Below, piece after piece: positions 1 to 64,000 of a DNA stretch of 64,000 bases (its first letter is position 1; each line of letters begins with the position of its first letter). The translations under genes and the position numbers were made by a program. The DNA comes from Fibrobacteraceae bacterium (lineage in GTDB: Bacteria; Fibrobacterota; Fibrobacteria; Fibrobacterales; Fibrobacteraceae), in assembly GCA_017631885.1 (NCBI GenBank), contig JAGBSH010000025.1, positions 62,001-126,000 of the forward strand, given 5' to 3'. The notes under the pieces were generated by a model. The model searched no databases and was not told the DNA's origin. It saw nothing but the letters and a program-made list of their open reading frames with translations.

Positions 1-2
1 AT

Positions 3-662
3 CTCTATGGGGTTTCTGCTTATTTTGATACCACCGCTTTGCCTCAGGTGTCTGCTTTTGTATCGGAACGCTGTGCTGCGCCTGCGCTAGTAATGGATGA
101 ACAAACATTGTTTTTTGATGAATTAGAAACTATTTATCAGGAAGGTGAATTGGTTGATGGTGTTTGCGGAAAGGCAATAATGTTGAAAGATGGTGAGGTT
201 GCTCCTTTGGGCATAAATTTGGTGGATTCTATTAGTGAAGGAACAGTTGAATTTTGGTTCCGTCCAGGTTCTGATTTTGGCGAGAAGTCGGCAAGAACTC
301 TCTTGGGAAGTGATGAATCTCGTATACAATTCTTGTATGTTGATGGAAAGTTGATTTTTCAGGAAAATCTTGCCGATGCCCATTTTTATGTTCGAGGTGA
401 AGTACAACTTGAAAATGATTGGAACTTGATTGCTGGGCAGTGGGGTAATGGTTCTATGAGCCTTTGGCTAAATGGCGAAAAAATTGCTGAAAAAGTTCGT
501 TCAGATGGGTATGTTCCTTCGAATCGTAACAAAACATTTAGCAATTTGCTTGTAGTTGGTTACAAGTCTAGTTGTTGTATGGAAGGTCCTGGTGTTTTTG
601 AAGCGCTTACTACCTCGGGAACCTATGACCAACTTAGGATATCTAGTGTTCCCCGCTATTAA
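3..662 (+). CDS. LamG/concanavalin A-like domain protein, C-terminal part
   Basis: The reading frame is open to the left edge, so this is the C-terminal end of a longer protein; the first bases read in frame as LYGVSAYFDTTALPQ. About 215 residues are visible. The pattern of a hydrophobic strand, then EFWFRPGSDF, then a Trp/Gly-rich strand (WNLIAGQWGNGSMSLWLNG) matches LamG-type jelly-roll domains, which usually bind or present carbohydrate on secreted proteins. No catalytic residues are evident. Translation ends at TAA 660-662 and a strong terminator follows. The family assignment is from pattern recognition; the role (surface or secreted carbohydrate binding) is inferred. Confidence 0.6.
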   Translation, partial: LYGVSAYFDTTALPQVSAFVSERCAAPALVMDEQTLFFDELETIYQEGELVDGVCGKAIMLKDGEVAPLGINLVDSISEGTVEFWFRPGSDFGEKSARTLLGSDESRIQFLYVDGKLIFQENLADAHFYVRGEVQLENDWNLIAGQWGNGSMSLWLNGEKIAEKVRSDGYVPSNRNKTFSNLLVVGYKSSCCMEGPGVFEALTTSGTYDQLRISSVPRY

Positions 663-694
663 ACAACGGAAGATATAACGTTTTCCTTTTATTG

Positions 695-723
695 AAAAAA
701 ACACCCACGGAGGGTGTTTTTTT
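695..723 (+). terminator. Rho-independent terminator
   Basis: The inverted repeat ACACCC / GGGTGT (701-706 and 712-717) has a 5-base loop, is extended by A/T pairs, and runs into a T tract at 717-723. It lies 33 bases after the stop codon of the LamG-like gene. Confidence 0.9.
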
Positions 724-786
724 GTAAATAGAAAACCAATAGCTAGGCCGATAATTCCATAAAGGTCTTCTGGCGGTCATGAAAAA

Positions 787-875
787 AATCCTTTGACTAT
801 TATTAGAATGCGGTCTGCCAACTGCGTAACAATAAATACAAAGGATTTAAAATGAATGATAGAAATAAAAATTAG
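787..875 (+). other. Hairpin over a ribosome binding site and an 8-codon ORF
   Basis: AATCCTTTG (787-795) and CAAAGGATT (839-847) are perfect inverted repeats. The right arm is itself a Shine-Dalgarno-like AAAGGA placed just before ATG 852, which opens a 7-residue ORF (MNDRNKN) ending at TAG 873-875. This may be a leader, or the start of a gene whose body has been lost; nothing convincing follows. The rest of 724-1176 is AT-rich and shows no gene I can support. Confidence 0.3.
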
Positions 876-1176
876 GAATGTGTATTTTTTTTTTCTGTAA
901 ATTTTTTATTGTATTTTGGAATATTTAAAATACAATAAAAAACTGCATTCTCCATAAATTATTGTTTTTTACAATTAAAGGAAGTGTCATGAAAAATTCC
1001 TCTAATAAGTATAAACTATGAAAAAAAACGAAATAGTTATACAAATGGTTTCAAACATAAAACACTAAATATGCGAGGAGAAACTATTGAACTATTACAG
1101 GTGTTATGCTTTAAACTAGAAACACCACATTTTAAGTAAATGAATTCAAAAATATAAGTTTCATTTGCGAATAGAA

Positions 1177-1260
1177 TTATCTTGGTGTAATTAAGCGAAC
1201 ATCTTTGTCAGATAAGTTTCTACGGACTCTACCATACAGGGAATCTCCTAATAAATTGTT
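1177..1260 (-). pseudogene. C-terminal remnant of a paralogue of the 6120-6824 gene
   Basis: Read on the minus strand, the fragment gives NNLLGDSLYGRVRRNLSDKD then VRLITPR and stop. Its end aligns with LPDEDIRLTTSK, the C-terminus of the protein at 6120-6824. Immediately upstream in the same frame is a TAG, so only about 27 codons survive. The flanking bases (1156-1176) also resemble those after 6120. It is best read as debris of a duplicated secreted-protein gene. Confidence 0.55.
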
Positions 1261-1343
1261 CTAGTTGTATTAGGTTTTGATTGTATCGGTGGGGTTCCCA
1301 GAGACTTACTACTAGAACATAAAAATTTTCGGTTTATAATTTT

Positions 1344-2408
1344 CTAAAAACTATTGTCTAAGAATTGAAACATGGCTTTGTAGGCGTTGTCACGAGCTGG
1401 TTTACGCGAAAGGAAAAGGTCGTGGAGTCCGTTTTCGATTTCTCTGAGTTGGACATTCGAACCGATTTTTGGGCCAAATTCGCGGATGTGTTCCACGTTT
1501 AAAACGCCATCACAACGAGTATATTCTTCGCTCCAGTCATCGTCGCGGAAACTACAACTGCTATGCATTACTAGTATAGGAACCGAGAGATTTAAACCTT
1601 CTTGAACGCGAACATGCCCCGTATGAATTGCATGTAGCCAACCGAAATCTATTGGAATACTCCCACGAACTTTTAATTTGGAATCGTATTCCCACTCACC
1701 AAAATCTGTTTTTAAAAGACTTTTGTCATAGTTTTCATTATGCCCGCGCGGAATCCCTAAGTTTGGAAATAGAGACCCAACCATTGAAAGTACAGGAATA
1801 GCTAAACGACGAACGGGCCATGGGTAATTCATTTCTAAAAAAGGACTGTTTAATACAATCGCTGCAATATTTGCTTTTTTATTGTCTGCGGCATAAAGGC
1901 ATGCAATGAGACCACCAGTACTATGCCCAAGTAATACGAGTTTTACTGAATCTCCTTTAGCACGCCGAATAAACGCAATAGCAGAATCTATTTCAGCGTA
2001 ATATTCTGAAATGTTGCGGAGTTCACCAATGGTTTCCCCTTCGCGGTATGAACGCCCGTACTTGTGTAAATCAATAGCATAAAATTCATAGCCTAGAGAA
2101 TCTATTTTTTCTGCTAAATCACGTTGAAAAAAATAATCGTTAAAGCCATGAATGTAAAGCACTGCTGCTTTTCGAATATCTGCTGGTTGTTGGTCAGAAA
2201 TTGAGTCAACTTGTTTTGAGCCGTCTGTTTTTACAGATGCAATTGCAATATCATAATGCACAAGAGTTGCCTTGTATTGCGCACTATCGCCTGCAGTAAA
2301 TGTTTTAACAAAGAAAGGCTTGCCCAAGAAAGGGTCTGTTTTTTGAGCTTGTAAATTTGAAACAAATACAAGCGAAACTAAAATAGCAAGTGTCATTATA
2401 ACTTTCAC
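1344..2408 (-). CDS. Secreted alpha/beta hydrolase (serine esterase/lipase-like)
   Basis: A 354-residue protein with a signal peptide (about residues 1-22, ending NLQAQ). The oxyanion-hole motif YIHGF lies at 85-89 and the nucleophile elbow GHSTG at 161-165 (Ser163), within VLLGHSTGGL. A late His329 (NGLHD) completes a plausible triad; the acid is probably an Asp near 289-300 (SFRDDDWSEE). This order matches the serine aminopeptidase S33/monoacylglycerol-lipase branch of the superfamily. The substrate cannot be told from sequence; in a plant-fibre degrader an ester or acyl-sugar substrate is plausible but is inference. The gene stands alone on the minus strand, with broken gene copies on both sides. 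Confidence 0.82.
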   Translation of the reverse strand: MKVIMTLAILVSLVFVSNLQAQKTDPFLGKPFFVKTFTAGDSAQYKATLVHYDIAIASVKTDGSKQVDSISDQQPADIRKAAVLYIHGFNDYFFQRDLAEKIDSLGYEFYAIDLHKYGRSYREGETIGELRNISEYYAEIDSAIAFIRRAKGDSVKLVLLGHSTGGLIACLYAADNKKANIAAIVLNSPFLEMNYPWPVRRLAIPVLSMVGSLFPNLGIPRGHNENYDKSLLKTDFGEWEYDSKLKVRGSIPIDFGWLHAIHTGHVRVQEGLNLSVPILVMHSSCSFRDDDWSEEYTRCDGVLNVEHIREFGPKIGSNVQLREIENGLHDLFLSRKPARDNAYKAMFQFLDNSF

Positions 2409-2516
2409 AAATAAAAAATTAGAAAAAAGCCCTCATAAGAAAGCTTTTTAAGTTTTTTCTTAATAAAAAAATAGACGTTATCTATAAAACAATGCTAAAA
2501 TTCAAAAAAGAACTAA

Positions 2517-2582
2517 TTACTGTTTCAGCAATAACTTTTTGTTTTCTAAAATGCCATCGTTATCAAAGCGAACTGTTGGATT
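2517..2582 (-). pseudogene. C-terminal fragment of the 6905-8593 lipoprotein gene
   Basis: Bases 2505-2582 are almost identical to 6893-6970, differing at one base in the core (CCATCG versus CCGTCG). On the minus strand they encode the last ~21 residues of the neighbouring lipoprotein (ending GILENKKLLLKQ). The match stops abruptly at 2582, exactly where the direct repeat 2583-2660 begins, so this is a truncated second copy of that gene's 3' end. Confidence 0.75.
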
Positions 2583-2660
2583 AGAACTGTGTTGTAACCC
2601 CACTTCAACAACCTAAAGTTTTACTACAATGTACAACGGAAATGACTCTGTTTAATTTTA
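2583..2660. repeat. Left ~78-bp direct repeat flanking the toxin island
   Basis: The sequence starts AGAACTGTGTTGTAACCCC and continues to TTTAATTTTA. It matches 6015-6090 with a handful of substitutions and a small gap. The two copies lie in the same orientation and bracket the Xre/ImmA, EndoU and DUF4417 genes. Confidence 0.85.
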
Positions 2661-2675
2661 CACGATTGAGATTTC

Positions 2676-2789
2676 TTACTTATAAGTCTTTTTCACCCAT
2701 TCTGCAAGTTTCCCCGCTTTAGCAAGTTCTGCAGTATCTTTCATTCTGAAATTGTCGAGATTCCATATCGAGAAGAAGAGCTGGCTCAT
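2676..2789 (-). CDS. Small ORF, probably the 3' remnant of a lost gene
   Basis: A 37-residue frame begins MSQLFFSIWNLDNFRMKD and ends KLAEWVKKTYK. Composition is protein-like, but the upstream ribosome binding site is weak. A second, decayed copy of the stretch encoding LFFSIWNLDNFR lies at 3010-3046, where the Trp codon has become TGA. I do not recognise the family. It may be the tail of a gene that was disrupted when the island formed. The rest of 2790-3200 is non-coding as far as I can see. Confidence 0.3.
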   Translation of the reverse strand: MSQLFFSIWNLDNFRMKDTAELAKAGKLAEWVKKTYK

Positions 2790-3009
2790 AAAAATTTCTC
2801 TTGTTCTGGCATTTTACCACACAAAAAAGGCGTGTGGTTGAATGTCCTTACGATATGAGGCTCTCGACAGCCTACCCAAATAAGGACAAACAACCCACGC
2901 CCCATAAAGGCCGATACGAAAAAGCTGACTGTTAACAAACAGCCTACAATAGCGAATCGTTGTCGGTTTTTATACACCGACAGACGTGAGTGCTCGTCTT
3001 ATTCTCTCG

Positions 3010-3046
3010 TTCTGAAATTGTCGAGATTTCATATCGAGAATAAGAG
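3010..3046 (-). repeat. Decayed second copy of 2744-2780
   Basis: The bases from TTCTGAAATTGTCGAGATT onward repeat 2744-2780 with two substitutions, one of which turns the Trp codon of the small ORF into a stop on the minus strand. The copies are ~266 bp apart in direct orientation. Confidence 0.6.
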
Positions 3047-3202
3047 AAACTCTCTTAAGTGAGAGTCGCAGCGACTGAGCTTGGCTTATGTCGATAGGAC
3101 CGAGCAAAGAAGAGTTCTGCAAACTCTCTATTTTTAAGGATAATATAGTCTTTTTCCACCACAAGCGGATGGTAAAACGTTAAAATACCCCTAAAAGCAA
3201 CA

Positions 3203-3266
3203 TTAACTAAAAAAGTTAATTTCTTTAACCAAATCTATTGACTTATAAACCAAAATAATGTATATT
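3203..3266 (+). promoter_or_regulatory. Promoter and likely operator of the Xre/ImmA pair
   Basis: TTGACT (3238-3243) and TATATT (3261-3266) are separated by 17 bases, a good sigma-70-type promoter. Just upstream, TTAACT (3203-3208) and AGTTAA (3214-3219) form a palindrome. This is a plausible binding site for the Xre protein encoded downstream, as Xre regulators of such pairs commonly repress their own operon; the binding is inference. Confidence 0.6.
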
Positions 3267-3295
3267 ATTCGCAAACCCACTCAAGGAGACACAAA

Positions 3296-3655
3296 ATGGT
3301 CACATCTTTCGGAAAATTTTTAAGGAACTTAAGAATGGATATAGGAGAACTCTTGCTTAACATGGCCGACAAGTTAGGCGTATCTCCTGCATTTCTTTCT
3401 GGAGTTGAGAACGGAAAACGAAAAATTCCTGAAGGTTGGCTTTCTAAAATTGCCGCACTTTATGGACTTTCTGAAGAACAAAACGAAAAGATGAAAGCCG
3501 CCTATTATGATTCTAATAACGAAATCGAAATAGGATTGCACGACCTGCAAAGAAACCAAAGAGATCTTGCTATTGCTTTTGCTAGAAAATTGGATTCTAT
3601 ACCAGATAGCGATATAAGCAGAATCCTAAATATTTTAAATAAGGAGAAGAAATAA
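3296..3655 (+). CDS. Xre-family HTH regulator (ImmR/antitoxin-like)
   Basis: A 119-residue protein. A helix-turn-helix fills residues ~5-60, with MADKLGVSPAFLSGVENGKR as the typical Xre recognition segment. A mostly helical C-terminal half (LHDLQRNQRDLAIAFARKLD) follows. The ribosome binding site CAAGGAGA precedes ATG 3296. Its TAA overlaps the ATG of the next gene by one base (TAATG), so the two are translationally coupled. In known Xre/ImmA pairs the regulator represses genes of a mobile element and the metallopeptidase cleaves it. Here it probably controls its own operon and perhaps the toxin island. Confidence 0.82.
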   Translation: MVTSFGKFLRNLRMDIGELLLNMADKLGVSPAFLSGVENGKRKIPEGWLSKIAALYGLSEEQNEKMKAAYYDSNNEIEIGLHDLQRNQRDLAIAFARKLDSIPDSDISRILNILNKEKK

Positions 3656-4185
3656 TGGCTAATTTTAAGGCGAAGCCAATATCTAGACGGGAAATTCGTG
3701 AATTAGCCAAGGCCATAAGAAAAAAATGCGGCTTAGAGGAATTTCATAGAATCCCTGTATGTTTCTTTTTTGAATGGATTATGGAAAAGCTGTTCCCTGA
3801 TTTTGAATGGGAGATTGTTGCCGACTACACAATGTCGGAAGAGGGCGTGACATTTTCAGGAGCCAATAAGATTATCATCCGTCAGGATGTCTATGTTGCG
3901 GCTTGCCATGGTGAAGGACGAGCTCGTTTTACTATCATGCATGAAATCGGGCATTTTCTTCTGCATGGACCCAACCGAGTTGTACTTTGTCGTTTAGTTT
4001 CTGGGGAAACACTTAAATCATTTGAAAATCCAGAATGGCAAGCAGATACTTTTGCCGCAGAATTTCTCATGGATTATGACCTAATTCAAGGGATGAACTA
4101 CATTCAAGTTTCAGAAAAATGTGGCGTAACTTATAGAGCTGCAAAAACGAGAATCGGTAAAATGCAAGGGAGGTGGATTGTGTAA
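3655..4185 (+). CDS. ImmA/IrrE-family metallopeptidase
   Basis: A 176-residue protein with the zinc-binding HExxH motif at residues 96-100 (TIMHEIGHFLLHG). The downstream acidic residues in EWQADTFAAEFLM supply the probable third zinc ligand, as in the ImmA/IrrE (DUF955/M78) family. These soluble enzymes cut Xre-type repressors and so switch on mobile-element or stress genes. The start overlaps the stop of the Xre gene by one base, so the two are very likely made together. Length and motif order are normal for the family. The target, most likely the Xre partner, is inferred. Confidence 0.87.
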   Translation: MANFKAKPISRREIRELAKAIRKKCGLEEFHRIPVCFFFEWIMEKLFPDFEWEIVADYTMSEEGVTFSGANKIIIRQDVYVAACHGEGRARFTIMHEIGHFLLHGPNRVVLCRLVSGETLKSFENPEWQADTFAAEFLMDYDLIQGMNYIQVSEKCGVTYRAAKTRIGKMQGRWIV

Positions 4186-4216
4186 AACATTAATCTGTGC
4201 TTAATTTAAAATAAAC

Positions 4217-4344
4217 GGCTGTACAGCGAACATCAGCCATCCAAGTAAACAGCATCAGCAAGTTCTTGTTAACAACTAACGGCTTTGTCTTGATGCAAAA
4301 CATTTTGTGCTGCAATAACAGCAAAGGAAATATTATGTCAAGAC
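4217..4344 (+). ncRNA. Structured element A, upstream of the EndoU toxin gene
   Basis: Hairpin 1 is GGCTG (4217-4221) / CAGCC (4234-4238), with CAGCGAACA in its loop. Hairpin 2 is GCATCA (4252-4257) / TGATGC (4291-4296), enclosing GCAAG and GTTAACAACTAAC. A further arm GTCTTGA (4287-4293) / TCAAGAC (4338-4344) could form instead of hipairin 2's right arm. Element B (5205-5305) repeats the two-hairpin layout and the boxes CAGCGAACA, GCAA and GTTAACAACTAAC, with different stem sequences. The same strand is assumed. Function is unknown; it could be a leader RNA, a regulatory RNA or a recombination site. Confidence 0.5.
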
Positions 4345-4395
4345 AATTCTTGCATACATTAATCCGTGTTGTATTTTCTGCAAAGGAGGTGCAAT

Positions 4396-4863
4396 ATGGG
4401 AACCAGTAAACCAGGGCGCTATATGAATACAAAAGGTAGCGCCAGAACCATGAGCCAGTTTTCGCTAGTTCATTCATCGGAGGGTAGATTCACTAGACCA
4501 CAGAGACCGACGGATCCCTTGAAACTGATGAGCGGTGGTCACGGGCAGAAAGGGATGCATCTTCTAGATAAATACGGTATTGCGTATAATATTGAGAAAA
4601 TCTATCCCAACGGAGTTCGTGTAGGAAACGTTCCTGACCACAAAGATCGACAGAAAAGACATGGGTTAAACCAATCGTGGTTTCCTGTATCATGGAGTGA
4701 AAAGACAATAAAACGTGCAGCAGAACATGTCGCTCAATTACATAGGAACCGCAATGTTCCTGACGGTCAAATTATGTATGGAACTTTTAAAGGTGTCCGT
4801 GTAGGCGTAATCAAAACACATGGGCAAATAGCAACAGCATTTCCCGATAGCAATCAACCATAG
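4396..4863 (+). CDS. EndoU-like nuclease toxin, stand-alone
   Basis: A 155-residue protein. ATG 4396 was chosen because AAAGGAGGTG sits just upstream. From residue 46 it matches the bacterial EndoU toxin fold: SGGHG (first catalytic-type His at 49), KRHG, then SWFPVSWSEKTI (94-105), the usual serine/aromatic-FP segment, then VRVGVIKTHGQIATAFP with a Lys and Thr in the last strands. EndoU domains are RNases, usually found at the C-terminus of large polymorphic toxins. Here only ~45 unrelated residues precede the domain, so there is no delivery module. The next gene probably encodes its immunity protein. The family call is good; the exact catalytic residues are inferred. Confidence 0.72.
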   Translation: MGTSKPGRYMNTKGSARTMSQFSLVHSSEGRFTRPQRPTDPLKLMSGGHGQKGMHLLDKYGIAYNIEKIYPNGVRVGNVPDHKDRQKRHGLNQSWFPVSWSEKTIKRAAEHVAQLHRNRNVPDGQIMYGTFKGVRVGVIKTHGQIATAFPDSNQP

Positions 4864-4872
4864 GAGTATTAT

Positions 4873-5193
4873 ATGCTTGACAAGGAAAAATTCAAAAAAT
4901 TGATTCAAGAAAGAATTGACAATGATGGTTTCATTCTTGCAGGTGATACAACTGCTTGGGAAAACTTGGCAAACTTCCTTTCTGAGGATATCGTATCTTC
5001 AATCGAGTTTTTGGAAAATCAGGCGACAGTAGACGAAATATGTTGGGTTAGCGAAGTTTTTGACGATATCGCAGCCAAAACTCAGTCAAAGGACTTTATC
5101 GAAGCTCTTCACAGAATTCACGACAAACTGCCTGAAGAGGAGGGTAAATTAATTGAACCCAGTATAAAATTTGCTGAATTAGCAATTCGGTAA
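4873..5193 (+). CDS. Probable immunity protein for the EndoU-like toxin
   Basis: A 106-residue acidic, helical protein (MLDKEKFKKLIQERIDNDG at the start, EALHRIHDKLPEEEGKLIEP near the end). It starts 10 bases after the toxin stop with a TAGGAG ribosome binding site, the usual place for an immunity gene. I do not recognise the family. Small size, acidity and position are typical of proteins that bind and neutralise a nuclease toxin in the cytoplasm. The function is therefore inferred from context only. Confidence 0.55.
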   Translation: MLDKEKFKKLIQERIDNDGFILAGDTTAWENLANFLSEDIVSSIEFLENQATVDEICWVSEVFDDIAAKTQSKDFIEALHRIHDKLPEEEGKLIEPSIKFAELAIR

Positions 5194-5204
5194 AAAAGAA
5201 AGGG

Positions 5205-5305
5205 CTTGAACAAGTTGCAGCGAACAATCTTGTTCAAGTCCATTCCCAGATATGCTAAAGCAAATCCTAGTTAACAACTAACATAGGTGTTAATTTAGCA
5301 TATCT
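5205..5305 (+). ncRNA. Structured element B, upstream of the DUF4417-like gene
   Basis: Hairpin 1 is a perfect 10-bp stem, CTTGAACAAG (5205-5214) / CTTGTTCAAG (5229-5238), with CAGCGAACA in the loop. Hairpin 2 is a perfect 12-bp stem, AGATATGCTAAA (5248-5259) / TTTAGCATATCT (5294-5305). It encloses GCAAAT and a small inner stem CCTA / TAGG around GTTAACAACTAAC. Loop and internal boxes are shared with element A while the stems differ entirely, which is the signature of conserved structure. It lies between the immunity gene and the next gene, in a stretch with no ORF. Confidence 0.55.
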
Positions 5306-5346
5306 ATTCCACAAAAACAACTAAAATCTTTAAAAGAGGATTAAAT

Positions 5347-6003
5347 ATGCGTATAAACGCCTTTGATGATGGATTGCGTTCAGAATTACTGGAACACTCC
5401 TTTTATGACGGAATATTTGAAATTCCACGATTAGAACCATTAGAACAAATTATTGAGCCTGCGGGACTTGTTCCCTTTTTCAAACGGCAGAAGGCTAAGG
5501 ACCGATTCGTTCACTTCTATGAGCACGAAACTCATTATCAAGATTTCACCAATCATCCTGAAAAATACGTCAAAGATCTTTTAGAACATCCGGGAATTAT
5601 ATCTCCGGACAATTCCATTTTGGTAGAAGCACCGCTTTGTGCACAAATTGCTAATTTGTTTATATCTCGACGCAATGCAAGTTTCTTGCAGCATAGCGGC
5701 ATCTATCAAATTCCGAACGTGCGATGGGGCGATGAAAGGACTTTTACAACTGTAGAATTACCGGAAGCTGTAGCATTTATCGGTATTCCACATAACTCAA
5801 TCGTTTCCATAGGGACTTATGGATGTTGTCAAACTCAAGACGAAAAACGACAGATGCATTTGGGCGTTATAGAAATGTTAAAGGTTTTGCAACCACAAAT
5901 TGTGGTTGTTTACGGCTCTATGCCAAAGGATGTGTTTTGCGATTTGCCCTATGAACCGCGATTTTTGCGGTTTGACAATTGGGATAAAGAACATCACGTA
6001 TAG
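5347..6003 (+). CDS. DUF4417-like protein
   Basis: A 218-residue protein, started at ATG 5347 behind AAAGAGGA. The order of segments fits DUF4417 as I know it: a Phe/Tyr-rich N-terminus (FYDGIFEIPRLEPLE), LEHPGIISPDNSIL, a Gln/Arg-rich segment with two Asn (IANLFISRRNASFLQHSG), IYQIPNVRWGDERTF, VSIGTYGC and LQPQIVVVYGSMP. The biochemical role of this family is not known to me. It is often carried on mobile or phage-like DNA, which fits the repeat-flanked island here. It is preceded by structured element B. The family call is moderate. Confidence 0.6.
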   Translation: MRINAFDDGLRSELLEHSFYDGIFEIPRLEPLEQIIEPAGLVPFFKRQKAKDRFVHFYEHETHYQDFTNHPEKYVKDLLEHPGIISPDNSILVEAPLCAQIANLFISRRNASFLQHSGIYQIPNVRWGDERTFTTVELPEAVAFIGIPHNSIVSIGTYGCCQTQDEKRQMHLGVIEMLKVLQPQIVVVYGSMPKDVFCDLPYEPRFLRFDNWDKEHHV

Positions 6004-6014
6004 AACCCTTAAGC

Positions 6015-6090
6015 AGAACTGTGTTGTAACCCCACTTCAATAATCTAGAGTTTTACTATAATGTACAACGGAAATGACTATTTAATTTTA
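6015..6090. repeat. Right ~76-bp direct repeat flanking the toxin island
   Basis: It matches 2583-2660 in the same orientation and begins 11 bases after the stop of the DUF4417-like gene. Together the two copies delimit a ~3.43 kb segment. Confidence 0.85.
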
Positions 6091-6119
6091 TATTCCATAA
6101 GTTTTAATTGCGAATGGAA

Positions 6120-6824
6120 TTATTTTGAAGTAGTTAAGCGAATATCTTCATCGGGTAATTTTAGCAGATAAAGTTCATTGTGCTTAGCCTCGTATAAAGA
6201 AATTGAATTTATACTAGATGAATCTCCTTTCAAGATAATTTTTTCTTCTCGTTCGAAGGCATTCACTATAAGTAAATTGTTAGCAGATTTTGCCTCGATT
6301 TCCATTTTACCAAGAGACAAACCAAGATTATATATTATGTGTAATGAATTCAAATGTAACTTGTTATTGTTTGGGTAAATTCTTTTCGGTTTGTAATCTT
6401 CTATTTTTACAGATTCCCCTTTCTTGCGAGTGAATGGCGAGAATATTTTTTCTATGGAAGTAATTCCTTTATCGTCTATCACTATGGCAAACCCTTCGTA
6501 ATTTGTTGGGGCAAGGAGATGAATATAAAGTCCTTCGCACTTTTTTTCTGTTTTTGATCCGATTTCAAAACCGTGAATCATAAATTGCCTGAAAAATTGA
6601 ATAGTGCTGTCATTTACCCCAAATAGATTCCCATTTTTTGTTAGTTGAATAGATTCCAGCTTTCCTTGACTGGATATCCGGATTTCTAGGTGCAGCGTGT
6701 CTATTTTTTCAAAAACGAATATGGCCGATGCATATTCCAAAGGAACTCCCTTGTCTCTGGAAGCAAGGGAGTTCGCCCAAAAGCAACAAAGTAGAAAGAC
6801 TATGGTAAATAATCTTCTAGCCAT
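6120..6824 (-). CDS. Secreted protein of unknown function
   Basis: A 234-residue protein with a clear signal peptide (MARRLFTIVFLLCCFWANSL, cleavage probably near residues 20-22). The rest alternates polar and hydrophobic strands (LHLEIRISSQGKLESIQL, GFAIVIDDKGITSI), suggesting an all-beta periplasmic or surface protein. I do not recognise a family. The C-terminus (LYLLKLPDEDIRLTTSK) is echoed by the broken fragment at 1177-1260, so a paralogue once lay about 5 kb to the left. It sits downstream of the lipoprotein gene 6905-8593 on the same strand, with an 80-base gap, so co-transcription is possible. Confidence 0.6.
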   Translation of the reverse strand: MARRLFTIVFLLCCFWANSLASRDKGVPLEYASAIFVFEKIDTLHLEIRISSQGKLESIQLTKNGNLFGVNDSTIQFFRQFMIHGFEIGSKTEKKCEGLYIHLLAPTNYEGFAIVIDDKGITSIEKIFSPFTRKKGESVKIEDYKPKRIYPNNNKLHLNSLHIIYNLGLSLGKMEIEAKSANNLLIVNAFEREEKIILKGDSSSINSISLYEAKHNELYLLKLPDEDIRLTTSK

Positions 6825-6904
6825 GTAACCTCATCTGTTTTCGGTTTATAATTTTCCCAAAAAGATATTGCCTGTAAAATAAAGATAAGCACTAAAAGAA
6901 CTAA

Positions 6905-8593
6905 TTACTGTTTCAGCAATAACTTTTTGTTTTCTAAAATGCCGTCGTTATCAAAGCGAACTGTTGGATTTTTCCCTGCTTTAAAAGCTTCTTCGCTTTC
7001 ATAAATTGAAAGAGCAACAAAAACGCCAGACATCTGAGCTACATTTGATAACCTTGCAGGAATTGTCGAAGTAAAAGAAATTTCTTTTACCATTTCATCT
7101 TTGAAAGTTCCTTTCTTTATGGCAACTGTTTCGCCTAATTGTTCAAGAGCGTTTCCTGAACTGTCAACAAATTCAGCCACCATATAAATATCAAAGAAAC
7201 AAGGCGCAACACCTGTATTTTTAACAGTAATGTTTAGCGTATTCGTTGTGTTTTTTGAATCGGTAATGGTTAAAAATTCTGCGTTAGAAATTCTAAAATT
7301 ATAACCAATCACTTTTGTCATAGAATCTGCAAGAGCTTTGTTGTCATTGTAAAAACGGTAACCACAATCGTTGTCTTGATCTAGTACATAGTAAGTTAAG
7401 TGGGCGGTTGTAATAGCATCTACCCAACGTTCGGCAGTCCATTTTAAATAGCCACCAGGAATAATATCGTTGTATCCTAACATAGTGGTATAACCAGCAT
7501 GATTTTCAGCGATTGTTGGGAGATTTGCTTTGTAGGCTCTCACTAAAGAATCTGGCCTGCCAGGGGTTGCTATAAATCCATCGTCACGTTTTGTAATACC
7601 AAGACTAAGAGCGTATGTATAGACATTTCCAGCTCCGCTAGATGGTAACACAAGCAAAGTCTTTTTAAAAACAGAAGCGTAATGTTCTAACATTTCCATT
7701 TGAATTTTTTCAGAGGGCATTTCACTACCTTCTAAATGAGAAACATGCCATTCTCCCCATTCCCCAAAAGTTCGAATATCTATGTATTCAATACGCGGAT
7801 CGCCATCGTATTTCAAGGCAAGTGCTGTTGCAAAATCCTTTGCGGCTTGTAAATAAATAGAATCATCCCAAACAGGAACTGAACCACTATAGCCAGTAAA
7901 ATCACAAGTAGCTGTAATTTTTTTTGCCCCCATTTCATAAACATATTTTGGTGTCCAATCGTAATTTTCTTCGGGCGTATCATCGGCTCTAATAAAAGAT
8001 GGTGAATAAGGTAAAACGCGTAAAGCATAGGTCATGTTATGTTCAGCTAGTGCGTTCAACAATTTTTCCAATTCACTCCAATCGTAAACGTCTTTTGCTG
8101 GGTTTAGTTTGTTCCATTGTTGGTGCCCCGAACCATAAGTAATCAAATCCCAAGCTTTATTATTTAAAGAACCATAAGGGCCATATTCAAATTCTGGAAC
8201 AAATGTCCAAGCGCCACCAGTCGGAACAGTGAAACCCTTGTGTGGGTTTGAAAGCGGTCCATTAAATGGCTTTAATGCATAAATAATTTTTGTTGTATCT
8301 GCTGGTTCTGTTGGTGTTGTAGACGAATCAGAAGGTAAAACGGGAGCTGTGGAAGTATCAATGCTTGTATTGTTTGAGTCAATAGAAGCCGAAGAATCTG
8401 CAGGAACATTAACAGAGGAGCTACTCAGAAAAATTTCAGAAGAGCTTAAAATAATTTCTGAAGAACTAGAACCGACTTCAACCAAGTTGTTATCTTCTCC
8501 GCTAATGGAATTAGCTGAATTTTCACTATCACTACAAGCGACAAACATAAAGCCAAATGCAGCAAACATTCCTGCTAAAGCCAAGCGATTCAT
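6905..8593 (-). CDS. Lipoprotein with a DUF4832-like glycosidase-type domain
   Basis: A 562-residue protein with a lipoprotein signal (FMFVAC, Cys20 as the lipid site). A Ser/Thr/Asp-rich linker (~25-100) is typical of Fibrobacter secreted proteins. The central domain starts near residue 112 (LSNPHKGF) and has TIM-barrel features: WNKLNPAKDVYDWSELEKLL (a W-x-x-x-P-x-x-Y-x-W substrate-barrel pattern), ALRVLPYSP, and IDIRTFGEWGEWH with a candidate catalytic Glu. The C-terminal ~120 residues form a beta domain (NTTNTLNITVKNTGVAPC), as in DUF4832/DUF4874 proteins. It is probably an outer-surface polysaccharide-active protein; the substrate is unknown. The last 21 codons are duplicated at 2517-2582. 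Confidence 0.65.
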   Translation of the reverse strand: MNRLALAGMFAAFGFMFVACSDSENSANSISGEDNNLVEVGSSSSEIILSSSEIFLSSSSVNVPADSSASIDSNNTSIDTSTAPVLPSDSSTTPTEPADTTKIIYALKPFNGPLSNPHKGFTVPTGGAWTFVPEFEYGPYGSLNNKAWDLITYGSGHQQWNKLNPAKDVYDWSELEKLLNALAEHNMTYALRVLPYSPSFIRADDTPEENYDWTPKYVYEMGAKKITATCDFTGYSGSVPVWDDSIYLQAAKDFATALALKYDGDPRIEYIDIRTFGEWGEWHVSHLEGSEMPSEKIQMEMLEHYASVFKKTLLVLPSSGAGNVYTYALSLGITKRDDGFIATPGRPDSLVRAYKANLPTIAENHAGYTTMLGYNDIIPGGYLKWTAERWVDAITTAHLTYYVLDQDNDCGYRFYNDNKALADSMTKVIGYNFRISNAEFLTITDSKNTTNTLNITVKNTGVAPCFFDIYMVAEFVDSSGNALEQLGETVAIKKGTFKDEMVKEISFTSTIPARLSNVAQMSGVFVALSIYESEEAFKAGKNPTVRFDNDGILENKKLLLKQ

Positions 8594-8747
8594 TTTAACC
8601 TCGTTTGTTAAATTCTGTGATTTAAAATAAATTAAAATAGCTCACTAAGAAACAATATTTCAAAATATCGAAAGTTAATCCTTTTGGAAACAATAAAATC
8701 CCAGGTATTGTTCGAATAAATTCATTTAAGTAAACATTTATATGGAG

Positions 8748-8776
8748 TTCTGTTTTCACTATAGCCCAAAACAGAA
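8748..8776. promoter_or_regulatory. Inverted repeat in the divergent intergenic region
   Basis: TTCTGTTTT (8748-8756) and AAAACAGAA (8768-8776) are perfect 9-bp inverted repeats with an 11-base spacer. They lie 30 bases before the pectate lyase start, between divergently transcribed genes. A regulator-binding site is plausible; there is no T tract to suggest a terminator. Confidence 0.35.
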
Positions 8777-8806
8777 TATATTACAAGTAATATTTTTGAG
8801 GTGTAT

Positions 8807-10498
8807 ATGAAAGCAAAAATTCTTTGGACTTTAGGTTTTATCTTGTTTTCTAGTGAGGCTTTTAGTTCTGTTTACTACGTTGCAGTCGATGGTAGCGATT
8901 CAAATGTAGGGACAAAAGAAAAACCATTTGCTTCTCTCAACAAAGCAAACGATGTGGTTATGGCGGGTGATACAGTGTGGATTCGCGGAGGTGTTTACGA
9001 TTTAAATGACACCGTTTTTTATAAAGAATATGAAATGACGGCCGCTATTCTCTTAACAGCAAGTGGCGAAAGTGATAGTAACCGCATTCATTATTTTGCT
9101 TACCTGGGTGAACACCCTATTTTTGATGCAACTAATCTCCCTGTTGCAGCAGGTTATGATAAAAAAGATGGTACGCCAGAAGGAGCGATGACAACTTCAC
9201 CTATTGTGATTGCGGCAAAATACTTGCATTTGAAAGGCTTTGAAGTCCGCAATACTCCTATGAAACACAATTCAAATTCAGGGGTTTTTATTCATAGAAG
9301 TAAACATATTTTTTTAGAACAAATAGATAGCCATCACAATGCTGGTCCAGGATTTTTTGTACACGATGGCGCTTCAGGTGGTGGAGGCCATCTTTTCTTG
9401 AATTGCGATGCGCATGATAACTATGACCCGACTGGTTGGCAAGGTGATGGTGAAAATGCAGATGGCTTTGGCGTACATTACCAAACAGATGGCGACACAA
9501 CGAGATTCGTTGGGTGTCGTTCTTGGTGGAATAGCGATGATGGTTGGGATGTGCTTGCTCAAGAATTCCCAGTAGTTGTAGAAAATTGCTATGCGATGGG
9601 AAATGGCTACATTGAATACGGAACAAATTTACCGCCCAATGTAAATGGTAATGGTTTTAAGATGGGGCCTAGCCGAAATGATGTTGGGCGTCATATTATC
9701 AAGAACTGTGTTGCATGGAATAATGTGGCGACCGGTTTTTATGCTAATTATTCAAGTATTGGGAGTACTTGGTTAAATAATACTTCTTACAAAAATGGTG
9801 ACCGTTCTTTTGCTATGCCTGGTAGAAGTTATGATGCTAATGGTAAAGCAACAACTAATATAACGGTTTTAATGGGGCAAGACGCTCATGTGTTGAAAAA
9901 TAATATTGCTTATCCAAATAAACTCTCTCAAATTGGAATTTGCTCGGCAGGCGAAAAACTTGAATATACTGTAGAATGCCCAGCAGGTGAAAATAATTCT
10001 TGGAATTTAGAGATAAATTTGACAGATGATGATTTTGTGAGTTTAGAAGACCCAAGTATGACTGTCACCGGGCAAGACCTATCAAAACTTCCTGGAATGC
10101 TTGGCCCACGTAATGCAGATGGTAGTTTACCTGATGTAGATTTTTTAAAACTTAAGGCTAATAGTCAAATGATTGACAAAGGAGAAAATGTTGGTTTGCC
10201 ATTTGCTGGCAGTGCTCCAGATTTAGGAGCTTTTGAATATGGAATGCCTAAATCTAGTAGTTCTTTTGTTGAATCTAGTAGCTCTTCTAATACAAACTTG
10301 CTTGTAACAAATCTTGGCGGATTGGTTGAAAGGTTTGGTTTGGCAGATGTATTTGATTTGCAAGGGCGTTATTTAGGAACATTACAGGCAGAACAATTAC
10401 GCGATAATGTTGAAATAGCAATTCAAAGAAAGTTCAAAAAATCAGGTGTATATCTTTTGCGCTATGGGCATAACATACAAAGGGTAAATATCAAGTAG
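8807..10498 (+). CDS. Secreted pectate lyase-like right-handed beta-helix (PL9-type)
   Basis: A 563-residue protein; ATG 8807 follows TGAGGTG. The signal peptide covers ~1-20. The body is a parallel beta-helix starting with the DUF1565-type motif YYVAVDGSDSNVGTKEKPFASL. The PL9 signature is clear: NCDAHDNYD, then WWNSDDGWD (243-248 supply the Ca2+-binding Asps), then NGNGFKMG with Lys285 as the likely catalytic base. PL9 enzymes cleave polygalacturonate by beta-elimination. A Ser-rich linker (SSSSFVESSSSS) precedes a ~70-residue C-terminal domain (VFDLQGRYLGT ... GVYLLRYG) resembling type IX secretion sorting tails. A hairpin terminator follows. It probably acts outside the cell on pectin. 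Confidence 0.82.
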   Translation: MKAKILWTLGFILFSSEAFSSVYYVAVDGSDSNVGTKEKPFASLNKANDVVMAGDTVWIRGGVYDLNDTVFYKEYEMTAAILLTASGESDSNRIHYFAYLGEHPIFDATNLPVAAGYDKKDGTPEGAMTTSPIVIAAKYLHLKGFEVRNTPMKHNSNSGVFIHRSKHIFLEQIDSHHNAGPGFFVHDGASGGGGHLFLNCDAHDNYDPTGWQGDGENADGFGVHYQTDGDTTRFVGCRSWWNSDDGWDVLAQEFPVVVENCYAMGNGYIEYGTNLPPNVNGNGFKMGPSRNDVGRHIIKNCVAWNNVATGFYANYSSIGSTWLNNTSYKNGDRSFAMPGRSYDANGKATTNITVLMGQDAHVLKNNIAYPNKLSQIGICSAGEKLEYTVECPAGENNSWNLEINLTDDDFVSLEDPSMTVTGQDLSKLPGMLGPRNADGSLPDVDFLKLKANSQMIDKGENVGLPFAGSAPDLGAFEYGMPKSSSSFVESSSSSNTNLLVTNLGGLVERFGLADVFDLQGRYLGTLQAEQLRDNVEIAIQRKFKKSGVYLLRYGHNIQRVNIK

Positions 10499-10539
10499 TA
10501 TTTTTATTTAATTCATAATTTTATTTAAGAATGAAAATT

Positions 10540-10577
10540 ATTCCTTGAGAAGTAAAAATTCTCGAGGAATATTATTT
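10540..10577 (+). terminator. Probable terminator after the pectate lyase gene
   Basis: ATTCCTTGAGAA (10540-10551) pairs with TTCTCGAGGAAT (10559-10570) with one G-T wobble, followed by ATTATTT. The T tract is short, so termination may be imperfect. Confidence 0.6.
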
Positions 10578-10655
10578 AATTGTAAGATTCTTTATTTTAA
10601 AATGAGTTTATATTAGTGAAATAAGTTTTCTGAAAAATCAGAAATAGAGGTGTGT

Positions 10656-12836
10656 ATGTTGAAAAAAATAATAGCCAGTTCACTTTTTTTATCTGCAAGT
10701 CTTTTTGCTCAAGATGTCTTTATTACGGTTGATCAATTTGGGTATCGTCCAGGGGATTCTAAAGTAGCTGTTTTGCGAGATCCAGTTGTTGGCTATGATT
10801 CGTTATTGTCTTACACGCCATCTTCTGTGATTAATCTTATTGATTCCGCAACAGGAGAAGTTGTTTTTTCTGGTGCTCCTGTTGCTTTTAATGGTGGCGC
10901 GATTGATTCAGTTTCAGGCGATAAAATCTGGTGGTTTGATTTTAGTTCCGTTACTACGCCTGGAACTTATTATGTTCAAGATGCTTCTGAAGCATCAAAG
11001 AAATCTTTTAATTTTCATATTCGAGAAGATGTCTATAACGATATTTTGAAAGCAGCTGTTCGAGTGTTGTATTACCAACGAGTTGGTATAGCAAAAGAGG
11101 CTATATATGCAGGAACTGAATGGGCTGATGGAATGAACCATGCTCAAGACACAAAAGCTCGTTATTTTTTAGATAGTACAAATGCTAGTTTAGAACGTGA
11201 TGTGAGTGGTGGGTGGTTTGATGCGGGCGATTACAATAAATATACGGACTGGAATGGAAATTATGTAGAAACTCTTTTGATGGCTTTTTTAGAAAGGCCA
11301 AAGGCATTTACTGATGATTATGGGATTCCTGAATCAGGCAATGGAATTCCTGATATTTTAGATGAAGCGAAATGGGGTTTAGATCACATGCTTCGCTTGC
11401 AATATGAAGATGGAGCTGTTATTTCTGTTGTAGGTGAAGACGAAGTGTCGCCGCCTTCGGCGGCGACAGGGCGGACTTATTATGGAGCGCCCAATGCACT
11501 TGGAACTTACTCTGCAGCAAAAGCATTTGCTATTGGTGCGTATGTAGCAAGGTTATTAAAAAAAGATACTTACTCAGAAACACTTGCTGATGCGGCACTT
11601 CGTGCTTTTAATTGGGCTGAATCACATCAAGATTCTTTATTCTACAATAATGACGCTTCGCATGGAACTTCTGGTCTTGCTGCGGGTCAACAAGAGGTAA
11701 CTCCTGCAGATGATGAAGTAACCTGCGTTCGTCTTTTAAATCGAGTAGAAGCATCTTTTAGACTTTACCAATTAACAGAAGAACCTTCGTATCTAAAAAT
11801 ATTTGAAGATAATTACACGCAATTCCCATTGATGAATGGGTGGGGCGACCAATATCGTTATGAACAACATCTTATGTTCTTATTGTATCGTTCATTTAAA
11901 GACGCAAAGGCAGATATCAAAACGGAAATTGATGAACGCTTAGTGAAATTAATGAATAAGTCTGCAGATTTTATGGGAGCGTTTGCAACAGACGGGTATC
12001 GTTCTTTTATCAGAGATTATAACTGGGGTTCTAATTCAGCAAAGTCCTCTTATGGAACTTTGTATATGCGTTTAGCTGAAAGCGGAATTTCTGGAATTAA
12101 CCCTGAAACTTACCAAGCGGCAGCTCCAGAATACCTTCATTATATTCATGGTGTGAATCCTTTTGGACATGTTTATATGACAAATATGTCTCAGTATGGT
12201 GCTGAAAAATCTTTGACGCGTATTTTCCATAAATGGTTTGATGTAGGCTCAAAATGGGATTATGTTGGGGAAGGAAAATTTGGCCCTGCACCAGGTTATG
12301 TTTCTGGTGGTGCCAATAGGCGTTATGCCTGGGATGGTTGTTGCGCCAAGTATGACGCTGATAATTCTGTAAAGGGTTGTGGTAGCGTAGCTAATAATCA
12401 GTTGTGTTACGCTCAAGATAGACCAATAGCAGAACCTTCTGCTAAAATGTATAAGGATTTTAATGCGGGCTGGCCATTAAATTCTTGGCAGTTGACTGAA
12501 CCGAGTCTTGGTTACCAAACTAAGTATATTCATTTGCTTTCACGCTTTGTGGAAGAACGAGGGAAAGATATTTCTGAATTAACAACGCCTATAAAATCTA
12601 GTGTGAATAAGCCACTTCCGTTGATTGCAAAATTTGTAGGGAATAAACTTGAAATTGCTTCTGAAACTTCAGTTCGCAGTGTCCGAATTTTTGATGTGAA
12701 TAATAAAGAGGTAATGCGCTTTAATGAAAATCGAGGAACGCTTTCTTTAGATGTTTCCACTTTACGGGCAGGCGTTTACGGAATTAGAGTTTCTACTGAT
12801 AAAAATACGATTACAAAAATTTTAGCTAAGTATTAA
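10656..12836 (+). CDS. Secreted GH9 cellulase with CelD_N domain and sorting tail
   Basis: A 726-residue protein; ATG 10656 follows AGAGGTGTGT. The signal peptide is ~1-19. An Ig-like CelD_N domain (21-120, DQFGYRPGDSK) precedes the (alpha/alpha)6 barrel. Catalytic landmarks are SGGWFDAGDYNKY (Asp189 and Asp192, the base pair of GH9) and WQLTEPSLGY (Glu615, the proton donor). HGVNPFGHVYM corresponds to the usual GxNP segment. The last ~70 residues (VRIFDVNNKEVM ... AGVYGIRV) look like a type IX secretion sorting domain. It hydrolyses beta-1,4-glucan by inversion outside the cell or on its surface. A GC-rich palindrome at 11446-11468 lies inside the coding region. Confidence 0.9.
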   Translation: MLKKIIASSLFLSASLFAQDVFITVDQFGYRPGDSKVAVLRDPVVGYDSLLSYTPSSVINLIDSATGEVVFSGAPVAFNGGAIDSVSGDKIWWFDFSSVTTPGTYYVQDASEASKKSFNFHIREDVYNDILKAAVRVLYYQRVGIAKEAIYAGTEWADGMNHAQDTKARYFLDSTNASLERDVSGGWFDAGDYNKYTDWNGNYVETLLMAFLERPKAFTDDYGIPESGNGIPDILDEAKWGLDHMLRLQYEDGAVISVVGEDEVSPPSAATGRTYYGAPNALGTYSAAKAFAIGAYVARLLKKDTYSETLADAALRAFNWAESHQDSLFYNNDASHGTSGLAAGQQEVTPADDEVTCVRLLNRVEASFRLYQLTEEPSYLKIFEDNYTQFPLMNGWGDQYRYEQHLMFLLYRSFKDAKADIKTEIDERLVKLMNKSADFMGAFATDGYRSFIRDYNWGSNSAKSSYGTLYMRLAESGISGINPETYQAAAPEYLHYIHGVNPFGHVYMTNMSQYGAEKSLTRIFHKWFDVGSKWDYVGEGKFGPAPGYVSGGANRRYAWDGCCAKYDADNSVKGCGSVANNQLCYAQDRPIAEPSAKMYKDFNAGWPLNSWQLTEPSLGYQTKYIHLLSRFVEERGKDISELTTPIKSSVNKPLPLIAKFVGNKLEIASETSVRSVRIFDVNNKEVMRFNENRGTLSLDVSTLRAGVYGIRVSTDKNTITKILAKY
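11446..11468. repeat. GC-rich perfect palindrome inside the GH9 gene
   Basis: TGTCGCCGCC (11446-11455) and GGCGGCGACA (11459-11468) form a perfect 10-bp stem with a TTC loop, in a gene of otherwise low G+C. It is translated in frame (EVSPPSAATG) in what is probably a surface loop. Confidence 0.7.
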
Positions 12837-12870
12837 AATCTTTAAAAATCAAAAATCATTTGCAGAATTT

Positions 12871-12893
12871 CCCGCCTCGCAAAGCGAGGCGGG
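12871..12893 (+). terminator. GC-rich hairpin after the GH9 gene
   Basis: CCCGCCTCGC (12871-12880) and GCGAGGCGGG (12884-12893) form a perfect 10-bp stem. The following sequence (ATTCTTGTT) is only moderately T-rich, so it may be a weak terminator or an mRNA 3'-end stabiliser. Confidence 0.6.
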
Positions 12894-12931
12894 ATTCTTG
12901 TTGCTTGAGTGTTTTTATAAAGAATGTTGCT

Positions 12932-12964
12932 AAAAAAAATAGCCGTAGGTTAAAACCTACGGCT
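12932..12964 (-). terminator. Terminator of the PPi-phosphofructokinase gene
   Basis: AGCCGTAGGT / ACCTACGGCT (12941-12950 and 12955-12964) forms a perfect stem. On the minus strand it is followed by a run of eight T (12932-12939). It lies 22 bases beyond the stop codon of the minus-strand gene. Confidence 0.88.
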
Positions 12965-12985
12965 AGCTTCACTTGAAATAAAATA

Positions 12986-14650
12986 TTACTTCACTTTCAA
13001 AGCGCCACGTTCGAGCTTAATAGTAAAGTTCGTAACGTCGCAAACTTCGCTTGGTCCCCAGTATTGGATAGGGCCTGGGTAAGTGTAGCTTTCAGTTTTT
13101 GCCCAAACATCGCGGTTCTTAGCAAAGAACTTAAATGGAGCGGCGTCAAGTTCTACGAGAGCTTTTTGGATAACTGGCTTATCTGCACCATGACGACGTT
13201 CAATGTTCATCATCATAGTGATAGGAATACCACCAGCAGTCCACTTTTCAATGCCCTTGGTTAAATCACGAACAGAGCTCATGTAACCATTCATCTTGTT
13301 GTTAGCAAGAATAGCTGCTGTATAACCTAAGCTATAGCAGTAGTCGGCATCAAAGTTAGAAGGAGCAGCGCAACGGCCTTCGTAACCAAAGAAGTGGTTG
13401 AGAGCGCTGAATTTACCCTTGAAGTTCTTGCGGCTCTTGAGTTCTTTTTTAACCATTTCAATGATGAGCTTTTCAGTTTCGATAAGAGAAACTTGAACGT
13501 TTCCGTGGCTATCGCGGTCAAGCATCAATTGAGCTTGGATGCCAGCAGGAAGGCTCTTCAAAACTTCACCAGAAGCTTTGCTAATCCATTTGCAGAGCAT
13601 TTCAACTTTAGCAGCTGTATCAAGGCCTTCCACTTCTTTTTCGTGGTGAGCAAGAGCTTCAGAAAGTTCAGAAATGAGAACGCCTACATCAGGAATGAAT
13701 TCCAAAAGTCCTTCAGGAATAAGAGCTACACCGAAGTTCTTGCCATCAGCAGCTCGGCTAGCAACGATGTCTGCTACATATTTGATGACTTGTTTCAATT
13801 TCATCTTCTTAGCTTTAACTTCTTCAGAAATCAAGCAGATATTTGGGTGTGTTTGAAGTGCTGCTTCAAGAGCAATGTGAGAAGCGCTACGACCCATGAG
13901 CTTAATGAAGTGCCAGTATTTCTGAGCAGAATTAGCATCACGCATAATGTTGCCAATAAGTTCAGAATAAGTTTTTACAGCAGTATCAAAGCCAAAAGAA
14001 GTTTCGATGTATTCGTTCTTCAAGTCGCCATCAATTGTTTTGGGGCAACCGCAAACCACGCAAGAAGCGCCATTTGCTTGGAAGTATTCACCAAGAACAG
14101 CAGCGTTCGTATTAGAATCGTCACCACCGATAATTACGATTGCGTCAAGCTTTTGAGCTTTTGCAACAGCCATGCACTTTTTGAACTGTTCTTCTGTTTC
14201 AAGTTTTGTGCGACCAGATTGAATAATGTCGAATCCGCCAGTGTTTCTGTAAGCAGCCATCAATTTTTCGTTGATGACAATGAATTTGCCATTTTCAAGG
14301 CCAGATGGTCCGCCCAAGAATCCGAGCAACTTGCTGTTTTTGTGCACGCTCTTGATGCCGTCGAAAATACCAGCAATCACGTTGTGTCCGCCAGGAGCCT
14401 GGCCACCAGAAAGAACTACACCAACATTCAAAGCCTTACCGGTTTGAGCCTTGGAGGCTTTCTTCATTGATACGTATGGAGCACCGTAAGTGTTTGGAAA
14501 AAGTGCCTTGATCTTTTTCTGATCGCGGACAGATTCTGTAGCTTTTCCCTTGTTGAGGGAAACTTTGAGAGCGCCGTCACGAAGAGCGGCAGGAAGTTTT
14601 GGCTGGTAAGCTTTGCGTGCTTTACCGAGAACGGACAAATTGTCGGCCAT
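12986..14650 (-). CDS. pfp: Diphosphate-fructose-6-phosphate 1-phosphotransferase
   Basis: A 554-residue long-form PPi-dependent phosphofructokinase. It transfers phosphate between PPi and fructose 6-phosphate reversibly in cytoplasmic glycolysis or gluconeogenesis. Key motifs are SGGQAPGGHNVI (81-92), GGDDSN (175-180), where the second Asp marks PPi rather than ATP use, and PKTIDGD (203-209) with the catalytic Asp. MGRSASHIALE is the substrate-binding MGR motif. The length of ~550 fits the plant-beta/Spirochaete-type clade. GC-rich synonymous choice and few rare codons suggest high expression. It is monocistronic with a strong terminator; a long antisense frame on the plus strand is a shadow. 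Confidence 0.93.
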   Translation of the reverse strand: MADNLSVLGKARKAYQPKLPAALRDGALKVSLNKGKATESVRDQKKIKALFPNTYGAPYVSMKKASKAQTGKALNVGVVLSGGQAPGGHNVIAGIFDGIKSVHKNSKLLGFLGGPSGLENGKFIVINEKLMAAYRNTGGFDIIQSGRTKLETEEQFKKCMAVAKAQKLDAIVIIGGDDSNTNAAVLGEYFQANGASCVVCGCPKTIDGDLKNEYIETSFGFDTAVKTYSELIGNIMRDANSAQKYWHFIKLMGRSASHIALEAALQTHPNICLISEEVKAKKMKLKQVIKYVADIVASRAADGKNFGVALIPEGLLEFIPDVGVLISELSEALAHHEKEVEGLDTAAKVEMLCKWISKASGEVLKSLPAGIQAQLMLDRDSHGNVQVSLIETEKLIIEMVKKELKSRKNFKGKFSALNHFFGYEGRCAAPSNFDADYCYSLGYTAAILANNKMNGYMSSVRDLTKGIEKWTAGGIPITMMMNIERRHGADKPVIQKALVELDAAPFKFFAKNRDVWAKTESYTYPGPIQYWGPSEVCDVTNFTIKLERGALKVK

Positions 14651-14735
14651 TGTGTTTTCCTTTTCTTTTTACTTTTTAAAAATGAACTTTAAAAAGTAGG
14701 GTTAAAAAATCAAGACTAAATATAATAAAAAACAC

Positions 14736-15992
14736 TTAAATGGTTTCTTTTGATTCTCCGAGAACGCGTAAGACTTCGTCCCAAGAAGTCTCTTTTGAAA
14801 GGACTTTTTGTTTGGCATAGTGGTAAATAGAGGGAGAATTTTCTTTTGTGCGATAATCTTCCCATTCAAAAATTGGGAATCGGCCGCTAAATTCACCATT
14901 GGAATTAAGTTTTCGGACAAGTCTTTGAGATAGTATTCCGAGTAAACATTCAGAAAGGTCTTTCTCTGAAACGCCTAAATCATTTAAACGACTTGGTACT
15001 GCTTTAATAGAATTGGCATGCAAAGTGGCTAAAATTAAATGCCCTGTTCTTGCGGCTTGTAAGGCAATTGATGCCGTTTCTTTATCGCGAATTTCACCAA
15101 TGAAAATGACATCTGGATCTTGCCGTAGTAATGCACGTAATGCAGTGGCAAATGTTAAACCAGCCTTTTCATTTACTTGCACTTGATTAGCGCCTGCAAG
15201 AACCGCTTCAATTGGGTCTTCAACAGTAGAAACATTTACAGGTCGCTTTAAGATTTCTCCAAGCATAGCGTGTAAAGTTGAAGATTTTCCACTGCCGGTT
15301 GGTCCACAGACAATAAAAATTCCTTGAGGTTCTTTTATAAATTGAATAAGTTTTTCACAAGTTTTTTTGGGGTAAAACAGAGATTTTAAATCTTTAGTTT
15401 TTTTAGGCGGTAAAAAGCGTAAAACACATTTTTCTCCAAACTTTGTGGGGAGTGTATTTGCTCTAATAAAGACATCTGTCCCTTTATGGATAAAAGAAAA
15501 ACTGCCATCTTGAGGGAGTCTTTTTTCAGCAATATCCATTTGTGATAAAATTTTATAACGCTGCAACAGAGCGTCTTTTATCCAATAGGGGAGGTGTCTG
15601 TGGGTATGTAAAATGCCATCAATTCGAAGTCTTACTAGTAGAGCATTTTCTAAAGTTTCTAAGTGTAAATCAGAAGCATTTAATTCTATGCTTTCAGACA
15701 CAAGAGTGTCCGCTAATTCTGTAATTGGTGCTGATTCCCAAGAAGCGTTTCGAAAGTTTTCATTTTCTATGTTATCCCAAAGAGATTGACTATGGAAATG
15801 TTTGTTTCTAGTCGTTTCAATTTCAATTAGAGGACTTTCTTTGAAAGTAAAAGCCTCTTGCAGTTCGGCATTTATAATGCCTAACTTCAATTCATCGTGT
15901 TTTTCCCAAAAGACGATTTTTTGTTTTTCATCGATAGCGATATTCAGGTGCTTACACCACTTTTCTAATGTATTCATATTTAGAGAATACAA
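14736..15992 (-). CDS. GspE/PilB-family secretion or pilus ATPase
   Basis: A 418-residue AAA-type secretion ATPase. The N2-type domain includes ASDLHLE (107-113) and RLPQDGSF; Walker A is GPTGSGKS (230-237); the Asp box is TVEDPIE; Walker B is DPDVIFIGEIRD (~293-304); the His box is TGHLILATLHAN. These energise type II secretion or type IV pilus assembly from the cytoplasmic face. It is shorter than typical PilB/GspE (~500-570), lacking most of the N1 domain, and shows no tetracysteine zinc site after the His box. No other pilus or secretion genes are adjacent. The start could be Met1 or Met6 (MNTLEKW). Confidence 0.85.
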   Translation of the reverse strand: MYSLNMNTLEKWCKHLNIAIDEKQKIVFWEKHDELKLGIINAELQEAFTFKESPLIEIETTRNKHFHSQSLWDNIENENFRNASWESAPITELADTLVSESIELNASDLHLETLENALLVRLRIDGILHTHRHLPYWIKDALLQRYKILSQMDIAEKRLPQDGSFSFIHKGTDVFIRANTLPTKFGEKCVLRFLPPKKTKDLKSLFYPKKTCEKLIQFIKEPQGIFIVCGPTGSGKSSTLHAMLGEILKRPVNVSTVEDPIEAVLAGANQVQVNEKAGLTFATALRALLRQDPDVIFIGEIRDKETASIALQAARTGHLILATLHANSIKAVPSRLNDLGVSEKDLSECLLGILSQRLVRKLNSNGEFSGRFPIFEWEDYRTKENSPSIYHYAKQKVLSKETSWDEVLRVLGESKETI

Positions 15993-16084
15993 AAAAGACT
16001 TCTTGAAAAAAAGTAAGGAATTTCCTCCAACCCTCCCCTCTATGGCCGAGGCTATTTAGTGAGCGAGAGTCGCAGAAAAACAAC

Positions 16085-16350
16085 TTGTCATGGCAAATGA
16101 AATGAAACTATCTAACAACAAATTGTCATCGCGAACGCAGTGCGGCGATTTTGGTTTTTGTCATTACGAGCGTAGCGAAGTAATCTAAAAAAACAAGTGT
16201 TGCTTGCAATGAGATTGCTTCTGTCACTATGTTCCATCGCAATGACAAAAGTGTGCTCGCAATGAGAAGGTTCTCGGGCAAGTTCTGGGTTGTCATGGCG
16301 AGGAGTCTTTTAAGACGACGTGGCCATCTGTTGGCAAGTTGTCATGGCGA
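16085..16350. repeat. Cluster of dispersed GTCATNGCGA-type intergenic repeats
   Basis: This non-coding stretch holds several partial copies, in both orientations, of a motif like GTCATTRCGAGCGNAGCG. Examples start near 16127 and 16159, with GTCATGGCGA near 16291 and 16341 and inverse copies such as CGCAATGAC near 16239. They occur between two minus-strand genes. Such families are common palindromic intergenic repeats in many bacterial genomes. No ORF or terminator explains the region. Confidence 0.65.
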
Positions 16351-16367
16351 AAAAAGTTCTCTAAAAA

Positions 16368-16982
16368 TCACATTTGTAGTGGAGGCATTGGAATGCCTTC
16401 ATAAACGTGTTTGAAACTGGCTTGCCACATACCATTTTTCTTCTGAAAATCAAAGCGGGTCATAGTGGCGTAGGCAAATTTTCCTTCTACAAAATCGTCG
16501 TCAGGAACACCAGCATAAGTATGTAGTACAGAAGCTATTACACCAGCATGTGTAACCCACAAACATTCTTTGTTTTGTTCTAAACAATATTCTAAATGTT
16601 CAGAGACTCTTTTGTCTACATCATAAAAGGATTCACCATTAGGAAAACGATAACCACGAAGGTCATTTTTCCAGGCATTCATTTGAGAACGATCTATTTC
16701 TGTTAGTAATTGATTTTCCCAATCACCAAAATGGACTTCAGCAATATTAGCGCATTCTGTTGGAGAAAAACCTACGACTTCGCTTACCTTTTCAGCAAGT
16801 CGTTTACAGCGAAGTGATGGGCTTGTATAAAAAAGTTCCGGATTAGCTTTTTGTTGTTTTAATGCTTCTAGAACTGGTGGAAACTCATCTTGAAAAGAAG
16901 AGGAAACATCAAAGTCGAGACGCCCGTAACATACATTTTGTGGATTATGCGGTTTAGTGTGGCGAATTGTCCAAAGAATCAT
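16368..16982 (-). CDS. Histidine phosphatase family protein (CobC/phosphoglycerate mutase-like)
   Basis: A 204-residue cytoplasmic phosphatase. The catalytic RH motif is at residues 7-8 (TIRHTKPHN) and the second His is in WVTHAGVI. The motif EVHFGDWEN matches alpha-ribazole phosphatase (CobC) and phosphoglycerate mutase-like enzymes. RLDFDVSSSF and SPSLRCKRLAEKV are the other usual family segments. CobC would remove the 5'-phosphate of alpha-ribazole phosphate in cobamide assembly. No cobalamin genes are nearby, so the substrate is uncertain. The gene lies directly after a probable SRP RNA gene on the same strand. Confidence 0.8.
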   Translation of the reverse strand: MILWTIRHTKPHNPQNVCYGRLDFDVSSSFQDEFPPVLEALKQQKANPELFYTSPSLRCKRLAEKVSEVVGFSPTECANIAEVHFGDWENQLLTEIDRSQMNAWKNDLRGYRFPNGESFYDVDKRVSEHLEYCLEQNKECLWVTHAGVIASVLHTYAGVPDDDFVEGKFAYATMTRFDFQKKNGMWQASFKHVYEGIPMPPLQM

Positions 16983-16997
16983 AAAAAACCTTTAAAT

Positions 16998-17021
16998 AAA
17001 AAAAGTCCCCACAAAGGAGAC
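16998..17021 (-). terminator. Terminator of the small RNA gene
   Basis: On the minus strand, GTCTCC and GGGGAC pair around TTTGT (17005-17021), followed by a run of seven T. It ends transcription of the small RNA just before the histidine phosphatase gene. Confidence 0.75.
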
Positions 17022-17024
17022 AAA

Positions 17025-17124
17025 AGACCTAGGCGACCTCCGCACATAAAAATTCACAAGTCCGTTGCTGCTTTCGCCCTGGCGTGTTGCCCGCAAATAG
17101 TCATTGCGTAGGGCCTAGGAACCA
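17025..17124 (-). ncRNA. ffs: Probable small signal recognition particle RNA
   Basis: The ends pair through CCTAGGC / GCCTAGG (17028-17034 and 17113-17119). On the minus strand the apex reads GCAACACGCCAGG, then GCGAAAGC, then AGCAACGG. This fits the SRP domain IV layout: CAGG, a GNRA-capped short stem, then AGCA, the site bound by the Ffh M domain. The ~100-nt length, high G+C against an AT-rich background, and the terminator agree with bacterial small SRP RNA. The apical stem (GC-GAAA-GC) is one pair shorter than in most species. No covariance-model search was possible, so the call rests on layout. Confidence 0.65.
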
Positions 17125-17297
17125 ATAATATAGGAAAATATGTAAAAAAGAGTGCTAAAAAGCATAAAAAAGAGAAGAAATGTGTTTTTAAGCGTTAAAA
17201 GGTGATAAAGTGATTGTAAAAATATCACAATATTGTAATATTTTATAAATTTTATAGTGTGTAATTAGAATAATCCAAAATTCGGGTTGGTGTGTGT

Positions 17298-20200
17298 ATG
17301 AATAATTGTAAAAAATTGTTCAAGGTTTGGAAGGGCCTTTCTAAGAGTGTATTCTCTTTAATTTTATTTACAAGCGGATTTGTTTCTGCAGCATCTGTTG
17401 CTCCACTGTACTTTGAAAACGTCGGTTCTTCTGCGATGGATAATCCAGAAACCCAACAAGAATATTGGGAAAGTTTGATGAAATACAAACTGTGGGGAAC
17501 AAATGGAATTGATGTCGCTGAAAAAGTTATAATTGGGGATAATGTTGGTTACAATGGAACCGCTAGTGGGGATTTTATAATTCGTAACTTCCAGCATCAT
17601 TTTGGTGGACCGACAATGGTAGGTGGTGACTTTATTTTTTCATCAACTACTGATACGATTTCTATGGGTCCAGTGCGCGTTTTAGGAGATTTGCAAGTTA
17701 ATGGAAAGTCGAACAATGTGATGGAAGGTGATTGGTGTGTACAAGGGAATATCACGCAACGGTATAATGATGGTAGTTTAAATTATTGGAATGAAGTTTT
17801 AACTGGTGGCATTTATAACGATGCTACTACTCTATCTAAGAAAAAAGGTTCATACGAAGATTGTAATGAAGTTATCGCTCCGCCGGTAGAAACAGAGATG
17901 ACTGTTCCTATATGGCCAGAACCTGATTCTTGGGAAGGTTTAGAAGCCATTTCAATGACTAGTAGTTATGCAAATGAAACTTATTTGATTCATGTTCCGC
18001 CTGATTCTGTTGAAACAAATGAATATGGAACTTATGACAAGTATATTACGAATTTCTCTATTGGTGGAAGTACTGGGAAAGTTTTGTATGTTTTGATGCC
18101 ACCTGGAGGTAAATTAACGCGTATTTATTCGCAGAATGGTTTTAATTTCAGCAATTCTGCAAACGATATGAAAATTATCGTGGCTTATGTAGATGAAGGG
18201 GTTACGTTTGACAGAACTACAATGAAATGGGATGTTGCAGCTCCGGCTTCAAAAGATCCTCCTTATCAAAATCAGCCTGCAAATGGTTCTAGCTGGGAAT
18301 TTACAGATATAGATAAAATAAACATTCTTTCTAATACAGATTATGCTGGAAACTTGTTGTTTTATACAACGCAAAATATTAATTGGAGCTATTGGAAAAG
18401 TGCAAGTTTCCAAGGCTCCTGGATTTCTACTGGAACAATAACTGTCGGTGGACACTTCAAATTAGCTGGTCAAGTTATTGCGAACAATTTGAAATTCCAG
18501 GCTGATGTTTCTGGCGATTTCCGTTATGTTCCTTTTGACCCTCCTATTTTAAATATTGACCCGACTGCTCTTGCTAGTGGAAAATTCCTAGAATCAGACG
18601 CCAATCAATATGTGCCGATTAAGTTAGATGCTATTCCAACAACAATGGTTGAATTCAATTACTGCTTTGATGCTCCGGATTCAACAGGAGAAGGCATTGC
18701 TTCCTTTGCGGATTTTGATAAAGAAAAAGCAAATATGGCAATATGCGGAATAGATACTGGACATGTAGTGATACCAGTTGGAAAACTTTATCCTACCGAT
18801 TCTTTATTTGTTAATGCAGTGCTTGATGGGGTAGTTGAAGACGAAGAATCGTTTAAGTTGCATGTTTTTGATATGGGCGGTGCTGTTTTACCTGGCAATA
18901 AACGTTCTGGTTCCTTTACACTTTATATCAAGGATGTTGATAAGAATTTCCCACCAGTATTTAATGATACCATTTTCTCTGTTCCAGAAAATAGTAAAGT
19001 GAATGCTGTTGTTGGAACTCTTAAAGCGGCTGATGTAAATAAAGACGATTTGACTTATACAGTTCTTGGTGGTGATACGACAATATTCCGCGTGGATGCC
19101 TCAGGAAAGGTTATCCTTAAACAAGAAGTGCTTGATTTTGAAACAAGAACGGATTATGAATTGACTGTTTTTGTCACAGATGACTTGTTGAACGATACGG
19201 CAACAGTTAAAATAACTGTTCTTGATGTGAATGAAAAACCAGTAGTTAAAGACTCAAGCTTTAGCATTGCAGAAAATACTTTAAAAGGTACTTCTGTTGG
19301 CATACTCACATTCAGCGACCCAGATAAATTGTCACCAAATAATACATTGAGCTTCTCCATTCTTTCGGGTAATGGTGCTGGCTTCTTTAGCATTTCATCA
19401 ACAGGTGAATTGAGTGGTGCTAAAGATGGCCTTGATTTTGAAACAACAGAAAGCTACACATTGACAGTTCTCTTGTCCGATGCTGGTTCTCCGGTTTTGT
19501 CTGATACGGCAACAATTAAAATAACTGTCCTTGATGTAAATGAAAAGCCAGTAGTTAAAGACTCTAGCTTTAGCATTGCAGAAAATACTTTAAAAGGCAC
19601 TTCTGTTGGTACACTCACATTTAGCGACCCAGATAAATTGTCACCAAACAATACTTTGAACTTCTCTATTCTTTCGGGTAATGGTGAAGGTTTCTTTAGT
19701 ATTTCCTCAACAGGTGAATTGAGTGTTGCTAAAGATGGCCTTGATTTTGAAACAACAGAAAGCTACACATTGAAAGTTCTCTTGTCTGATGCTGGTTCTC
19801 CGGTTTTGTCTGATACAGCAACGGTTCAGATTTCTGTTCTTGATTTAAATGAAAAGCCAACAGTTAAAGATGATGCTTTCAGCATTGCAGAAAATACTTT
19901 AAAAGGTACTTCAGTTGGTACGCTCACATTTAGCGACCCAGATAAATTGTCACCAAACAATACTTTGAACTTCTCTATTCTTTCGGGTAATGGTGATGGC
20001 TTCTTTAGTATTTCCTCAACAGGCGAATTGAGTGTGGCTAAAGATGGTCTTGATTTTGAAACAACAGCAAGTTATACATTGACAGTTCTCTTAACAGATG
20101 CCGGCTCACCAAGTTTGAAAGATACGGCAACGGTTCAGATTACCATTCTTGATGTAAACGAAAAGCCAATCATTTCTGATGCTTCTTATTTGGTAGAAGA

Positions 20201-23200
20201 AAATAATAAGAGTGGCTTACTTCTTGGAACACTTTCTGTTTCTGAACCAGATATTTTGGCACCAAATAATACCTTGAGTTTTGAAATTCTTTCAGGGAAT
20301 GACGGTGCTTATTTTGCTGTTTCTGATGACGGGAAATTAACAGTTGCTCGTTCAGGTCTTGATTTTGAAAGTGTTGAATCTTATACACTTACCATTTTGG
20401 TGTCAGATGCTGGCACTCCAGTATTGTCTGATACAGCAACAGTTCAAATAACTGTTCTTGATGTGAACGAAAAACCAACAGTTAAAGATGATGCCTTTAG
20501 CATTGCAGAAAAAACTTTAAAAGGTACTTCTGTTGGTACGCTCACATTTAGCGACCCAGATAAATTGTCACCAAACAATACTTTGAGTTTCTCTATTCTT
20601 TCAGGTAATGGTGAAGGTTTCTTTAGCGTCTCTTCAACTGGCAAAATAAGCGTTGCAAAGGATGGGCTTGATTTTGAAAAAGTTTCAAGTTACACTTTGA
20701 CTATTCAGGTTTCTGATGCAGGCTCTCCAAGTTTGAAGGATACGGCAACGGTTAAAATAACTGTTCTTGATGTGAACGAAAAACCAGTTGTTGAAGATGA
20801 TGCCTTTAGCATTGCAGAAAATTCTAATAAAGGTACTTCAGTTGGAACTCTCACGTTCAGCGACCCAGATAAATTGTCACCAAACAATACTTTGAAATTC
20901 TCTATTCTTTCAGGAAATGCTGATGGTTTCTTTAGTGTTTCTTCGGCAGGCAAAATAAGTGTTGCTAAAACAGGTCTTGATTTTGAAAAAGTTTCAAACT
21001 ATACCTTGACCATTCGCATTGCTGATGCAGGCTCTCCTTCATTATCAGATACGGCAACTATTGAAATTTCCATTCTTAATGTGAATGAAAAACCTGTAAT
21101 TGCTGATGCTGAATTTACCATTCCTCGTTCTGCAACGGCTGCTGATTTAGTCGGTGTATTGAAAGCAACAGATGTAGATGCAGGTGATCAGGCTTTGCTT
21201 TCTTATGCTGTGATTACTTCTGGCGTTCCATTTGAACAAAAATCTTCTTCTGCAGATTTAATTGTTAAAGGGACAACGCCTTTTGTGAATGTGGCTAAGA
21301 ACATTTATCTATTTGAAGTAGTGGTTACCGATAAAGGTGGCTTAAAGGATACGGCAAGCGTTACCGTAAAAGTGAAAAATAACGCTCCGGAAATTGTGAC
21401 AGAAGAAATTCAAATAGCTGAAAATAGCCGAGATTCAATAAAAGTAGAAGTTTCTGATGCCGATGGCGATACAAAGTTCTCTTATTCTATAACTGATCCG
21501 AATAACAAATTTGTTATCAACCCATCTACAGGTGTGGTTAGTTTAAAGAAAGATGTTTCTTTAAATTATGAAAGTGCCGATTCAGTTTTGTTTATTCAAG
21601 TGACTGTTTCGGATGGTTTGGAATCAACAACGAAAAAGATAAAAGTTAAAGTTGTTGATGTAAACGAACGCCCAAATATTGAAAACCAATCCTTTGTTGT
21701 TGCTGAAAATGCACTTGTGAATACGGAATTTGGTCAAGTGAAAGCTTCTGACCCAGATAATGATAAATTGACTTATTCTGTAATAGGCGGTGATTCAGAT
21801 TTCTTTACTCTGAATGAAAAATCAGGAATGCTTTCAGTGAAAAAAGCAGAACTAGATTATGAAAAGAAAAAATCTTATTCTTTAAAAGTAGTTGTTAATG
21901 ATGGAAAATTGAAAGATACAGCTGTTGTAACGATAAATATTTCAAATATCCTTGAACAATCTATCGTTAATGTTATGACTGTAGAAAGCGGAATTACTCG
22001 CTACGAAATAAAGAAAGACACCGCATTTATTAACAGAACTTTCGCAAATATCAGTTGGGTTTTGATTAACAAATTAGGCAAGAATTCTTATAAGGATACT
22101 TCTTTACAAGATTTGCCAGATGGTTGTCATACTTATCGATTTGCTGATACTGATAAAACCATCGATATCCGTGGGCGTGATTCAGTGACTATTTGTGTAA
22201 GCACAAGTGTTCCTGAAGTTGTAATCAAGCCTTTGGATAAAGATTCTTCAAAAATCACTGGCGTGACAATTGTTGAAGGAACATCTTCAAAAGATTCGTC
22301 ATTCTATGTGAATGAAAAAGATAATGATTTGGTTGCTATTGTTAAAGATCCACTGACAAATTCTGTGGATACGCTTCCTTTACAAGTTCGCTTGGATTCT
22401 GTTGTTGTGCCGAAAAAAGTTCTTGAAACGGCAACAGAAATTCAAAAAGAATTTTTCCCAGAACCAAATGATTCAACAAAGAAAGTAACTATTGAAAATG
22501 GTAAAGTAGCAGTAGAATACACTCAAAAAGTAAATGGCACAACTGTTACTGTGAAGTATTATGAAACAGAATCCGGCGAAAAGATTTTGGATTCAGAAGG
22601 TCGTGAAGTTGTTTATGTAACTTATGCAACTGTTTTAAATGGCGATACGGTAAAAATTTCCTACCCGGCAGATGCTTTGACAGGAAAACCGGTACAAGTT
22701 GTAGCGGGGGCTAATTCTTCAAATGGTTCTAATGTATCTGGCGGCTCTGGAGAATCTGGAAGTTCAAGTTCGTCAAAACCAGGAACTTCATCAAAACCAG
22801 GAACTTCTTCTAAACCTGGTTCCAATAATAACTCGGGCAGTTCTTCTAATGGAAGTGGTTCAAATTCCTCTTCAGGGAATGGTTCGGGAAGTTCTTCTGG
22901 CTCATCTGAAGATTCTTCAATATTAGACTCATTTGTGGGCGGCGTATTTGAAATTTCTTATGTTTACCAAGATAAGAAAGGAAATATTGTTGAAGTTTCT
23001 TACCCTGTTGATAAGAAAGGAAATATTCTTGAAAATGAAAATGGGGACAAGAGTTATGAAGTGACTTATTCTTATGTAAATAGTTATGGTAACTCTGCAT
23101 CACATACTGTTTCTATTATCTTAGATGAAGTGCTTCCAGTTGTGAAAATCTTGTCACCAGAACACTTGTCTAAACATTCTTCTGTTTCAATTGAAGTAGT

Positions 23201-24116
23201 CTGGACTGTTGATGGTGTTGAACAAGATACATTGACATTGCAGAGTCTAGATGTTGGAACAAACATAATTATTAGAACATTCCGTGATAAAGCAGGAAAC
23301 GAAGCTTCTGATACTGTTGCGATTACAATGAAGAATGCTAAAAACGTTGTGATTTCTATGGTAGAACCTGTTGTAAAAGTGGACCCTGAAAAAGCAGAAG
23401 AACTTTATGCAGGAAACCCTCCAGAAGAAGATGAACGCTTTGCAGTTTCAATTTTTAATCCAAGAGAAGAAAAAGAAGTGACTGTTCTTCAAGGTAATTC
23501 TTCCAATGTTGAAAAAGCAGATGGCGAAGAACCTTACCCAGGTTACCCAGGAGAACACCTTGGGCCAACGATGAAAGTGGAATTGAAAATGCCTTCTGTC
23601 AATGCGTTTGGTGGTCTTGCTACCATTGATGATATGATAGAATCTGATGGTTTGGTTTCACTTGAAGCAGGTGGTGGCTGGGATAGAGAAAAAATAACTG
23701 TTGATGAATACATCAGTGATTACTGTTCTGAAGAATTCCAGCAAGAAGTGGATAAATCTAATTTGGCTGCAACTCCACTTTATACAGTGAAGTATAAAAT
23801 GCATGTTTGGATTTATACATCGCTAGGTAATTTTGTTGATGATTTCTCATTCTCTCTTGATTTGACAGATGGAAACTTGGTCAATGATGCTGGCGTTTTG
23901 GAACTCTTCTTTGAAATGAAACCTGGCGTGGATGGTGCTTTACGAGCTTCTTCAGGTCGCTTGCTTGGAACAGGAGCTTATCTTGTAAAAACAGAAATTT
24001 CTTCTGTTGCCAAATTGCGTTGCCAGTTGCCAGATAAAAAGGTCGGTTCAAAAATTATTGAAAAAGAAAATGACTTGACTTCATTTGGCTATTCAAGACC
24101 AGTACATTTGAAATAA
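17298..24116 (+). CDS. Giant secreted cadherin-repeat surface protein
   Basis: A 2272-residue protein; ATG 17298 follows GGTTGGTGTGT. The signal segment covers ~1-35 (SVFSLILFTSGFVSA). Residues ~36-550 form an N-terminal beta-rich region with repeated 'GG-F-hydrophobic' strands. From ~550 to ~1560 there are about ten cadherin-like domains, each ending in the Ca2+-binding DVNEKP type linker, with FSIAENT near each start and DFET in the middle. Several are almost identical in DNA. A Ser/Gly/Pro/Asn linker (~1810-1875, SSKPGTSSKPGTSSKPG) separates a C-terminal region of ~400 residues. Such proteins usually act in adhesion or cell-surface assembly; here binding to plant fibre is only an inference. 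A terminator follows. Confidence 0.82.
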   Translation: MNNCKKLFKVWKGLSKSVFSLILFTSGFVSAASVAPLYFENVGSSAMDNPETQQEYWESLMKYKLWGTNGIDVAEKVIIGDNVGYNGTASGDFIIRNFQHHFGGPTMVGGDFIFSSTTDTISMGPVRVLGDLQVNGKSNNVMEGDWCVQGNITQRYNDGSLNYWNEVLTGGIYNDATTLSKKKGSYEDCNEVIAPPVETEMTVPIWPEPDSWEGLEAISMTSSYANETYLIHVPPDSVETNEYGTYDKYITNFSIGGSTGKVLYVLMPPGGKLTRIYSQNGFNFSNSANDMKIIVAYVDEGVTFDRTTMKWDVAAPASKDPPYQNQPANGSSWEFTDIDKINILSNTDYAGNLLFYTTQNINWSYWKSASFQGSWISTGTITVGGHFKLAGQVIANNLKFQADVSGDFRYVPFDPPILNIDPTALASGKFLESDANQYVPIKLDAIPTTMVEFNYCFDAPDSTGEGIASFADFDKEKANMAICGIDTGHVVIPVGKLYPTDSLFVNAVLDGVVEDEESFKLHVFDMGGAVLPGNKRSGSFTLYIKDVDKNFPPVFNDTIFSVPENSKVNAVVGTLKAADVNKDDLTYTVLGGDTTIFRVDASGKVILKQEVLDFETRTDYELTVFVTDDLLNDTATVKITVLDVNEKPVVKDSSFSIAENTLKGTSVGILTFSDPDKLSPNNTLSFSILSGNGAGFFSISSTGELSGAKDGLDFETTESYTLTVLLSDAGSPVLSDTATIKITVLDVNEKPVVKDSSFSIAENTLKGTSVGTLTFSDPDKLSPNNTLNFSILSGNGEGFFSISSTGELSVAKDGLDFETTESYTLKVLLSDAGSPVLSDTATVQISVLDLNEKPTVKDDAFSIAENTLKGTSVGTLTFSDPDKLSPNNTLNFSILSGNGDGFFSISSTGELSVAKDGLDFETTASYTLTVLLTDAGSPSLKDTATVQITILDVNEKPIISDASYLVEENNKSGLLLGTLSVSEPDILAPNNTLSFEILSGNDGAYFAVSDDGKLTVARSGLDFESVESYTLTILVSDAGTPVLSDTATVQITVLDVNEKPTVKDDAFSIAEKTLKGTSVGTLTFSDPDKLSPNNTLSFSILSGNGEGFFSVSSTGKISVAKDGLDFEKVSSYTLTIQVSDAGSPSLKDTATVKITVLDVNEKPVVEDDAFSIAENSNKGTSVGTLTFSDPDKLSPNNTLKFSILSGNADGFFSVSSAGKISVAKTGLDFEKVSNYTLTIRIADAGSPSLSDTATIEISILNVNEKPVIADAEFTIPRSATAADLVGVLKATDVDAGDQALLSYAVITSGVPFEQKSSSADLIVKGTTPFVNVAKNIYLFEVVVTDKGGLKDTASVTVKVKNNAPEIVTEEIQIAENSRDSIKVEVSDADGDTKFSYSITDPNNKFVINPSTGVVSLKKDVSLNYESADSVLFIQVTVSDGLESTTKKIKVKVVDVNERPNIENQSFVVAENALVNTEFGQVKASDPDNDKLTYSVIGGDSDFFTLNEKSGMLSVKKAELDYEKKKSYSLKVVVNDGKLKDTAVVTINISNILEQSIVNVMTVESGITRYEIKKDTAFINRTFANISWVLINKLGKNSYKDTSLQDLPDGCHTYRFADTDKTIDIRGRDSVTICVSTSVPEVVIKPLDKDSSKITGVTIVEGTSSKDSSFYVNEKDNDLVAIVKDPLTNSVDTLPLQVRLDSVVVPKKVLETATEIQKEFFPEPNDSTKKVTIENGKVAVEYTQKVNGTTVTVKYYETESGEKILDSEGREVVYVTYATVLNGDTVKISYPADALTGKPVQVVAGANSSNGSNVSGGSGESGSSSSSKPGTSSKPGTSSKPGSNNNSGSSSNGSGSNSSSGNGSGSSSGSSEDSSILDSFVGGVFEISYVYQDKKGNIVEVSYPVDKKGNILENENGDKSYEVTYSYVNSYGNSASHTVSIILDEVLPVVKILSPEHLSKHSSVSIEVVWTVDGVEQDTLTLQSLDVGTNIIIRTFRDKAGNEASDTVAITMKNAKNVVISMVEPVVKVDPEKAEELYAGNPPEEDERFAVSIFNPREEKEVTVLQGNSSNVEKADGEEPYPGYPGEHLGPTMKVELKMPSVNAFGGLATIDDMIESDGLVSLEAGGGWDREKITVDEYISDYCSEEFQQEVDKSNLAATPLYTVKYKMHVWIYTSLGNFVDDFSFSLDLTDGNLVNDAGVLELFFEMKPGVDGALRASSGRLLGTGAYLVKTEISSVAKLRCQLPDKKVGSKIIEKENDLTSFGYSRPVHLK
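19228..21090 (+). repeat. Tandem ~309-bp cadherin-encoding repeats
   Basis: Six consecutive copies start at or near 19228, 19540, 19850, 20158, 20466 and 20775, each ~103 codons. Copies 1-3 and 5-6 share long identical stretches; the fourth (from ~20158) is clearly diverged. The pattern implies recent internal duplication or gene conversion. Confidence 0.85.
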
Positions 24117-24132
24117 TTATAAATAGCATAAA

Positions 24133-24163
24133 AATCCGAAGAGAAATCTTCGGATTTTTTTTA
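24133..24163 (+). terminator. Terminator after the cadherin-repeat gene
   Basis: AATCCGAAG (24133-24141) and CTTCGGATT (24148-24156) form a 9-bp stem with a 6-base loop, followed by a run of T. It lies 16 bases after the stop codon. Confidence 0.92.
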
Positions 24164-24240
24164 TTTCATTTTTTGTAGATGAAGTTGCGATAAAAATAGA
24201 TTTTTATATTTATCAAGCAAATTTTAAACAAGGAATTATA

Positions 24241-25683
24241 ATGAGAGACCAATTTGAAAGTCCATTGATTAAGCGTTATGCTAGTAAAGAAATGAGCTTT
24301 ATTTTTAGCCCGCAATACAAATTTCAAACATGGCGGAAACTTTGGATTTTTTTGGCCGAATCAGAAAAAGAATTAGGTCTTCCGATAACACAAGAACAAA
24401 TAGATGAATTAAAAGCTCATGCAACAGATATTAACTTTGATGTAGCTGAAGCAGAAGAAAAACGTCGTCGTCACGATGTGATGAGTCATGTATATGCTTA
24501 TGGCGTTCAGTGTCCTAAGGCAAAAGGTATTATTCATTTAGGCGCTACATCTGCATATGTTGGCGATAATACTGATTTGATCCAGATGCAACAAGCAATG
24601 ATTATTGTCCGTAAACGACTTTGTCGTGTGATGGATAAACTTTCTGCATTTGCGATGGAATATAAAGATTTGCCTCAGTTGGGGGCAACACACTTTCAAG
24701 CCGCGCAGTTGACAACAGTTGGAAAACGCGCTTGTTTGTGGCTTCAAGATTTTTTAATTGATTTAGAAGAATTGAATTTTTTGATTGAAGTTTTGCCTTT
24801 CCGTGGAGTTAAAGGCACAACAGGAACACAAGCAAGTTTTATGGAACTTTTCAATGGCGACGAAGAAAAAATTATTGAACTTGATCGCCGTGTTAGTGAA
24901 AAGGCTGGTTTTAAACGCGTGCTAACTATAACTGGGCAGACTTATACCCGTAAATGGGATAACCGCGTAAACCAAGTTCTCTCTTCTATTGCTCAAAGCC
25001 TTCATAAATTTGCAACCGATATGCGTTTAATGCAAGGTTTAAAAGAAGTTGAAGAGCCTTTTGAAAAAACTCAAATTGGTTCTTCGGCAATGGCTTACAA
25101 GCGTAATCCAATGCGTAGCGAACGTATTTGTTCTTTAGCTCGTTTTGTAATGGCACAAGTGAATAGTACTGCTTTAACACAAGCCACACAATGGTTTGAA
25201 CGCACTTTAGATGACAGCGCTAATAAACGTTTGGCTATTCCAGAAGCTTTTCTTGCAATGGATGCTATGCTTATTATTGCAGAAAACGTTACGAATGGTT
25301 TAGTGGTTTACCCGAAAGTAATTGAAAAGCGGATAATGGCAGAACTTCCATTTATGGCAACAGAAAACATTATTATGGAAGGTGTGAAAAATGGTGGCGA
25401 CCGCCAAGAACTTCACGAAGAAATTCGCGTAATGAGCATGGAAGCAGGTAAGGTTGTGAAAGAAGAGGGAAAAGATAACGATCTTCTTGAACGTATCCTT
25501 AAAAATGAAGTTTTCCAAAAATTGGGCATTACAGAAGAAAAGCTTAAAGAAATTTTAGACTTGAAAAAATTTGTGGGCAGAGCCCCTGGGCAAGTTGTAA
25601 AATTTATTCAAGAAGAAGTTTCTCCTGCAATTCAAGCTATCCCTGAATGGGATAACATTGATGCAGGAGAATTGAAAGTTTAA
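24241..25683 (+). CDS. purB: Adenylosuccinate lyase
   Basis: A 480-residue fumarase/aspartase-superfamily enzyme. It cleaves SAICAR and adenylosuccinate, releasing fumarate, in purine synthesis. The signature loop [15 protein letters not shown] begins at residue ~280. Other active-site segments are [10 protein letters not shown] (the catalytic-base region near 80-90), [12 protein letters not shown] and GTTGTQASF. The length and the AYKRNP signature are closest to the eukaryote/long-type PurB (~480) rather than the shorter Bacillus type (~430). It stands alone, preceded by a weak AT-rich promoter region and the terminator of the upstream gene. The assignment is secure at family level. Confidence 0.94.
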
Positions 25684-25705
25684 TTTGTGTTAGTAATTGG
25701 GATTT

Positions 25706-26809
25706 TTAGAAGTGGAAGGCAACTTCTACTTCTGTTCCAATGTGCATTTCATTTTCTTGGTAATCATCACCTATTGGGAAACCCATACGGACGAAAGATT
25801 TTATGCTTAGTCTTTCGGCTGGTATTAGGTAAAATCTTGGTCCAACAAAAATTTGTTCTAAGTTGTCGTCATCATCAAGACTCATTGTGTGGTATTCTAC
25901 AGGAAACCCTAAAGAGAACTTTTTAGAAAAAGAGAAGCCAGGTTCTAAATAAGCAAACATATATTCAGGAACTTCGATAGGAGTTGCTTTTTCAAGGTTA
26001 TCATGTAAAAAGGCGTAATAAAAAGTGCCTTTCAAATTCATCATTCCTAAATGGAGTTCTGGTTCTACTGTGACGGCTTGGCTGAATCTAGGATACTTTT
26101 CTCTTAATTTGTCTGTATAAGAAGCATGCACAGCTTGTAAATTAAAATATGGCGCAAAGTTTAATTGAAGAACCATACCTGAACGTAATGAGTTCGATTC
26201 ACTTGCTTGATTACTTTCATAATTTATATAAGAACGGAATAAATGTGTGCTGAAAGGAATGTTGGCAGCAAAATGAATAATGTAGCTTCTTGAATCTTCT
26301 TCAATGACTTCAAAACCATTATCTTCAAATGCCACTAATCCGCGTTTAAAACCAGCCCCAAGAGACATATCCCAGAAATTGATTTCAGCACCACGAATAT
26401 TTCTATCTCTTAAGCCAGCAGCAAATTTTCCAGTGTCATCATAATCGTAGTATCTGAATTTCCCTTCAGAATAAGTTAAATCACCTATTCGATAGTTTAA
26501 CATTTTGTTTTTGGTGTATTGTAAATAGGCGCCGTCGTATAGAAACCTTGGAGAACTGCCTTCAGCATCAGCGTTGATTTTTGCAATAGCATTCCAGTGC
26601 TCATTGAATATGGTTTGAAATGCAAGTTTAAAAGTGGAAGTGTAAGTATGGATTAAATCAGGGTCATTTGTATTGTCTATGCCAAACCTAGGGTCTTGTT
26701 GCTTGTAATAGCCATCGCCATAAAGTTTGACTTCTCCGTGGACATTGAAATCCGTTGCACTCACGATTGAAGCTAGGGTGAGTAAAGGGATTAAAATTTT
26801 GGTTTTCAT
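25706..26809 (-). CDS. Outer-membrane beta-barrel protein, porin-like
   Basis: A 367-residue protein with a signal peptide (~1-18, LLTLASIVSA). The rest alternates short polar turns with amphipathic strands ending in aromatic residues (LAFQTIFNEHWNAIAKINAD, YIIHFAANIPF), finishing with VEVAFHF, the C-terminal Phe typical of outer-membrane barrels. I recognise no specific family or substrate. It is convergent with purB, with only 22 bases between stop codons. Role as a porin or structural outer-membrane protein is inferred from topology. Confidence 0.65.
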   Translation of the reverse strand: MKTKILIPLLTLASIVSATDFNVHGEVKLYGDGYYKQQDPRFGIDNTNDPDLIHTYTSTFKLAFQTIFNEHWNAIAKINADAEGSSPRFLYDGAYLQYTKNKMLNYRIGDLTYSEGKFRYYDYDDTGKFAAGLRDRNIRGAEINFWDMSLGAGFKRGLVAFEDNGFEVIEEDSRSYIIHFAANIPFSTHLFRSYINYESNQASESNSLRSGMVLQLNFAPYFNLQAVHASYTDKLREKYPRFSQAVTVEPELHLGMMNLKGTFYYAFLHDNLEKATPIEVPEYMFAYLEPGFSFSKKFSLGFPVEYHTMSLDDDDNLEQIFVGPRFYLIPAERLSIKSFVRMGFPIGDDYQENEMHIGTEVEVAFHF

Positions 26810-27036
26810 AGAAACTCCTTTTAAGGTTGTTTTCTTTTACACGAAACTTCCTTTGAAATTCCGTTTAAAAATTGGTGAGAAAATAGGGGATTATAATTTT
26901 CCTGTTTCAGGAAAGAAGGAAAAGAAAGTATTCAAAAAGAAAAGTTTTCACCTCATTGTTTTTGGTGGACTTTTTTGAATATACTTCCCTGTAGAAAAGT
27001 TTTGCAAGAGTGATTTTTTGGATAAAACTGAGAAAT

Positions 27037-28035
27037 TTATTTATCAGAATTAATTAGTTCTTCGCGAAGTTTAGCTTTTTCACGAGCTGTTTTTCCAATT
27101 AAATTGATGTTTTCCCAGCGAATTAAAGAAACTTTGTTTCCATTTTCATCGCGAATATCAAGCCCTTTAGTGTTAAAGGCTTTTATCAGATTTTGAGTGC
27201 TTTGAATTAAAGCATTTGTTTTTTGAATAAGAGAATCGTTTTCTAAAAGTTCACCAATAGGAGAATTTTCAAAAGAATCAATCAAAGAATTGGCATTTTT
27301 TGTTTCGTCTGAAATTTTTACTAAAGCATATTTGGCTGTTTTGATTTTTTCTTTAGCAACAGAGTCAATGGTGTTGACAGCACTATTTGTTTGTTCTGTG
27401 ATGGTATTTATAGATTTAGTTGTTGTATCTACTACGGCAAAAACATTGTCTAACTTTTCTGGGAGCATTTTTGAAAGGCTTTCGGTTTGTTGCAAAAGGC
27501 CTTCAAGTTTAGAAACATATCCTTCAAAGACACTAGAAAAAGAAGGGTGAGTAGAATCGCCTTGTGCTACAAGAACGACCATAGATTGTAATGCTTCTAC
27601 TTGTTTTACAACATCTTCAATTAAACGCAGAGCTTCTGCAATTCCTGGTTCAAAAATACCTTGATGAATGTAATCTTCGGGCAAATCTTTTCCGGTTTTA
27701 GATGCGATAATTTCTAAGCGGCGCTGGCCCATAAGGGCGTAGTTAACGTTTTTAAAAATAGTCCCTTCTCTTAAGCGTAATGGTTCATTAAAGTGGACTG
27801 TAACTCTTGCTCTGTCGCCAAGCCAATGGATTTCGCGGACAACACCAACTTCATAACCTCTGAGTGTTGCAAGGTCTTCTGGTTGTAAAGACCCTAATTC
27901 CTGAAAATCAATTGTAGCTGTGTATCGAGTAGCGTGGTGTGCTTTCCACATACCAATGGCGACTAGCGTTATTGTAGCTATTATAAAAGCAAAAGATATG
28001 TAGCCAATGGTTTTATCTGATATTTTGATTTTCAT
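27037..28035 (-). CDS. MlaD/MCE-domain lipid transport protein
   Basis: A 332-residue protein with one N-terminal membrane anchor (~11-28, GYISFAFIIATITLVAIGMW) and an MCE/MlaD domain at ~35-115 (ATLRGYEVGVVREIHWLG, then VTVHFNEPLRLREG and ALMGQRRLEI). The C-terminal ~200 residues are helical coiled coil (SLSKMLPEKLDNVFAVVDTT). MCE proteins carry lipids between inner and outer membranes as part of an ABC system. The partner permease and ATPase are not adjacent here, so it may work with a complex encoded elsewhere. Confidence 0.75.
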   Translation of the reverse strand: MKIKISDKTIGYISFAFIIATITLVAIGMWKAHHATRYTATIDFQELGSLQPEDLATLRGYEVGVVREIHWLGDRARVTVHFNEPLRLREGTIFKNVNYALMGQRRLEIIASKTGKDLPEDYIHQGIFEPGIAEALRLIEDVVKQVEALQSMVVLVAQGDSTHPSFSSVFEGYVSKLEGLLQQTESLSKMLPEKLDNVFAVVDTTTKSINTITEQTNSAVNTIDSVAKEKIKTAKYALVKISDETKNANSLIDSFENSPIGELLENDSLIQKTNALIQSTQNLIKAFNTKGLDIRDENGNKVSLIRWENINLIGKTAREKAKLREELINSDK

Positions 28036-28104
28036 AAGATAAAAGAAATATAATTTTTTTTTCTGTTTTGTTTTTTAGATAATATATTTCATTCTGAGGT
28101 GTTT

Positions 28105-29361
28105 ATGAAAAAAATGGGATTGTTTTTTAGTTTTGTTCTGGCAAGTTTCTTATTTGCTGAAGAATCTACAGATGTTTTTGGCTTTCAGAAATTCTATAAG
28201 TCAAAATCGGGAATGCAAGAATGGAATTCTTTGCACTGGGCTAATGGTTCTGAAAGAACATTTAAAGATTGGTCTGGCGATATAGAAGACAATACGCAAT
28301 GGACTGATGATAGAAGTTCTGATGGCGGTGGGTTTTATGTAGATGGAAAGGGGACTATGCAAATGCTTGCTAATAACCCGCGTTTTCATATAAATAGCCT
28401 TCAATCATGGGCAAGTGTAAAACAAGAATTTTTAAATACTGAATACACCGCTTATTTTAAACGTGATGCACTTGGTGGCGAAAATTATGGCGGGATGGTT
28501 GTAGGTGTTCGCTCAGGCCCGCTTGGACATGCTTCTGGTGGTGGTAATAATTGTGATGCAAATACTTACTATGCTCGTTTCCGAAATGATGGCAAGTGGG
28601 ATTTTGAAAAAGAATGGAAACACCCGGGAAGTTATTACCGCAGTAGTTCTGGAATAGGGGCGCAAGACCCTCTCTGGGGTGGAAATGTTTTACCGGTAGG
28701 CAAGTGGATTGGTATGAAGTATATTGTTTACAATAAAGACGCTTCAACAGTTCGCTTAGAACTTTATATTGATTCAACGAGTAATGCAACGCCTCCCGGC
28801 AAGTGGGAACTTGTTGGCGTAGCTGAAGACGCTGGAACGGATTGGTCTGGGGCAAGTTATGGGGCTGCGACTATTGAAGGTTGTGCCGATTACAATGGCT
28901 TAGTCAATGCTTATGCGGCTATTTTAAAAGGTGGTATTGTTCTGATGCGTTCAGATAATGATCACCCTTATTATAAATACGTTTCTGTTCGTGAAATTGA
29001 GCCAACTCAAAAATTTGAAAATGAAAATTCTGGCGCAGGCGGTAATGAACAAACTCCAGAAAGTGGTTCTGGTGAAACTGAAAAAGAAGAAATACCAGAA
29101 GGTGGCTCTGGCGAAGAAATTCCGAATTCTTTAGAAAAGCCAGTGTTGAAATTTTTGAATGTCCAACAGAAAGGAAGTTCGCTTTATATTTCTGGAGTAG
29201 AAAAGGCTGATGTCGCAGTATTTGACCTTCAGGGGAGACTCCTTCAAAGAAAAATGGGAATCTCTAAAAATATTTCATTGGAGGCGTTCTCAAAAGGAGT
29301 TTATATAGTTCAGGTGCAGGCTTTGAAACAAGTGACAACATTACGCATCTCTTTGCCTTAA
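28105..29361 (+). CDS. Secreted lectin/lyase-like protein with sorting tail
   Basis: A 419-residue-class secreted protein; ATG 28105 follows GAGGTGTTT. The signal peptide is ~1-18. Residues ~20-300 look like a concanavalin-type jelly roll with many Trp/Gly/Asn (EWNSLHWANGSERTFKDW, YGGMVVGVRSG, LPVGKWIGMKYIVYN), resembling polysaccharide-binding or lyase domains. A Gly/Glu/Ser linker (~310-350) leads to a C-terminal ~70-residue tail (VAVFDLQGRLLQRKM ... KGVYIVQV), the sorting-domain type seen in the PL9-type and GH9 proteins here. The catalytic status and substrate are unknown to me. A terminator follows. Confidence 0.65.
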   Translation: MKKMGLFFSFVLASFLFAEESTDVFGFQKFYKSKSGMQEWNSLHWANGSERTFKDWSGDIEDNTQWTDDRSSDGGGFYVDGKGTMQMLANNPRFHINSLQSWASVKQEFLNTEYTAYFKRDALGGENYGGMVVGVRSGPLGHASGGGNNCDANTYYARFRNDGKWDFEKEWKHPGSYYRSSSGIGAQDPLWGGNVLPVGKWIGMKYIVYNKDASTVRLELYIDSTSNATPPGKWELVGVAEDAGTDWSGASYGAATIEGCADYNGLVNAYAAILKGGIVLMRSDNDHPYYKYVSVREIEPTQKFENENSGAGGNEQTPESGSGETEKEEIPEGGSGEEIPNSLEKPVLKFLNVQQKGSSLYISGVEKADVAVFDLQGRLLQRKMGISKNISLEAFSKGVYIVQVQALKQVTTLRISLP

Positions 29362-29373
29362 GTTTAAATTTTA

Positions 29374-29397
29374 CCCCACTTTTTAAGTGGGGTTTTC
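29374..29397 (+). terminator. Terminator after the lectin-like gene
   Basis: CCCCACTT (29374-29381) and AAGTGGGG (29385-29392) pair around TTT, followed by TTTTCT. Confidence 0.85.
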
Positions 29398-29435
29398 TAT
29401 ATTTTCACATGCCAAACATTTAAAAGGATTTTAAA

Positions 29436-30713
29436 ATGGCTAAAGTTCAGAAAAATTCAAAAAAGAAAGTGGTTCTCGCCTACAGTGGCGGATTAGATAC
29501 CTCCATCATTATTCCTTGGTTAATCGAAAATTATGATTGCGAAGTGATTGCTTTTGCAGCAGATCTTGGTCAAAATGATTTTCCAGATGCTAAGGCTTTA
29601 GAACAGAAAGCTTTGAATACTGGTGCCTCCAAGTGCTATGTCTTAGACCTTCGTAAAGAATTTTTGGAAGATTACGTATGGCCAACTGTTCGTGCAGGCG
29701 CTCGTTATGAAAACACTTACCTTTTAGGAACTTCTTTTGCTCGCCCATTGATTGCAAAATATCAAGTTAAAATTGCAGAAAAAGAAGGCGCTTACGCTGT
29801 TGCTCATGGTGCAACAGGTAAAGGCAATGACCAGGTTCGTTTTGAATTGACTTATGCCGCCATGAACCCAAAACTTGAAGTGATTGCTCCTTGGAAAGAT
29901 CCTAAATGGAATATTCACAGCCGTGAAGATGCAATCGATTACGCACAAGCTCGTGGCATTTCTTTGAATGGTATTTCTAAAAAGAAAATCTATTCCGAAG
30001 ACGGTAACTTGTGGCACCTTTCTCATGAAGGTGGCATTTTAGAAGAACCAGATAAAGAACATAAGTACGACATGCTCAAGCATACGAAAACTTATGAAAA
30101 GGCTCCTTCTAAGCCAGGTTATGTAACCATTTCCTTTGATAAAGGAAACCCGGTTGCAATTGATGGCAAAAAAATGGGTGCTGTTGAATTGCTTGAATAT
30201 TTAAACAAGATTGGTGGCGAACACGCTTGTGGTCTTTTGGATATTGTTGAAAACCGCCTTGTTGGCTTAAAGAGCCGCGGTGTTTATGAAACTCCGGGTG
30301 GTTCTTTGCTTTACAAAGCTCACGAATGCCTCGAACAATTAGTTCTTGATAAAGAAACTTTGTTCGAAAAGCAAAAAATGTCTATGACATACGCTAACTT
30401 GGTTTACAATGGCCAATGGTTCACGCCGCTCCGTCAGGCAATGGATGCTTTTATTTCTGAAACTCAGAAAGTGGTAACAGGTGAAGTCACCTTGAAACTT
30501 TACAAGGGTAATATTATTCCTGCTGGCATCAAGAGCCCATATAGCTTGTACGACATGGAACTTGGTGGATTCTCTGATGTTGAAATGTATGACCAGAAAG
30601 ACGCCACAGGCTTTATCCGTTGCTATGGCTTGCCAATGAAAACCCGTGCTCTTTTGCTTGGCAAAAAGACAAACGTCGATTTCGGTGGCGAAGCAAAACT
30701 CCCTAAGAAATAA
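29436..30713 (+). CDS. argG: Argininosuccinate synthase
   Basis: A 425-residue enzyme that joins citrulline and aspartate using ATP in arginine synthesis. The N-terminal ATP-pyrophosphatase loop is AYSGGLDTS (residues ~15-23). GNDQVRFE and the ATGKGN stretch are the classical second signature, and [10 protein letters not shown] lies in the C-terminal tetramerisation region. An AAAAGGA ribosome binding site precedes ATG 29436. Length is a little above the ~400 norm because of a Lys-rich N-terminus. It is monocistronic with a strong terminator. Confidence 0.95.
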
Positions 30714-30735
30714 TCTTTCTTAAGGTTGCTTGAAT

Positions 30736-30776
30736 TTCCCTTGTAACTTCACAGTTGCAAGGGAATTTTTTTTTTT
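30736..30776 (+). terminator. Terminator of argG
   Basis: TTCCCTTG-T-AAC pairs with GTT-G-CAAGGGAA (30736-30747 and 30754-30765, one wobble), with loop TTCACA, followed by eleven T. The end of the T tract forms part of the next promoter's -35 region. Confidence 0.92.
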
Positions 30777-30803
30777 GCCAAATTTTATGACAAGTTATAT
30801 ATA
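30775..30803 (+). promoter_or_regulatory. Promoter of the type I restriction locus
   Basis: TTGCCA (30775-30780) and TATATA (30798-30803) are separated by 17 bases. The expected transcription start (~30810) is almost at ATG 30812 and no Shine-Dalgarno is visible, so the hsdM message may be leaderless. Confidence 0.55.
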
Positions 30804-30811
30804 TTTCAAGT

Positions 30812-32380
30812 ATGGCAAAAAACTCTACAAAAAGCAAGAAAAAAAATATTGAAAAATCGGTTGAAGCGTCTCTTTGGGAATCTGCAAACAAGTTGCGCGG
30901 TAGCGTAGAACCAGCTGAATACAAACATGTTGTACTTTCGCTTATTTTCTTGAAGTTTGCAAGCGATAAGTTTGAAGAACAGCGCGAAAAACTCATTGCC
31001 GCGGGTCGCAAAAAATATGTGGAAATGCCTGAGTTCTACAACAAGGACAATGTCTTTTACCTGGAAGAAACTTCCCGCTGGAGTTTTATAATTGAACACG
31101 CTCGCCAAAGCGATATAGCACTTTTAATTGATACAGCTCTTGCAAATATTGAAAAGAAAAATAAGGCATTGCGCGGAGCACTCCCTGATAACTATTTTTC
31201 AAGATTACAACTTGATACCGCGAAACTGGCGGCGCTCATCAGCGACATCGACGGCATCGACACCATCAAGGACAAAGAGCAAGATGTTGTCGGGCGAGTG
31301 TATGAATATTTTCTAGGAAAATTCGCAATAGCCGAAGGCAAGGGAAAAGGCGAATTCTATACGCCAAAAACAATCGTTGGCTTAATTGCTGAAATGATTG
31401 AACCCTACCGTGGTAAAATTTATGACCCTTGCTGCGGTTCGGGTGGCATGTTCGTGCAGAGCATGAAGTTTATTGAGGCCCATAATGGCAACAAGCGCGA
31501 AGTATCTGTTTATGGTCAGGAATATACAGGTACTACATACAAACTTGCAAAGATGAACCTTGCCATCCGTGGCATCTCTGGTAACTTGGGCGACAAACCT
31601 GCCGATACCTTTGCCGAAGACCAACATAAAGATTTAAAAGCCGATTTTATCATGGCTAATCCGCCGTTCAATCAGAAGTCGTGGCGAGCAGAAAACGAAC
31701 TTCTTGATGACCCGCGCTGGAAAGGCTACACCGTGCCGCCCACAAGCAACGCGAATTATGGTTGGATATTAAACATTCTCTCAAAGCTTTCCGAAAATGG
31801 TGTGGCAGTTTTTTTGCTCAGTAATGGTGCGTTAAGTGGTGAAGGCGACGAACAAAAAATTCGCAAAGAACTTTTGCAGAACGACAAGGTCGAAGCCATT
31901 CTTATTTTGCCTAGAAATATGTTCTATTCCACCGACATCAGCGTGACTCTCTGGATATTGAACAACAATAAAACTGCCCGCGAAGTCAAGATCGGCAGTG
32001 AAATACGCAAGTACAGGAACCGCAAAGGCGAAGTGCTCTTTATGGATTTGCGCCAGATGGGAGAACCCTTTGAAAAGAAGTACACCCAGTTCAGCGCAGA
32101 GGATATTGCAAAAATCAGCGGCACTTACCACAAGTGGCAAACAAAGAAAATCAAGGACGAACCCGAATACTGCGCTACCGCCACCCTGAAAGAAATCGAG
32201 GCGAAAAACTGGTCGCTTGTGCCGAGCAAGTACATCGAATTCAAGAACCGCGACGAACAGGTGAACTTTGACGAAAAAATGCGCGAACTCCAAGCAGAAA
32301 TGCGCACCCTCCTCAAGGCTGAAAAAGAAAGCGAAAAGGAACTCGCCAAGGTGTTTAAGAACCTGGGATTTGAACTATAA
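30812..32380 (+). CDS. hsdM: Type I restriction-modification methyltransferase (M subunit)
   Basis: A 522-residue N6-adenine methyltransferase. The helical HsdM N-terminal domain (~15-160) is followed by the SAM site DPCCGSGGMF (205-214) and the catalytic NPPF (283-286) in IMANPPFNQ. The C-terminal ~90 residues are charged and helical, for contacts with HsdS. With HsdS it methylates the target site; with HsdR it forms the restriction enzyme. It is the first gene of the locus. In most such loci hsdS follows within a few bases, but here two structured repeats and an inserted gene intervene. Its G+C is higher than that of argG upstream, consistent with transfer. Confidence 0.95.
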   Translation: MAKNSTKSKKKNIEKSVEASLWESANKLRGSVEPAEYKHVVLSLIFLKFASDKFEEQREKLIAAGRKKYVEMPEFYNKDNVFYLEETSRWSFIIEHARQSDIALLIDTALANIEKKNKALRGALPDNYFSRLQLDTAKLAALISDIDGIDTIKDKEQDVVGRVYEYFLGKFAIAEGKGKGEFYTPKTIVGLIAEMIEPYRGKIYDPCCGSGGMFVQSMKFIEAHNGNKREVSVYGQEYTGTTYKLAKMNLAIRGISGNLGDKPADTFAEDQHKDLKADFIMANPPFNQKSWRAENELLDDPRWKGYTVPPTSNANYGWILNILSKLSENGVAVFLLSNGALSGEGDEQKIRKELLQNDKVEAILILPRNMFYSTDISVTLWILNNNKTAREVKIGSEIRKYRNRKGEVLFMDLRQMGEPFEKKYTQFSAEDIAKISGTYHKWQTKKIKDEPEYCATATLKEIEAKNWSLVPSKYIEFKNRDEQVNFDEKMRELQAEMRTLLKAEKESEKELAKVFKNLGFEL

Positions 32381-32382
32381 AT

Positions 32383-32469
32383 GTCACACGGATTGGTTCA
32401 CGCCTAACGGCGTTCACGGATGTTGACAAAATTAGAATCAGCGAAGGGGGCTGAGCAAATCTGTGTGAT
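32383..32469 (+). ncRNA. Structured element C, after hsdM
   Basis: The outer stem TCACACGGATT (32384-32394) pairs with AATCTGTGTGA (32458-32468) with one wobble. Inside are GGTTC, then hairpin ACGCC-TAAC-GGCGT (32400-32413), TCACGGA, then CAGCGAA-GGGGGC-TGAGCAAA. It begins right after the hsdM stop, so it may be transcribed as part of the hsdM 3' end. Element D repeats every box with changed stem bases. No Rfam family known to me fits. Confidence 0.6.
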
Positions 32470-32527
32470 AAAGAAAAAGGAGCGTTAACTTGATAAAAGG
32501 AAATGATTTTAGTAACAGTTCAATCTA

Positions 32528-32556
32528 TTGCATAATTTTAGGTGCTGAGATATATT
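32528..32556 (+). promoter_or_regulatory. Promoter for structured element D
   Basis: TTGCAT (32528-32533) and TATATT (32551-32556) are spaced by 17 bases. A start 6-7 bases downstream (~32562) coincides with the first base of element D's outer stem, which suggests D is made as a separate small RNA. Confidence 0.55.
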
Positions 32557-32560
32557 AGAT

Positions 32561-32646
32561 GTCACGCGGATTGGTTCGTACCTAACGGTACTCACGAAAG
32601 TAAAAAAAACAGCGAAGGTCGTTAGACCTGAGCAAACCCGTGCGAC
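32561..32646 (+). ncRNA. Structured element D, probable independent small RNA
   Basis: The outer stem is GTCACGCGGATT / AACCCGTGCGAC (32561-32572 and 32635-32646; one mismatch plus wobbles). It holds GGTTC, hairpin GTACC-TAAC-GGTAC (32578-32591), TCACGAA, then CAGCGAA, an inner hairpin GGTC-GTTA-GACC, and TGAGCAAA. Compared with element C, the first hairpin changed on both arms (ACGCC/GGCGT to GTACC/GGTAC) while the loop TAAC and all boxes stayed, i.e. compensatory change. Its own promoter lies at 32528-32556. No terminator was seen. Confidence 0.65.
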
Positions 32647-32695
32647 TCAATCAAAAAAATACTATTTTCAAACTTAAGGTATCGGATAAAGTGGA

Positions 32696-32737
32696 ATGAT
32701 GAAACGGCTTGGCGACTACATACGGTCCGTAGATGTG
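32696..32737 (+). repeat. Duplicated 5' end of hsdS (left copy)
   Basis: The 42 bases from ATGATGAAACGG to TAGATGTG match the start of hsdS at 34284-34325 with one mismatch. They encode MMKRLGDYIR-PVDV in the intact gene; here the frame soon ends (IFQTD and stop). This is the left footprint of an insertion between hsdM and hsdS. Confidence 0.9.
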
Positions 32738-32820
32738 TTGCATAATCGTTGCAAATTATATATATTTCAAACAGATTGATTTTGGTGCGGAAAGTCTCTT
32801 TTTTACATATTTTCCGCACC
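32738..32820 (+). promoter_or_regulatory. Promoter plus 10-bp palindrome H1 before the inserted ATPase gene
   Basis: TTGCAT (32738-32743) and TATATT (32761-32766), 17 bases apart, make a likely promoter. Downstream, GGTGCGGAAA (32784-32793) and TTTCCGCACC (32811-32820) form a perfect inverted repeat, followed by ACAATCGG. A related palindrome followed by the same ACAATCGG occurs at 41229-41262. It may be an mRNA hairpin or operator. Confidence 0.5.
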
Positions 32821-32865
32821 ACAATCGGTATATTTTGCCATTTTTGAGCGAAAAAATGAGGACGT

Positions 32866-34287
32866 ATGGACTATTCGGAGAAAATTGTTGGCCGTCAAGA
32901 AGAGCAAAAGACCTTGCAAAAATGCTTTGAAAGTCCGAAAGCGGAGTTTGTCGCAATCTATGGTCGCAGGCGAATAGGGAAGACGTTCCTTGTCAAGCAA
33001 TTTTTCAAGGAAGAATTCGATTTCTATACAACAGGGGTGTATCAGGTAAGCAAGGCTGAACAACTGAGAAACTGGAAAAAGCAACTTCAAAAGTTTAGCG
33101 GGCAAAGTACAAACATTCCCAAGAACTGGTTTGAGGCCTTCGACCAGCTGGAAAATTACCTTCGGACATTAAAGAAAAAAAGGATTGTCGTATTTATTGA
33201 CGAACTGCCGTGGCTTGACACGTCGAAATCCAATTTCCTCAGGGCCCTGGAAATGTTTTGGAACAGCTGGGGAGCCGATTGCCAAAGGTTGAAACTGGTG
33301 GTTTGCGGCAGCGCTACGACCTGGATGGTGAACAAGCTGTTGGGCGACAAGGGCGGACTGCACAATAGGGTGACTAGGCCTATCTATCTTGCCCCCTTTT
33401 CGTTGCTTGAAACCCGTAAATACCTTGCAAAAGAAAACTTTGACTGGTCTGATTCGGAAATCGTCGAAACCTACATGTGCCTGGGTGGAACACCCTACTA
33501 TCTATCGTTGCTAGATTCGTCGCTTAGCTTGAGGCAAAATATAGATAAGCTTTTTTTCAAGAGAAACGCCGCACTCAGGACAGAATACGACTTTCTGTTT
33601 CGGTCGCTCTTTAACGAATCGACAATTTACAGGAAGGTTGTAGAACTGTTGTCCGCAAAGCTTGTGGGCCTCACAAGGAACGCTATTATTTCGGGACTTG
33701 GTGCGGCAGATAACGGAAAATTGAGCGAAGTCCTGGAAAATCTGGAAAAGTGCGACTTTATCCGCCATTACCAGTCTTTTGGCAAAAAAAGGAATGAGGC
33801 TCTGTTTCAGTTGACCGACATGTTTACGTTGTTCTTTTTGCGGTTCGTAAAGGACTACAAAGGCATGAATGAAAATGCGTGGAGCAATTTGTCTGACAGC
33901 AAACGCAATGCGTGGCAGGGGTATGCGTTCGAACAAGTTTGCATACACCACGTCGCTCAAGTGAAAGCGGCTTTGGGTATATCGGGAATCGAAAGCGACG
34001 TCTGTTCGTGGTCAAAGAAAAACGGCAAGAAAGGTGCCCAGATAGACTTGATTATAGACCGGAGCGACAAGGTGATAGACCTGTGCGAAATAAAGTATTG
34101 TGACAGACCTTTCGAGATAAAGAAAGACTATGCCGAGTGGTTGAAGGAACGCCGTGACATTTTCAGGGATGATGTGAAAACTAACAAGACGCTGCACTTG
34201 ACAATGATTGCGCCTTTTGGAGTGGCGAATGGAAAATACTCGTCTTTAATACAAAGTATTGTTAAAGCGGAGGATCTGTTTCGATGA
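32866..34287 (+). CDS. ATPase with C-terminal PD-(D/E)XK-like domain (DUF234-type)
   Basis: A 473-residue protein; TGAGGA precedes ATG 32866. The N-terminal P-loop ATPase resembles the archaeal-type ATPase_2 family: Walker A IYGRRRIGKT (31-40), Walker B VVFIDEL (~108-114) and a sensor-like KLVVCGSAT. A winged-helix segment lies in the middle. The C-terminal part has GAQIDLIIDR (Asp394), then LCEIKY (Glu408-x-Lys410), the D...ExK pattern of nuclease-fold domains, as in DUF234 proteins. It overlaps hsdS by four bases (ATGA) and is bracketed by the duplicated hsdS 5' end, so it is an insertion into the R-M locus. A defence or mobility role is plausible; activity is unproven. Confidence 0.75.
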   Translation: MDYSEKIVGRQEEQKTLQKCFESPKAEFVAIYGRRRIGKTFLVKQFFKEEFDFYTTGVYQVSKAEQLRNWKKQLQKFSGQSTNIPKNWFEAFDQLENYLRTLKKKRIVVFIDELPWLDTSKSNFLRALEMFWNSWGADCQRLKLVVCGSATTWMVNKLLGDKGGLHNRVTRPIYLAPFSLLETRKYLAKENFDWSDSEIVETYMCLGGTPYYLSLLDSSLSLRQNIDKLFFKRNAALRTEYDFLFRSLFNESTIYRKVVELLSAKLVGLTRNAIISGLGAADNGKLSEVLENLEKCDFIRHYQSFGKKRNEALFQLTDMFTLFFLRFVKDYKGMNENAWSNLSDSKRNAWQGYAFEQVCIHHVAQVKAALGISGIESDVCSWSKKNGKKGAQIDLIIDRSDKVIDLCEIKYCDRPFEIKKDYAEWLKERRDIFRDDVKTNKTLHLTMIAPFGVANGKYSSLIQSIVKAEDLFR

Positions 34288-35459
34288 TGAAACGGCTTGG
34301 CGACTACATACGGCCCGTAGATGTGCGGAACAGGGACCTGAAAGTCGAACGACTGCTTGGGATAAGCGTGACGAAAGAGTTTATCCCGTCTATTGCTAAT
34401 ACGATTGGCACGGATATGTCATCGTATAAAATTGTGTATCCGAATCAATTTGTTTATATCGCAGATACGTCACGACGTGGAGATAAAATTGCAATTGCCT
34501 ATCTAAAAGAAAATGAAAAACCGGCTTTGGTTTCTGCAATTTATACCGTTTTTGAAGTCGTTGATACGAACGCCTTGGATCCCGAATATCTAATGATGTG
34601 GTTTCGTCGCCCGGAATTTGACCGCTACGCTAGATTCCATTCTCACGGCAGCGCCCGCGAAGTCTTTGACTGGGAAGAAATGTGCGAAGTCCAGGTCCCC
34701 GTCCCCGCAATTGAAAAACAGCGTGAAATCGTCGCCGAATACAACACCCTCGCCACCCGCATCGAAACCAACAAGAAACTCATCGCCACCCTCGAACAAA
34801 CCGCCGGAGCCCTCTACCGCCACACCTTCGTCGACAACATCGACCCCAACAATCTGCCGCAGGGATGGCGGATGGGAACGCTGGGGGAAATAATTGATGT
34901 CAACCCCAAATTGTCATTAAAAAAAGATGAAGAATGTTCCTTTGTTGAAATGGATTCTCTTCCTATTGAAGGTTATGGCATTTCTGAAATTACAAAACGT
35001 GATTTTTCAGGTGGTGCCAAATTCCAAAATGGCGATGTATTATTTGCACGAATAACTCCTTGCATGGAAAATGGTAAAGCTGGCGTTGTTGATGGATTGA
35101 ATGATAATGAAGTTGGTGCTGGGTCAACGGAATTTATTGTTCTTCGTGGTAAGAATATCTCTTTGATGGGACTCTTAGCGACTACTGTTCGCAATGAAGA
35201 ATTTAGAACCTATGCTAAAGCTCATCAAACAGGTTCTGATGGTCGTCAGCGAGTTGAAGCGTCTTGCATTTCTGCTTATGAACATCCTATACCCTCTGAA
35301 AAGCAACTCGCTGAAATTGAAAAAGATTTTTCTAGGATAATTAAGGTCTGTTTGTTTAAAAGCGAAGAAAACCAAACCCTAACCCAAATGCAAACCCTTC
35401 TCCTCTCCAAAATGGGAGACGGGAATATACAAATTTGTATATTTAAAAAAAAGAGGTAA
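34284..35459 (+). CDS. hsdS: Type I restriction specificity subunit
   Basis: A 391-residue protein with two target-recognition domains. The first is ~1-150, closing with the conserved helix EKQREIVAEYNTLATRI. The second begins after LPQGWRMGTLGEIIDVNPKL (~195) and ends with the matching EKQLAEIEKDF helix. HsdS sets the DNA sequence for both methylation and cutting. Base composition switches sharply: the central conserved segment (~34620-34870) is GC-rich, while both recognition domains are AT-rich, as expected for domain shuffling. ATG 34284 or the next Met could be the start. Its first 42 bases are duplicated at 32696. Confidence 0.92.
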   Translation: MMKRLGDYIRPVDVRNRDLKVERLLGISVTKEFIPSIANTIGTDMSSYKIVYPNQFVYIADTSRRGDKIAIAYLKENEKPALVSAIYTVFEVVDTNALDPEYLMMWFRRPEFDRYARFHSHGSAREVFDWEEMCEVQVPVPAIEKQREIVAEYNTLATRIETNKKLIATLEQTAGALYRHTFVDNIDPNNLPQGWRMGTLGEIIDVNPKLSLKKDEECSFVEMDSLPIEGYGISEITKRDFSGGAKFQNGDVLFARITPCMENGKAGVVDGLNDNEVGAGSTEFIVLRGKNISLMGLLATTVRNEEFRTYAKAHQTGSDGRQRVEASCISAYEHPIPSEKQLAEIEKDFSRIIKVCLFKSEENQTLTQMQTLLLSKMGDGNIQICIFKKKR

Positions 35460-35463
35460 AAAA

Positions 35464-36663
35464 ATGGTGACTGAAAAAATTATTATCGAAAATTTCTCAA
35501 TAATTAAGAAAATGGAACTTGATATCAGTAAATTTATTTTGCTGATAGGACCTCAAGCATCAGGGAAAAGTCTTGTTGCTAAAATAGACTATTTTATGAA
35601 TGAAAGTATTTCAGCATTGTTCCTAAAAAATCTTTCAAAAGCTGCATCTTTGCTCGAATTTGAAAAAGATGTGCAACGGGAATTTTCGAATTTGTTTCCT
35701 TCTTACTTATGGGTTGGTTGCAAATTCTCCATCTCTCGAAAAAAAGGCAATGATTTCTATTTTACAATTAGTCGTTCTAATCGCAAGACTGTAAACCTTT
35801 TAAAGGTGAAATATTCAGAAAGTTTTAAGAATGCCTATGAAACTATTTTAAATGTGATTAAAAGAGAAAAGAAAAATTCTAGTTTGTTTTTTTGGTTTGA
35901 TCGGGATATTTTCAAAAAAAATAATATGGAAACCATTAATTGGATGACAAATGGTTTTTTCATACCAGCAGGTCGTTCATTTTTCTCTGCTATTCATGAT
36001 AATCTTTTTACCCTTTTATCATCAAGTTTTGACGAAGATAATTCTTCATCATCAACATCATTGGCAAATATTGATCCTTTTATGAAGATATTTGGGCGAA
36101 ATTATGAGAGAATAAAAGGAAGACCTTTTGTCAATAGGCTTTTGAATACAAACACTGTTTCAGAAATATTGAAGGGACAATACATCCGTGAAAAAGGAAA
36201 AGATTTCATCGAACGTCAAGGCGAACGAATTCGAGTAGAAAATTCATCATCGGGTCAGCAAGAAGTATTGCCGATGTTGATGACAATATTGTCCTATGCA
36301 AATCAATCAGTTCCTGTACCATATTCTAGCAAATGTTTTTTTATTGAAGAATTAGAAGCTCACATATTCCCTGAATCGCAAAAACAAATTGTTGATTTAG
36401 TTGCGTCTCTGTTTAATAATAATTATGGCAAAGTAGGGTTTGTTTTAACAACACACAGCCCTTATGTTGCAACTGCTATAAATAATGCTATTATGAAATC
36501 GGGGAAAAAAGGGATAAAATATGCTAAATCAGATTTTTCAGCTTATGAAATTAATAACGGAAAAATAAAAAATATCATTGAATCAGAAACAGGTTTGATT
36601 GATGCCAATATCATTGACTCAGTCTCCTCTATTATAGCAGATGAGTTTGACAAATTGTTGTAA
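35464..36663 (+). CDS. ABC/SMC-like ATPase of the AAA_15/AAA_21 (OLD-like) type
   Basis: A 399-residue protein, four bases after hsdS. The N-terminus IIIENFSIIKKMELD is the usual beta-strand opening; Walker A is GPQASGKS (29-36); the signature-like SSSGQQEVLPML is near 260; Walker B is CFFIEELEAHIFPES (~291-305); the H-loop is VLTTHSPYVATAI. Such ATPases power many two-gene phage-defence systems in which the neighbour is a nuclease. Here the next gene carries a D...ExK pattern but is frameshifted. It lacks its own TOPRIM domain, so it is not a full OLD nuclease. The system identity is undetermined. Confidence 0.75.
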   Translation: MVTEKIIIENFSIIKKMELDISKFILLIGPQASGKSLVAKIDYFMNESISALFLKNLSKAASLLEFEKDVQREFSNLFPSYLWVGCKFSISRKKGNDFYFTISRSNRKTVNLLKVKYSESFKNAYETILNVIKREKKNSSLFFWFDRDIFKKNNMETINWMTNGFFIPAGRSFFSAIHDNLFTLLSSSFDEDNSSSSTSLANIDPFMKIFGRNYERIKGRPFVNRLLNTNTVSEILKGQYIREKGKDFIERQGERIRVENSSSGQQEVLPMLMTILSYANQSVPVPYSSKCFFIEELEAHIFPESQKQIVDLVASLFNNNYGKVGFVLTTHSPYVATAINNAIMKSGKKGIKYAKSDFSAYEINNGKIKNIIESETGLIDANIIDSVSSIIADEFDKLL

Positions 36664-36673
36664 GAGGTTTTCA

Positions 36674-37131
36674 ATGATACATTTCAATTACATCAAAAGT
36701 AGAGATAAAATAAAAAATTTCATTGAAAATAAAAGAACTTTTTCTTTACAAAATCCCAAAGAAAGATGTTTTGGCTATATCAAAGGAGAATCTACCGCAG
36801 AGACTTCTGGTCAAAAAAGATGCGATTATATTATTTGTTTTGATTTCGGCAATAATGATAGGAATCCGCTGGATCCTACCAATTATTTGTTTGTTGAATT
36901 GAAGGGATCTGACAACGAGAAAGCTTTGGAACAAATCGTATCAACAATACATTATTTTTTGCAAATTGGCAATATCAGGGGAAAAATGTAGAATGTTTTA
37001 TTATTTCTGGCTCTTGCCCTACAGTAAAAACAAAAGATCAAATCTTAAAGGCGAAATTTCCATATGGAAAATCTCCCTACAATTATACATTAACATTTAA
37101 GACAAGATTGGCGAAATATGTAATTAAATGA
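36674..37131 (+). pseudogene. PD-(D/E)XK-like nuclease gene with a frameshift
   Basis: ATG 36674 follows AAGAGGT. The first ~106 residues contain CDYIICFDFG (Asp51/Asp57), then YLFVELKG (Glu75-x-Lys77), a nuclease-fold active-site pattern. The frame then stops at TAG 36989-36991. One base more in the GGGGAAAAA run near 36977-36985 would continue the protein as GKNVECFIISGSCPTV to TRLAKYVIK and TGA 37131, a sensible ending. So either the gene is inactivated by a homopolymer indel, or the indel is a sequencing error or a phase switch. It pairs with the ATPase just upstream. Confidence 0.65.
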
Positions 37132-37156
37132 TTTTTTTAGAGGGATGGATAAATTT

Positions 37157-38155
37157 ATGTCAAAAATGTTCATGGTCCGTTCGGGAGAAGGTAATTATCT
37201 CTTTGAACAAAATCGCGAAAAGAGTATAATAACAATTGGATGGAATAAACTAGGTGACTTGTCAAACGTCAAAAGTTTTGATGAAATCAAAAAGATGATG
37301 TTGAGGTGTTATCCAGATAGTAAGCCTCAAACATCCGCTATGAATGCGGGACAGGTGAATCGCTTTGTGAATCTTGTTCATCCTTCAGACTATATTATTA
37401 CTTATTGTTCGGAACAGCGAATTTATCTAGTTGGTAAAGACAAAGGTGAGTATAAATACGATGAAAATTTGACAGATTATTTTCATTCCAGGAAAGTTGA
37501 ATGGATTGATTCTGTCAAACGAGACGATTTGACCATCAAGACCAAAAATGCATTGGGATCAATCGCTACTGTTTTTGAAATATCTGAAGACGCTAAAAAA
37601 GAAGTCCTATCTGTACTCGAACATAAAACTCCGTTGATATCAAAAAAAGGAGAAACCGTTATTGAAACGGATAATTCGACGGATGAATTAAAAGGTGATT
37701 TAGAAGAGAAATCGCATGAATTCATAAAAGATAAAGTCATGGACTTGTCGTGGGATGAAATGCAGGAACTGATGGCGGCAATCCTTCGTGCGATGAATTT
37801 CAAGACAAAAGTCAGTAAAAAAGGTAGCGATCGCGGCAAAGATATTATCGCATCTCCAGATGGATTGGGTTTAGAGAACCCACGAATATTTGTCGAAGTC
37901 AAGCATCGTGATGGAGCTATGGGTGCTCCTGAAATTCGAAGCTTCATTGGAGGTCTTCGCGAAGGTTGCAAAGGACTCTATGTTTCTACAGGGGGCTTTA
38001 CGAAAGAAGCCCGTTACGAAGCCGAACGTTCTGTTATTCCTTTGACCTTGATTGATTCAGATGACCTTGTTGATTTGATTGTGGAATATTATGACAACTT
38101 CGATCCAGAAGGCCGTAGTTTGATTTCCCTTAAGAAAATATACTGGCCGATGTAA
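37157..38155 (+). CDS. Mrr-type restriction endonuclease
   Basis: Start ATG 37157 is preferred because AGAGGG lies 12 bases upstream; ATG 37145 is too close to it. The ~332-residue protein has an N-terminal ~110-residue domain (MFMVRSGEGNYLFEQN ... DYIITYCSEQRIYLVG) resembling EVE/PUA-like modules that read modified bases. The C-terminal Mrr catalytic domain has GSDRGKDII (catalytic Asp ~229) and FVEVKHRD (Glu ~247-x-Lys ~249), then EIRSFIGGLREGCKGLYVSTGGFT, the usual Mrr block. It probably cuts foreign, perhaps modified, DNA. It lies in the R-M island and is likely an additional defence gene. Confidence 0.85.
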   Translation: MSKMFMVRSGEGNYLFEQNREKSIITIGWNKLGDLSNVKSFDEIKKMMLRCYPDSKPQTSAMNAGQVNRFVNLVHPSDYIITYCSEQRIYLVGKDKGEYKYDENLTDYFHSRKVEWIDSVKRDDLTIKTKNALGSIATVFEISEDAKKEVLSVLEHKTPLISKKGETVIETDNSTDELKGDLEEKSHEFIKDKVMDLSWDEMQELMAAILRAMNFKTKVSKKGSDRGKDIIASPDGLGLENPRIFVEVKHRDGAMGAPEIRSFIGGLREGCKGLYVSTGGFTKEARYEAERSVIPLTLIDSDDLVDLIVEYYDNFDPEGRSLISLKKIYWPM

Positions 38156-38174
38156 GTGGGGAAAGGAATTTCAT

Positions 38175-38559
38175 ATGTGGGATTTCAAACGATTGTTAAA
38201 TGAGGGCAATGAAGCCTATAAAAAAGACAACTATAATTAAAGCCGTTATCTGCTATGAAGGTGCTCTCAAACTTGTAACAGATGGCAATAAGTCCAAGTT
38301 CAAATCCATTTTCCCAATGGTGTGACGGTGCCATAGGCAGATTGGTAATCCATCAAGTGTTATAGACTTGGCCACTGAAGTAAAACGAAAATTTGGAAGA
38401 GAATTTATTATATCAGTGTTCTTGCCCACTGTTGCCGCCGCTTATGCTGATATGAGAGAATATGGAAAGGTTCATATTTGCATCAATGAGGTGTTTAGGC
38501 TTGAAAATGGTAAAATATCAGGTCCATTGCAGGCTGTTATAGATAGAATTGAAAAATAA
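38175..38559 (+). pseudogene. Broken TPR-like protein gene
   Basis: ATG 38175 opens MWDFKRLLNEGNEAYKKDNY, a TPR-like start, and stops at TAA 38238-38240. A one-base deletion there would restore AVICYEGALKLVTDGNKSKF. A second lesion is an in-frame TGA, probably a former Trp (FPMV-stop-RCHRQIGNP), after which the frame runs to TAA at 38559 (AAAYADMREYGKVHICINEV). Two independent lesions make inactivity likely. Helical repeats suggest a protein-interaction role in the former defence module. Confidence 0.65.
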
Positions 38560-38573
38560 ATTTTTTATAATTA

Positions 38574-39026
38574 ATGCTTATGGAAGAATTATTGAACCAT
38601 ATAAAAACTTTTTTAGAATGTTCACTAGTGTCCGTTTTTGCTAGCATTTTATCCATATTTGCGGCTTTTTTTACTTTTATTCAGTATAAAAATACGACTA
38701 AAATAAAAAGAGAACTGGAAAGAAAAATGCAAAATTATGATAAAGCGCAACTTCGAGGAAAGCTTAGATTACTTATAGAAAAAATTGTTGAAAATCTAAG
38801 TAATCCTAAAAAACTTTTAATTGGAGGAAAATTAAATAAGGACGTTACGCAGGTTTTTTCTGATATTCGTAGCGATTCAATTTATAGTGATCCAGCAATT
38901 TCGACCGAAATAAAAAAATGCGAAGAAATGCTGAAGGCCTTGGGAGAAGGGAATGGTAGCATAATTAATCTAAAAGATGTTTTATGCGATTTATCACGGG
39001 CTATAGATAATTCTGTTAAGGAGTGA
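38574..39026 (+). CDS. Small membrane-anchored coiled-coil protein
   Basis: A 150-residue protein with one N-terminal membrane segment (~18-37, LVSVFASILSIFAAFFTFIQY) and a charged helical cytoplasmic part (KIKRELERKMQNYDKAQLRG). No family is recognised. The start may be ATG 38574 or 38580; neither has a good Shine-Dalgarno. It lies three bases before the next small gene and may form an operon with it. The AT-rich composition is unlike that of hsdR or hsdM. Role unknown; a membrane-effector function is possible but unsupported. Confidence 0.5.
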   Translation: MLMEELLNHIKTFLECSLVSVFASILSIFAAFFTFIQYKNTTKIKRELERKMQNYDKAQLRGKLRLLIEKIVENLSNPKKLLIGGKLNKDVTQVFSDIRSDSIYSDPAISTEIKKCEEMLKALGEGNGSIINLKDVLCDLSRAIDNSVKE

Positions 39027-39029
39027 AAA

Positions 39030-39467
39030 ATGGACAATCAAACAATGAAAGCTCTGTATTATTTGCGGAAAAATCAAATCGTTCTTTCTTTTCGGTTAAA
39101 TCCAGAAAAATGTGGAATATCGGCGAGTCAGGCGTATGCATGGTCTCATGATTGCTATCCTTTTTTTCATGTAGATGATGAAAACGATGAGGCAGAATTG
39201 TATTTGGATTATTTCAAAGTAAAAAAAGAGTTTGTAACAGAGGTGATAGAATACCTCGATGCGGAATGGGTAAAAAATAAATTTCACACTTTTTATGAAC
39301 TAGAAGATAAATTCGGTCGTAGTCGCGTTGAGCTGATCCATATTTTAAGGTATTGCTTTCTTGATGATCGATTTGGACAAAAGAGTACATTTTGGGAAAC
39401 ACTGAAAAAGGATTGTCCTGTTGAAGCACATTATATTGATGCTGAACTTGATGAATGGGATATATAG
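39030..39467 (+). CDS. Hypothetical cytoplasmic protein
   Basis: A 145-residue acidic protein with no recognised domain. It starts at ATG 39030 behind AAGGAGTG. Aromatic-rich segments (SHDCYPFFHVDDENDEAELY) and helices (EFVTEVIEYLDAEWVKNKF, RVELIHILRYCFLDDRFG) suggest a small globular fold. The next gene starts immediately after its stop, so the two are very likely co-translated. Function unknown. Confidence 0.55.
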   Translation: MDNQTMKALYYLRKNQIVLSFRLNPEKCGISASQAYAWSHDCYPFFHVDDENDEAELYLDYFKVKKEFVTEVIEYLDAEWVKNKFHTFYELEDKFGRSRVELIHILRYCFLDDRFGQKSTFWETLKKDCPVEAHYIDAELDEWDI

Positions 39468-39998
39468 ATGTTTAAAATTTTCTGGAAGCAGTACCTTCTG
39501 CTTGAAAAGGACTTCCTCGAAACGGATGAGTTCGTGACGATTGATAAGAACAACTTCAAGACGTTCTCCAATCGTTACACTTATCTGTTCTTGAACATCT
39601 GCAGTGAAATTGATTCCATTGCAGAAGAATATTGCAAGGTTGTGAAGGCTCCTTCGAAGGTCAAGAACATCTTGCAGAAAATGACTGTCATTGTGAATAA
39701 CGACCCGAAGATTAAAGATCAAAGGGTTTCTACGAAGTATCCTTACGAGATTATCAATTTTGTCCCGTTTGTCGGTTTTGACAGCGAGTCGGCTGCAGGC
39801 TGGTGGCAAGATTATAACCTGGTCAAGCATTTCCGTGCCGATGCTCCGGAAAATGGAATCCCGAACTATCAGCTTGCGCACTTGAAAAATGTGATGCTCG
39901 CCCTCGCCGCCCTCTACATCCTCTGCCAGAATCTCTACAAACTCCTTGGCGAATCCGACCTGCAACTCGAACCGTCAAGGCTGTTTGAATCGCAGTAA
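39468..39998 (+). CDS. HEPN-like helical protein
   Basis: A 176-residue all-helical protein starting the base after the preceding stop. The segment WWQDYNLVKHFR followed by LKNVMLALAALYILCQNLY resembles a widespread family of small HEPN-fold proteins in which a Trp/Tyr-N-x-x-K-H-x-R motif precedes two packed helices. HEPN proteins are often RNases or their scaffolds in toxin and phage-defence systems. The motif here is not the canonical R-x4-6-H, so catalytic activity is uncertain. Its last 43 bases are duplicated at 46064-46106, marking the insertion point of a 6.1 kb segment. Confidence 0.5.
   Translation: MFKIFWKQYLLLEKDFLETDEFVTIDKNNFKTFSNRYTYLFLNICSEIDSIAEEYCKVVKAPSKVKNILQKMTVIVNNDPKIKDQRVSTKYPYEIINFVPFVGFDSESAAGWWQDYNLVKHFRADAPENGIPNYQLAHLKNVMLALAALYILCQNLYKLLGESDLQLEPSRLFESQ
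39948..39990. repeat. Left 43-bp direct repeat of the 6.1 kb insertion
   Basis: The bases from GGCGAATCCGACC to CTGTTTGAAT match 46064-46106 with a single C/T difference. They are the 3' coding end of the HEPN-like gene (SDLQLEPSRLFE). Confidence 0.92.
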
Positions 39999-40008
39999 AA
40001 CAAGTGTC

Positions 40009-40037
40009 TTGACAAATCTGTTCCAGAAATATATGTT
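40009..40037 (+). promoter_or_regulatory. Promoter of the rhuM-like gene
   Basis: A consensus TTGACA (40009-40014) is followed after 17 bases by TATGTT (40032-40037), 33 bases before ATG 40070. Confidence 0.6.
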
Positions 40038-40069
40038 TAGTGCACAAGTGAGTAGAAGATGGTGAAGGT

Positions 40070-41080
40070 ATGTCGAACGAACTAGCCAAGCAGATATCGT
40101 ATATTCTTTACAGTAGTCCTGAAGAAGATGTCAAGGTCATGGCCTTAGTCAAAGACGAGACTATCTGGCTGACGCAGAAGGCTATGGCTGAGTTGTTTGA
40201 TGTTAATGTTCCGGGCATTTCGAAACATTTGAAAAACATATACGAGGAAGGAGAGCTTAGTGAATCCGCAACTATTTCCATTTTGGAAACAGTTCAAAAT
40301 GAAAATGGTCGTTCCGTAAAGCGCAATGTCTCTTTCTACAATCTCGATGCAATTATTTCCGTCGGTTACCGTGTAAATTCTGCGAAGGCCACAAAGTTCC
40401 GCATTTGGGCTACGGGAATCCTGAAGGAATACATCAAGAAGGGTTTTGTGCTTGACGACGAGCGTTTAAAGCAGGGCAACGCCGTTTTCGGTAAGGACTA
40501 CTTCAAGGAACTTTTGGAAAGAGTCCGCTCTATCCGTGCGAGCGAACGCCGCATTTGGCAGCAGATAACGGATATTTTTGCCGAGTGTTCCATAGACTAC
40601 GACAAGGATTCCGAAATAACGAAAAAGTTTTTCGCCACGGTTCAGAACAAGTTCCACTATGCAATAACAGGGCAGACTGCTGCAGAAATTGTGTACGAGA
40701 GGGCCGACCACAAAAAAGAGCACATGGGGCTTACGACCTGGAAAAATTCTCCGAGCGGCCGTGTGCTGAAAAGCGATGTGAACATTGCCAAGAATTATTT
40801 GTCGGAAAAGCAGATCCGTCAGCTGGAACGTGCGGTGAGCGGTTATTTTGACTACATCGAAGACTTGATAGAGCGGGAGATTGCTTTTAACATGGAGCAG
40901 TTTGCCGCAAGCGTGAACGAGTTCTTGGAATTCAGGCGCTACGATATCCTCGATGGCAATGGAAAAGTCGGCCGGGACCAGGCGGACGAGAAAGCTTTCG
41001 AAGAATACGAGATTTTCAACCGCACGCAAAAGATTGACTCTGATTTCGACAAGGTAATCCGGAAAATAAAGAAGAATTAG
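40070..41080 (+). CDS. RhuM-family protein
   Basis: A 336-residue member of the virulence RhuM family. The N-terminus has a winged-helix-like segment (IWLTQKAMAELFDVNVPGIS, KHLKNIYEEGEL), followed by the conserved YNLDAIISVGYRVNS and FRIWATGILKEYI. The second half contains FHYAITGQTAAEIVYERADHKKEHMGL and ends in a charged tail. Molecular function is unproven; members often sit in defence islands and beside R-M genes. This is the first gene of the 6.1 kb repeat-flanked insertion and has its own promoter. Length is normal for the family. Confidence 0.85.
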   Translation: MSNELAKQISYILYSSPEEDVKVMALVKDETIWLTQKAMAELFDVNVPGISKHLKNIYEEGELSESATISILETVQNENGRSVKRNVSFYNLDAIISVGYRVNSAKATKFRIWATGILKEYIKKGFVLDDERLKQGNAVFGKDYFKELLERVRSIRASERRIWQQITDIFAECSIDYDKDSEITKKFFATVQNKFHYAITGQTAAEIVYERADHKKEHMGLTTWKNSPSGRVLKSDVNIAKNYLSEKQIRQLERAVSGYFDYIEDLIEREIAFNMEQFAASVNEFLEFRRYDILDGNGKVGRDQADEKAFEEYEIFNRTQKIDSDFDKVIRKIKKN

Positions 41081-41228
41081 GGGCTTGAAATGCCGTCGTT
41101 CATAATATGAAATTTTCTACGCAGTGCGTGGAAAATTTTCTCTATCATTTTATATCCTATTTTCCCCTAATATTTGAGTGCAAAATGTCGAAAATTTGAT
41201 CAATTTGCGAAAAAAATGCTTATTACTC

Positions 41229-41262
41229 GGCGGAAAGTAAGGTAAAAAGTGCACTTTCCGCC
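41229..41262. promoter_or_regulatory. 10-bp palindrome H2
   Basis: GGCGGAAAGT (41229-41238) and ACTTTCCGCC (41253-41262) are perfect inverted repeats with a 14-base spacer, followed by ATACAATCGG. The arm core GGAAA and the downstream ACAATCGG are shared with H1 at 32784-32820. It lies between rhuM and the next operon and could be a shared operator or RNA hairpin. Confidence 0.5.
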
Positions 41263-41338
41263 ATACAATCGGGCATTATTGGCGAAATTTTGCAAAATTC
41301 GGTAAATAGAGCCCTTTGGATGTAATTTGAAAAATAAA

Positions 41339-41367
41339 TTGCTTTTTATTGGTTTTTGAGTTATATT
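41339..41367 (+). promoter_or_regulatory. Candidate promoter of the unknown-protein operon
   Basis: TTGCTT (41339-41344) and TATATT (41362-41367) are 17 bases apart. The predicted start is next to ATG 41373, so the small ORF there would be read from a leaderless message. Confidence 0.4.
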
Positions 41368-41372
41368 TGAGA

Positions 41373-41522
41373 ATGTCATTGAAAGAATTGTTGAAATGGC
41401 TTTTTTGGGAAACAATTATTTCAAATGGCAAGGCAGATTGTGTTTTACGTTTGAAACATCCCTTTGTTAAAGAGATGTTTTTCTTGTTTCCTGAAAAGAA
41501 TAAGTTCAACCCTTCTTTTTGA
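41373..41522 (+). CDS. Small 49-residue ORF at the head of the unknown operon
   Basis: The frame encodes MSLKELLKWLFWETIISNGK to EKNKFNPSF. Its TGA (41520-41522) sits in the Shine-Dalgarno GAGGAAA of the next gene, so the two would be translationally coupled. The N-terminus is amphipathic and aromatic; the rest is basic. No family is recognised. It could be a real small subunit or a leader ORF. A weak ribosome binding site and possible leaderless message lower confidence. Confidence 0.45.
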   Translation: MSLKELLKWLFWETIISNGKADCVLRLKHPFVKEMFFLFPEKNKFNPSF

Positions 41523-41533
41523 GGAAATAATAT

Positions 41534-42943
41534 ATGTCTATTGACACCGATAAAATGATATGGCGCTTTGTCAATGTGAGGCGCATGGTTAAAGAAATTG
41601 CGGAACGTGAAGGCTGTTTCTTTGAATCGGGTAAGTTCCTTTATAATGACTTTCTTGAGGAGTCCTGTCAGGAGTTGATGGATTCGGAGGTGCCGGATCA
41701 TGATGAGCAAAATCCGGATGCACTAACGTTCTATTTTGTGTTGGCAAGTGCGCTTTATTTGATTTATAACCTATTTTCGTTAAAGACCGCTTGCTTTGTT
41801 AAAAAACGTGATGAACTGGCTGGTAAGCTCAAGGAGTGCATTGCGAAGATCAAGTTTTCGAGTGAAATGTGGGCCCTATACGCCAATTCTTTGGGAGGAA
41901 ACTTCGGAATTTGGGATATTGAGGATCTACTAGATGAAAAAGGCACTCGCAAACCTTGTAAATGGTTGCATCACGATGACGTTTGGCTTGATGGCCGACT
42001 TCAAACATTCAAGAAGTTCGTCGATACACGTGAAATTCCCGAAACAGATTTTTCCTGTTTCCTGTGGTTGTTCTTGAAATCTTTTGGGCATTCGCTCCCG
42101 GCTAGCCTTGAAAATGGAGACCTTGTTTATGAGAGGCCCTTAGATTCCCTTGCCGCCTATTGCGCGTATGCTTGCAATGAATCTAGGTTATTTGAAAACA
42201 TTAACAACTATTCGCTGAACCTTTTTGCTCAAGTCAAGAACATGGGGTGGAATTTTGAAAAGGGACTAGCGAAGGTTGAAGGCTGTGGCTACCAGCCGAT
42301 ATCAGCCTATGGGAAAAAGTCTGATTTGGAGCAGATAAAAGAGTTCCAAAAAGAAGCCGAAGCATCTGGAACGAATTTCGAAACGGTTGTGGACTCCCAT
42401 CGTAAATTTTGGGGTTGTAACCCTTTGGAAGTATTGGAGCGTGAAAAGTACAACCTTCTGACAACCATCAAAGATAATGATGAGCTTGTTGACATGGTTA
42501 TGTACCATAATTTCGTGAAGTCATCCCCTATGAGATATGATTCTCTGAACAACAGCATTCTTGAACTAGTGAAAAAGGTTTTTGACCGTGAGGAAGTCGG
42601 GAAGGAGGTGTTGTTGCCTGCCATGCAGTGCATCTTGAACCAAGATGTCGAAATCCTGAAAACGCAACCTTACTTGGTGATGCTCTGCTACTTGGCAATC
42701 CATTACCTGGAAGAAGAGGAACTGCTTTACCTTTTCAAGAAAAGCGTTGAAGAAGGTGCTTCGGGTCAAGAAGAACCTTGTGATGTGGGTGTCTTTGGAA
42801 CGCTTGTGTTCAAGGATATTAAGGAATGTCCTAGCTTGCAATTGCTTTTCTTTTTTACGCTGTTTGACATGTGTGTTTCGGGAAGGCAAGCGAAAACCGA
42901 GATTTGCGATGAATTCCTTGCGGCGCTCAAGAGAGGAAACTGA
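41534..42943 (+). CDS. Large protein of unknown family (unknown operon, gene 1)
   Basis: A 469-residue predominantly helical, soluble protein; GAGGAAATAATAT precedes ATG 41534. There is no P-loop, HExxH, D...ExK or other catalytic motif that I can see. Notable segments are LTFYFVLASALYLIYNLFSL (~58-78, hydrophobic helix), NFGIWDIEDLLDE and a Leu-rich C-terminal half (LVMLCYLAIHYLEEEELLYLF). It is followed after 12 bases by a second large unknown gene, so the two probably work together. Its place in a repeat-flanked insertion in an R-M island suggests a defence or mobile function; this is context only. Confidence 0.7.
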   Translation: MSIDTDKMIWRFVNVRRMVKEIAEREGCFFESGKFLYNDFLEESCQELMDSEVPDHDEQNPDALTFYFVLASALYLIYNLFSLKTACFVKKRDELAGKLKECIAKIKFSSEMWALYANSLGGNFGIWDIEDLLDEKGTRKPCKWLHHDDVWLDGRLQTFKKFVDTREIPETDFSCFLWLFLKSFGHSLPASLENGDLVYERPLDSLAAYCAYACNESRLFENINNYSLNLFAQVKNMGWNFEKGLAKVEGCGYQPISAYGKKSDLEQIKEFQKEAEASGTNFETVVDSHRKFWGCNPLEVLEREKYNLLTTIKDNDELVDMVMYHNFVKSSPMRYDSLNNSILELVKKVFDREEVGKEVLLPAMQCILNQDVEILKTQPYLVMLCYLAIHYLEEEELLYLFKKSVEEGASGQEEPCDVGVFGTLVFKDIKECPSLQLLFFFTLFDMCVSGRQAKTEICDEFLAALKRGN

Positions 42944-42955
42944 TTTGAACCATCG

Positions 42956-44443
42956 GTGCAGAGTGCCCTGTTTACGGGCGTACTCAAGAAGAACGGGATA
43001 GATTGTTCCATATCTGAAGACGATATGACCTTTGAAAGGTATGTCGACAAAAGGTTCTCGGCAACCGAATCTGTCTTGAACCTTGTTTATAATGTTGCCT
43101 GCTATTCAGGGAAGATGATTATTGAAAATATCGTTCAGCAAATAGACAATATAGGAGAACATCGCAGTGTGCTGATGTATTCCAAAGTGCAGGCAACATT
43201 TGACGATATTCCAAAATCGAAAAGAAATAGCAAATTGAAAAAACAGGAAAAGGAATTCTATGCAGACTTTACGGATGACGAGCAGAAGATGTTGCGTGCC
43301 GAATCGAACAAGATGAAAGAAATTGATTGTGGCTTTGTCATACCGGAATATACCCAGTTGATTCCGGGGCGCAACAACCGCTTCTTTTCTAGGAACTTTG
43401 AAATAAAACTCTTCTTGAAGAGCGATGTATCGTGTGTTCCTCCGGATCCCAAGTGCGATTGGCTGAAGAAGAAATACTACTTGGAAAGAAACAAGAAAAT
43501 GATGGCTTGTGGGTATTTATATCACAGTCGCAATATGAAAAGACATAATACGCATCTTGATAAAACGGATAGCCTGCTAGAACCCTACAATTATCCTGAT
43601 TTGTTGCGTATCTTGTTTGAAATCATGAAGCAGTTGCAGAAGGATTGTTCATTACAAAAGGAGAATGAATGCCTTTTCAAGTTCCGCACGGGCGCTGTCT
43701 ATAGGGATGGAGTCTTGGATGTTAGTGAATTGTGCTTCTTTGAATCCGTGGCGCCTTTGTTTATGCGGCGGTGGACGGAGGAATATCTTGAAAAGGGGCA
43801 AGAGCATGAAGTTCTTGATAATCTGAAGTTCTATGAAGGCTATGTCAATTCGGAAGACTTGGATAAGGATAGCGACGCCCCTACTGTGGAAATGTTCAAG
43901 TATCTTGCTGGGTTGAGGCTGAAGGTGAAAGGTAAGTTTTCATCAAATGTGGAAACCATTGCAACAAAGGTGAGTGATATTGCCGAGACGAAGATTGCTA
44001 CCATGCAGGCGTCTTACGATGCAGTCAGCTACGATTTGTTCAAGAAAGAACCTAATTATGGCTCTCCATTCTTAAAGAAGTGTATTTCTCTGTTGTTGCA
44101 GGTCATTCAGTGCGTGACGTCTGTGGAAGGTGTTGTTGACGAATTGAAGAAACATTCAGAGTTTAATGAGAGTGGCGAACAGAGGCCGTTGCTGACTGCT
44201 GGGGGTGATGTGACCTTTGAAGGCAAGAGGGATAAGGTGGAATATCCAAATTCTTTAAAGAGTGAATTGCGCCTCTTTCTGGATACTATTTTCGGGGTGG
44301 AAAACCTACGTCAATCTGAAGAAGACCCTATCAATAGGAACGTATTCCATCTGTATGGTCATAAAATCATGCTCTATCTGATGAAAGTCACTTTACAGAT
44401 GACTCGCTTGGATGTACGTGATTTGCACAAAGTGCAGGGGTGA
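42956..44443 (+). CDS. Large protein of unknown family (unknown operon, gene 2)
   Basis: A 495-residue protein. GTG 42956 is the furthest upstream usable start, 12 bases after the previous stop, with GAGAGGAAA ~17 bases before it. The N-terminal ~90 residues are helical and a Lys-rich linker (KSKRNSKLKKQEKEFYADF) follows. The middle has a Cys/His/Arg-rich stretch (VSCVPPDPKCDW, CGYLYHSRNMKRHNTHLDK), then FKFRTGAVYRDGVLDVSEL. The C-terminus is helical (HLYGHKIMLYLMKVTLQMT). I recognise no domain. The basic, His/Arg-rich middle might bind nucleic acid, but this is a guess. A terminator follows at 44531. Confidence 0.7.
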   Translation: MQSALFTGVLKKNGIDCSISEDDMTFERYVDKRFSATESVLNLVYNVACYSGKMIIENIVQQIDNIGEHRSVLMYSKVQATFDDIPKSKRNSKLKKQEKEFYADFTDDEQKMLRAESNKMKEIDCGFVIPEYTQLIPGRNNRFFSRNFEIKLFLKSDVSCVPPDPKCDWLKKKYYLERNKKMMACGYLYHSRNMKRHNTHLDKTDSLLEPYNYPDLLRILFEIMKQLQKDCSLQKENECLFKFRTGAVYRDGVLDVSELCFFESVAPLFMRRWTEEYLEKGQEHEVLDNLKFYEGYVNSEDLDKDSDAPTVEMFKYLAGLRLKVKGKFSSNVETIATKVSDIAETKIATMQASYDAVSYDLFKKEPNYGSPFLKKCISLLLQVIQCVTSVEGVVDELKKHSEFNESGEQRPLLTAGGDVTFEGKRDKVEYPNSLKSELRLFLDTIFGVENLRQSEEDPINRNVFHLYGHKIMLYLMKVTLQMTRLDVRDLHKVQG

Positions 44444-44530
44444 TTTACAAAAGGGAAGAGGCGAAACTCTCCTGATTGTAAAATTTCTTTAGGCCCCTTG
44501 CCAGCATTTTAGATATTAGGTACATTAATG

Positions 44531-44572
44531 CAGCACGTGGTTCTCTGTCAAATGGAGAACTGCGTCTTTTTT
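44531..44572 (+). terminator. Terminator after the unknown operon
   Basis: GTTCTC (44540-44545) and GAGAAC (44555-44560) form the core stem, extended imperfectly outward, and TCTTTTTT follows. Confidence 0.6.
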
Positions 44573-44613
44573 ATTTCTGAGATTTCAGGATAAGGGGACG
44601 CCTCTAACATCAA

Positions 44614-44634
44614 TTGGCCACTAATTGTGGTCAA
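44614..44634. promoter_or_regulatory. Inverted repeat abutting the regulator's ribosome binding site
   Basis: TTGGCCAC (44614-44621) and GTGGTCAA (44627-44634) pair with one wobble around TAATT. The right arm touches the Shine-Dalgarno AAAGGAGG of the next gene, so it could serve as an operator or translation-control hairpin. Confidence 0.45.
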
Positions 44635-44650
44635 AAGGAGGCAAAAACTT

Positions 44651-46063
44651 ATGTCAAAATCAGAGGATCTTATAAAGAATTTGATTGCCCTTCCACATGA
44701 ATACGAGTGGTTGGATTTTAAGGAAAACTGGTTTTCAAAGGACGAAATTGGCGAGTACATTTCGGCTATTTCGAACGGGGCTGCTTTATGTGGCCGAGAA
44801 TTTGGCTATATCGTGTGGGGCGTGAATGATGCGTCGCATGAAATCATCGGCACGACCGTAAACTTTGACAAAGATGTTGAGCATGAACCCTATAAGCATT
44901 ATCTTGCCCGGAATTTAAAACCGAGCGTTGCGTTTGAAGTTGAGGACGTTCTTATCGACGTTAAACGTCTTGTCCTGTTGTCTGTCCCTGCGGCGAAATC
45001 AGTCCCGACGAAATTCTTGTCTCAGGCGTTTATTCGGATTGGCTCAAGCAAAGAGAAATTGTCAAAGTTCCCTGAATGGGAGATCCGTCTTTTAAACACA
45101 TTGTCTAACGGCATTCCGACGATTGTCAGTATGGCGGCTCCTGATTATGCGCAGGAACTGACTTTTGAAAAACTGTTCATGTATTACGGTGCGAAGGGGG
45201 TTGTTCTCCGCAAGGAAACTTTTAAGAAGTCCCTCAAGCTTTTAACTGCCGATGGTCGCTACAACATTATGGCGTTGCTGCTTTCGGATGCGAACGACAT
45301 CCCGATTCGAGTATCTGTTTTTAGCGGCAAGAGTAAGGCTGATACGCTTTTCTCGGTCAAGGAATATGGAAACTCTTGCATTTTGTATGCGATGGACAAA
45401 ATTCTGGAATACGGTGATGCCATCAACATTATTCAGGCGGATGAACGTGGGCGAATTTCCGAGCGGAAGGATGTTCCCCTTTTCGATTACGAGGCTTTCC
45501 ACGAAGCGGTCTTGAACGCGTTTGTTCATAACAAGTGGCTGGGCCTGAACGCGCCCATGATAAGCGTCTTTACGGACCGCATAGAGATATTGTCGCATGG
45601 AGGGCTTGGGCTTGAGCAGGATGTGGACGGTTTTTACAAGGGCGTGAGCATCCCTGTAAACGAAATTCTTGCCTCGATTTTCTTGCAGCTGCGTCTGAGC
45701 GAGCGTTCTGGTCGCGGCGTGCCGAAAATTGTCGGGGCGTATGGCCGTGAATCTATTCGCATCGAGAAGAATTTCATCGTGGTGACGATTCCATTCAACA
45801 GGATTAACGTGACCCCGTTTGAATTGAATGAGGGGAAGGCGACAGAAAGGGTTACAATAAAGGCTACAATAAAGGCTACAAAAGTTCAGGAGCAAATCCT
45901 TGAAAAGATTCAAGGCAATCCGCATATAATTCAGAGTGAACTCGCTGAGTTGCTGGGGATACATCGTGTTTCTGTTGCTGAAAACACATCAAAACTTCAG
46001 AAGATGGGTGTTTTGAAACGTGTTGGCGGAAAAAGAAATGGGTATTGGGAAATATTGAAATAA
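44651..46063 (+). CDS. Schlafen/AlbA_2-domain regulator with HATPase_4-like and winged-helix domains
   Basis: A 470-residue protein; ATG 44651 follows AAAGGAGGCAAAAACTT. The AlbA_2/Schlafen domain opens with EYEWLDFKENW and includes SAISNGAALCGREFGYIVWG. A middle-to-late module (FDYEAFHEAVLNAFVHNKWL, then VFTDRIEILSHGGLG and RSGRGVPKIV) matches the degenerate GHKL/HATPase_4-like part of these transcriptional regulators. The C-terminal ~60 residues are a winged helix (IIQSELAELLGIHRVSVAEN). Such proteins are usually annotated as ATP-binding regulators. It closes the 6.1 kb insertion and may control the unknown operon or itself through the nearby palindrome. Confidence 0.82.
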   Translation: MSKSEDLIKNLIALPHEYEWLDFKENWFSKDEIGEYISAISNGAALCGREFGYIVWGVNDASHEIIGTTVNFDKDVEHEPYKHYLARNLKPSVAFEVEDVLIDVKRLVLLSVPAAKSVPTKFLSQAFIRIGSSKEKLSKFPEWEIRLLNTLSNGIPTIVSMAAPDYAQELTFEKLFMYYGAKGVVLRKETFKKSLKLLTADGRYNIMALLLSDANDIPIRVSVFSGKSKADTLFSVKEYGNSCILYAMDKILEYGDAINIIQADERGRISERKDVPLFDYEAFHEAVLNAFVHNKWLGLNAPMISVFTDRIEILSHGGLGLEQDVDGFYKGVSIPVNEILASIFLQLRLSERSGRGVPKIVGAYGRESIRIEKNFIVVTIPFNRINVTPFELNEGKATERVTIKATIKATKVQEQILEKIQGNPHIIQSELAELLGIHRVSVAENTSKLQKMGVLKRVGGKRNGYWEILK

Positions 46064-46106
46064 GGCGAATCTGACCTGCAACTCGAACCGTCAAGGCTGT
46101 TTGAAT
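46064..46106. repeat. Right 43-bp direct repeat of the 6.1 kb insertion
   Basis: It matches 39948-39990 with one difference and encodes a severed copy of the HEPN-like protein's C-terminus (GESDLQLEPSRLFE, then stop). It begins at the base after the preceding gene's stop codon. Confidence 0.92.
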
Positions 46107-46187
46107 AATGGAAGGCTAATTGCAAGGCATAACCAAGACTTTGGTAGGTTTTTAACCTAGATTTTAGCGAAATTGGCTTTTTTATTC

Positions 46188-46329
46188 TAAAATCGCCATT
46201 AATTAGCAATATATTTCTATTTTAGGCGATTTTATCATAAATTTTCACAAAAAAAGAAATATATTACTGAATTCTATTGACGAGCGCTCTGGTTTTATGT
46301 AATTTGGGGTAAAAAGGAAATATATTACT
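46188..46329. promoter_or_regulatory. Operator and promoter region of the hipBST-like operon
   Basis: TAAAATCGCC (46188-46197) and GGCGATTTTA (46225-46234) are perfect inverted repeats. A second motif, GAAATATATTACT, occurs at 46256-46268 and 46317-46329, with an inverted near-copy AGCAATATATTTC at 46205-46217. A promoter, TTGACG (46277-46282) and TAATTT (46300-46305), 17 bases apart, lies between the two direct copies. This layout suits autoregulation by the HipB-like protein. Confidence 0.55.
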
Positions 46330-46345
46330 ATTTTTGAAACTTTTT

Positions 46346-46552
46346 ATGAAAGAAATTGGAAAACAGATTGCGGAAAGACGTAAAAAAAATGGTCTGACAC
46401 AGCAGGATTTGTCAGAAATTTCTGGCGTTTCTGCTAAAACGATTAATTCCATTGAATTGGGAAAAGCGAATCCGTCTGTAAATGTATTGAGTAAAGTGGC
46501 AAATCCTTTAGGTTTGGTAATTTCATTAAGCGAAAGGATAATGCATGAATAA
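46346..46552 (+). CDS. hipB: HipB-like antitoxin regulator
   Basis: A 68-residue Xre-type DNA-binding protein with a compact helix-turn-helix (LTQQDLSEISGVSAKTINSI), as in HipB antitoxins. The start is taken at ATG 46346; an upstream TTG in frame is less likely. It overlaps the next gene by eight bases, giving tight coupling. In three-gene HipBST systems HipB binds operator DNA and the HipT kinase, while HipS is the main neutraliser. The repeated motifs upstream are candidate binding sites. Confidence 0.82.
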   Translation: MKEIGKQIAERRKKNGLTQQDLSEISGVSAKTINSIELGKANPSVNVLSKVANPLGLVISLSERIMHE

Positions 46553-46889
46553 TAATGTTTTTAAACCTGTTCGTAGGGCCGAGGTATATTACAATGATAT
46601 TCTTGCTGGGATTCTTCTTTTAAATAGAGGACGATATACATTTATTTATGATTTGAAATATATGTATTCGAGTAATCCGTCCATTGCCTTGGATATGCCC
46701 AAAAGAAAGCGTTATTTTTGTTCGCCGTATCTTTTCCCGTTTTTTCAAGGATTGTTGCCGGAGGGGGCAAATAAATCTTTCCTTTGTGAGCGTCTTGGAA
46801 TTTCGCGTTCCGATAAATTTACCATGCTCGTGAAGCTTGCCAATCACGAGACAATAGGTGCCATTACCGTACGTGAAGGGGATACCTGA
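46545..46889 (+). CDS. hipS: HipS-like protein (separate HipA N-terminal subdomain)
   Basis: A 114-residue protein that matches the N-terminal subdomain of HipA kinases: AEVYYNDILAGILLLNRGRY, YLFPFFQGLLPEGANKSFL and LVKLANHETIGAITV, the conserved PF-F--LLPEG and D/E-x-GA blocks. In classical HipA it is fused to the kinase; here it is its own gene, as in the tripartite HipBST system, where HipS neutralises the toxin. It overlaps hipB by eight bases and hipT by one. Confidence 0.82.
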   Translation: MNNNVFKPVRRAEVYYNDILAGILLLNRGRYTFIYDLKYMYSSNPSIALDMPKRKRYFCSPYLFPFFQGLLPEGANKSFLCERLGISRSDKFTMLVKLANHETIGAITVREGDT

Positions 46890-47890
46890 TGGCCTTTTGT
46901 CACTGCTGCTTGAAAGAAACGGAACAAGATTTTTGTCGTTCTTGCTCCAAGTTGTTATTTGGCGTTACAAATTTTTCGGCTAAGTTAAATTATAACGCCC
47001 CTCAATTGGCTTTTTCTGAAAAAGGAACGGTAAAAAGAATTTCTATTTCTGGAGCGCAAATAAAGTTTTCGGCAAAAATTGAAGAAAAAACATTGACGAG
47101 TACGGATATCGGTGGAACACATATTCTTAAGCCTGTTCTGCAATCTATTTATGAGAACAACCAAGATTCTTCTGCCAACGAGCATGTGACCATGTTGATG
47201 GCTCGGAATATTTTTAAAATTCCGACAGCTTTATCTGCATTATTATATTTTGATAATGGGGAGCCTGTTTATATAACAAAGCGCTTTGATGTCATTGAAA
47301 GTGGAAATCGTGCTGGTCAGCGTTTGAACCAGAGCGATTTTGCGCAGATAGCGGGCCTTATTCCCGAGCGAGATGGAAATGATTACAAATATAAGGGATC
47401 TTATGAGAGAATAGCAGAACTGATTTCTGAAAACGTGAGTGCGTCAAAGATTGCTGTGGAAAAGTTTTTCAAGCAGATTGTATTTGACTATCTTGTGTGT
47501 AATGGTGACGCGCACATGAAGAATTTTTCTCTTCAAAATAGTGTCGATAATCCAGAAGTGTATGATTTGACCCCCGCATACGATTTGCTGAATACGTCGC
47601 TCCACATGCAAGGGCTGGAAAATTCGCGTATGGCGCTCGACTTGTTTAAAAATGAGGGTGATTTTGCGACTCCTTTTTTTGAAGCGAACGGATTTTATGG
47701 AACAGTTGATTTTATGGAATTTGCTAAAAGAATTGGAGTTGTTGAAAAAAGAGCAGTTCGTTTCATAAAGTTGGCTATTGATGCAGTCCCTACAATGGAA
47801 AAAATGCTTGAAAAGTCTTTCTTAAGTGAAAAAGGCAAGGTTGAATACAAGAAATCTATTCGGGATAGAGCCAAAGCTCTTAGTTTGTGA
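46889..47890 (+). CDS. hipT: HipT-like Ser/Thr kinase toxin
   Basis: A 333-residue HipA-family kinase lacking the N-terminal subdomain. It begins with a Cys-rich, zinc-ribbon-like segment (CHCCLKETEQDFCRSC). The motif ISISGAQIKFS (51-61) is the phosphate-loop region with a Ser-Ile-Ser (52-54) like the autophosphorylated site of E. coli HipT. NGDAHMKNF has the catalytic Asp207, and LTPAYDLL has the metal-binding Asp232. HipT phosphorylates tryptophanyl-tRNA synthetase in E. coli; the target here is not known. It ends 13 bases before hsdR, so hsdR probably depends on this operon's transcription. Confidence 0.85.
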   Translation: MAFCHCCLKETEQDFCRSCSKLLFGVTNFSAKLNYNAPQLAFSEKGTVKRISISGAQIKFSAKIEEKTLTSTDIGGTHILKPVLQSIYENNQDSSANEHVTMLMARNIFKIPTALSALLYFDNGEPVYITKRFDVIESGNRAGQRLNQSDFAQIAGLIPERDGNDYKYKGSYERIAELISENVSASKIAVEKFFKQIVFDYLVCNGDAHMKNFSLQNSVDNPEVYDLTPAYDLLNTSLHMQGLENSRMALDLFKNEGDFATPFFEANGFYGTVDFMEFAKRIGVVEKRAVRFIKLAIDAVPTMEKMLEKSFLSEKGKVEYKKSIRDRAKALSL

Positions 47891-47903
47891 TTATTTTTAC
47901 TGT

Positions 47904-50900
47904 ATGGCGTTTAAGGAAGCCGATTTAGAGAAAGTGTTTATTGACCTCTTGCTTCAGGAGGGTTTTGAGTATGTGCCGGGAAATGCGATTAATCGCGTTG
48001 AAGGCGAGGTTTTGATTGAACAGGATCTTTGTGAATACTTGCATCATCGTTATGATTCCGAGGGCATTACCGAGAATGAAATTCGTTCGATTGTGTTGCA
48101 ATTGCGTTCGCTTTCGGTGAGCACGCTTTACGAGAGTAACAAAAAGTTCTGTTCGTGGCTTTCGAACGGCTTTATGCTCAAGCGCGAGAACCCAAAAGAC
48201 AAGGACATTCTTATTGAACTTGCTGATTTTAGGTCGTTTGAAGAACAACAAAAATCGGGTTTCGGAGTTGATGCCAAAGAGTCTTTGCTATTGGCGGCTG
48301 ATATTGCTGAAAAATATCATGGCGATTGTAACATTATTAAGTTTGTAAATCAGTTTGAAATTATTGGTTCTGAAAAACGCATTCCTGATGGTATTCTTTT
48401 TGTAAATGGTTTGCCACTTGTCGTATTTGAATTTAAGAGTGCTGTTCGTGAAGAAGCTACAGTTTTCAATGCGTATGAACAACTGACGATTCGTTATCGT
48501 CGTGATATTCCGCAGTTGTTTGTTTATAATGCTTTTTGCGTGATTAGCGATGGTGTAAATAACAAGGCTGGCAGTTTCTTTGCCAAGTACGATTACTTTT
48601 ATGCGTGGCGTCGCGTGGAATTTGGTGACAAGCGAATCGAGGCCGAAGGCATTGAAAGTCTGTATTCCATGATTCAGGGAATGTTCAATCGTAAACGTTT
48701 GTTGAATATTTTTAAAAATTTCTTGTACTTTCCAGATAGTAATAAAAAAGAACAAAAGGTTTTGTGTCGATATCCGCAGTATTATGCGGCACGGTCTTTG
48801 TACGAGAACATTTGCAAGGCACGCAAACCGTATGGCGATGGTAAAGGGGGTACATATTTTGGTGCAACGGGGTGTGGCAAGAGTTTTACAATGCTCTTCT
48901 TGACACGGCTACTCATGAAGTCGCTGGAATTCAAGACGCCAACCATTGTGCTGATTACTGACCGCACCGATTTAGACGACCAACTTTCGGGCCTGTTTAC
49001 GGGTTCCAAGAAGTATGTTGGCGATGAGCGTGTTGAAAGTGTGGAAAGCCGTGCTGACCTGCGCGAAAAGTTGCAGGGTCGCAAGAGCGGTGGCGTGTTC
49101 CTTACCACCATTCAGAAGTTCAGTGAAGATATTGAACTTTTGACCGACCGCGATAACGTTGTCTGTATTTCGGATGAAGCGCACCGCACGCAAACGAACC
49201 TGGACCAGAAAATTACGGTGACAGAAAATGGTGTAAAAACAAGTTTTGGTTTTGCTCATTATTTGCATAAATCTTTACCTAACGCAACTTATGTTGGCTT
49301 TACAGGAACGCCGATAGATGCGACACTGGATGTTTTTGGCCCCGAAGTTGATGTTTATACTATGACCGAATCGGTTAAAGATGGCATTACGGTGCCTATC
49401 GTTTACGAAGGGCGAGCAGCCAAAGTGGTATTGAATAATTCTGTTCTTGAAGAAATTGAAAAGTATTACGAAGAAGCGTCTGAAGCGGGGGCTAATGAAT
49501 ACCAGATAAACCAGAGTAAGCAGGATGTTGCCCAAATGGGTGTGATTCTTGGTGATCCAGACCGTTTGATGGCTGTGGCGAAGGATTTCGTGGCGCATTA
49601 CGAGGCTCGCGTTCAAGAAAAATCGACGGTTCGCGGCAAGGCGATGTTCGTCTGTTATAATCGTCAGATTGCGTATGCGTTGTACAAGAATGTTTTGGAA
49701 CTGCGGCCGGAATGGGGCGTGGCGAAAGTTTGCGACGATGCGGAATTTGCAGGTGAGGCGACCGAACTTACCGACAAAGAAAAGCGTGAACTGAAACCAG
49801 TTGAAAAAATCAAGATGGTCATGACCCGTAGCAAGGACGACGAAAAGGACCTTTACGATTTGCTAGGCGACAAGGATGATCGCAAGGAATTGGACCGTCT
49901 TTTCAAACAGGAACGCTCCAACTTCAAGATTGCGATTGTTGTGGATATGTGGCTCACGGGTTTTGATGTTCCGTGTCTTGATGCGATTTACATTGACAAG
50001 CCGATTCAGCAGCATTCCCTGATTCAGACGATTTCCCGCGTGAACAGGACGTTTGCAGGGAAGGGTAAGGGAATTGTTGTTGATTACATCGGTATCAAGC
50101 GCAAGATGAACCAGGCGTTAAAGCAGTATGGAGCCGGTTCTGAACAAAATGTAGAAGACATTACCGCCGCGATTACGGAATTCCGCAATCATCTGGATTT
50201 GCTAGACAAGTTAATGTACAAGTTCGATGCGTCAACGTATTTCAAGAGCACGGGCAATGGTGCGGAACTGAAGAAACTGGAATGCCTCAAGCAAGCGCAG
50301 GAATTTGTACAAGTCACGAAGGAAACGGAAACACGCTTTATAGACCTTGTCAAGCGGCTGAAAGCCGCATACGACATTTGCGTAGGAAATGAATGTATAA
50401 CGCAGTCCGAACGCGATCGAGCACATTTTTATTTTGCCATACGCTCTATTTTGCATAAACTCACCAAAGGCAATGCCCCTGATACTGCGCAGATGAATGC
50501 TCGCGTACGCGAGATGATTGCCTTGGCACTCCAGAGCGAAGGCGTAGAAGATGTTTTGCAGTTGAACGATGCTGAAGCCGATCAGGCAAAGCAGAACATC
50601 TTTGACGACGAATACCTGCAACACATCAACCGCATCAAATTACCGAATAGCAAAATTAAACTGCTGCAAATGCTCCTGCAAAAAGCCATTGGACAAATCC
50701 GCAAGGTGAACAAAGTCAAGGGCATCAACTTCACGCAGAAAATGCAGCAACTTGTGGAGCAGTACAACGACCGCACCGAACAAGATATCTTGAAAAGTGA
50801 AGTCTATGAAGAAATGGCCGAAACCTTGACTGACATGATTGTCCAAGTCCGCAAGGCATTTACCGAAGGCGAAGAAAAAGGCCTAAGCTTCGAAGAAACC

Positions 50901-51167
50901 GCGTTCTATGATATTCTAAAATCGCTTTGCGTCAAGTACCATTTCAGCTATCCTGAGAACAAACTAATTACACTCTCGAAACGCGTTAAGATTCTTGTTG
51001 ATGAACAAGCCGCATACCCCGACTGGGACAAACGCGATGACATTAAATCTGCTCTGAAAGTAGATTTGATAATTCTTCTTGATGAATTCGGTTACCCGCC
51101 CGTAGAACGCGATGAAGTCTATGGCGAAATTTTTGAGCAAGCTGAGAATTTTAAGAAGAATCGGTAG
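47904..51167 (+). CDS. hsdR: Type I restriction endonuclease (R subunit)
   Basis: A 1087-residue protein, started at ATG 47904. The nuclease domain has IPDGILFVNG and VVFEFKSA (Glu176-x-Lys178). The SF2 translocase motor has Walker A GATGCGKS (320-327), DEAH (424-427), SFGFAHYLHKSLPNATYVGFTGTP and QTISRVNRTFAGKGKG. The helical C-terminal ~250 residues bind the methylase complex. With HsdM/HsdS it translocates and cuts unmodified DNA. It is separated from hsdS by ~12.4 kb of inserted genes and follows hipT by 13 bases. A hairpin terminator lies downstream. Confidence 0.95.
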   Translation: MAFKEADLEKVFIDLLLQEGFEYVPGNAINRVEGEVLIEQDLCEYLHHRYDSEGITENEIRSIVLQLRSLSVSTLYESNKKFCSWLSNGFMLKRENPKDKDILIELADFRSFEEQQKSGFGVDAKESLLLAADIAEKYHGDCNIIKFVNQFEIIGSEKRIPDGILFVNGLPLVVFEFKSAVREEATVFNAYEQLTIRYRRDIPQLFVYNAFCVISDGVNNKAGSFFAKYDYFYAWRRVEFGDKRIEAEGIESLYSMIQGMFNRKRLLNIFKNFLYFPDSNKKEQKVLCRYPQYYAARSLYENICKARKPYGDGKGGTYFGATGCGKSFTMLFLTRLLMKSLEFKTPTIVLITDRTDLDDQLSGLFTGSKKYVGDERVESVESRADLREKLQGRKSGGVFLTTIQKFSEDIELLTDRDNVVCISDEAHRTQTNLDQKITVTENGVKTSFGFAHYLHKSLPNATYVGFTGTPIDATLDVFGPEVDVYTMTESVKDGITVPIVYEGRAAKVVLNNSVLEEIEKYYEEASEAGANEYQINQSKQDVAQMGVILGDPDRLMAVAKDFVAHYEARVQEKSTVRGKAMFVCYNRQIAYALYKNVLELRPEWGVAKVCDDAEFAGEATELTDKEKRELKPVEKIKMVMTRSKDDEKDLYDLLGDKDDRKELDRLFKQERSNFKIAIVVDMWLTGFDVPCLDAIYIDKPIQQHSLIQTISRVNRTFAGKGKGIVVDYIGIKRKMNQALKQYGAGSEQNVEDITAAITEFRNHLDLLDKLMYKFDASTYFKSTGNGAELKKLECLKQAQEFVQVTKETETRFIDLVKRLKAAYDICVGNECITQSERDRAHFYFAIRSILHKLTKGNAPDTAQMNARVREMIALALQSEGVEDVLQLNDAEADQAKQNIFDDEYLQHINRIKLPNSKIKLLQMLLQKAIGQIRKVNKVKGINFTQKMQQLVEQYNDRTEQDILKSEVYEEMAETLTDMIVQVRKAFTEGEEKGLSFEETAFYDILKSLCVKYHFSYPENKLITLSKRVKILVDEQAAYPDWDKRDDIKSALKVDLIILLDEFGYPPVERDEVYGEIFEQAENFKKNR

Positions 51168-51196
51168 AAAATGTTTTTAATTTGAAAATAAAGAAA

Positions 51197-51244
51197 AATC
51201 TTTTTATAAAAAACGCAAATTAAAAGATTTTTTTCTTTCAATCG
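51197..51244 (+). terminator. Probable terminator after hsdR
   Basis: AATCTTTT (51197-51204) and AAAAGATT (51232-51239) form an AT-rich stem with a long loop, followed by TTTTT. Confidence 0.5.
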
Positions 51245-51279
51245 TTATTTTTTAGAAGAAGAAAAAGTAAATTGTGTCT

Positions 51280-51660
51280 ATGGATTCGTTGCATTTAATT
51301 TGTCCGCATTGCGGGTTAAAAATGGAAGTTTTTTTAAAAGGCAAACCTTCTTCTATGATGGTTTTTGTTTGCGCTCGTTGTAAAGAACCTTTAATGCGTT
51401 ATGAGGGTGAAGTTTTTGAATTGGATAGAGAAGAATTTGGAATGCTTCGAAAAAAATTAGCCCCAGTTATTGCAGAATTATTAAATGAATCCAATCAAAT
51501 TTTGTCTTTAGAATCACAGGCTGAAACATCGGCTGTCGCACGTGTAGAAAATACTTGTGAAAAGAATTCAGAAATAAATCTCACAGAAGAATTTTTAGCT
51601 GATTTAATGAAAGAATTGGAAAAGAATCAAGATGTCGCCGACTTTATCGATAAAATGTGA
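51280..51660 (+). CDS. Small zinc-ribbon protein overlapping hrpA
   Basis: A ~126-residue protein; ATG 51280 (GTG 51274 is also possible). The N-terminal zinc ribbon has CPHC (Cys8, Cys11) and CARC (Cys31, Cys34), the spacing of a four-Cys ribbon. The C-terminal part is acidic and helical (LTEEFLADLMKELEKNQDVADF). It overlaps hrpA by 29 bases in another frame, so it is co-expressed with the helicase. Function is unknown; zinc ribbons of this kind often bind nucleic acid or protein. Confidence 0.65.
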   Translation: MDSLHLICPHCGLKMEVFLKGKPSSMMVFVCARCKEPLMRYEGEVFELDREEFGMLRKKLAPVIAELLNESNQILSLESQAETSAVARVENTCEKNSEINLTEEFLADLMKELEKNQDVADFIDKM

Positions 51661-54600
51661 TTATCCTGATTTGCCTGTTGTAAAGCGGCGGCAAGAGTTT
51701 TTAGAATTATTAAAAAAACACCAAGTTATTATTGTCCAGGCAGATACTGGTTCTGGTAAATCAACACAACTCCCGAAAATGTTGTTGGAATCAGGGCTTT
51801 CTCTAAAAGGGAAAATTGGTGTAACGCAACCAAGGCGGTTAGCGGCTTTATCTATAGCAGATCGTTTACGCGAAGAACTCAAAGACGAAACACTTGTATC
51901 ATCAAAAATTCGATTTTATGAAGAAGGCCCGGAAAATGCTCCGTTAAAAGTGATGACCGATGGCATTTTATTGCAGGAATTTCGAAAAGACAGGTTGTTT
52001 ACGCAATATTCTGCGATAATGATTGATGAAGCACATGAACGTTCTTTAAACATTGACATTTTATTAGGCATTTTAAAGCAAGTTTTAAAAAAACGTTCTG
52101 ATTTCCGTTTAGTAATTGCTTCTGCTACAATGGATTCAGCGTTGTTTAAAGATTTTTTTGAAAATTCGGCTTTGTTAGAAGCCGAAGGGAGAATGTTTCC
52201 TGTTACAGTTGAATACCGCGACCCATTTGAAGGCGAAAATTCAAGTAAAGGAGATAGCGGTGTTTTAGAAGATGCGTTAGAAGCTATTTTAGATTTAGAA
52301 ACACGCAACAGAGACAATCTTTTGTGCTTTTTGCCAACAGAAAGAGATATCCAGGATTTAGGAAATCTTTTACAAAAAGAATTAGATGATAAATTTGAAA
52401 TTTTATCGCTATTCGGGCGAATGAGCCCAGCGGAGCAAAAAAAAGTTTTTCGTTCTACATCAAAAACGCGGATAGTATTAGCAACAAATATTGCTGAGAC
52501 TTCTTTAACGATTCCTGGAATCGCTTATGTGGTTGATTCTGGAACAGCTAGAATTTCTAGGTATAATGCGCAAGCTCGGATACAAGGGCTTCCTGTTGAA
52601 GAAATTTCTCAAGCTTCAGCAAGGCAAAGAACGGGGCGTGCAGGGCGTGTAAAGCCTGGCGTTTGTATTCGTTTATATTCAGAAAAAAAATTTTTAGAAA
52701 GAGATGCTTATACAGAACCAGAAATCAGGCGTTCTAACTTGGCAAATGTTGTGTTGCAGTTGCGTAGTTTAGGAATTTCAATTGATGAATTTGAATTTAT
52801 CCAATCACCACTTCGTTCAGCGTTTAGAGGAGCGTATCGGACACTTTTCGAATTAGGAGCATTGTCTTCGGCAGATGCGAATGCTAATGTCACGCCTTTT
52901 GGGCGTGAAATGTCTAGATTGCCAATGGATGTGGCGCTCTCTGCAGTGCTTTTACGAAGCCGTGAAAAAGGTGTTTTACAGCCAGCGATAATAGTGTGTG
53001 CCGCTCTTTCTTTACAAGATGTCCGCTTAATTCCACAAGAAGAAACCGAAAAACAAAAAGCAAGAGAAATTCATAAGCAATTCGGAAAATACAAAAGTGA
53101 TTTTTTGCTTTACATTGTAATTTGGAATTCTTTTATTCTAGAACTTGGAGAAGGTTCTTTGAATAAATTACGGAAATATTGTGAAAAGAAATATCTTCAT
53201 TTTTTGCGTTGCCGAGAATGGATTGATTTGTATGAACAATATTGTCGCTTGTTGAATGTTGGTTTTCAAGAAAGAGTTTGTCCATTAGACTCATTTCATC
53301 GAGACAATTTGCATTTATCTTTGCTTTATGGATTTTTAGGCGGTATTGCAAAAAGGAGCCAAGAAAAATCGTCGTACCAATTAGTAAGTGGTAGAGAAAC
53401 TTTTATTTTTCCGGGAAGTTCTCTTTATGGGCAAAATATGGAATGGCTCATGTCGGCAGAAATCAGAGAAACGAGCCGCGTTTATTTAACCAAGAATGCA
53501 GAAATTCGACCAGAGTGGATTTTAATTGCTGGAAAACTTTTTTGTACCAAGCGTTTTTATGCGCCAACCTGGAATAGAGAACGGGGCTTTGTCGATGCAT
53601 TAGAAGAAATTTTATTTCGCGGTATGGTTGTTAGTCGAGGAAAGCGTATTGATTATTCAAAAATAAATCCAGAAGAATGTAGTGAAATATTTTTCCGAGA
53701 AGCCGTTGTAAATATGGATATGCTTCGTCCATTTCCTTTTATGGAACATAACGAAAAAGTCTTGGAAACGCTTGCTTCAATGGAAAAACGGTTAAGGCGT
53801 TTTGGACTTGTTCCTTCAGAAGATTGGTTGGTTGATTTTTATATTTCTAAAACAGAAAATGTTTGTTCTATAAAAAGTTTAAAAGAATTTATTTTAAAAA
53901 ATACTGATGAGTCTTTGCGATTAAAAGAAAGTGATTTCGTTCAAGAAATTTCAGATTTTAAAATGCCTTCTGAAAAAATTTCGGACAAATTAAGTTTTAA
54001 AAATTCTTCAAGTAAACATTCTCAAAAAGTAAAACCGGAATTGGGTGGCGCTTTAGAAACGGTTAGAATTTTAAATAGAATCCTTTATGGTGAACTCGTT
54101 TTTGATGCCAGTCGAAGTTGTGATGGATTGACTCTGAAAATACCAGTAGAAATGCTTCAAGAAGTAACGCCAGCAATTTTTGCATCAGAAATTGAACGCT
54201 GGAGAACTTGGATTTTAGAATCATTTTTTAAAGAATTACCTAGAGAAGTTTCTAAAAAAGCAAAAGAAATCAGAGAAAAGATTGATGATGTTTTTTGTGA
54301 ATTTTTAGAAAAAGAAAAAGAAGTTTCTCCGGTAGTGGCTTTATCAAAGGCTATTAAGCAATTCGGTTTTTTGAAAAATGAATCTTGTTTAATTTACCCA
54401 GAAAAAGAGAAACATTTAAATCTTCATTTGTCTGTAATGCTTTCAGATGGTTCTACAGAAGCAATAGAACTTTCTCCTGAATGGGGTAATTACCATTACG
54501 TGCAAGCTCTCAAGCATTTGCTTTCAAGAGAAATTCTTTTCTTGCCATTTGGAAAATTTTATTTGTTTTATCGAAATCAAAATTTAGCTGTTGTAGAAAA

Positions 54601-55429
54601 AGCCGAAAAAGATTTTTATCAAAAATTGAAAACGAGAATCCAAAATAAATTGCATCCAGAAAATACAACTTTGGCGTTAGATAGAATTTCTCTTTTAGAA
54701 AATTGTGGAGCAAAAATAGCCAGTCAATCAAATCCAAGTGCTAAAGAAGAAATCGTTTCTGCATTGATTGCTTCTGATTGGAACCCTTCACAAACAGAAC
54801 GTTTCAGTGGGTTAGAATTTGCAAAAGCAAATAGGATAAAAAGTTTTAAAGACCTTTCGCCAGAATTACAATCAGAAGATTATGTTTTACGAGCAGGACT
54901 TTCTAGATTGTGTTATGAAAGCGCTTTACTTGGTGGAAAATATTTTACGGCATTATGGAATTATTTACGGCAAGTGACAAAATCAATTCGACAAGGGCAA
55001 AAAATTTCTGCAGAAGTGAAACGCTTAGCTAATGCTGTATTAAATGCAAATAGTGTATATGAAATTTTATGTCTAGGTATAGCATTTGGTAAAGCTGAAG
55101 GTTTGTGGCAAAAAGAAATTTTAGAATTAGAACATTCTTCAGCTTATCCTATTAAAAATTTGACTGTAAAAGATTTACGAGAAGAATTCAGGCTTTTTTT
55201 GCAAAGTCGTTTGTTGCGAGAAGAAGATAGGCGTAAAGTTCGTGATATTCTTTTTGCTCTAGAAAAAACAGAAATAGATTCTGAAGAATATATTGAACTC
55301 TATATAACGGCAAAAATTTTACTTGAAAAATATTCAGCCAAGTCTATTCAGAAAGAAGATGCTATGGAAATAGAATCGATAGAACAGGCCTCTCTTGAAA
55401 AATTGAAAAATCGATTTGGCAAAATTTAA
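51632..55429 (+). CDS. hrpA: HrpA-type DEAH-box RNA helicase
   Basis: A 1265-residue helicase. Walker A is ADTGSGKS (37-44), DEAH is at 132-135, SAT follows in LVIASATMDS, and QRTGRAGRVKPGVCIRLY is motif VI. After the helicase core come the winged-helix/ratchet region and the long DUF3418-type C-terminal region (~700-1265). HrpA unwinds RNA and rescues stalled translation complexes. It starts inside the upstream zinc-ribbon gene. Length fits the long bacterial HrpA (~1300). The AT-rich codon use returns to the chromosome's normal pattern. Confidence 0.93.
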   Translation: MSPTLSIKCDYPDLPVVKRRQEFLELLKKHQVIIVQADTGSGKSTQLPKMLLESGLSLKGKIGVTQPRRLAALSIADRLREELKDETLVSSKIRFYEEGPENAPLKVMTDGILLQEFRKDRLFTQYSAIMIDEAHERSLNIDILLGILKQVLKKRSDFRLVIASATMDSALFKDFFENSALLEAEGRMFPVTVEYRDPFEGENSSKGDSGVLEDALEAILDLETRNRDNLLCFLPTERDIQDLGNLLQKELDDKFEILSLFGRMSPAEQKKVFRSTSKTRIVLATNIAETSLTIPGIAYVVDSGTARISRYNAQARIQGLPVEEISQASARQRTGRAGRVKPGVCIRLYSEKKFLERDAYTEPEIRRSNLANVVLQLRSLGISIDEFEFIQSPLRSAFRGAYRTLFELGALSSADANANVTPFGREMSRLPMDVALSAVLLRSREKGVLQPAIIVCAALSLQDVRLIPQEETEKQKAREIHKQFGKYKSDFLLYIVIWNSFILELGEGSLNKLRKYCEKKYLHFLRCREWIDLYEQYCRLLNVGFQERVCPLDSFHRDNLHLSLLYGFLGGIAKRSQEKSSYQLVSGRETFIFPGSSLYGQNMEWLMSAEIRETSRVYLTKNAEIRPEWILIAGKLFCTKRFYAPTWNRERGFVDALEEILFRGMVVSRGKRIDYSKINPEECSEIFFREAVVNMDMLRPFPFMEHNEKVLETLASMEKRLRRFGLVPSEDWLVDFYISKTENVCSIKSLKEFILKNTDESLRLKESDFVQEISDFKMPSEKISDKLSFKNSSSKHSQKVKPELGGALETVRILNRILYGELVFDASRSCDGLTLKIPVEMLQEVTPAIFASEIERWRTWILESFFKELPREVSKKAKEIREKIDDVFCEFLEKEKEVSPVVALSKAIKQFGFLKNESCLIYPEKEKHLNLHLSVMLSDGSTEAIELSPEWGNYHYVQALKHLLSREILFLPFGKFYLFYRNQNLAVVEKAEKDFYQKLKTRIQNKLHPENTTLALDRISLLENCGAKIASQSNPSAKEEIVSALIASDWNPSQTERFSGLEFAKANRIKSFKDLSPELQSEDYVLRAGLSRLCYESALLGGKYFTALWNYLRQVTKSIRQGQKISAEVKRLANAVLNANSVYEILCLGIAFGKAEGLWQKEILELEHSSAYPIKNLTVKDLREEFRLFLQSRLLREEDRRKVRDILFALEKTEIDSEEYIELYITAKILLEKYSAKSIQKEDAMEIESIEQASLEKLKNRFGKI

Positions 55430-55538
55430 TGTTTCTTTGAAAAATGTATTGAAAAATCAAAAAAAAATAAACATTCTTAGGCTATTTTCTTAAGATGATA
55501 GAAGTTCTTGAATTTTGAATTTTCTAAATTAGAATCCG

Positions 55539-56336
55539 ATGAAAAAATTGTTGTTTTTAGTGTTCATTTCGTTTTTTTTAGGTTGCGATTTCCTTGAAGA
55601 GAAAGGAAGTGTTCTTGTGCAAGTGGGTGAATCTCGCTTGACTTTGCAAAAAATACAGGGAAAGGTTCCTGGTTGGGATTCGTTGTCTGTAGAACAACAA
55701 TCTGAATTTTTGAAAACTTGGGTAGATGAAGAATTACTTTACCAAGCGGCTCTCCAACAAAAATTAGATAAACGTCAGGATGTTGCTTCTACCATTGAAA
55801 GAGCAAAGCGTAAAATTGTCATTGATTATCTTGTGAACGAATTAACGGATTCCATAACTCTTTCTGAAAAAGAAGTAGAACAGTTTTACGAAGAAAATGC
55901 GGATAAATTTCTTTATGGGAAACATTTGTATTCTTTAGCGATACTTTCTTACCCTAGTTGGAATTTAGGCGATTTGTATTTCCGTGGTAAAAAAGATGTT
56001 GTTTTTGAAACAGTGCCTTCTTCGGATTATCGGGTAAAAAAAATCGAAAATTTTGAAAATGTGGAAGAATCTCCGGATACTTGTCTTGTTAAAGATTTAC
56101 GCACACTTAAGGTGGGAACTTTATCTGGATTCAAAGTTTGTGGAAATGCTTTGAAAAGTATGGTGGTTTATCATCATCAAGATTCTGCAAACGTAAAACC
56201 TTATAGCGAAGTCTCAAAAGAAGCAGCTGTTTTGCTTCGTTTAGAAAAGCGCAAAGAATTAATGAAAAAATTTCGCGCAGAGCAAAAAAAGAAAATAGCT
56301 GTTTTTGCTGATTGGAATCCGTCGGCAGAAAAATGA
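55539..56336 (+). CDS. Periplasmic lipoprotein with SurA-like N-terminal fold
   Basis: A 265-residue protein with a lipobox (FISFFLGC, lipid site Cys16). Its first ~110 residues resemble the helical chaperone domain of SurA/PpiD (LQKIQGKVPGWDSLSVEQQSEFLKTWVDEELLYQAALQQKLDK in outline). The middle (~110-210) is rotamase-like in position but lacks a clear parvulin motif. It stops eight bases before the next gene, a parvulin chaperone, so the two form a folding operon for outer-membrane proteins. The chaperone role is inferred from fold and context. Confidence 0.7.
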   Translation: MKKLLFLVFISFFLGCDFLEEKGSVLVQVGESRLTLQKIQGKVPGWDSLSVEQQSEFLKTWVDEELLYQAALQQKLDKRQDVASTIERAKRKIVIDYLVNELTDSITLSEKEVEQFYEENADKFLYGKHLYSLAILSYPSWNLGDLYFRGKKDVVFETVPSSDYRVKKIENFENVEESPDTCLVKDLRTLKVGTLSGFKVCGNALKSMVVYHHQDSANVKPYSEVSKEAAVLLRLEKRKELMKKFRAEQKKKIAVFADWNPSAEK

Positions 56337-56343
56337 GGAATTT

Positions 56344-57627
56344 ATGAAATTATTTAAAATAATTGGTTGTGTTTTTGTTTTCGTTTCTTTAGGTGTCAGC
56401 GCTCCTGAACTGATGGAAGCTGTGGCGGCAGTTGTGGACGGAAAGCCTATTATGCGCTCCGAACTTCTAGAAAATTTTTATCGCTATCAATCTATGCCTG
56501 AATCAGCTGGGAAAAGTGAAGCAGAATTAAAAAAAGAAGTTCTTGATAAATTGATAGACGACAAAGTTCTTTTAAGTCGAATTGACAGAGATTCTATTAA
56601 AATTTCTGAATCAGAAGTGGACCAACGAGTAACAACGCACTTAACCAATTTAGCTGCAAGTCAGCACATTGATTTGGGGACGCTTGAAAGGGCTATTAGA
56701 GCACAACTTGGTTTAAGTATGGCTCAGTACAGAGACCAACTGGCAAAACAAATTCGAGAACACCTCTATATAACAAGAATCAGACAACTTCATGTGGGCG
56801 CATTAAACCCGACAAACAAAGAAGTTATAGAATTTTTCAATACTTATAAAGATTCTTTACCGCGTCAGTATAACTGTATTTTAGTGAGCCATATACAATT
56901 AGATATTAGCCCAAATAAAAAGACAATAGATTCTGTAAAGGCAATTGCAGAAGCTTTAATTGATAGCTTAGACCATGGCATGAATTGGGAAGTGTTGACA
57001 AAAAGACATTCTCAAGATTCAACAGCAGATAAAGGTGGTGATTTAGGCTATATTCGTAAAGGCCTTCTAGACCCTGAATATGAACGGGCTACAGCTCGTT
57101 TAAATAATGGGCAACATTCTGAAACCCCTGTTAAAACGAGTTTAGGTTGGCATATTATAAAAGTAATTGGTCGCAGAGAAGATGGTGTGCGTACGGCTCA
57201 TATTTTGCTTCGTACCATTCCAACAGCAGCTGATTCTGCTAAAGTTTTAGCGCAAGCCGATTCTCTTTCAAAAGTGGCTAATACAAAAGAATTGTTTGCC
57301 GCTTCTGCAAAAAAATTCAGTCAGGATAAAAGTTCCAATCATTTAGGCGGTCGTTTAGGTTGGTTCCAGCGTAATGAGCTTGATTCAGCTTATATTGCTC
57401 CCGTGTCTCGTTTACAAGCAGGGGAAAACTCAGAACCGATTTTGATTGAAAATGCTTATCATGTGTTCCGTTTAGATGATGAACGTCAAGTGCGAGAACT
57501 TTCGTTAGAAGACGATTATGAAAAAATTCGTTCCTTTGCGGCGAATCGCAAAGAAACAGAAAAACTAAATGAACTTGTAAAAAAATGGCGAGAAGAAGTT
57601 TTAATTGAAATTCGGATGACAGAATGA
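56344..57627 (+). CDS. surA: SurA-like periplasmic peptidyl-prolyl isomerase
   Basis: A ~427-residue exported protein; ATG 56344 follows GAGGAATTT. The signal peptide covers ~1-20. An N-terminal SurA chaperone domain (AAVVDGKPIMRSELLENF; DKLIDDKVLL) precedes two parvulin domains: QDSTADKGGDLGYIRKGLL, and SQDKSSNHLGGRLGWFQRNEL. It helps fold outer-membrane proteins and isomerises proline bonds in the periplasm. Domain order is as in SurA. Its stop overlaps the next gene (ATGA). Confidence 0.88.
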   Translation: MKLFKIIGCVFVFVSLGVSAPELMEAVAAVVDGKPIMRSELLENFYRYQSMPESAGKSEAELKKEVLDKLIDDKVLLSRIDRDSIKISESEVDQRVTTHLTNLAASQHIDLGTLERAIRAQLGLSMAQYRDQLAKQIREHLYITRIRQLHVGALNPTNKEVIEFFNTYKDSLPRQYNCILVSHIQLDISPNKKTIDSVKAIAEALIDSLDHGMNWEVLTKRHSQDSTADKGGDLGYIRKGLLDPEYERATARLNNGQHSETPVKTSLGWHIIKVIGRREDGVRTAHILLRTIPTAADSAKVLAQADSLSKVANTKELFAASAKKFSQDKSSNHLGGRLGWFQRNELDSAYIAPVSRLQAGENSEPILIENAYHVFRLDDERQVRELSLEDDYEKIRSFAANRKETEKLNELVKKWREEVLIEIRMTE

Positions 57628-58364
57628 CTTTACCTTATTCCCTTTTAGCGCCTTATTATCGAAGTGTTATGGAACACGTCGATTACAAGCGTTGGGGAAC
57701 GTATCTTGAAAAACTTTTAAAACTTCATAATCGATTCCCAAAAACCATGCTTGAAGTAGGAGCAGGCGCTGGTTTACTTTCCCCGCATTTTTCGCCTAAG
57801 TCATTGGAATTTCGGGTTACAACAGATATCTGTTATGAAATGATTTCTCAAGCAGATAAAAAAGTAGCAGGTTTTCTTGCCGTTGCGGATGCTACAGCGC
57901 TCCCTTTTCAAGGGCCGTTTGATTTGATTTTAATGACGTATGACGCGGTCAATTATTTAACAAAACCGCAAATTCAAAAATTCTTTAAAAGCGTTCGTTC
58001 CTTACTTTCTCCTAAAGGTGTTTTTATCTTTGATGCCGCTACAGAATTCAATAGTGAAAATTATTTTGATGATTTGTGGGATGCTTCAGAAATAGACGAT
58101 ACTTTTATTGCCCGCCATAGCCTATATGATTTTAAACGGCGTGAACAAAAAAATATTTTTGATTTTTTTACTTTACAAAAAGATGGTTCATATCAAAGGA
58201 CTCACGAAGAACACACGCAATACATTTATCCGTTAGAAGATTTATATCGCTTTATTAAAAAAGCTGGCTTAAATGTAGAAGCGGTATATTCGGAATTTTC
58301 TTTTTCTACAGATTTAGATTCGGCAAGTCGTTTACAATTTGTTGTTTCAGCGGAGGCGTTTTAA
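57624..58364 (+). CDS. SAM-dependent methyltransferase
   Basis: A 246-residue class I methyltransferase. Motif I is LEVGAGAGLLSPHF (~43-56), followed by RVTTDICYEMISQA and VADATALPFQGPFDLILMTYD (motif IV region). The rest matches the methyltransferase type-11/25 fold. It overlaps surA by four bases and is followed by the ABC ATPase with a one-base overlap, giving a four-gene coupled unit. The substrate is not predictable. Confidence 0.82.
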   Translation: MTLPYSLLAPYYRSVMEHVDYKRWGTYLEKLLKLHNRFPKTMLEVGAGAGLLSPHFSPKSLEFRVTTDICYEMISQADKKVAGFLAVADATALPFQGPFDLILMTYDAVNYLTKPQIQKFFKSVRSLLSPKGVFIFDAATEFNSENYFDDLWDASEIDDTFIARHSLYDFKRREQKNIFDFFTLQKDGSYQRTHEEHTQYIYPLEDLYRFIKKAGLNVEAVYSEFSFSTDLDSASRLQFVVSAEAF

Positions 58365-59050
58365 TGATTCATTTTTCTCATGTAACGAAAACGTATGAAG
58401 AATCTTGGAAAGCTCTTCGTGATGTAACACTTCGTATCCGTAAGGGAGAATTTGTTTTTTTAACGGGTCATTCGGGCGCTGGGAAATCCACTCTTTTAAA
58501 AATGATTTACATGGATGAACGACCAGATAATGTGCGCGGTGGGCAAGTTATGGTCCGTTTAGGTGATTCTGTTTATGATAGTAAAACATCTCCGGATAAT
58601 AGCATACAGGGGTTTCGCCGTAAAATGGGAGTTGTTTTCCAAGATTTTAAATTGTTGCCAGATAGAAATGTCTTTGAAAACGTTGCCTTTGCTTTACGCA
58701 TTGTAGGCAAAAAACCAAAAGAAATAAATGCAGCAGTTTTTGAAGCATTAGCTCTTGTAGGAATCAGCCAGAAGCGTTTTGCTATGCCTTACACACTTTC
58801 TGGTGGAGAACAACAACGAGTGGCGATTGCAAGAGCAATGGTTCACAATCCTTATTTATTGATTGCAGATGAACCAACGGGAAATTTGGACCCGAAAAAT
58901 GCTGAAGAAGTCTTTGCCATCTTTAAAGAAATCAATGCGCGGGGGACAACAGTAGTGATGGCAACACATAACCCTGATTTTTATTTAAACAGTCCGTTTC
59001 GTCGCTTAGAACTTAAACAAGGCGAACTTTTAAATAAGGAAATTCTTTAA
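58364..59050 (+). CDS. ftsE: FtsE-like ABC transporter ATPase
   Basis: A 228-residue ATPase. Walker A is GHSGAGKS (35-42), the signature is LSGGEQQRVA (~145-154), Walker B is LLIADEPTGNLD, and the switch His is in MATHN. MGVVFQDFKLLPDRNVFENVAF is typical of FtsE, which works with FtsX to activate cell-wall hydrolases at division. No ftsX follows; instead there is a Cys-rich protein and later an export permease. So the assignment to FtsE rather than another small ABC ATPase is tentative. Confidence 0.75.
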   Translation: MIHFSHVTKTYEESWKALRDVTLRIRKGEFVFLTGHSGAGKSTLLKMIYMDERPDNVRGGQVMVRLGDSVYDSKTSPDNSIQGFRRKMGVVFQDFKLLPDRNVFENVAFALRIVGKKPKEINAAVFEALALVGISQKRFAMPYTLSGGEQQRVAIARAMVHNPYLLIADEPTGNLDPKNAEEVFAIFKEINARGTTVVMATHNPDFYLNSPFRRLELKQGELLNKEIL

Positions 59051-59697
59051 TGCAAGCATTGCTATTTATTTTAACGGCAGCGCTTAGCCCTGCTATGGAG
59101 AATATGTTTCTCAATCAATGTGTTATGGCTACAAATGATAAACAAGCCTGTTCTTGTGCTATAACTCAGTTGAATGGAAAGTATAATGAAAAAACTTTTT
59201 TAGCTTTGCAAATGGGAACTCTTTCAGAAAAGGAAGAACAAGAAATTCTTCAAGATCTTTTTTTAACAGCGTCAGATTGTTTTGTACAAAAAGAATGTGC
59301 AAGTGAAATTTCTTTTATTGTAGGTGAACAAGAAGCTAATAAAATTTGTCATTGTGCTGTGTCGAAAATAAAAAAAATGGAACAAGCGGAACAAGCGGCC
59401 TTTTTAACTCTTGAAGGGAACTTTATCGCTGAAAATGAAAAGAAATTTGAAGAAATTGTGATGCGTGAAATTTATCCGTGTTTGCCAAAAAAGCTTACGG
59501 CTGTTATGCGGGAAAATCTGATTAATGAATGTGCAAAAGAAACAACGCATAGAGATGGGAAAAAAATCTGTGCTTGTATAACAGATGAAATTTTTAAAAA
59601 GTATTCTTTAACAGAATTTTTTAGGGACACATTTGGCAATTCGCCATCACTAGATGAATTAATGGCAAAATCAACTGAAAAATGTTTACAGAAATAA
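59050..59697 (+). CDS. Protein with three four-cysteine modules
   Basis: A 215-residue protein with a short N-terminal hydrophobic segment (MQALLFILTAALSPA) suggesting export. Three repeats each have Cys, then Cys-x-Cys, then Cys: C24/C34-x-C36/C77, C83/C100-x-C102/C144 and C161/C174-x-C176/C212. The Cys-x-Cys to last-Cys distance is ~36-42 in each. No family is recognised. The regular spacing suggests three similar small disulphide- or metal-stabilised helical domains. It overlaps the FtsE-like gene by one base, so it may act in the same envelope process; this is inference. Confidence 0.65.
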   Translation: MQALLFILTAALSPAMENMFLNQCVMATNDKQACSCAITQLNGKYNEKTFLALQMGTLSEKEEQEILQDLFLTASDCFVQKECASEISFIVGEQEANKICHCAVSKIKKMEQAEQAAFLTLEGNFIAENEKKFEEIVMREIYPCLPKKLTAVMRENLINECAKETTHRDGKKICACITDEIFKKYSLTEFFRDTFGNSPSLDELMAKSTEKCLQK

Positions 59698-59731
59698 GTT
59701 TGTTTTTTAATAAAAAATCTAATTTAAACCT

Positions 59732-60580
59732 ATGCAGTCAAAGTGGACAACCGTAATCCAGCCAAAGAATAGTTTATTGCAAGTAGATTTTCGCGAATTG
59801 TGGCAATACCGCGATTTGTACCGAATGCTTGTAAAGCGAGATATTGTAGTTTGGTATAAGCAAACCATTCTCGGGCCTTTGTGGTTTTTTATTCAGCCGA
59901 TTCTTACGACGATTATGTTTATGATTGTTTTTGGTGGAATCGCAAAAATTGGAACTGATGGAATCCCGCAGCCTTTATTTTATCTTGCTGGAATTTGTCT
60001 TTGGAATTATTTTGCAGAAAGTTTAAACCAAACATCAAATACATTTATTCAGAATTCAGCCCTTTTTGGAAAAGTTTATTTCCCGCGTTTGGTAGTTCCT
60101 TTTGCAACGGTCACAAGTAATTTAGTTCGTTTAGGGATACAACTTTTATTATTTGTTTTTGTTTATCTCTATTTTGCATTTTTTACAGAAGCTACAGTAG
60201 CTCCGAATCTTTATATTTGTTTGGTCCCTTTACTTATTTTGCTTTTGTCTGGGTTAGCTTTAGGGTTTGGCGTTCTTTTTTCTTCATTAACTACAAAATA
60301 CAGAGATTTAACTTTTTTGCTTAGTTTTTTAGTTCAACTCTGGATGTACGCAACGCCAGTGATTTATCCATTGAGTACAATTGAAAACCCGACATTAAAA
60401 ACATTGATGCTTTTAAATCCGATGACTGCGATTTTAGAAACTTTTAAATACGCTGTGTTAGGGGTTGGTCAATTTCGCTTTGAATACCTGACCTATAGTG
60501 CGCTTTTTACATTTTTTATTATGGCTATTGGGATTGTAGTCTTTAATAAAGTGCAGCGGACTTTTATGGATACCGTTTAG
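59732..60580 (+). CDS. ABC-2 type polysaccharide export permease
   Basis: A 282-residue inner-membrane protein with about six membrane segments. The N-terminal cytoplasmic LWQYRDLYRMLVKRDIVVWYKQTILGPLWF is the conserved ABC-2 (Wzm/KpsM/TagG) opening, followed by WFFIQPILTTIMFMIVFGG and SPVIYP-type ATPVIYPLST. Such permeases export O-antigen, capsule or teichoic-acid-like polymers with a dedicated ATPase. The partner ATPase is not in the window on the right and may lie elsewhere, or the FtsE-like ATPase may serve; the latter is unlikely. A terminator follows directly. Confidence 0.85.
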   Translation: MQSKWTTVIQPKNSLLQVDFRELWQYRDLYRMLVKRDIVVWYKQTILGPLWFFIQPILTTIMFMIVFGGIAKIGTDGIPQPLFYLAGICLWNYFAESLNQTSNTFIQNSALFGKVYFPRLVVPFATVTSNLVRLGIQLLLFVFVYLYFAFFTEATVAPNLYICLVPLLILLLSGLALGFGVLFSSLTTKYRDLTFLLSFLVQLWMYATPVIYPLSTIENPTLKTLMLLNPMTAILETFKYAVLGVGQFRFEYLTYSALFTFFIMAIGIVVFNKVQRTFMDTV

Positions 60581-60589
60581 CCTGTAGTT

Positions 60590-60620
60590 AATCCTTTTTA
60601 TATACAGAAAGGATTTTTTT
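60590..60620 (+). terminator. Terminator after the export permease gene
   Basis: AATCCTTT (60590-60597) and AAAGGATT (60608-60615) form an 8-bp stem with a ten-base loop, then TTTTT. Confidence 0.85.
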
Positions 60621-60634
60621 ATAGGAGATTGGTT

Positions 60635-61050
60635 ATGAAAAAAAAATAATGTTATTTGCTTTATCTGTAGTGGTTTGGGCAGAGGATTATTATTGCCTTC
60701 TCCGTAATATGTCCGTAGAATTTATTGATTCAACAATTTGGCGAGATAAATATGCTTTCGGATCAGGGTCTGTATATGTTACCGAAGATGGTTATAATTG
60801 TGAAAAAAAAGAATTCGAAAAAGCTTTCCTTGATTCAAATGTTTTCCTTTATCGAAACCCTTTGAAGAAAACTCTGTTTATTTATTCTAATGATATTGAC
60901 ACGTATAATGAAGGAGATGTTTTTAGAGATGAATTTCTTCATTGGCAAAAGTGTGGAATGCTTAAGATGAGCTATGAAGAAGCATACCCCTTCCATTTTA
61001 AAACTCGGAGACGATATACCACTTTTTTTGAAATCAAAATTTTAGCGTAG
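60635..61050 (+). CDS. Small secreted protein with a poly(A) start region (frame needs one base)
   Basis: ATG 60635 follows AGGAGATTGGTT but reads MKKK and stops, because nine A (60638-60646) put TAA in frame. One extra A (or two fewer) would give MKKKIMLFALSVVVWA, a perfect signal peptide, joined to the open frame that continues from ATG 60649 (MLFALSVVVWAEDYYCLL) to TAG 61050. The mature part (~115 residues) has two Cys early and a polar C-terminus; no family is recognised. Expression may depend on slippage in the A run, or ATG 60649 may be used with a distant Shine-Dalgarno. Confidence 0.6.
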
Positions 61051-61225
61051 AATACATTAAATCTTGCCAAATCATTTTTAACGATTTTAGCAAAAAAAAA
61101 CAGAATTTCTCAAGAAATCGCAGATTTTTACTTGGTTCTTTGTGTACACGACAAATGAAGAAAAAAAAGTCCTTTTCTAATAAAAATCATTTATTTTTAA
61201 AAAGAATCAGTTTCTGAGGTTCTTT

Positions 61226-63535
61226 ATGAAAAAAATCGGTTTAATTTCATTCTTTTGTGTTGCCGCTTTTGTAAATGCAAGCATTACAGGCAAAGTGGTT
61301 GATCAACAAGGAAATTCTATTCAAGATGCTGTGGTAAGTATAAAGGAATTTCCAAAAGTATTGCCACAAGCTATGACTTTATCAGATTCTGAAGGTAAAT
61401 TTGTTTTTGGCGATGAAAGCTTACCAATTATTTCAAAGCCAATTCATGGAAATTTGAACTTATGGCAAGGGCAACCTTTTGAACTTGAAATTGCTGATTT
61501 GCGAGGGAAAATTTTAAAACGCCATTTGTTCGAAAATTCAAATTATGCTAAAGCAAATGAAGTGGCGAAAAATTTAATTGCTGAATTGCCGAAAGGACTC
61601 TATGTCGCGATTGTAAAACAAAATGGAAAACGCTCGTTGCTTGGAAAAATAAATGCTTTGGCTAATAGCTCAACACAAACAGAAATTCCAGTTCTTCGAA
61701 AAATGGCTGAAAATGAAACTTTCCTTGTGGTTCGAAAAGCTGGTTTTTTACCTGAAACTCTTTCGGTGACAAATCCTACAGATTGTGGAGAAATCGTTCT
61801 TCGTCAAGACCCGATTGAAAGTGAAATTGACCAGTTAATGGCAAACATGTCTACAGACGAAATGATTGCCCAAATGACACAAACAATGGTGCCGACAACA
61901 GATTGTGGTGGCTATACATGTGGTTCTGCTTTACAAGGTGGTGGGGAATATTCTTCTAATTTTTATACATCAGCTTGGACTACTAAAATTCCAGTTTTTT
62001 ATGGAAAAGATAATGTTCATGGCATGGGCGATGTAAATAATGCAACCATTTTTCCTCACAATATTGGCCTTGGTGCAACGCGAGATTCTGCGCTCGTTCG
62101 CCGTATTGGCCAAGCTGTTGCCGAAGAAATGTGGGCAGCTCATATTGATTTGAATTTTTCTCCTGCAATAAGTGTTCCAAGAGATGAACGCTGGGGTAGA
62201 ACTTATGAAGGGTTTGGTGAAATTCCAGAATTAGTGGCTAGTTTAGGAGCTGCTTATGTCCGCGGTCTTCAAGGCGATAATTTTGATGCCGAATGGAGAG
62301 TGCCTGCTACAGTAAAACATTTCCTTGGCGATGGCGCAACAGATAAAGGGTATGACAGAGGTAACGCCACAATTTCAGAAGAAGAATTGAATGCTATTCA
62401 TTTACCTCCTTATATTGCAGCGATTGAACAAGGAGTGCAAAGTGTAATGGCTAGTTTTAATCAGGTAAATGGTGTCCACCAGCATGTTGATTCTTTACGA
62501 TTGACAGTTCTCTTAAAGAAAGAATTAGGCTTTGATGGCTACGTAATTGCTGATTGGGAAGGTATTGAAAACTCTAAAAGCCCAGGAGAAGCAGGGAATT
62601 ATTCTGGCTCGCATACAGGTGTTTCAAGTACAGAAGCGGTTCGAAATGCTATAAATGCAGGCATTGATATGGCAATGGTTCCGCAATCAGCTTCTACATT
62701 TATTAGTTCAATGAAGTCTTTAGTTTCTTCTGGTCAAATATCGCAAGAACGTTTAAAAGATGCGGTTCGTCGTATTTTACGTGTGAAAATTCGCGCGGGT
62801 CGTCTTGATAATCCAAATGGGCCTTCCAAATATGTTGGAGTTACAGCTAATATTGGCAGTGAAAGTCATAGAGAAATTGCAAGAGAAGCGGTTCAGAAAA
62901 GTCTTGTTGTTCTTAAAAACAATGAAGTTTTACCATTATCTAAAACTGGGAAATATTTCTTGACAGGTTCTCATGCCAATAATGCTGGCTACCAGTGTGG
63001 TGGCTGGACTCAAGGCTGGACTGGTAAATCCGGGAGTATTTCTGGAGCGACAACTATTCAAGGTGGTTTTGATCAAGTAGCTTCAGGAGTGCGTGTTTAT
63101 AGTGCAAATGAATCTGATGCTGTTGTATATGTTATTGGTGAAGTCCCTTACGCAGAATGGCTAGGAGATTTCCGCTCTGGGGATTTCAACGATAAATTTA
63201 TTACCTCAGCTGCTTATGAAGGCCCACAATTTGGTTCGACTTCGCAATATTTAACGCAAATTAATAATTGGAAATCAGAAGGCAAAAAAGTAGCAGTTGT
63301 TCTTATTACGGGGCGCCCATTACCAATAACTTCTTTAATCGAAGCTTCTGATGCATTTGTTGTCGCCTGGCTCCCAGGTTCAGAAGGTGCAGGTGTTGCC
63401 GATGTTTTATTTGGCGATGTAAAACCAACAGGAAAACTCCCACATACATGGCCTAAAGATGCAAGCCAAATTCCAATCAATTATAATGATGGCAAAGAAG
63501 GTTTGTTCCCTTATGGTTATGGCTTGACTTATTAA
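61226..63535 (+). CDS. Secreted GH3-family beta-glucosidase/beta-xylosidase
   Basis: A 769-residue protein; TGAGGTTCTTT precedes ATG 61226. The signal peptide is ~1-18. A carboxypeptidase-regulatory-like domain (~19-75, GKVVDQQGNSIQDAVVSIKE) and a region resembling the sorting-tail fold (ADLRGKILKRHLF, GLYVAIVKQ) precede the catalytic part. GH3 landmarks are FYGKDNVHGMGDV, PAISVPRDERWGRTYEGFGE, VKHFLGDGAT and VIADWEG (nucleophile Asp443), then RVKIRAGRLD. The C-terminal alpha/beta sandwich includes VAVVLITGRPLP and ends HTWPKDASQIP. It probably releases glucose or other sugars from oligosaccharides outside the cell. Having a sorting-like module at the N-terminus is unusual. Confidence 0.88.
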   Translation: MKKIGLISFFCVAAFVNASITGKVVDQQGNSIQDAVVSIKEFPKVLPQAMTLSDSEGKFVFGDESLPIISKPIHGNLNLWQGQPFELEIADLRGKILKRHLFENSNYAKANEVAKNLIAELPKGLYVAIVKQNGKRSLLGKINALANSSTQTEIPVLRKMAENETFLVVRKAGFLPETLSVTNPTDCGEIVLRQDPIESEIDQLMANMSTDEMIAQMTQTMVPTTDCGGYTCGSALQGGGEYSSNFYTSAWTTKIPVFYGKDNVHGMGDVNNATIFPHNIGLGATRDSALVRRIGQAVAEEMWAAHIDLNFSPAISVPRDERWGRTYEGFGEIPELVASLGAAYVRGLQGDNFDAEWRVPATVKHFLGDGATDKGYDRGNATISEEELNAIHLPPYIAAIEQGVQSVMASFNQVNGVHQHVDSLRLTVLLKKELGFDGYVIADWEGIENSKSPGEAGNYSGSHTGVSSTEAVRNAINAGIDMAMVPQSASTFISSMKSLVSSGQISQERLKDAVRRILRVKIRAGRLDNPNGPSKYVGVTANIGSESHREIAREAVQKSLVVLKNNEVLPLSKTGKYFLTGSHANNAGYQCGGWTQGWTGKSGSISGATTIQGGFDQVASGVRVYSANESDAVVYVIGEVPYAEWLGDFRSGDFNDKFITSAAYEGPQFGSTSQYLTQINNWKSEGKKVAVVLITGRPLPITSLIEASDAFVVAWLPGSEGAGVADVLFGDVKPTGKLPHTWPKDASQIPINYNDGKEGLFPYGYGLTY

Positions 63536-63552
63536 GAGTAAGAGAATTTTTG

Positions 63553-64000
63553 ATGAAAGCAAATGCTGTTATTACTGGAGCTAGTTCTGGAATAGGATTA
63601 GCATTAGCCAGAAATCTTTCAAAAAAAGGTTATGGTCTTTTGCTAGTAGCTCGTAGAGAATCTCGCTTAAATGAAATAGCCCAAGAATTAGGAAATTGTC
63701 ACGTTTTTGTTGCTGACCTTTCTGTGGATTCTGAATGTGAACGGCTCGAAAAGTTTTTAGAAACTTATGATTTTGAAATTTTTATAAATAACGCTGGCTT
63801 TGGAGAATGTGGAAAATTTAACGCCATACCACTCAAGCGAGAATTTTCAATGATTGCATTAAATATTTTCGCTTTACATCGTTTCACTAAAACAGCGAGC
63901 CAGTTGCTAGAAAAAAAAGGTGGTGGTTATATTTTAAATGTTGCCTCTACAGCAGGTCTTTTACCAGCAGGGCCTTATATGGCAACTTATTATGCTACAA
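63553..64000 (+). CDS. Short-chain dehydrogenase/reductase, N-terminal part
   Basis: The gene runs off the right edge; ATG 63553 follows AAGAGAATTTTTG. About 149 residues are visible. The NAD(P)-binding TGASSGIG begins at residue 8, and ARRESRL, VADLS and NNAG (the usual structural motif) follow. ILNVASTAGLLPAGPYMATYYAT contains the catalytic Ser and the Tyr of the YxxxK region, with the Lys just beyond the edge. The classical SDR fold is clear; the substrate is not known. Confidence 0.9.
   Translation, partial: MKANAVITGASSGIGLALARNLSKKGYGLLLVARRESRLNEIAQELGNCHVFVADLSVDSECERLEKFLETYDFEIFINNAGFGECGKFNAIPLKREFSMIALNIFALHRFTKTASQLLEKKGGGYILNVASTAGLLPAGPYMATYYAT

Follow-up and report, generated by a model that had tools for sequence, protein, structure and literature searches.

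Intervening sequences (IVSs) of 23S rRNA that carry an S23p/four-helix-bundle ORF are known from Coxiella and Leptospira (PMC4990558). They are among the closest known analogues of the elements described here, two copies of which (C and D) lie between the hsdM and hsdS genes of a type I restriction-modification (R-M) locus. Like the IVSs, these elements are short, have one small ORF between complementary, stem-forming ends in their long form, occur in decaying forms and are spread across taxa. The ORF-in-stem layout is strikingly similar in the two systems (PMC4990558). In contrast to the IVSs, the elements lie between protein genes and not inside 23S rRNA, the protein encoded by the long form is a PD-(D/E)XK nuclease and not a four-helix bundle (PF05635), and the ends contain two covarying hairpins with fixed loops.

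Several families of dispersed repeats share other properties with C and D. The miniature inverted-repeat transposable elements (MITEs) Correia/NEMIS and ERIC (PMC10969869) are also about 80–130 bp long, non-autonomous, flanked by terminal inverted repeats and present in many AT-rich intergenic copies. The C/D family differs from them in having no visible target duplication, no parent IS, a gene-bearing relative that encodes a GxxExxY protein, and internal hairpins that vary in sequence while pairing is kept. Rickettsia palindromic elements (PMC10969869) are likewise palindromic, and one C/D-type copy lies in frame in a gene; however, this is a single case in a mostly intergenic family, which has another sequence and length and is linked to a nuclease gene. 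REP/BIME elements with RAYT share the inverted hairpin pairs, the conserved foot and the internal mismatch, but in the C/D family the stem sequence is not conserved and there is no association with Y1 genes. By sequence, the gene in the long form belongs fully to the GxxExxY family (TIGR04256, PF13366); what is new is its residence in inverted-repeat mobile elements.

Two related elements between hsdM and hsdS

The window, the whole 64-kb stretch of DNA that was analyzed, belongs to contig C1 of a 2.37-Mb genome. Here hsdM is followed by C, placed directly 3' of its stop codon, an 89 bp spacer, D, a 42-bp duplicate of the hsdS 5' end, an AAA ATPase gene and the intact hsdS:

30812–32380, + strand: hsdM (PF02384, E 5e-99; HsdM_N), the host gene upstream of C, outside the element
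32382–32470, + strand: element C, gene-less, left half intact, right hairpin mostly deleted; covariance model (CM) R1, 63.3 bits
32383–32394, + strand: 5' arm of the C outer stem, GTCACACGGATT, partner of 32458–32469; structure counted on relatives
32396–32417, + strand: C left hairpin, GT-TC-ACGCC-TAAC-GGCGT-TC-AC; helix 2 of the covariation count
32441–32456, + strand: remnant of the C right hairpin, stem and loop shortened by a deletion, from alignment with D and relatives
32458–32469, + strand: 3' arm of the C outer stem, AATCTGTGTGAT, read from sequence and counted on relatives
32560–32647, + strand: element D, gene-less, both hairpins intact; CM R1, 101.2 bits
32574–32595, + strand: D left hairpin, GT-TC-GTACC-TAAC-GGTAC-TC-AC; helix 2, both-side changes at 6 of 7 pairs
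32612–32633, + strand: D right hairpin, GC-GA-AGGTC-GTTA-GACCT-GA-GC, the left motif inverted; helix 3, both-side changes at 5 of 7 pairs
32696–32737, + strand: duplicate of the hsdS 5' end, 41 of 42 bases identical to 34284–34325, beside the AAA gene between D and hsdS
32866–34287: AAA ATPase gene between the 42-bp copies (ATPase_2; PADLOC PDC-S27, E 2e-194)
34284–35459, + strand: hsdS (PF01420, E 5e-9; PADLOC Specificity_I)

The PDC-S27-like ATPase gene looks inserted between hsdM and hsdS. The region 3' of hsdS (35464–38155) is a dense defence island, with an AriA-like AAA ATPase (PADLOC AriA, 8.7e-25), a 116-aa ORF that matches nothing in Pfam and an Mrr_cat restriction endonuclease (PF04471, 1.6e-24). 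The same genome has a second R-M locus (L003, C3:45346), with a decayed left end of this element between its Fic-like gene and hsdS. In a genome of the same genus (L006 1–110, G001:C54), the position of C holds a right end, AAACCCGTGTGAT, after unrelated sequence; a different insert may occupy the site there, on a contig that stops before the left side.

The preliminary description had reported two structured elements sharing a series of boxes in the same order, and both lie where described, with all of those boxes in that order. Their architecture is symmetric: an outer inverted repeat, TGTCACACGGATT/AATCCGTGTGACA, surrounds two inward hairpins, the right one being the left motif inverted, which makes each an inverted-repeat element whose outer stem holds both hairpins. 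The hairpin loops are fixed in the C/D family as C-TAAC-G on the left and C-GTTA-G on the right. RNA folding gives z = −4.5 for C and z = −3.3 for D, with none of 200 shuffles as good for either, whereas with DNA parameters the fold of D does not exceed that of shuffles (z −0.5). Both elements are structured and related, but C has lost most of its right hairpin: its right part reads CAGCGAAGG--GGGCTGAGC where aligned relatives have CAGCGAAGGTCGTTAGACCTGAGC. Because of this loss, C by itself folds partly into another structure. The shared left-half pattern has exactly two matches in the 64 kb window and none in shuffles. In agreement with the earlier reading, which recognized no family in the layout, C and D have no match among the Rfam covariance models at the gathering threshold or at E ≤ 1.

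Covariation and mobility of the family

Exact and correctly spaced copies of the left-half pattern occur in Fibrobacter, other Fibrobacteraceae, Treponema and other Spirochaetales MAGs. One match lies in a MAG labelled Eubacteriales (L016); since its sequence is nearly identical to the window locus, it may be a misplaced contig. Covariance model R1 detects further homologues with covariation: 18 of 111 Fibrobacteraceae genomes have copies, as do 35 of the 98 Treponema-group (G152 group) genomes. The maximum is 28 matches in one genome, equivalent to up to about 14 or more elements because both strands of one element often match. At loci of the Treponema group and of Fibrobacteraceae (L029, L003), dispersed repeats of the form CGTCATTGCGAGG...GCAATCC adjoin the element.

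The compensatory difference first noticed between C and D (ACGCC/GGCGT versus GTACC/GGTAC) extends to 35 relatives. Drawn from 71 copies, they are distinct members of the window class that are equal in length outside the linker, and they align without gaps. Pairing is kept in 95.6% of cells, compared to 79.5 ± 0.8% after shuffling and 24–38% when slid. Changes on both sides occur at 14 of 26 pairs and in 165 cells (48.9 ± 7.5 in shuffles), and several pair positions show all four Watson-Crick types. The foot pairs of the hairpins also covary (GTGA..GAAC versus GCGA..GAGC), and the C-TAAC-G loop and the TC/TC internal loop are nearly invariant. Among the 490 cells of the two hairpins, 472 are Watson-Crick, 3 are G-T and 4 are A-C, which makes G-T pairs no more frequent than A-C mismatches. 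If folding took place in one RNA strand only, G-U pairs would be favored; the hairpin pairing therefore seems to be maintained at the DNA level or on both strands, as far as such small counts (3 versus 4 cells) can be read. Stem changes without G-U preference also give no support to the ribozyme-like element that had been among the initial suggestions.

Insertion is polymorphic. The hsdM-hsdS spacer of G050 is colinear with that of the window and its flanks align, but D is absent. In G109, an 80-bp copy lies inside an ORF; the insert is open and, with one further base added, its 80 bp leave the frame intact, and homologues of the gene in G050, G053 and G139 do not have the 80-bp insert. Nested or adjoining copies are found at three loci (L097, L098, L070). 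The C/D family is thus a dispersed mobile element. Its members have the MITE properties of short length, terminal inverted repeats, several copies and no transposase gene; the fixed-length target-site duplication of MITEs is absent over 68 insertions, with no offset or length clearly above shuffles.

A long form with a GxxExxY nuclease gene

At two loci (L026, L013), the left and right hairpins are separated by a 127-codon gene, and the same arrangement recurs generally in Fibrobacter and the Treponema group; the ends around this gene are those of the gene-less copies. Its product matches PF13366, a PD-(D/E)XK nuclease family (E 2e-40, 138 bits, cut-off 22), and TIGR04256 GxxExxY (143–152 bits, cut-off 35). 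Residues E28, Y31, D68, E78 and K80 are invariant. An AlphaFold model from a three-sequence alignment reached pLDDT 75 (51 in a single-sequence run), and a fold search with this model returned SSO0001, a Cas4 nuclease, and lambda exonuclease as nearest structures (best E 7e-4), suggesting a resemblance at the level of the predicted fold only. We also considered a Holliday-junction resolvase, for which the sequence hits to T7 endonuclease I are sub-threshold (E 0.3–0.6); the fold search favors Cas4/lambda exonuclease.

No other genes were found between the hairpin ends. The four-helix-bundle IVS gene was rejected as an alternative cargo: of 30 PF05635 loci in the same genomes none is bracketed by these ends, and one has an element less than 1 kb away. 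Carriage by phage was rejected too: 2.9 million viral contigs contain no match to the class-1 pattern, and relaxing the pattern yielded 30 chance matches, all without hairpins. Shorter derivatives at L097 and L098 keep the ribosome site and start codon and have lost the gene. The locus of G158 differs from the otherwise colinear window in having, at the position of C, the C-terminal part of a GxxExxY gene and a right end; D follows. Read from this sequence, C would most simply be a gene-less form of the GxxExxY element.

The link between nuclease and end type is clade-specific. Hairpin ends are present at 34 of 48 GxxExxY loci (33 recognized by the pattern, L214 by eye), and in a tree of the 48 proteins these 34 fall on one side of a branch with support 84. 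End type changes once on this tree, compared to a mean of 12.3 changes when shuffled. GxxExxY relatives of 52–55% identity, located between his genes, have inverted ends of the CACAGATT type, and more distant relatives have inverted arrays of CAGGATT or CGGAATT type. In 32 of 47 GxxExxY loci, the inverted repeats in the gene's own flanks exceed the maximum (12) of 235 shuffled controls. These sequences suggest a general rule in which GxxExxY genes are bracketed by inverted repeats whose sequence is specific to the clade. In the literature searched, we found no report of such bracketing and only passing mentions of the family.

Individual loci add to the variety of ends. Upstream of hisB (L222–L226), several Treponema-group genomes have GxxExxY genes of another clade within inverted repeats of the CACAGATT type, and their position in the his operon is roughly the same from genome to genome. 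At L230–L234 and L298, PF05635 four-helix-bundle genes and a GxxExxY gene, the latter on a contig of the viral collection, lie within inverted arrays of short units (TAGGTTCTAGGT/ACCTAAAACCTA; CGGAATAAACGGAAT/ATTCCGTTAATTCCG) that recall the heptamer repeats of the Coxiella IVS. At L216, a GxxExxY gene has a long tandem array on either side, one of TTACACGGATA and the other of AATCCGTGTGA; such a locus might be a transition between ends made of arrays and ends made of hairpins.

The long form also has a characteristic setting. The upstream gene is co-directional at 36 of 38 GxxExxY loci, by crude ORF calling and with loci that are not all independent, and it often ends about 40–110 bp before the GxxExxY gene, with the left hairpin in between. 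HsdM or HsdS lies within 1.5 kb of at least 17 of 40 GxxExxY loci but only 3 of 60 gene-less loci (Fisher P 6e-6), and so defence loci are a favored or tolerant home of the long form and not of the whole family. Across 98 genomes, gene-less copies do not track resident GxxExxY genes of the hairpin clade (6 genomes shared, hypergeometric P 0.22), and G152 has many copies of the element with no GxxExxY gene at all.

How the elements may move

We consider it probable that C and D are gene-less, MITE-like derivatives of the GxxExxY element that are moved via folded DNA ends. The complete form would consist of one GxxExxY PD-(D/E)XK nuclease gene, two inward hairpins and a terminal inverted repeat. 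Its folded ends, with the outer stem, the TC/TC or GA/GA internal loop and the C-TAAC-G loop, would be recognized as extruded or single-stranded DNA and cut or processed by the nuclease, from the same or another copy. By this route the element, or a copy of it, would enter cuts in AT-rich spacer DNA with no duplication of the target, and gene-less derivatives, which retain the ends, could be mobilized in trans. Insertion in sense behind a stop codon would keep the operon readable, and the left hairpin would lead straight into the GGAG ribosome site of the nuclease gene. Our inferences here are that the nuclease acts on the ends and drives movement, and that what folds is DNA; the absence of a G-U preference in the hairpins fits folding as DNA or on both strands. 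The lack of co-occurrence between gene-less copies and GxxExxY genes and the weak DNA-parameter fold of D count against it. Of the three options initially offered, a DNA hairpin used in recombination is the nearest to the evidence. The original observation is confirmed and its interpretation partly supported.

A more far-reaching version is less probable: GxxExxY nucleases could define a new class of mobile DNA, whose sole protein would be a small Cas4/lambda-exonuclease-like PD-(D/E)XK nuclease recognizing the shape and loop of the ends instead of the stem sequence, with C and D as minimal, trans-mobilized derivatives.

The main rival is a role at the RNA level, as in rRNA intervening sequences or Correia/NEMIS repeats: the insert would be tolerated owing to folding and processing of its transcript (by RNase III, for instance), the hairpins would be under RNA selection and the element would tune the downstream gene. 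There are precedents in the Coxiella IVS, where an ORF with a terminal stem is cut by RNase III (PMC4990558), and in Correia-element transcripts, which RNase III also cuts (PMC10969869). Folding as RNA far above shuffles and above DNA folding, the in-frame copy in G109 and the sense orientation behind the upstream gene are consistent with such a role, and the sense bias could reflect selection on RNA. On the other hand, G-U is not preferred over A-C mismatches, unlike what is expected of a one-strand RNA, and gene-less copies occur at many unrelated sites. We regard this explanation as rather unlikely. The option named first in the earlier reading was a small RNA working with the type I R-M locus; the position of C and D, and the GxxExxY loci beside HsdM/HsdS genes, agree with such a locus-specific regulator. 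Yet 57 of the 60 gene-less loci fetched have no HsdM/HsdS match nearby, and the 17-spaced promoter assigned to D fails a simple consensus scan and lies in flanking sequence that other copies do not share; the upstream flanks are unconserved. It is the least credible of the explanations considered.

Transposition by a known type of transposase is also unlikely. Were C and D non-autonomous MITEs of an unseen DDE or tyrosine/serine transposon, with GxxExxY a passenger captured once, the terminal inverted repeats, the many gene-less copies and the copies in genomes without GxxExxY would be accounted for. Neither a fixed-length target duplication nor another gene between the ends was found, however, and variable stems with kept pairing are unexpected for ends recognized as duplex. 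Other GxxExxY clades also sit within inverted repeats of other sequence, which argues that the link is general. It is still harder to credit a BIME/REP-like element whose hairpins are recognized as single-stranded DNA by a Y1 (HUH, RAYT) transposase. The two inverted hairpins, conserved foot, fixed internal loop and lack of target duplication over 68 insertions would suit one, but although Y1_Tnp genes occur in 25 of the 98 genomes, the element is near none of the 30 Y1 loci read, and high-copy genomes such as G152, G254, G255 and G231 have no Y1 genes. Integron attC sites were rejected: although the CTAAC/GTTAG of some copies look like R boxes, RYYYAAC/GTTRRRY does not hold in L012, L013 and others, and in the alignment every box forms the loop of a separate hairpin.

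C and D are minimal representatives of a mobile family that is linked to GxxExxY and has no recognized transposase, a family common to rumen Fibrobacter and Treponema whose longer members carry the GxxExxY gene between the same two hairpins. The interest of this finding is greater for the nuclease family than for the R-M locus. GxxExxY proteins are curated in Pfam and NCBIfam and have almost no literature; their residence in inverted repeats, the tracking of protein phylogeny by end structure and the gene-less derivatives in two phyla lead to a testable role, as the candidate motor or companion of a transposase-free mobile element. The family also explains unannotated structured repeats in rumen Fibrobacter and Treponema that could otherwise be mistaken for new small RNAs, and brings them close to an old problem, the movement of rRNA intervening sequences.
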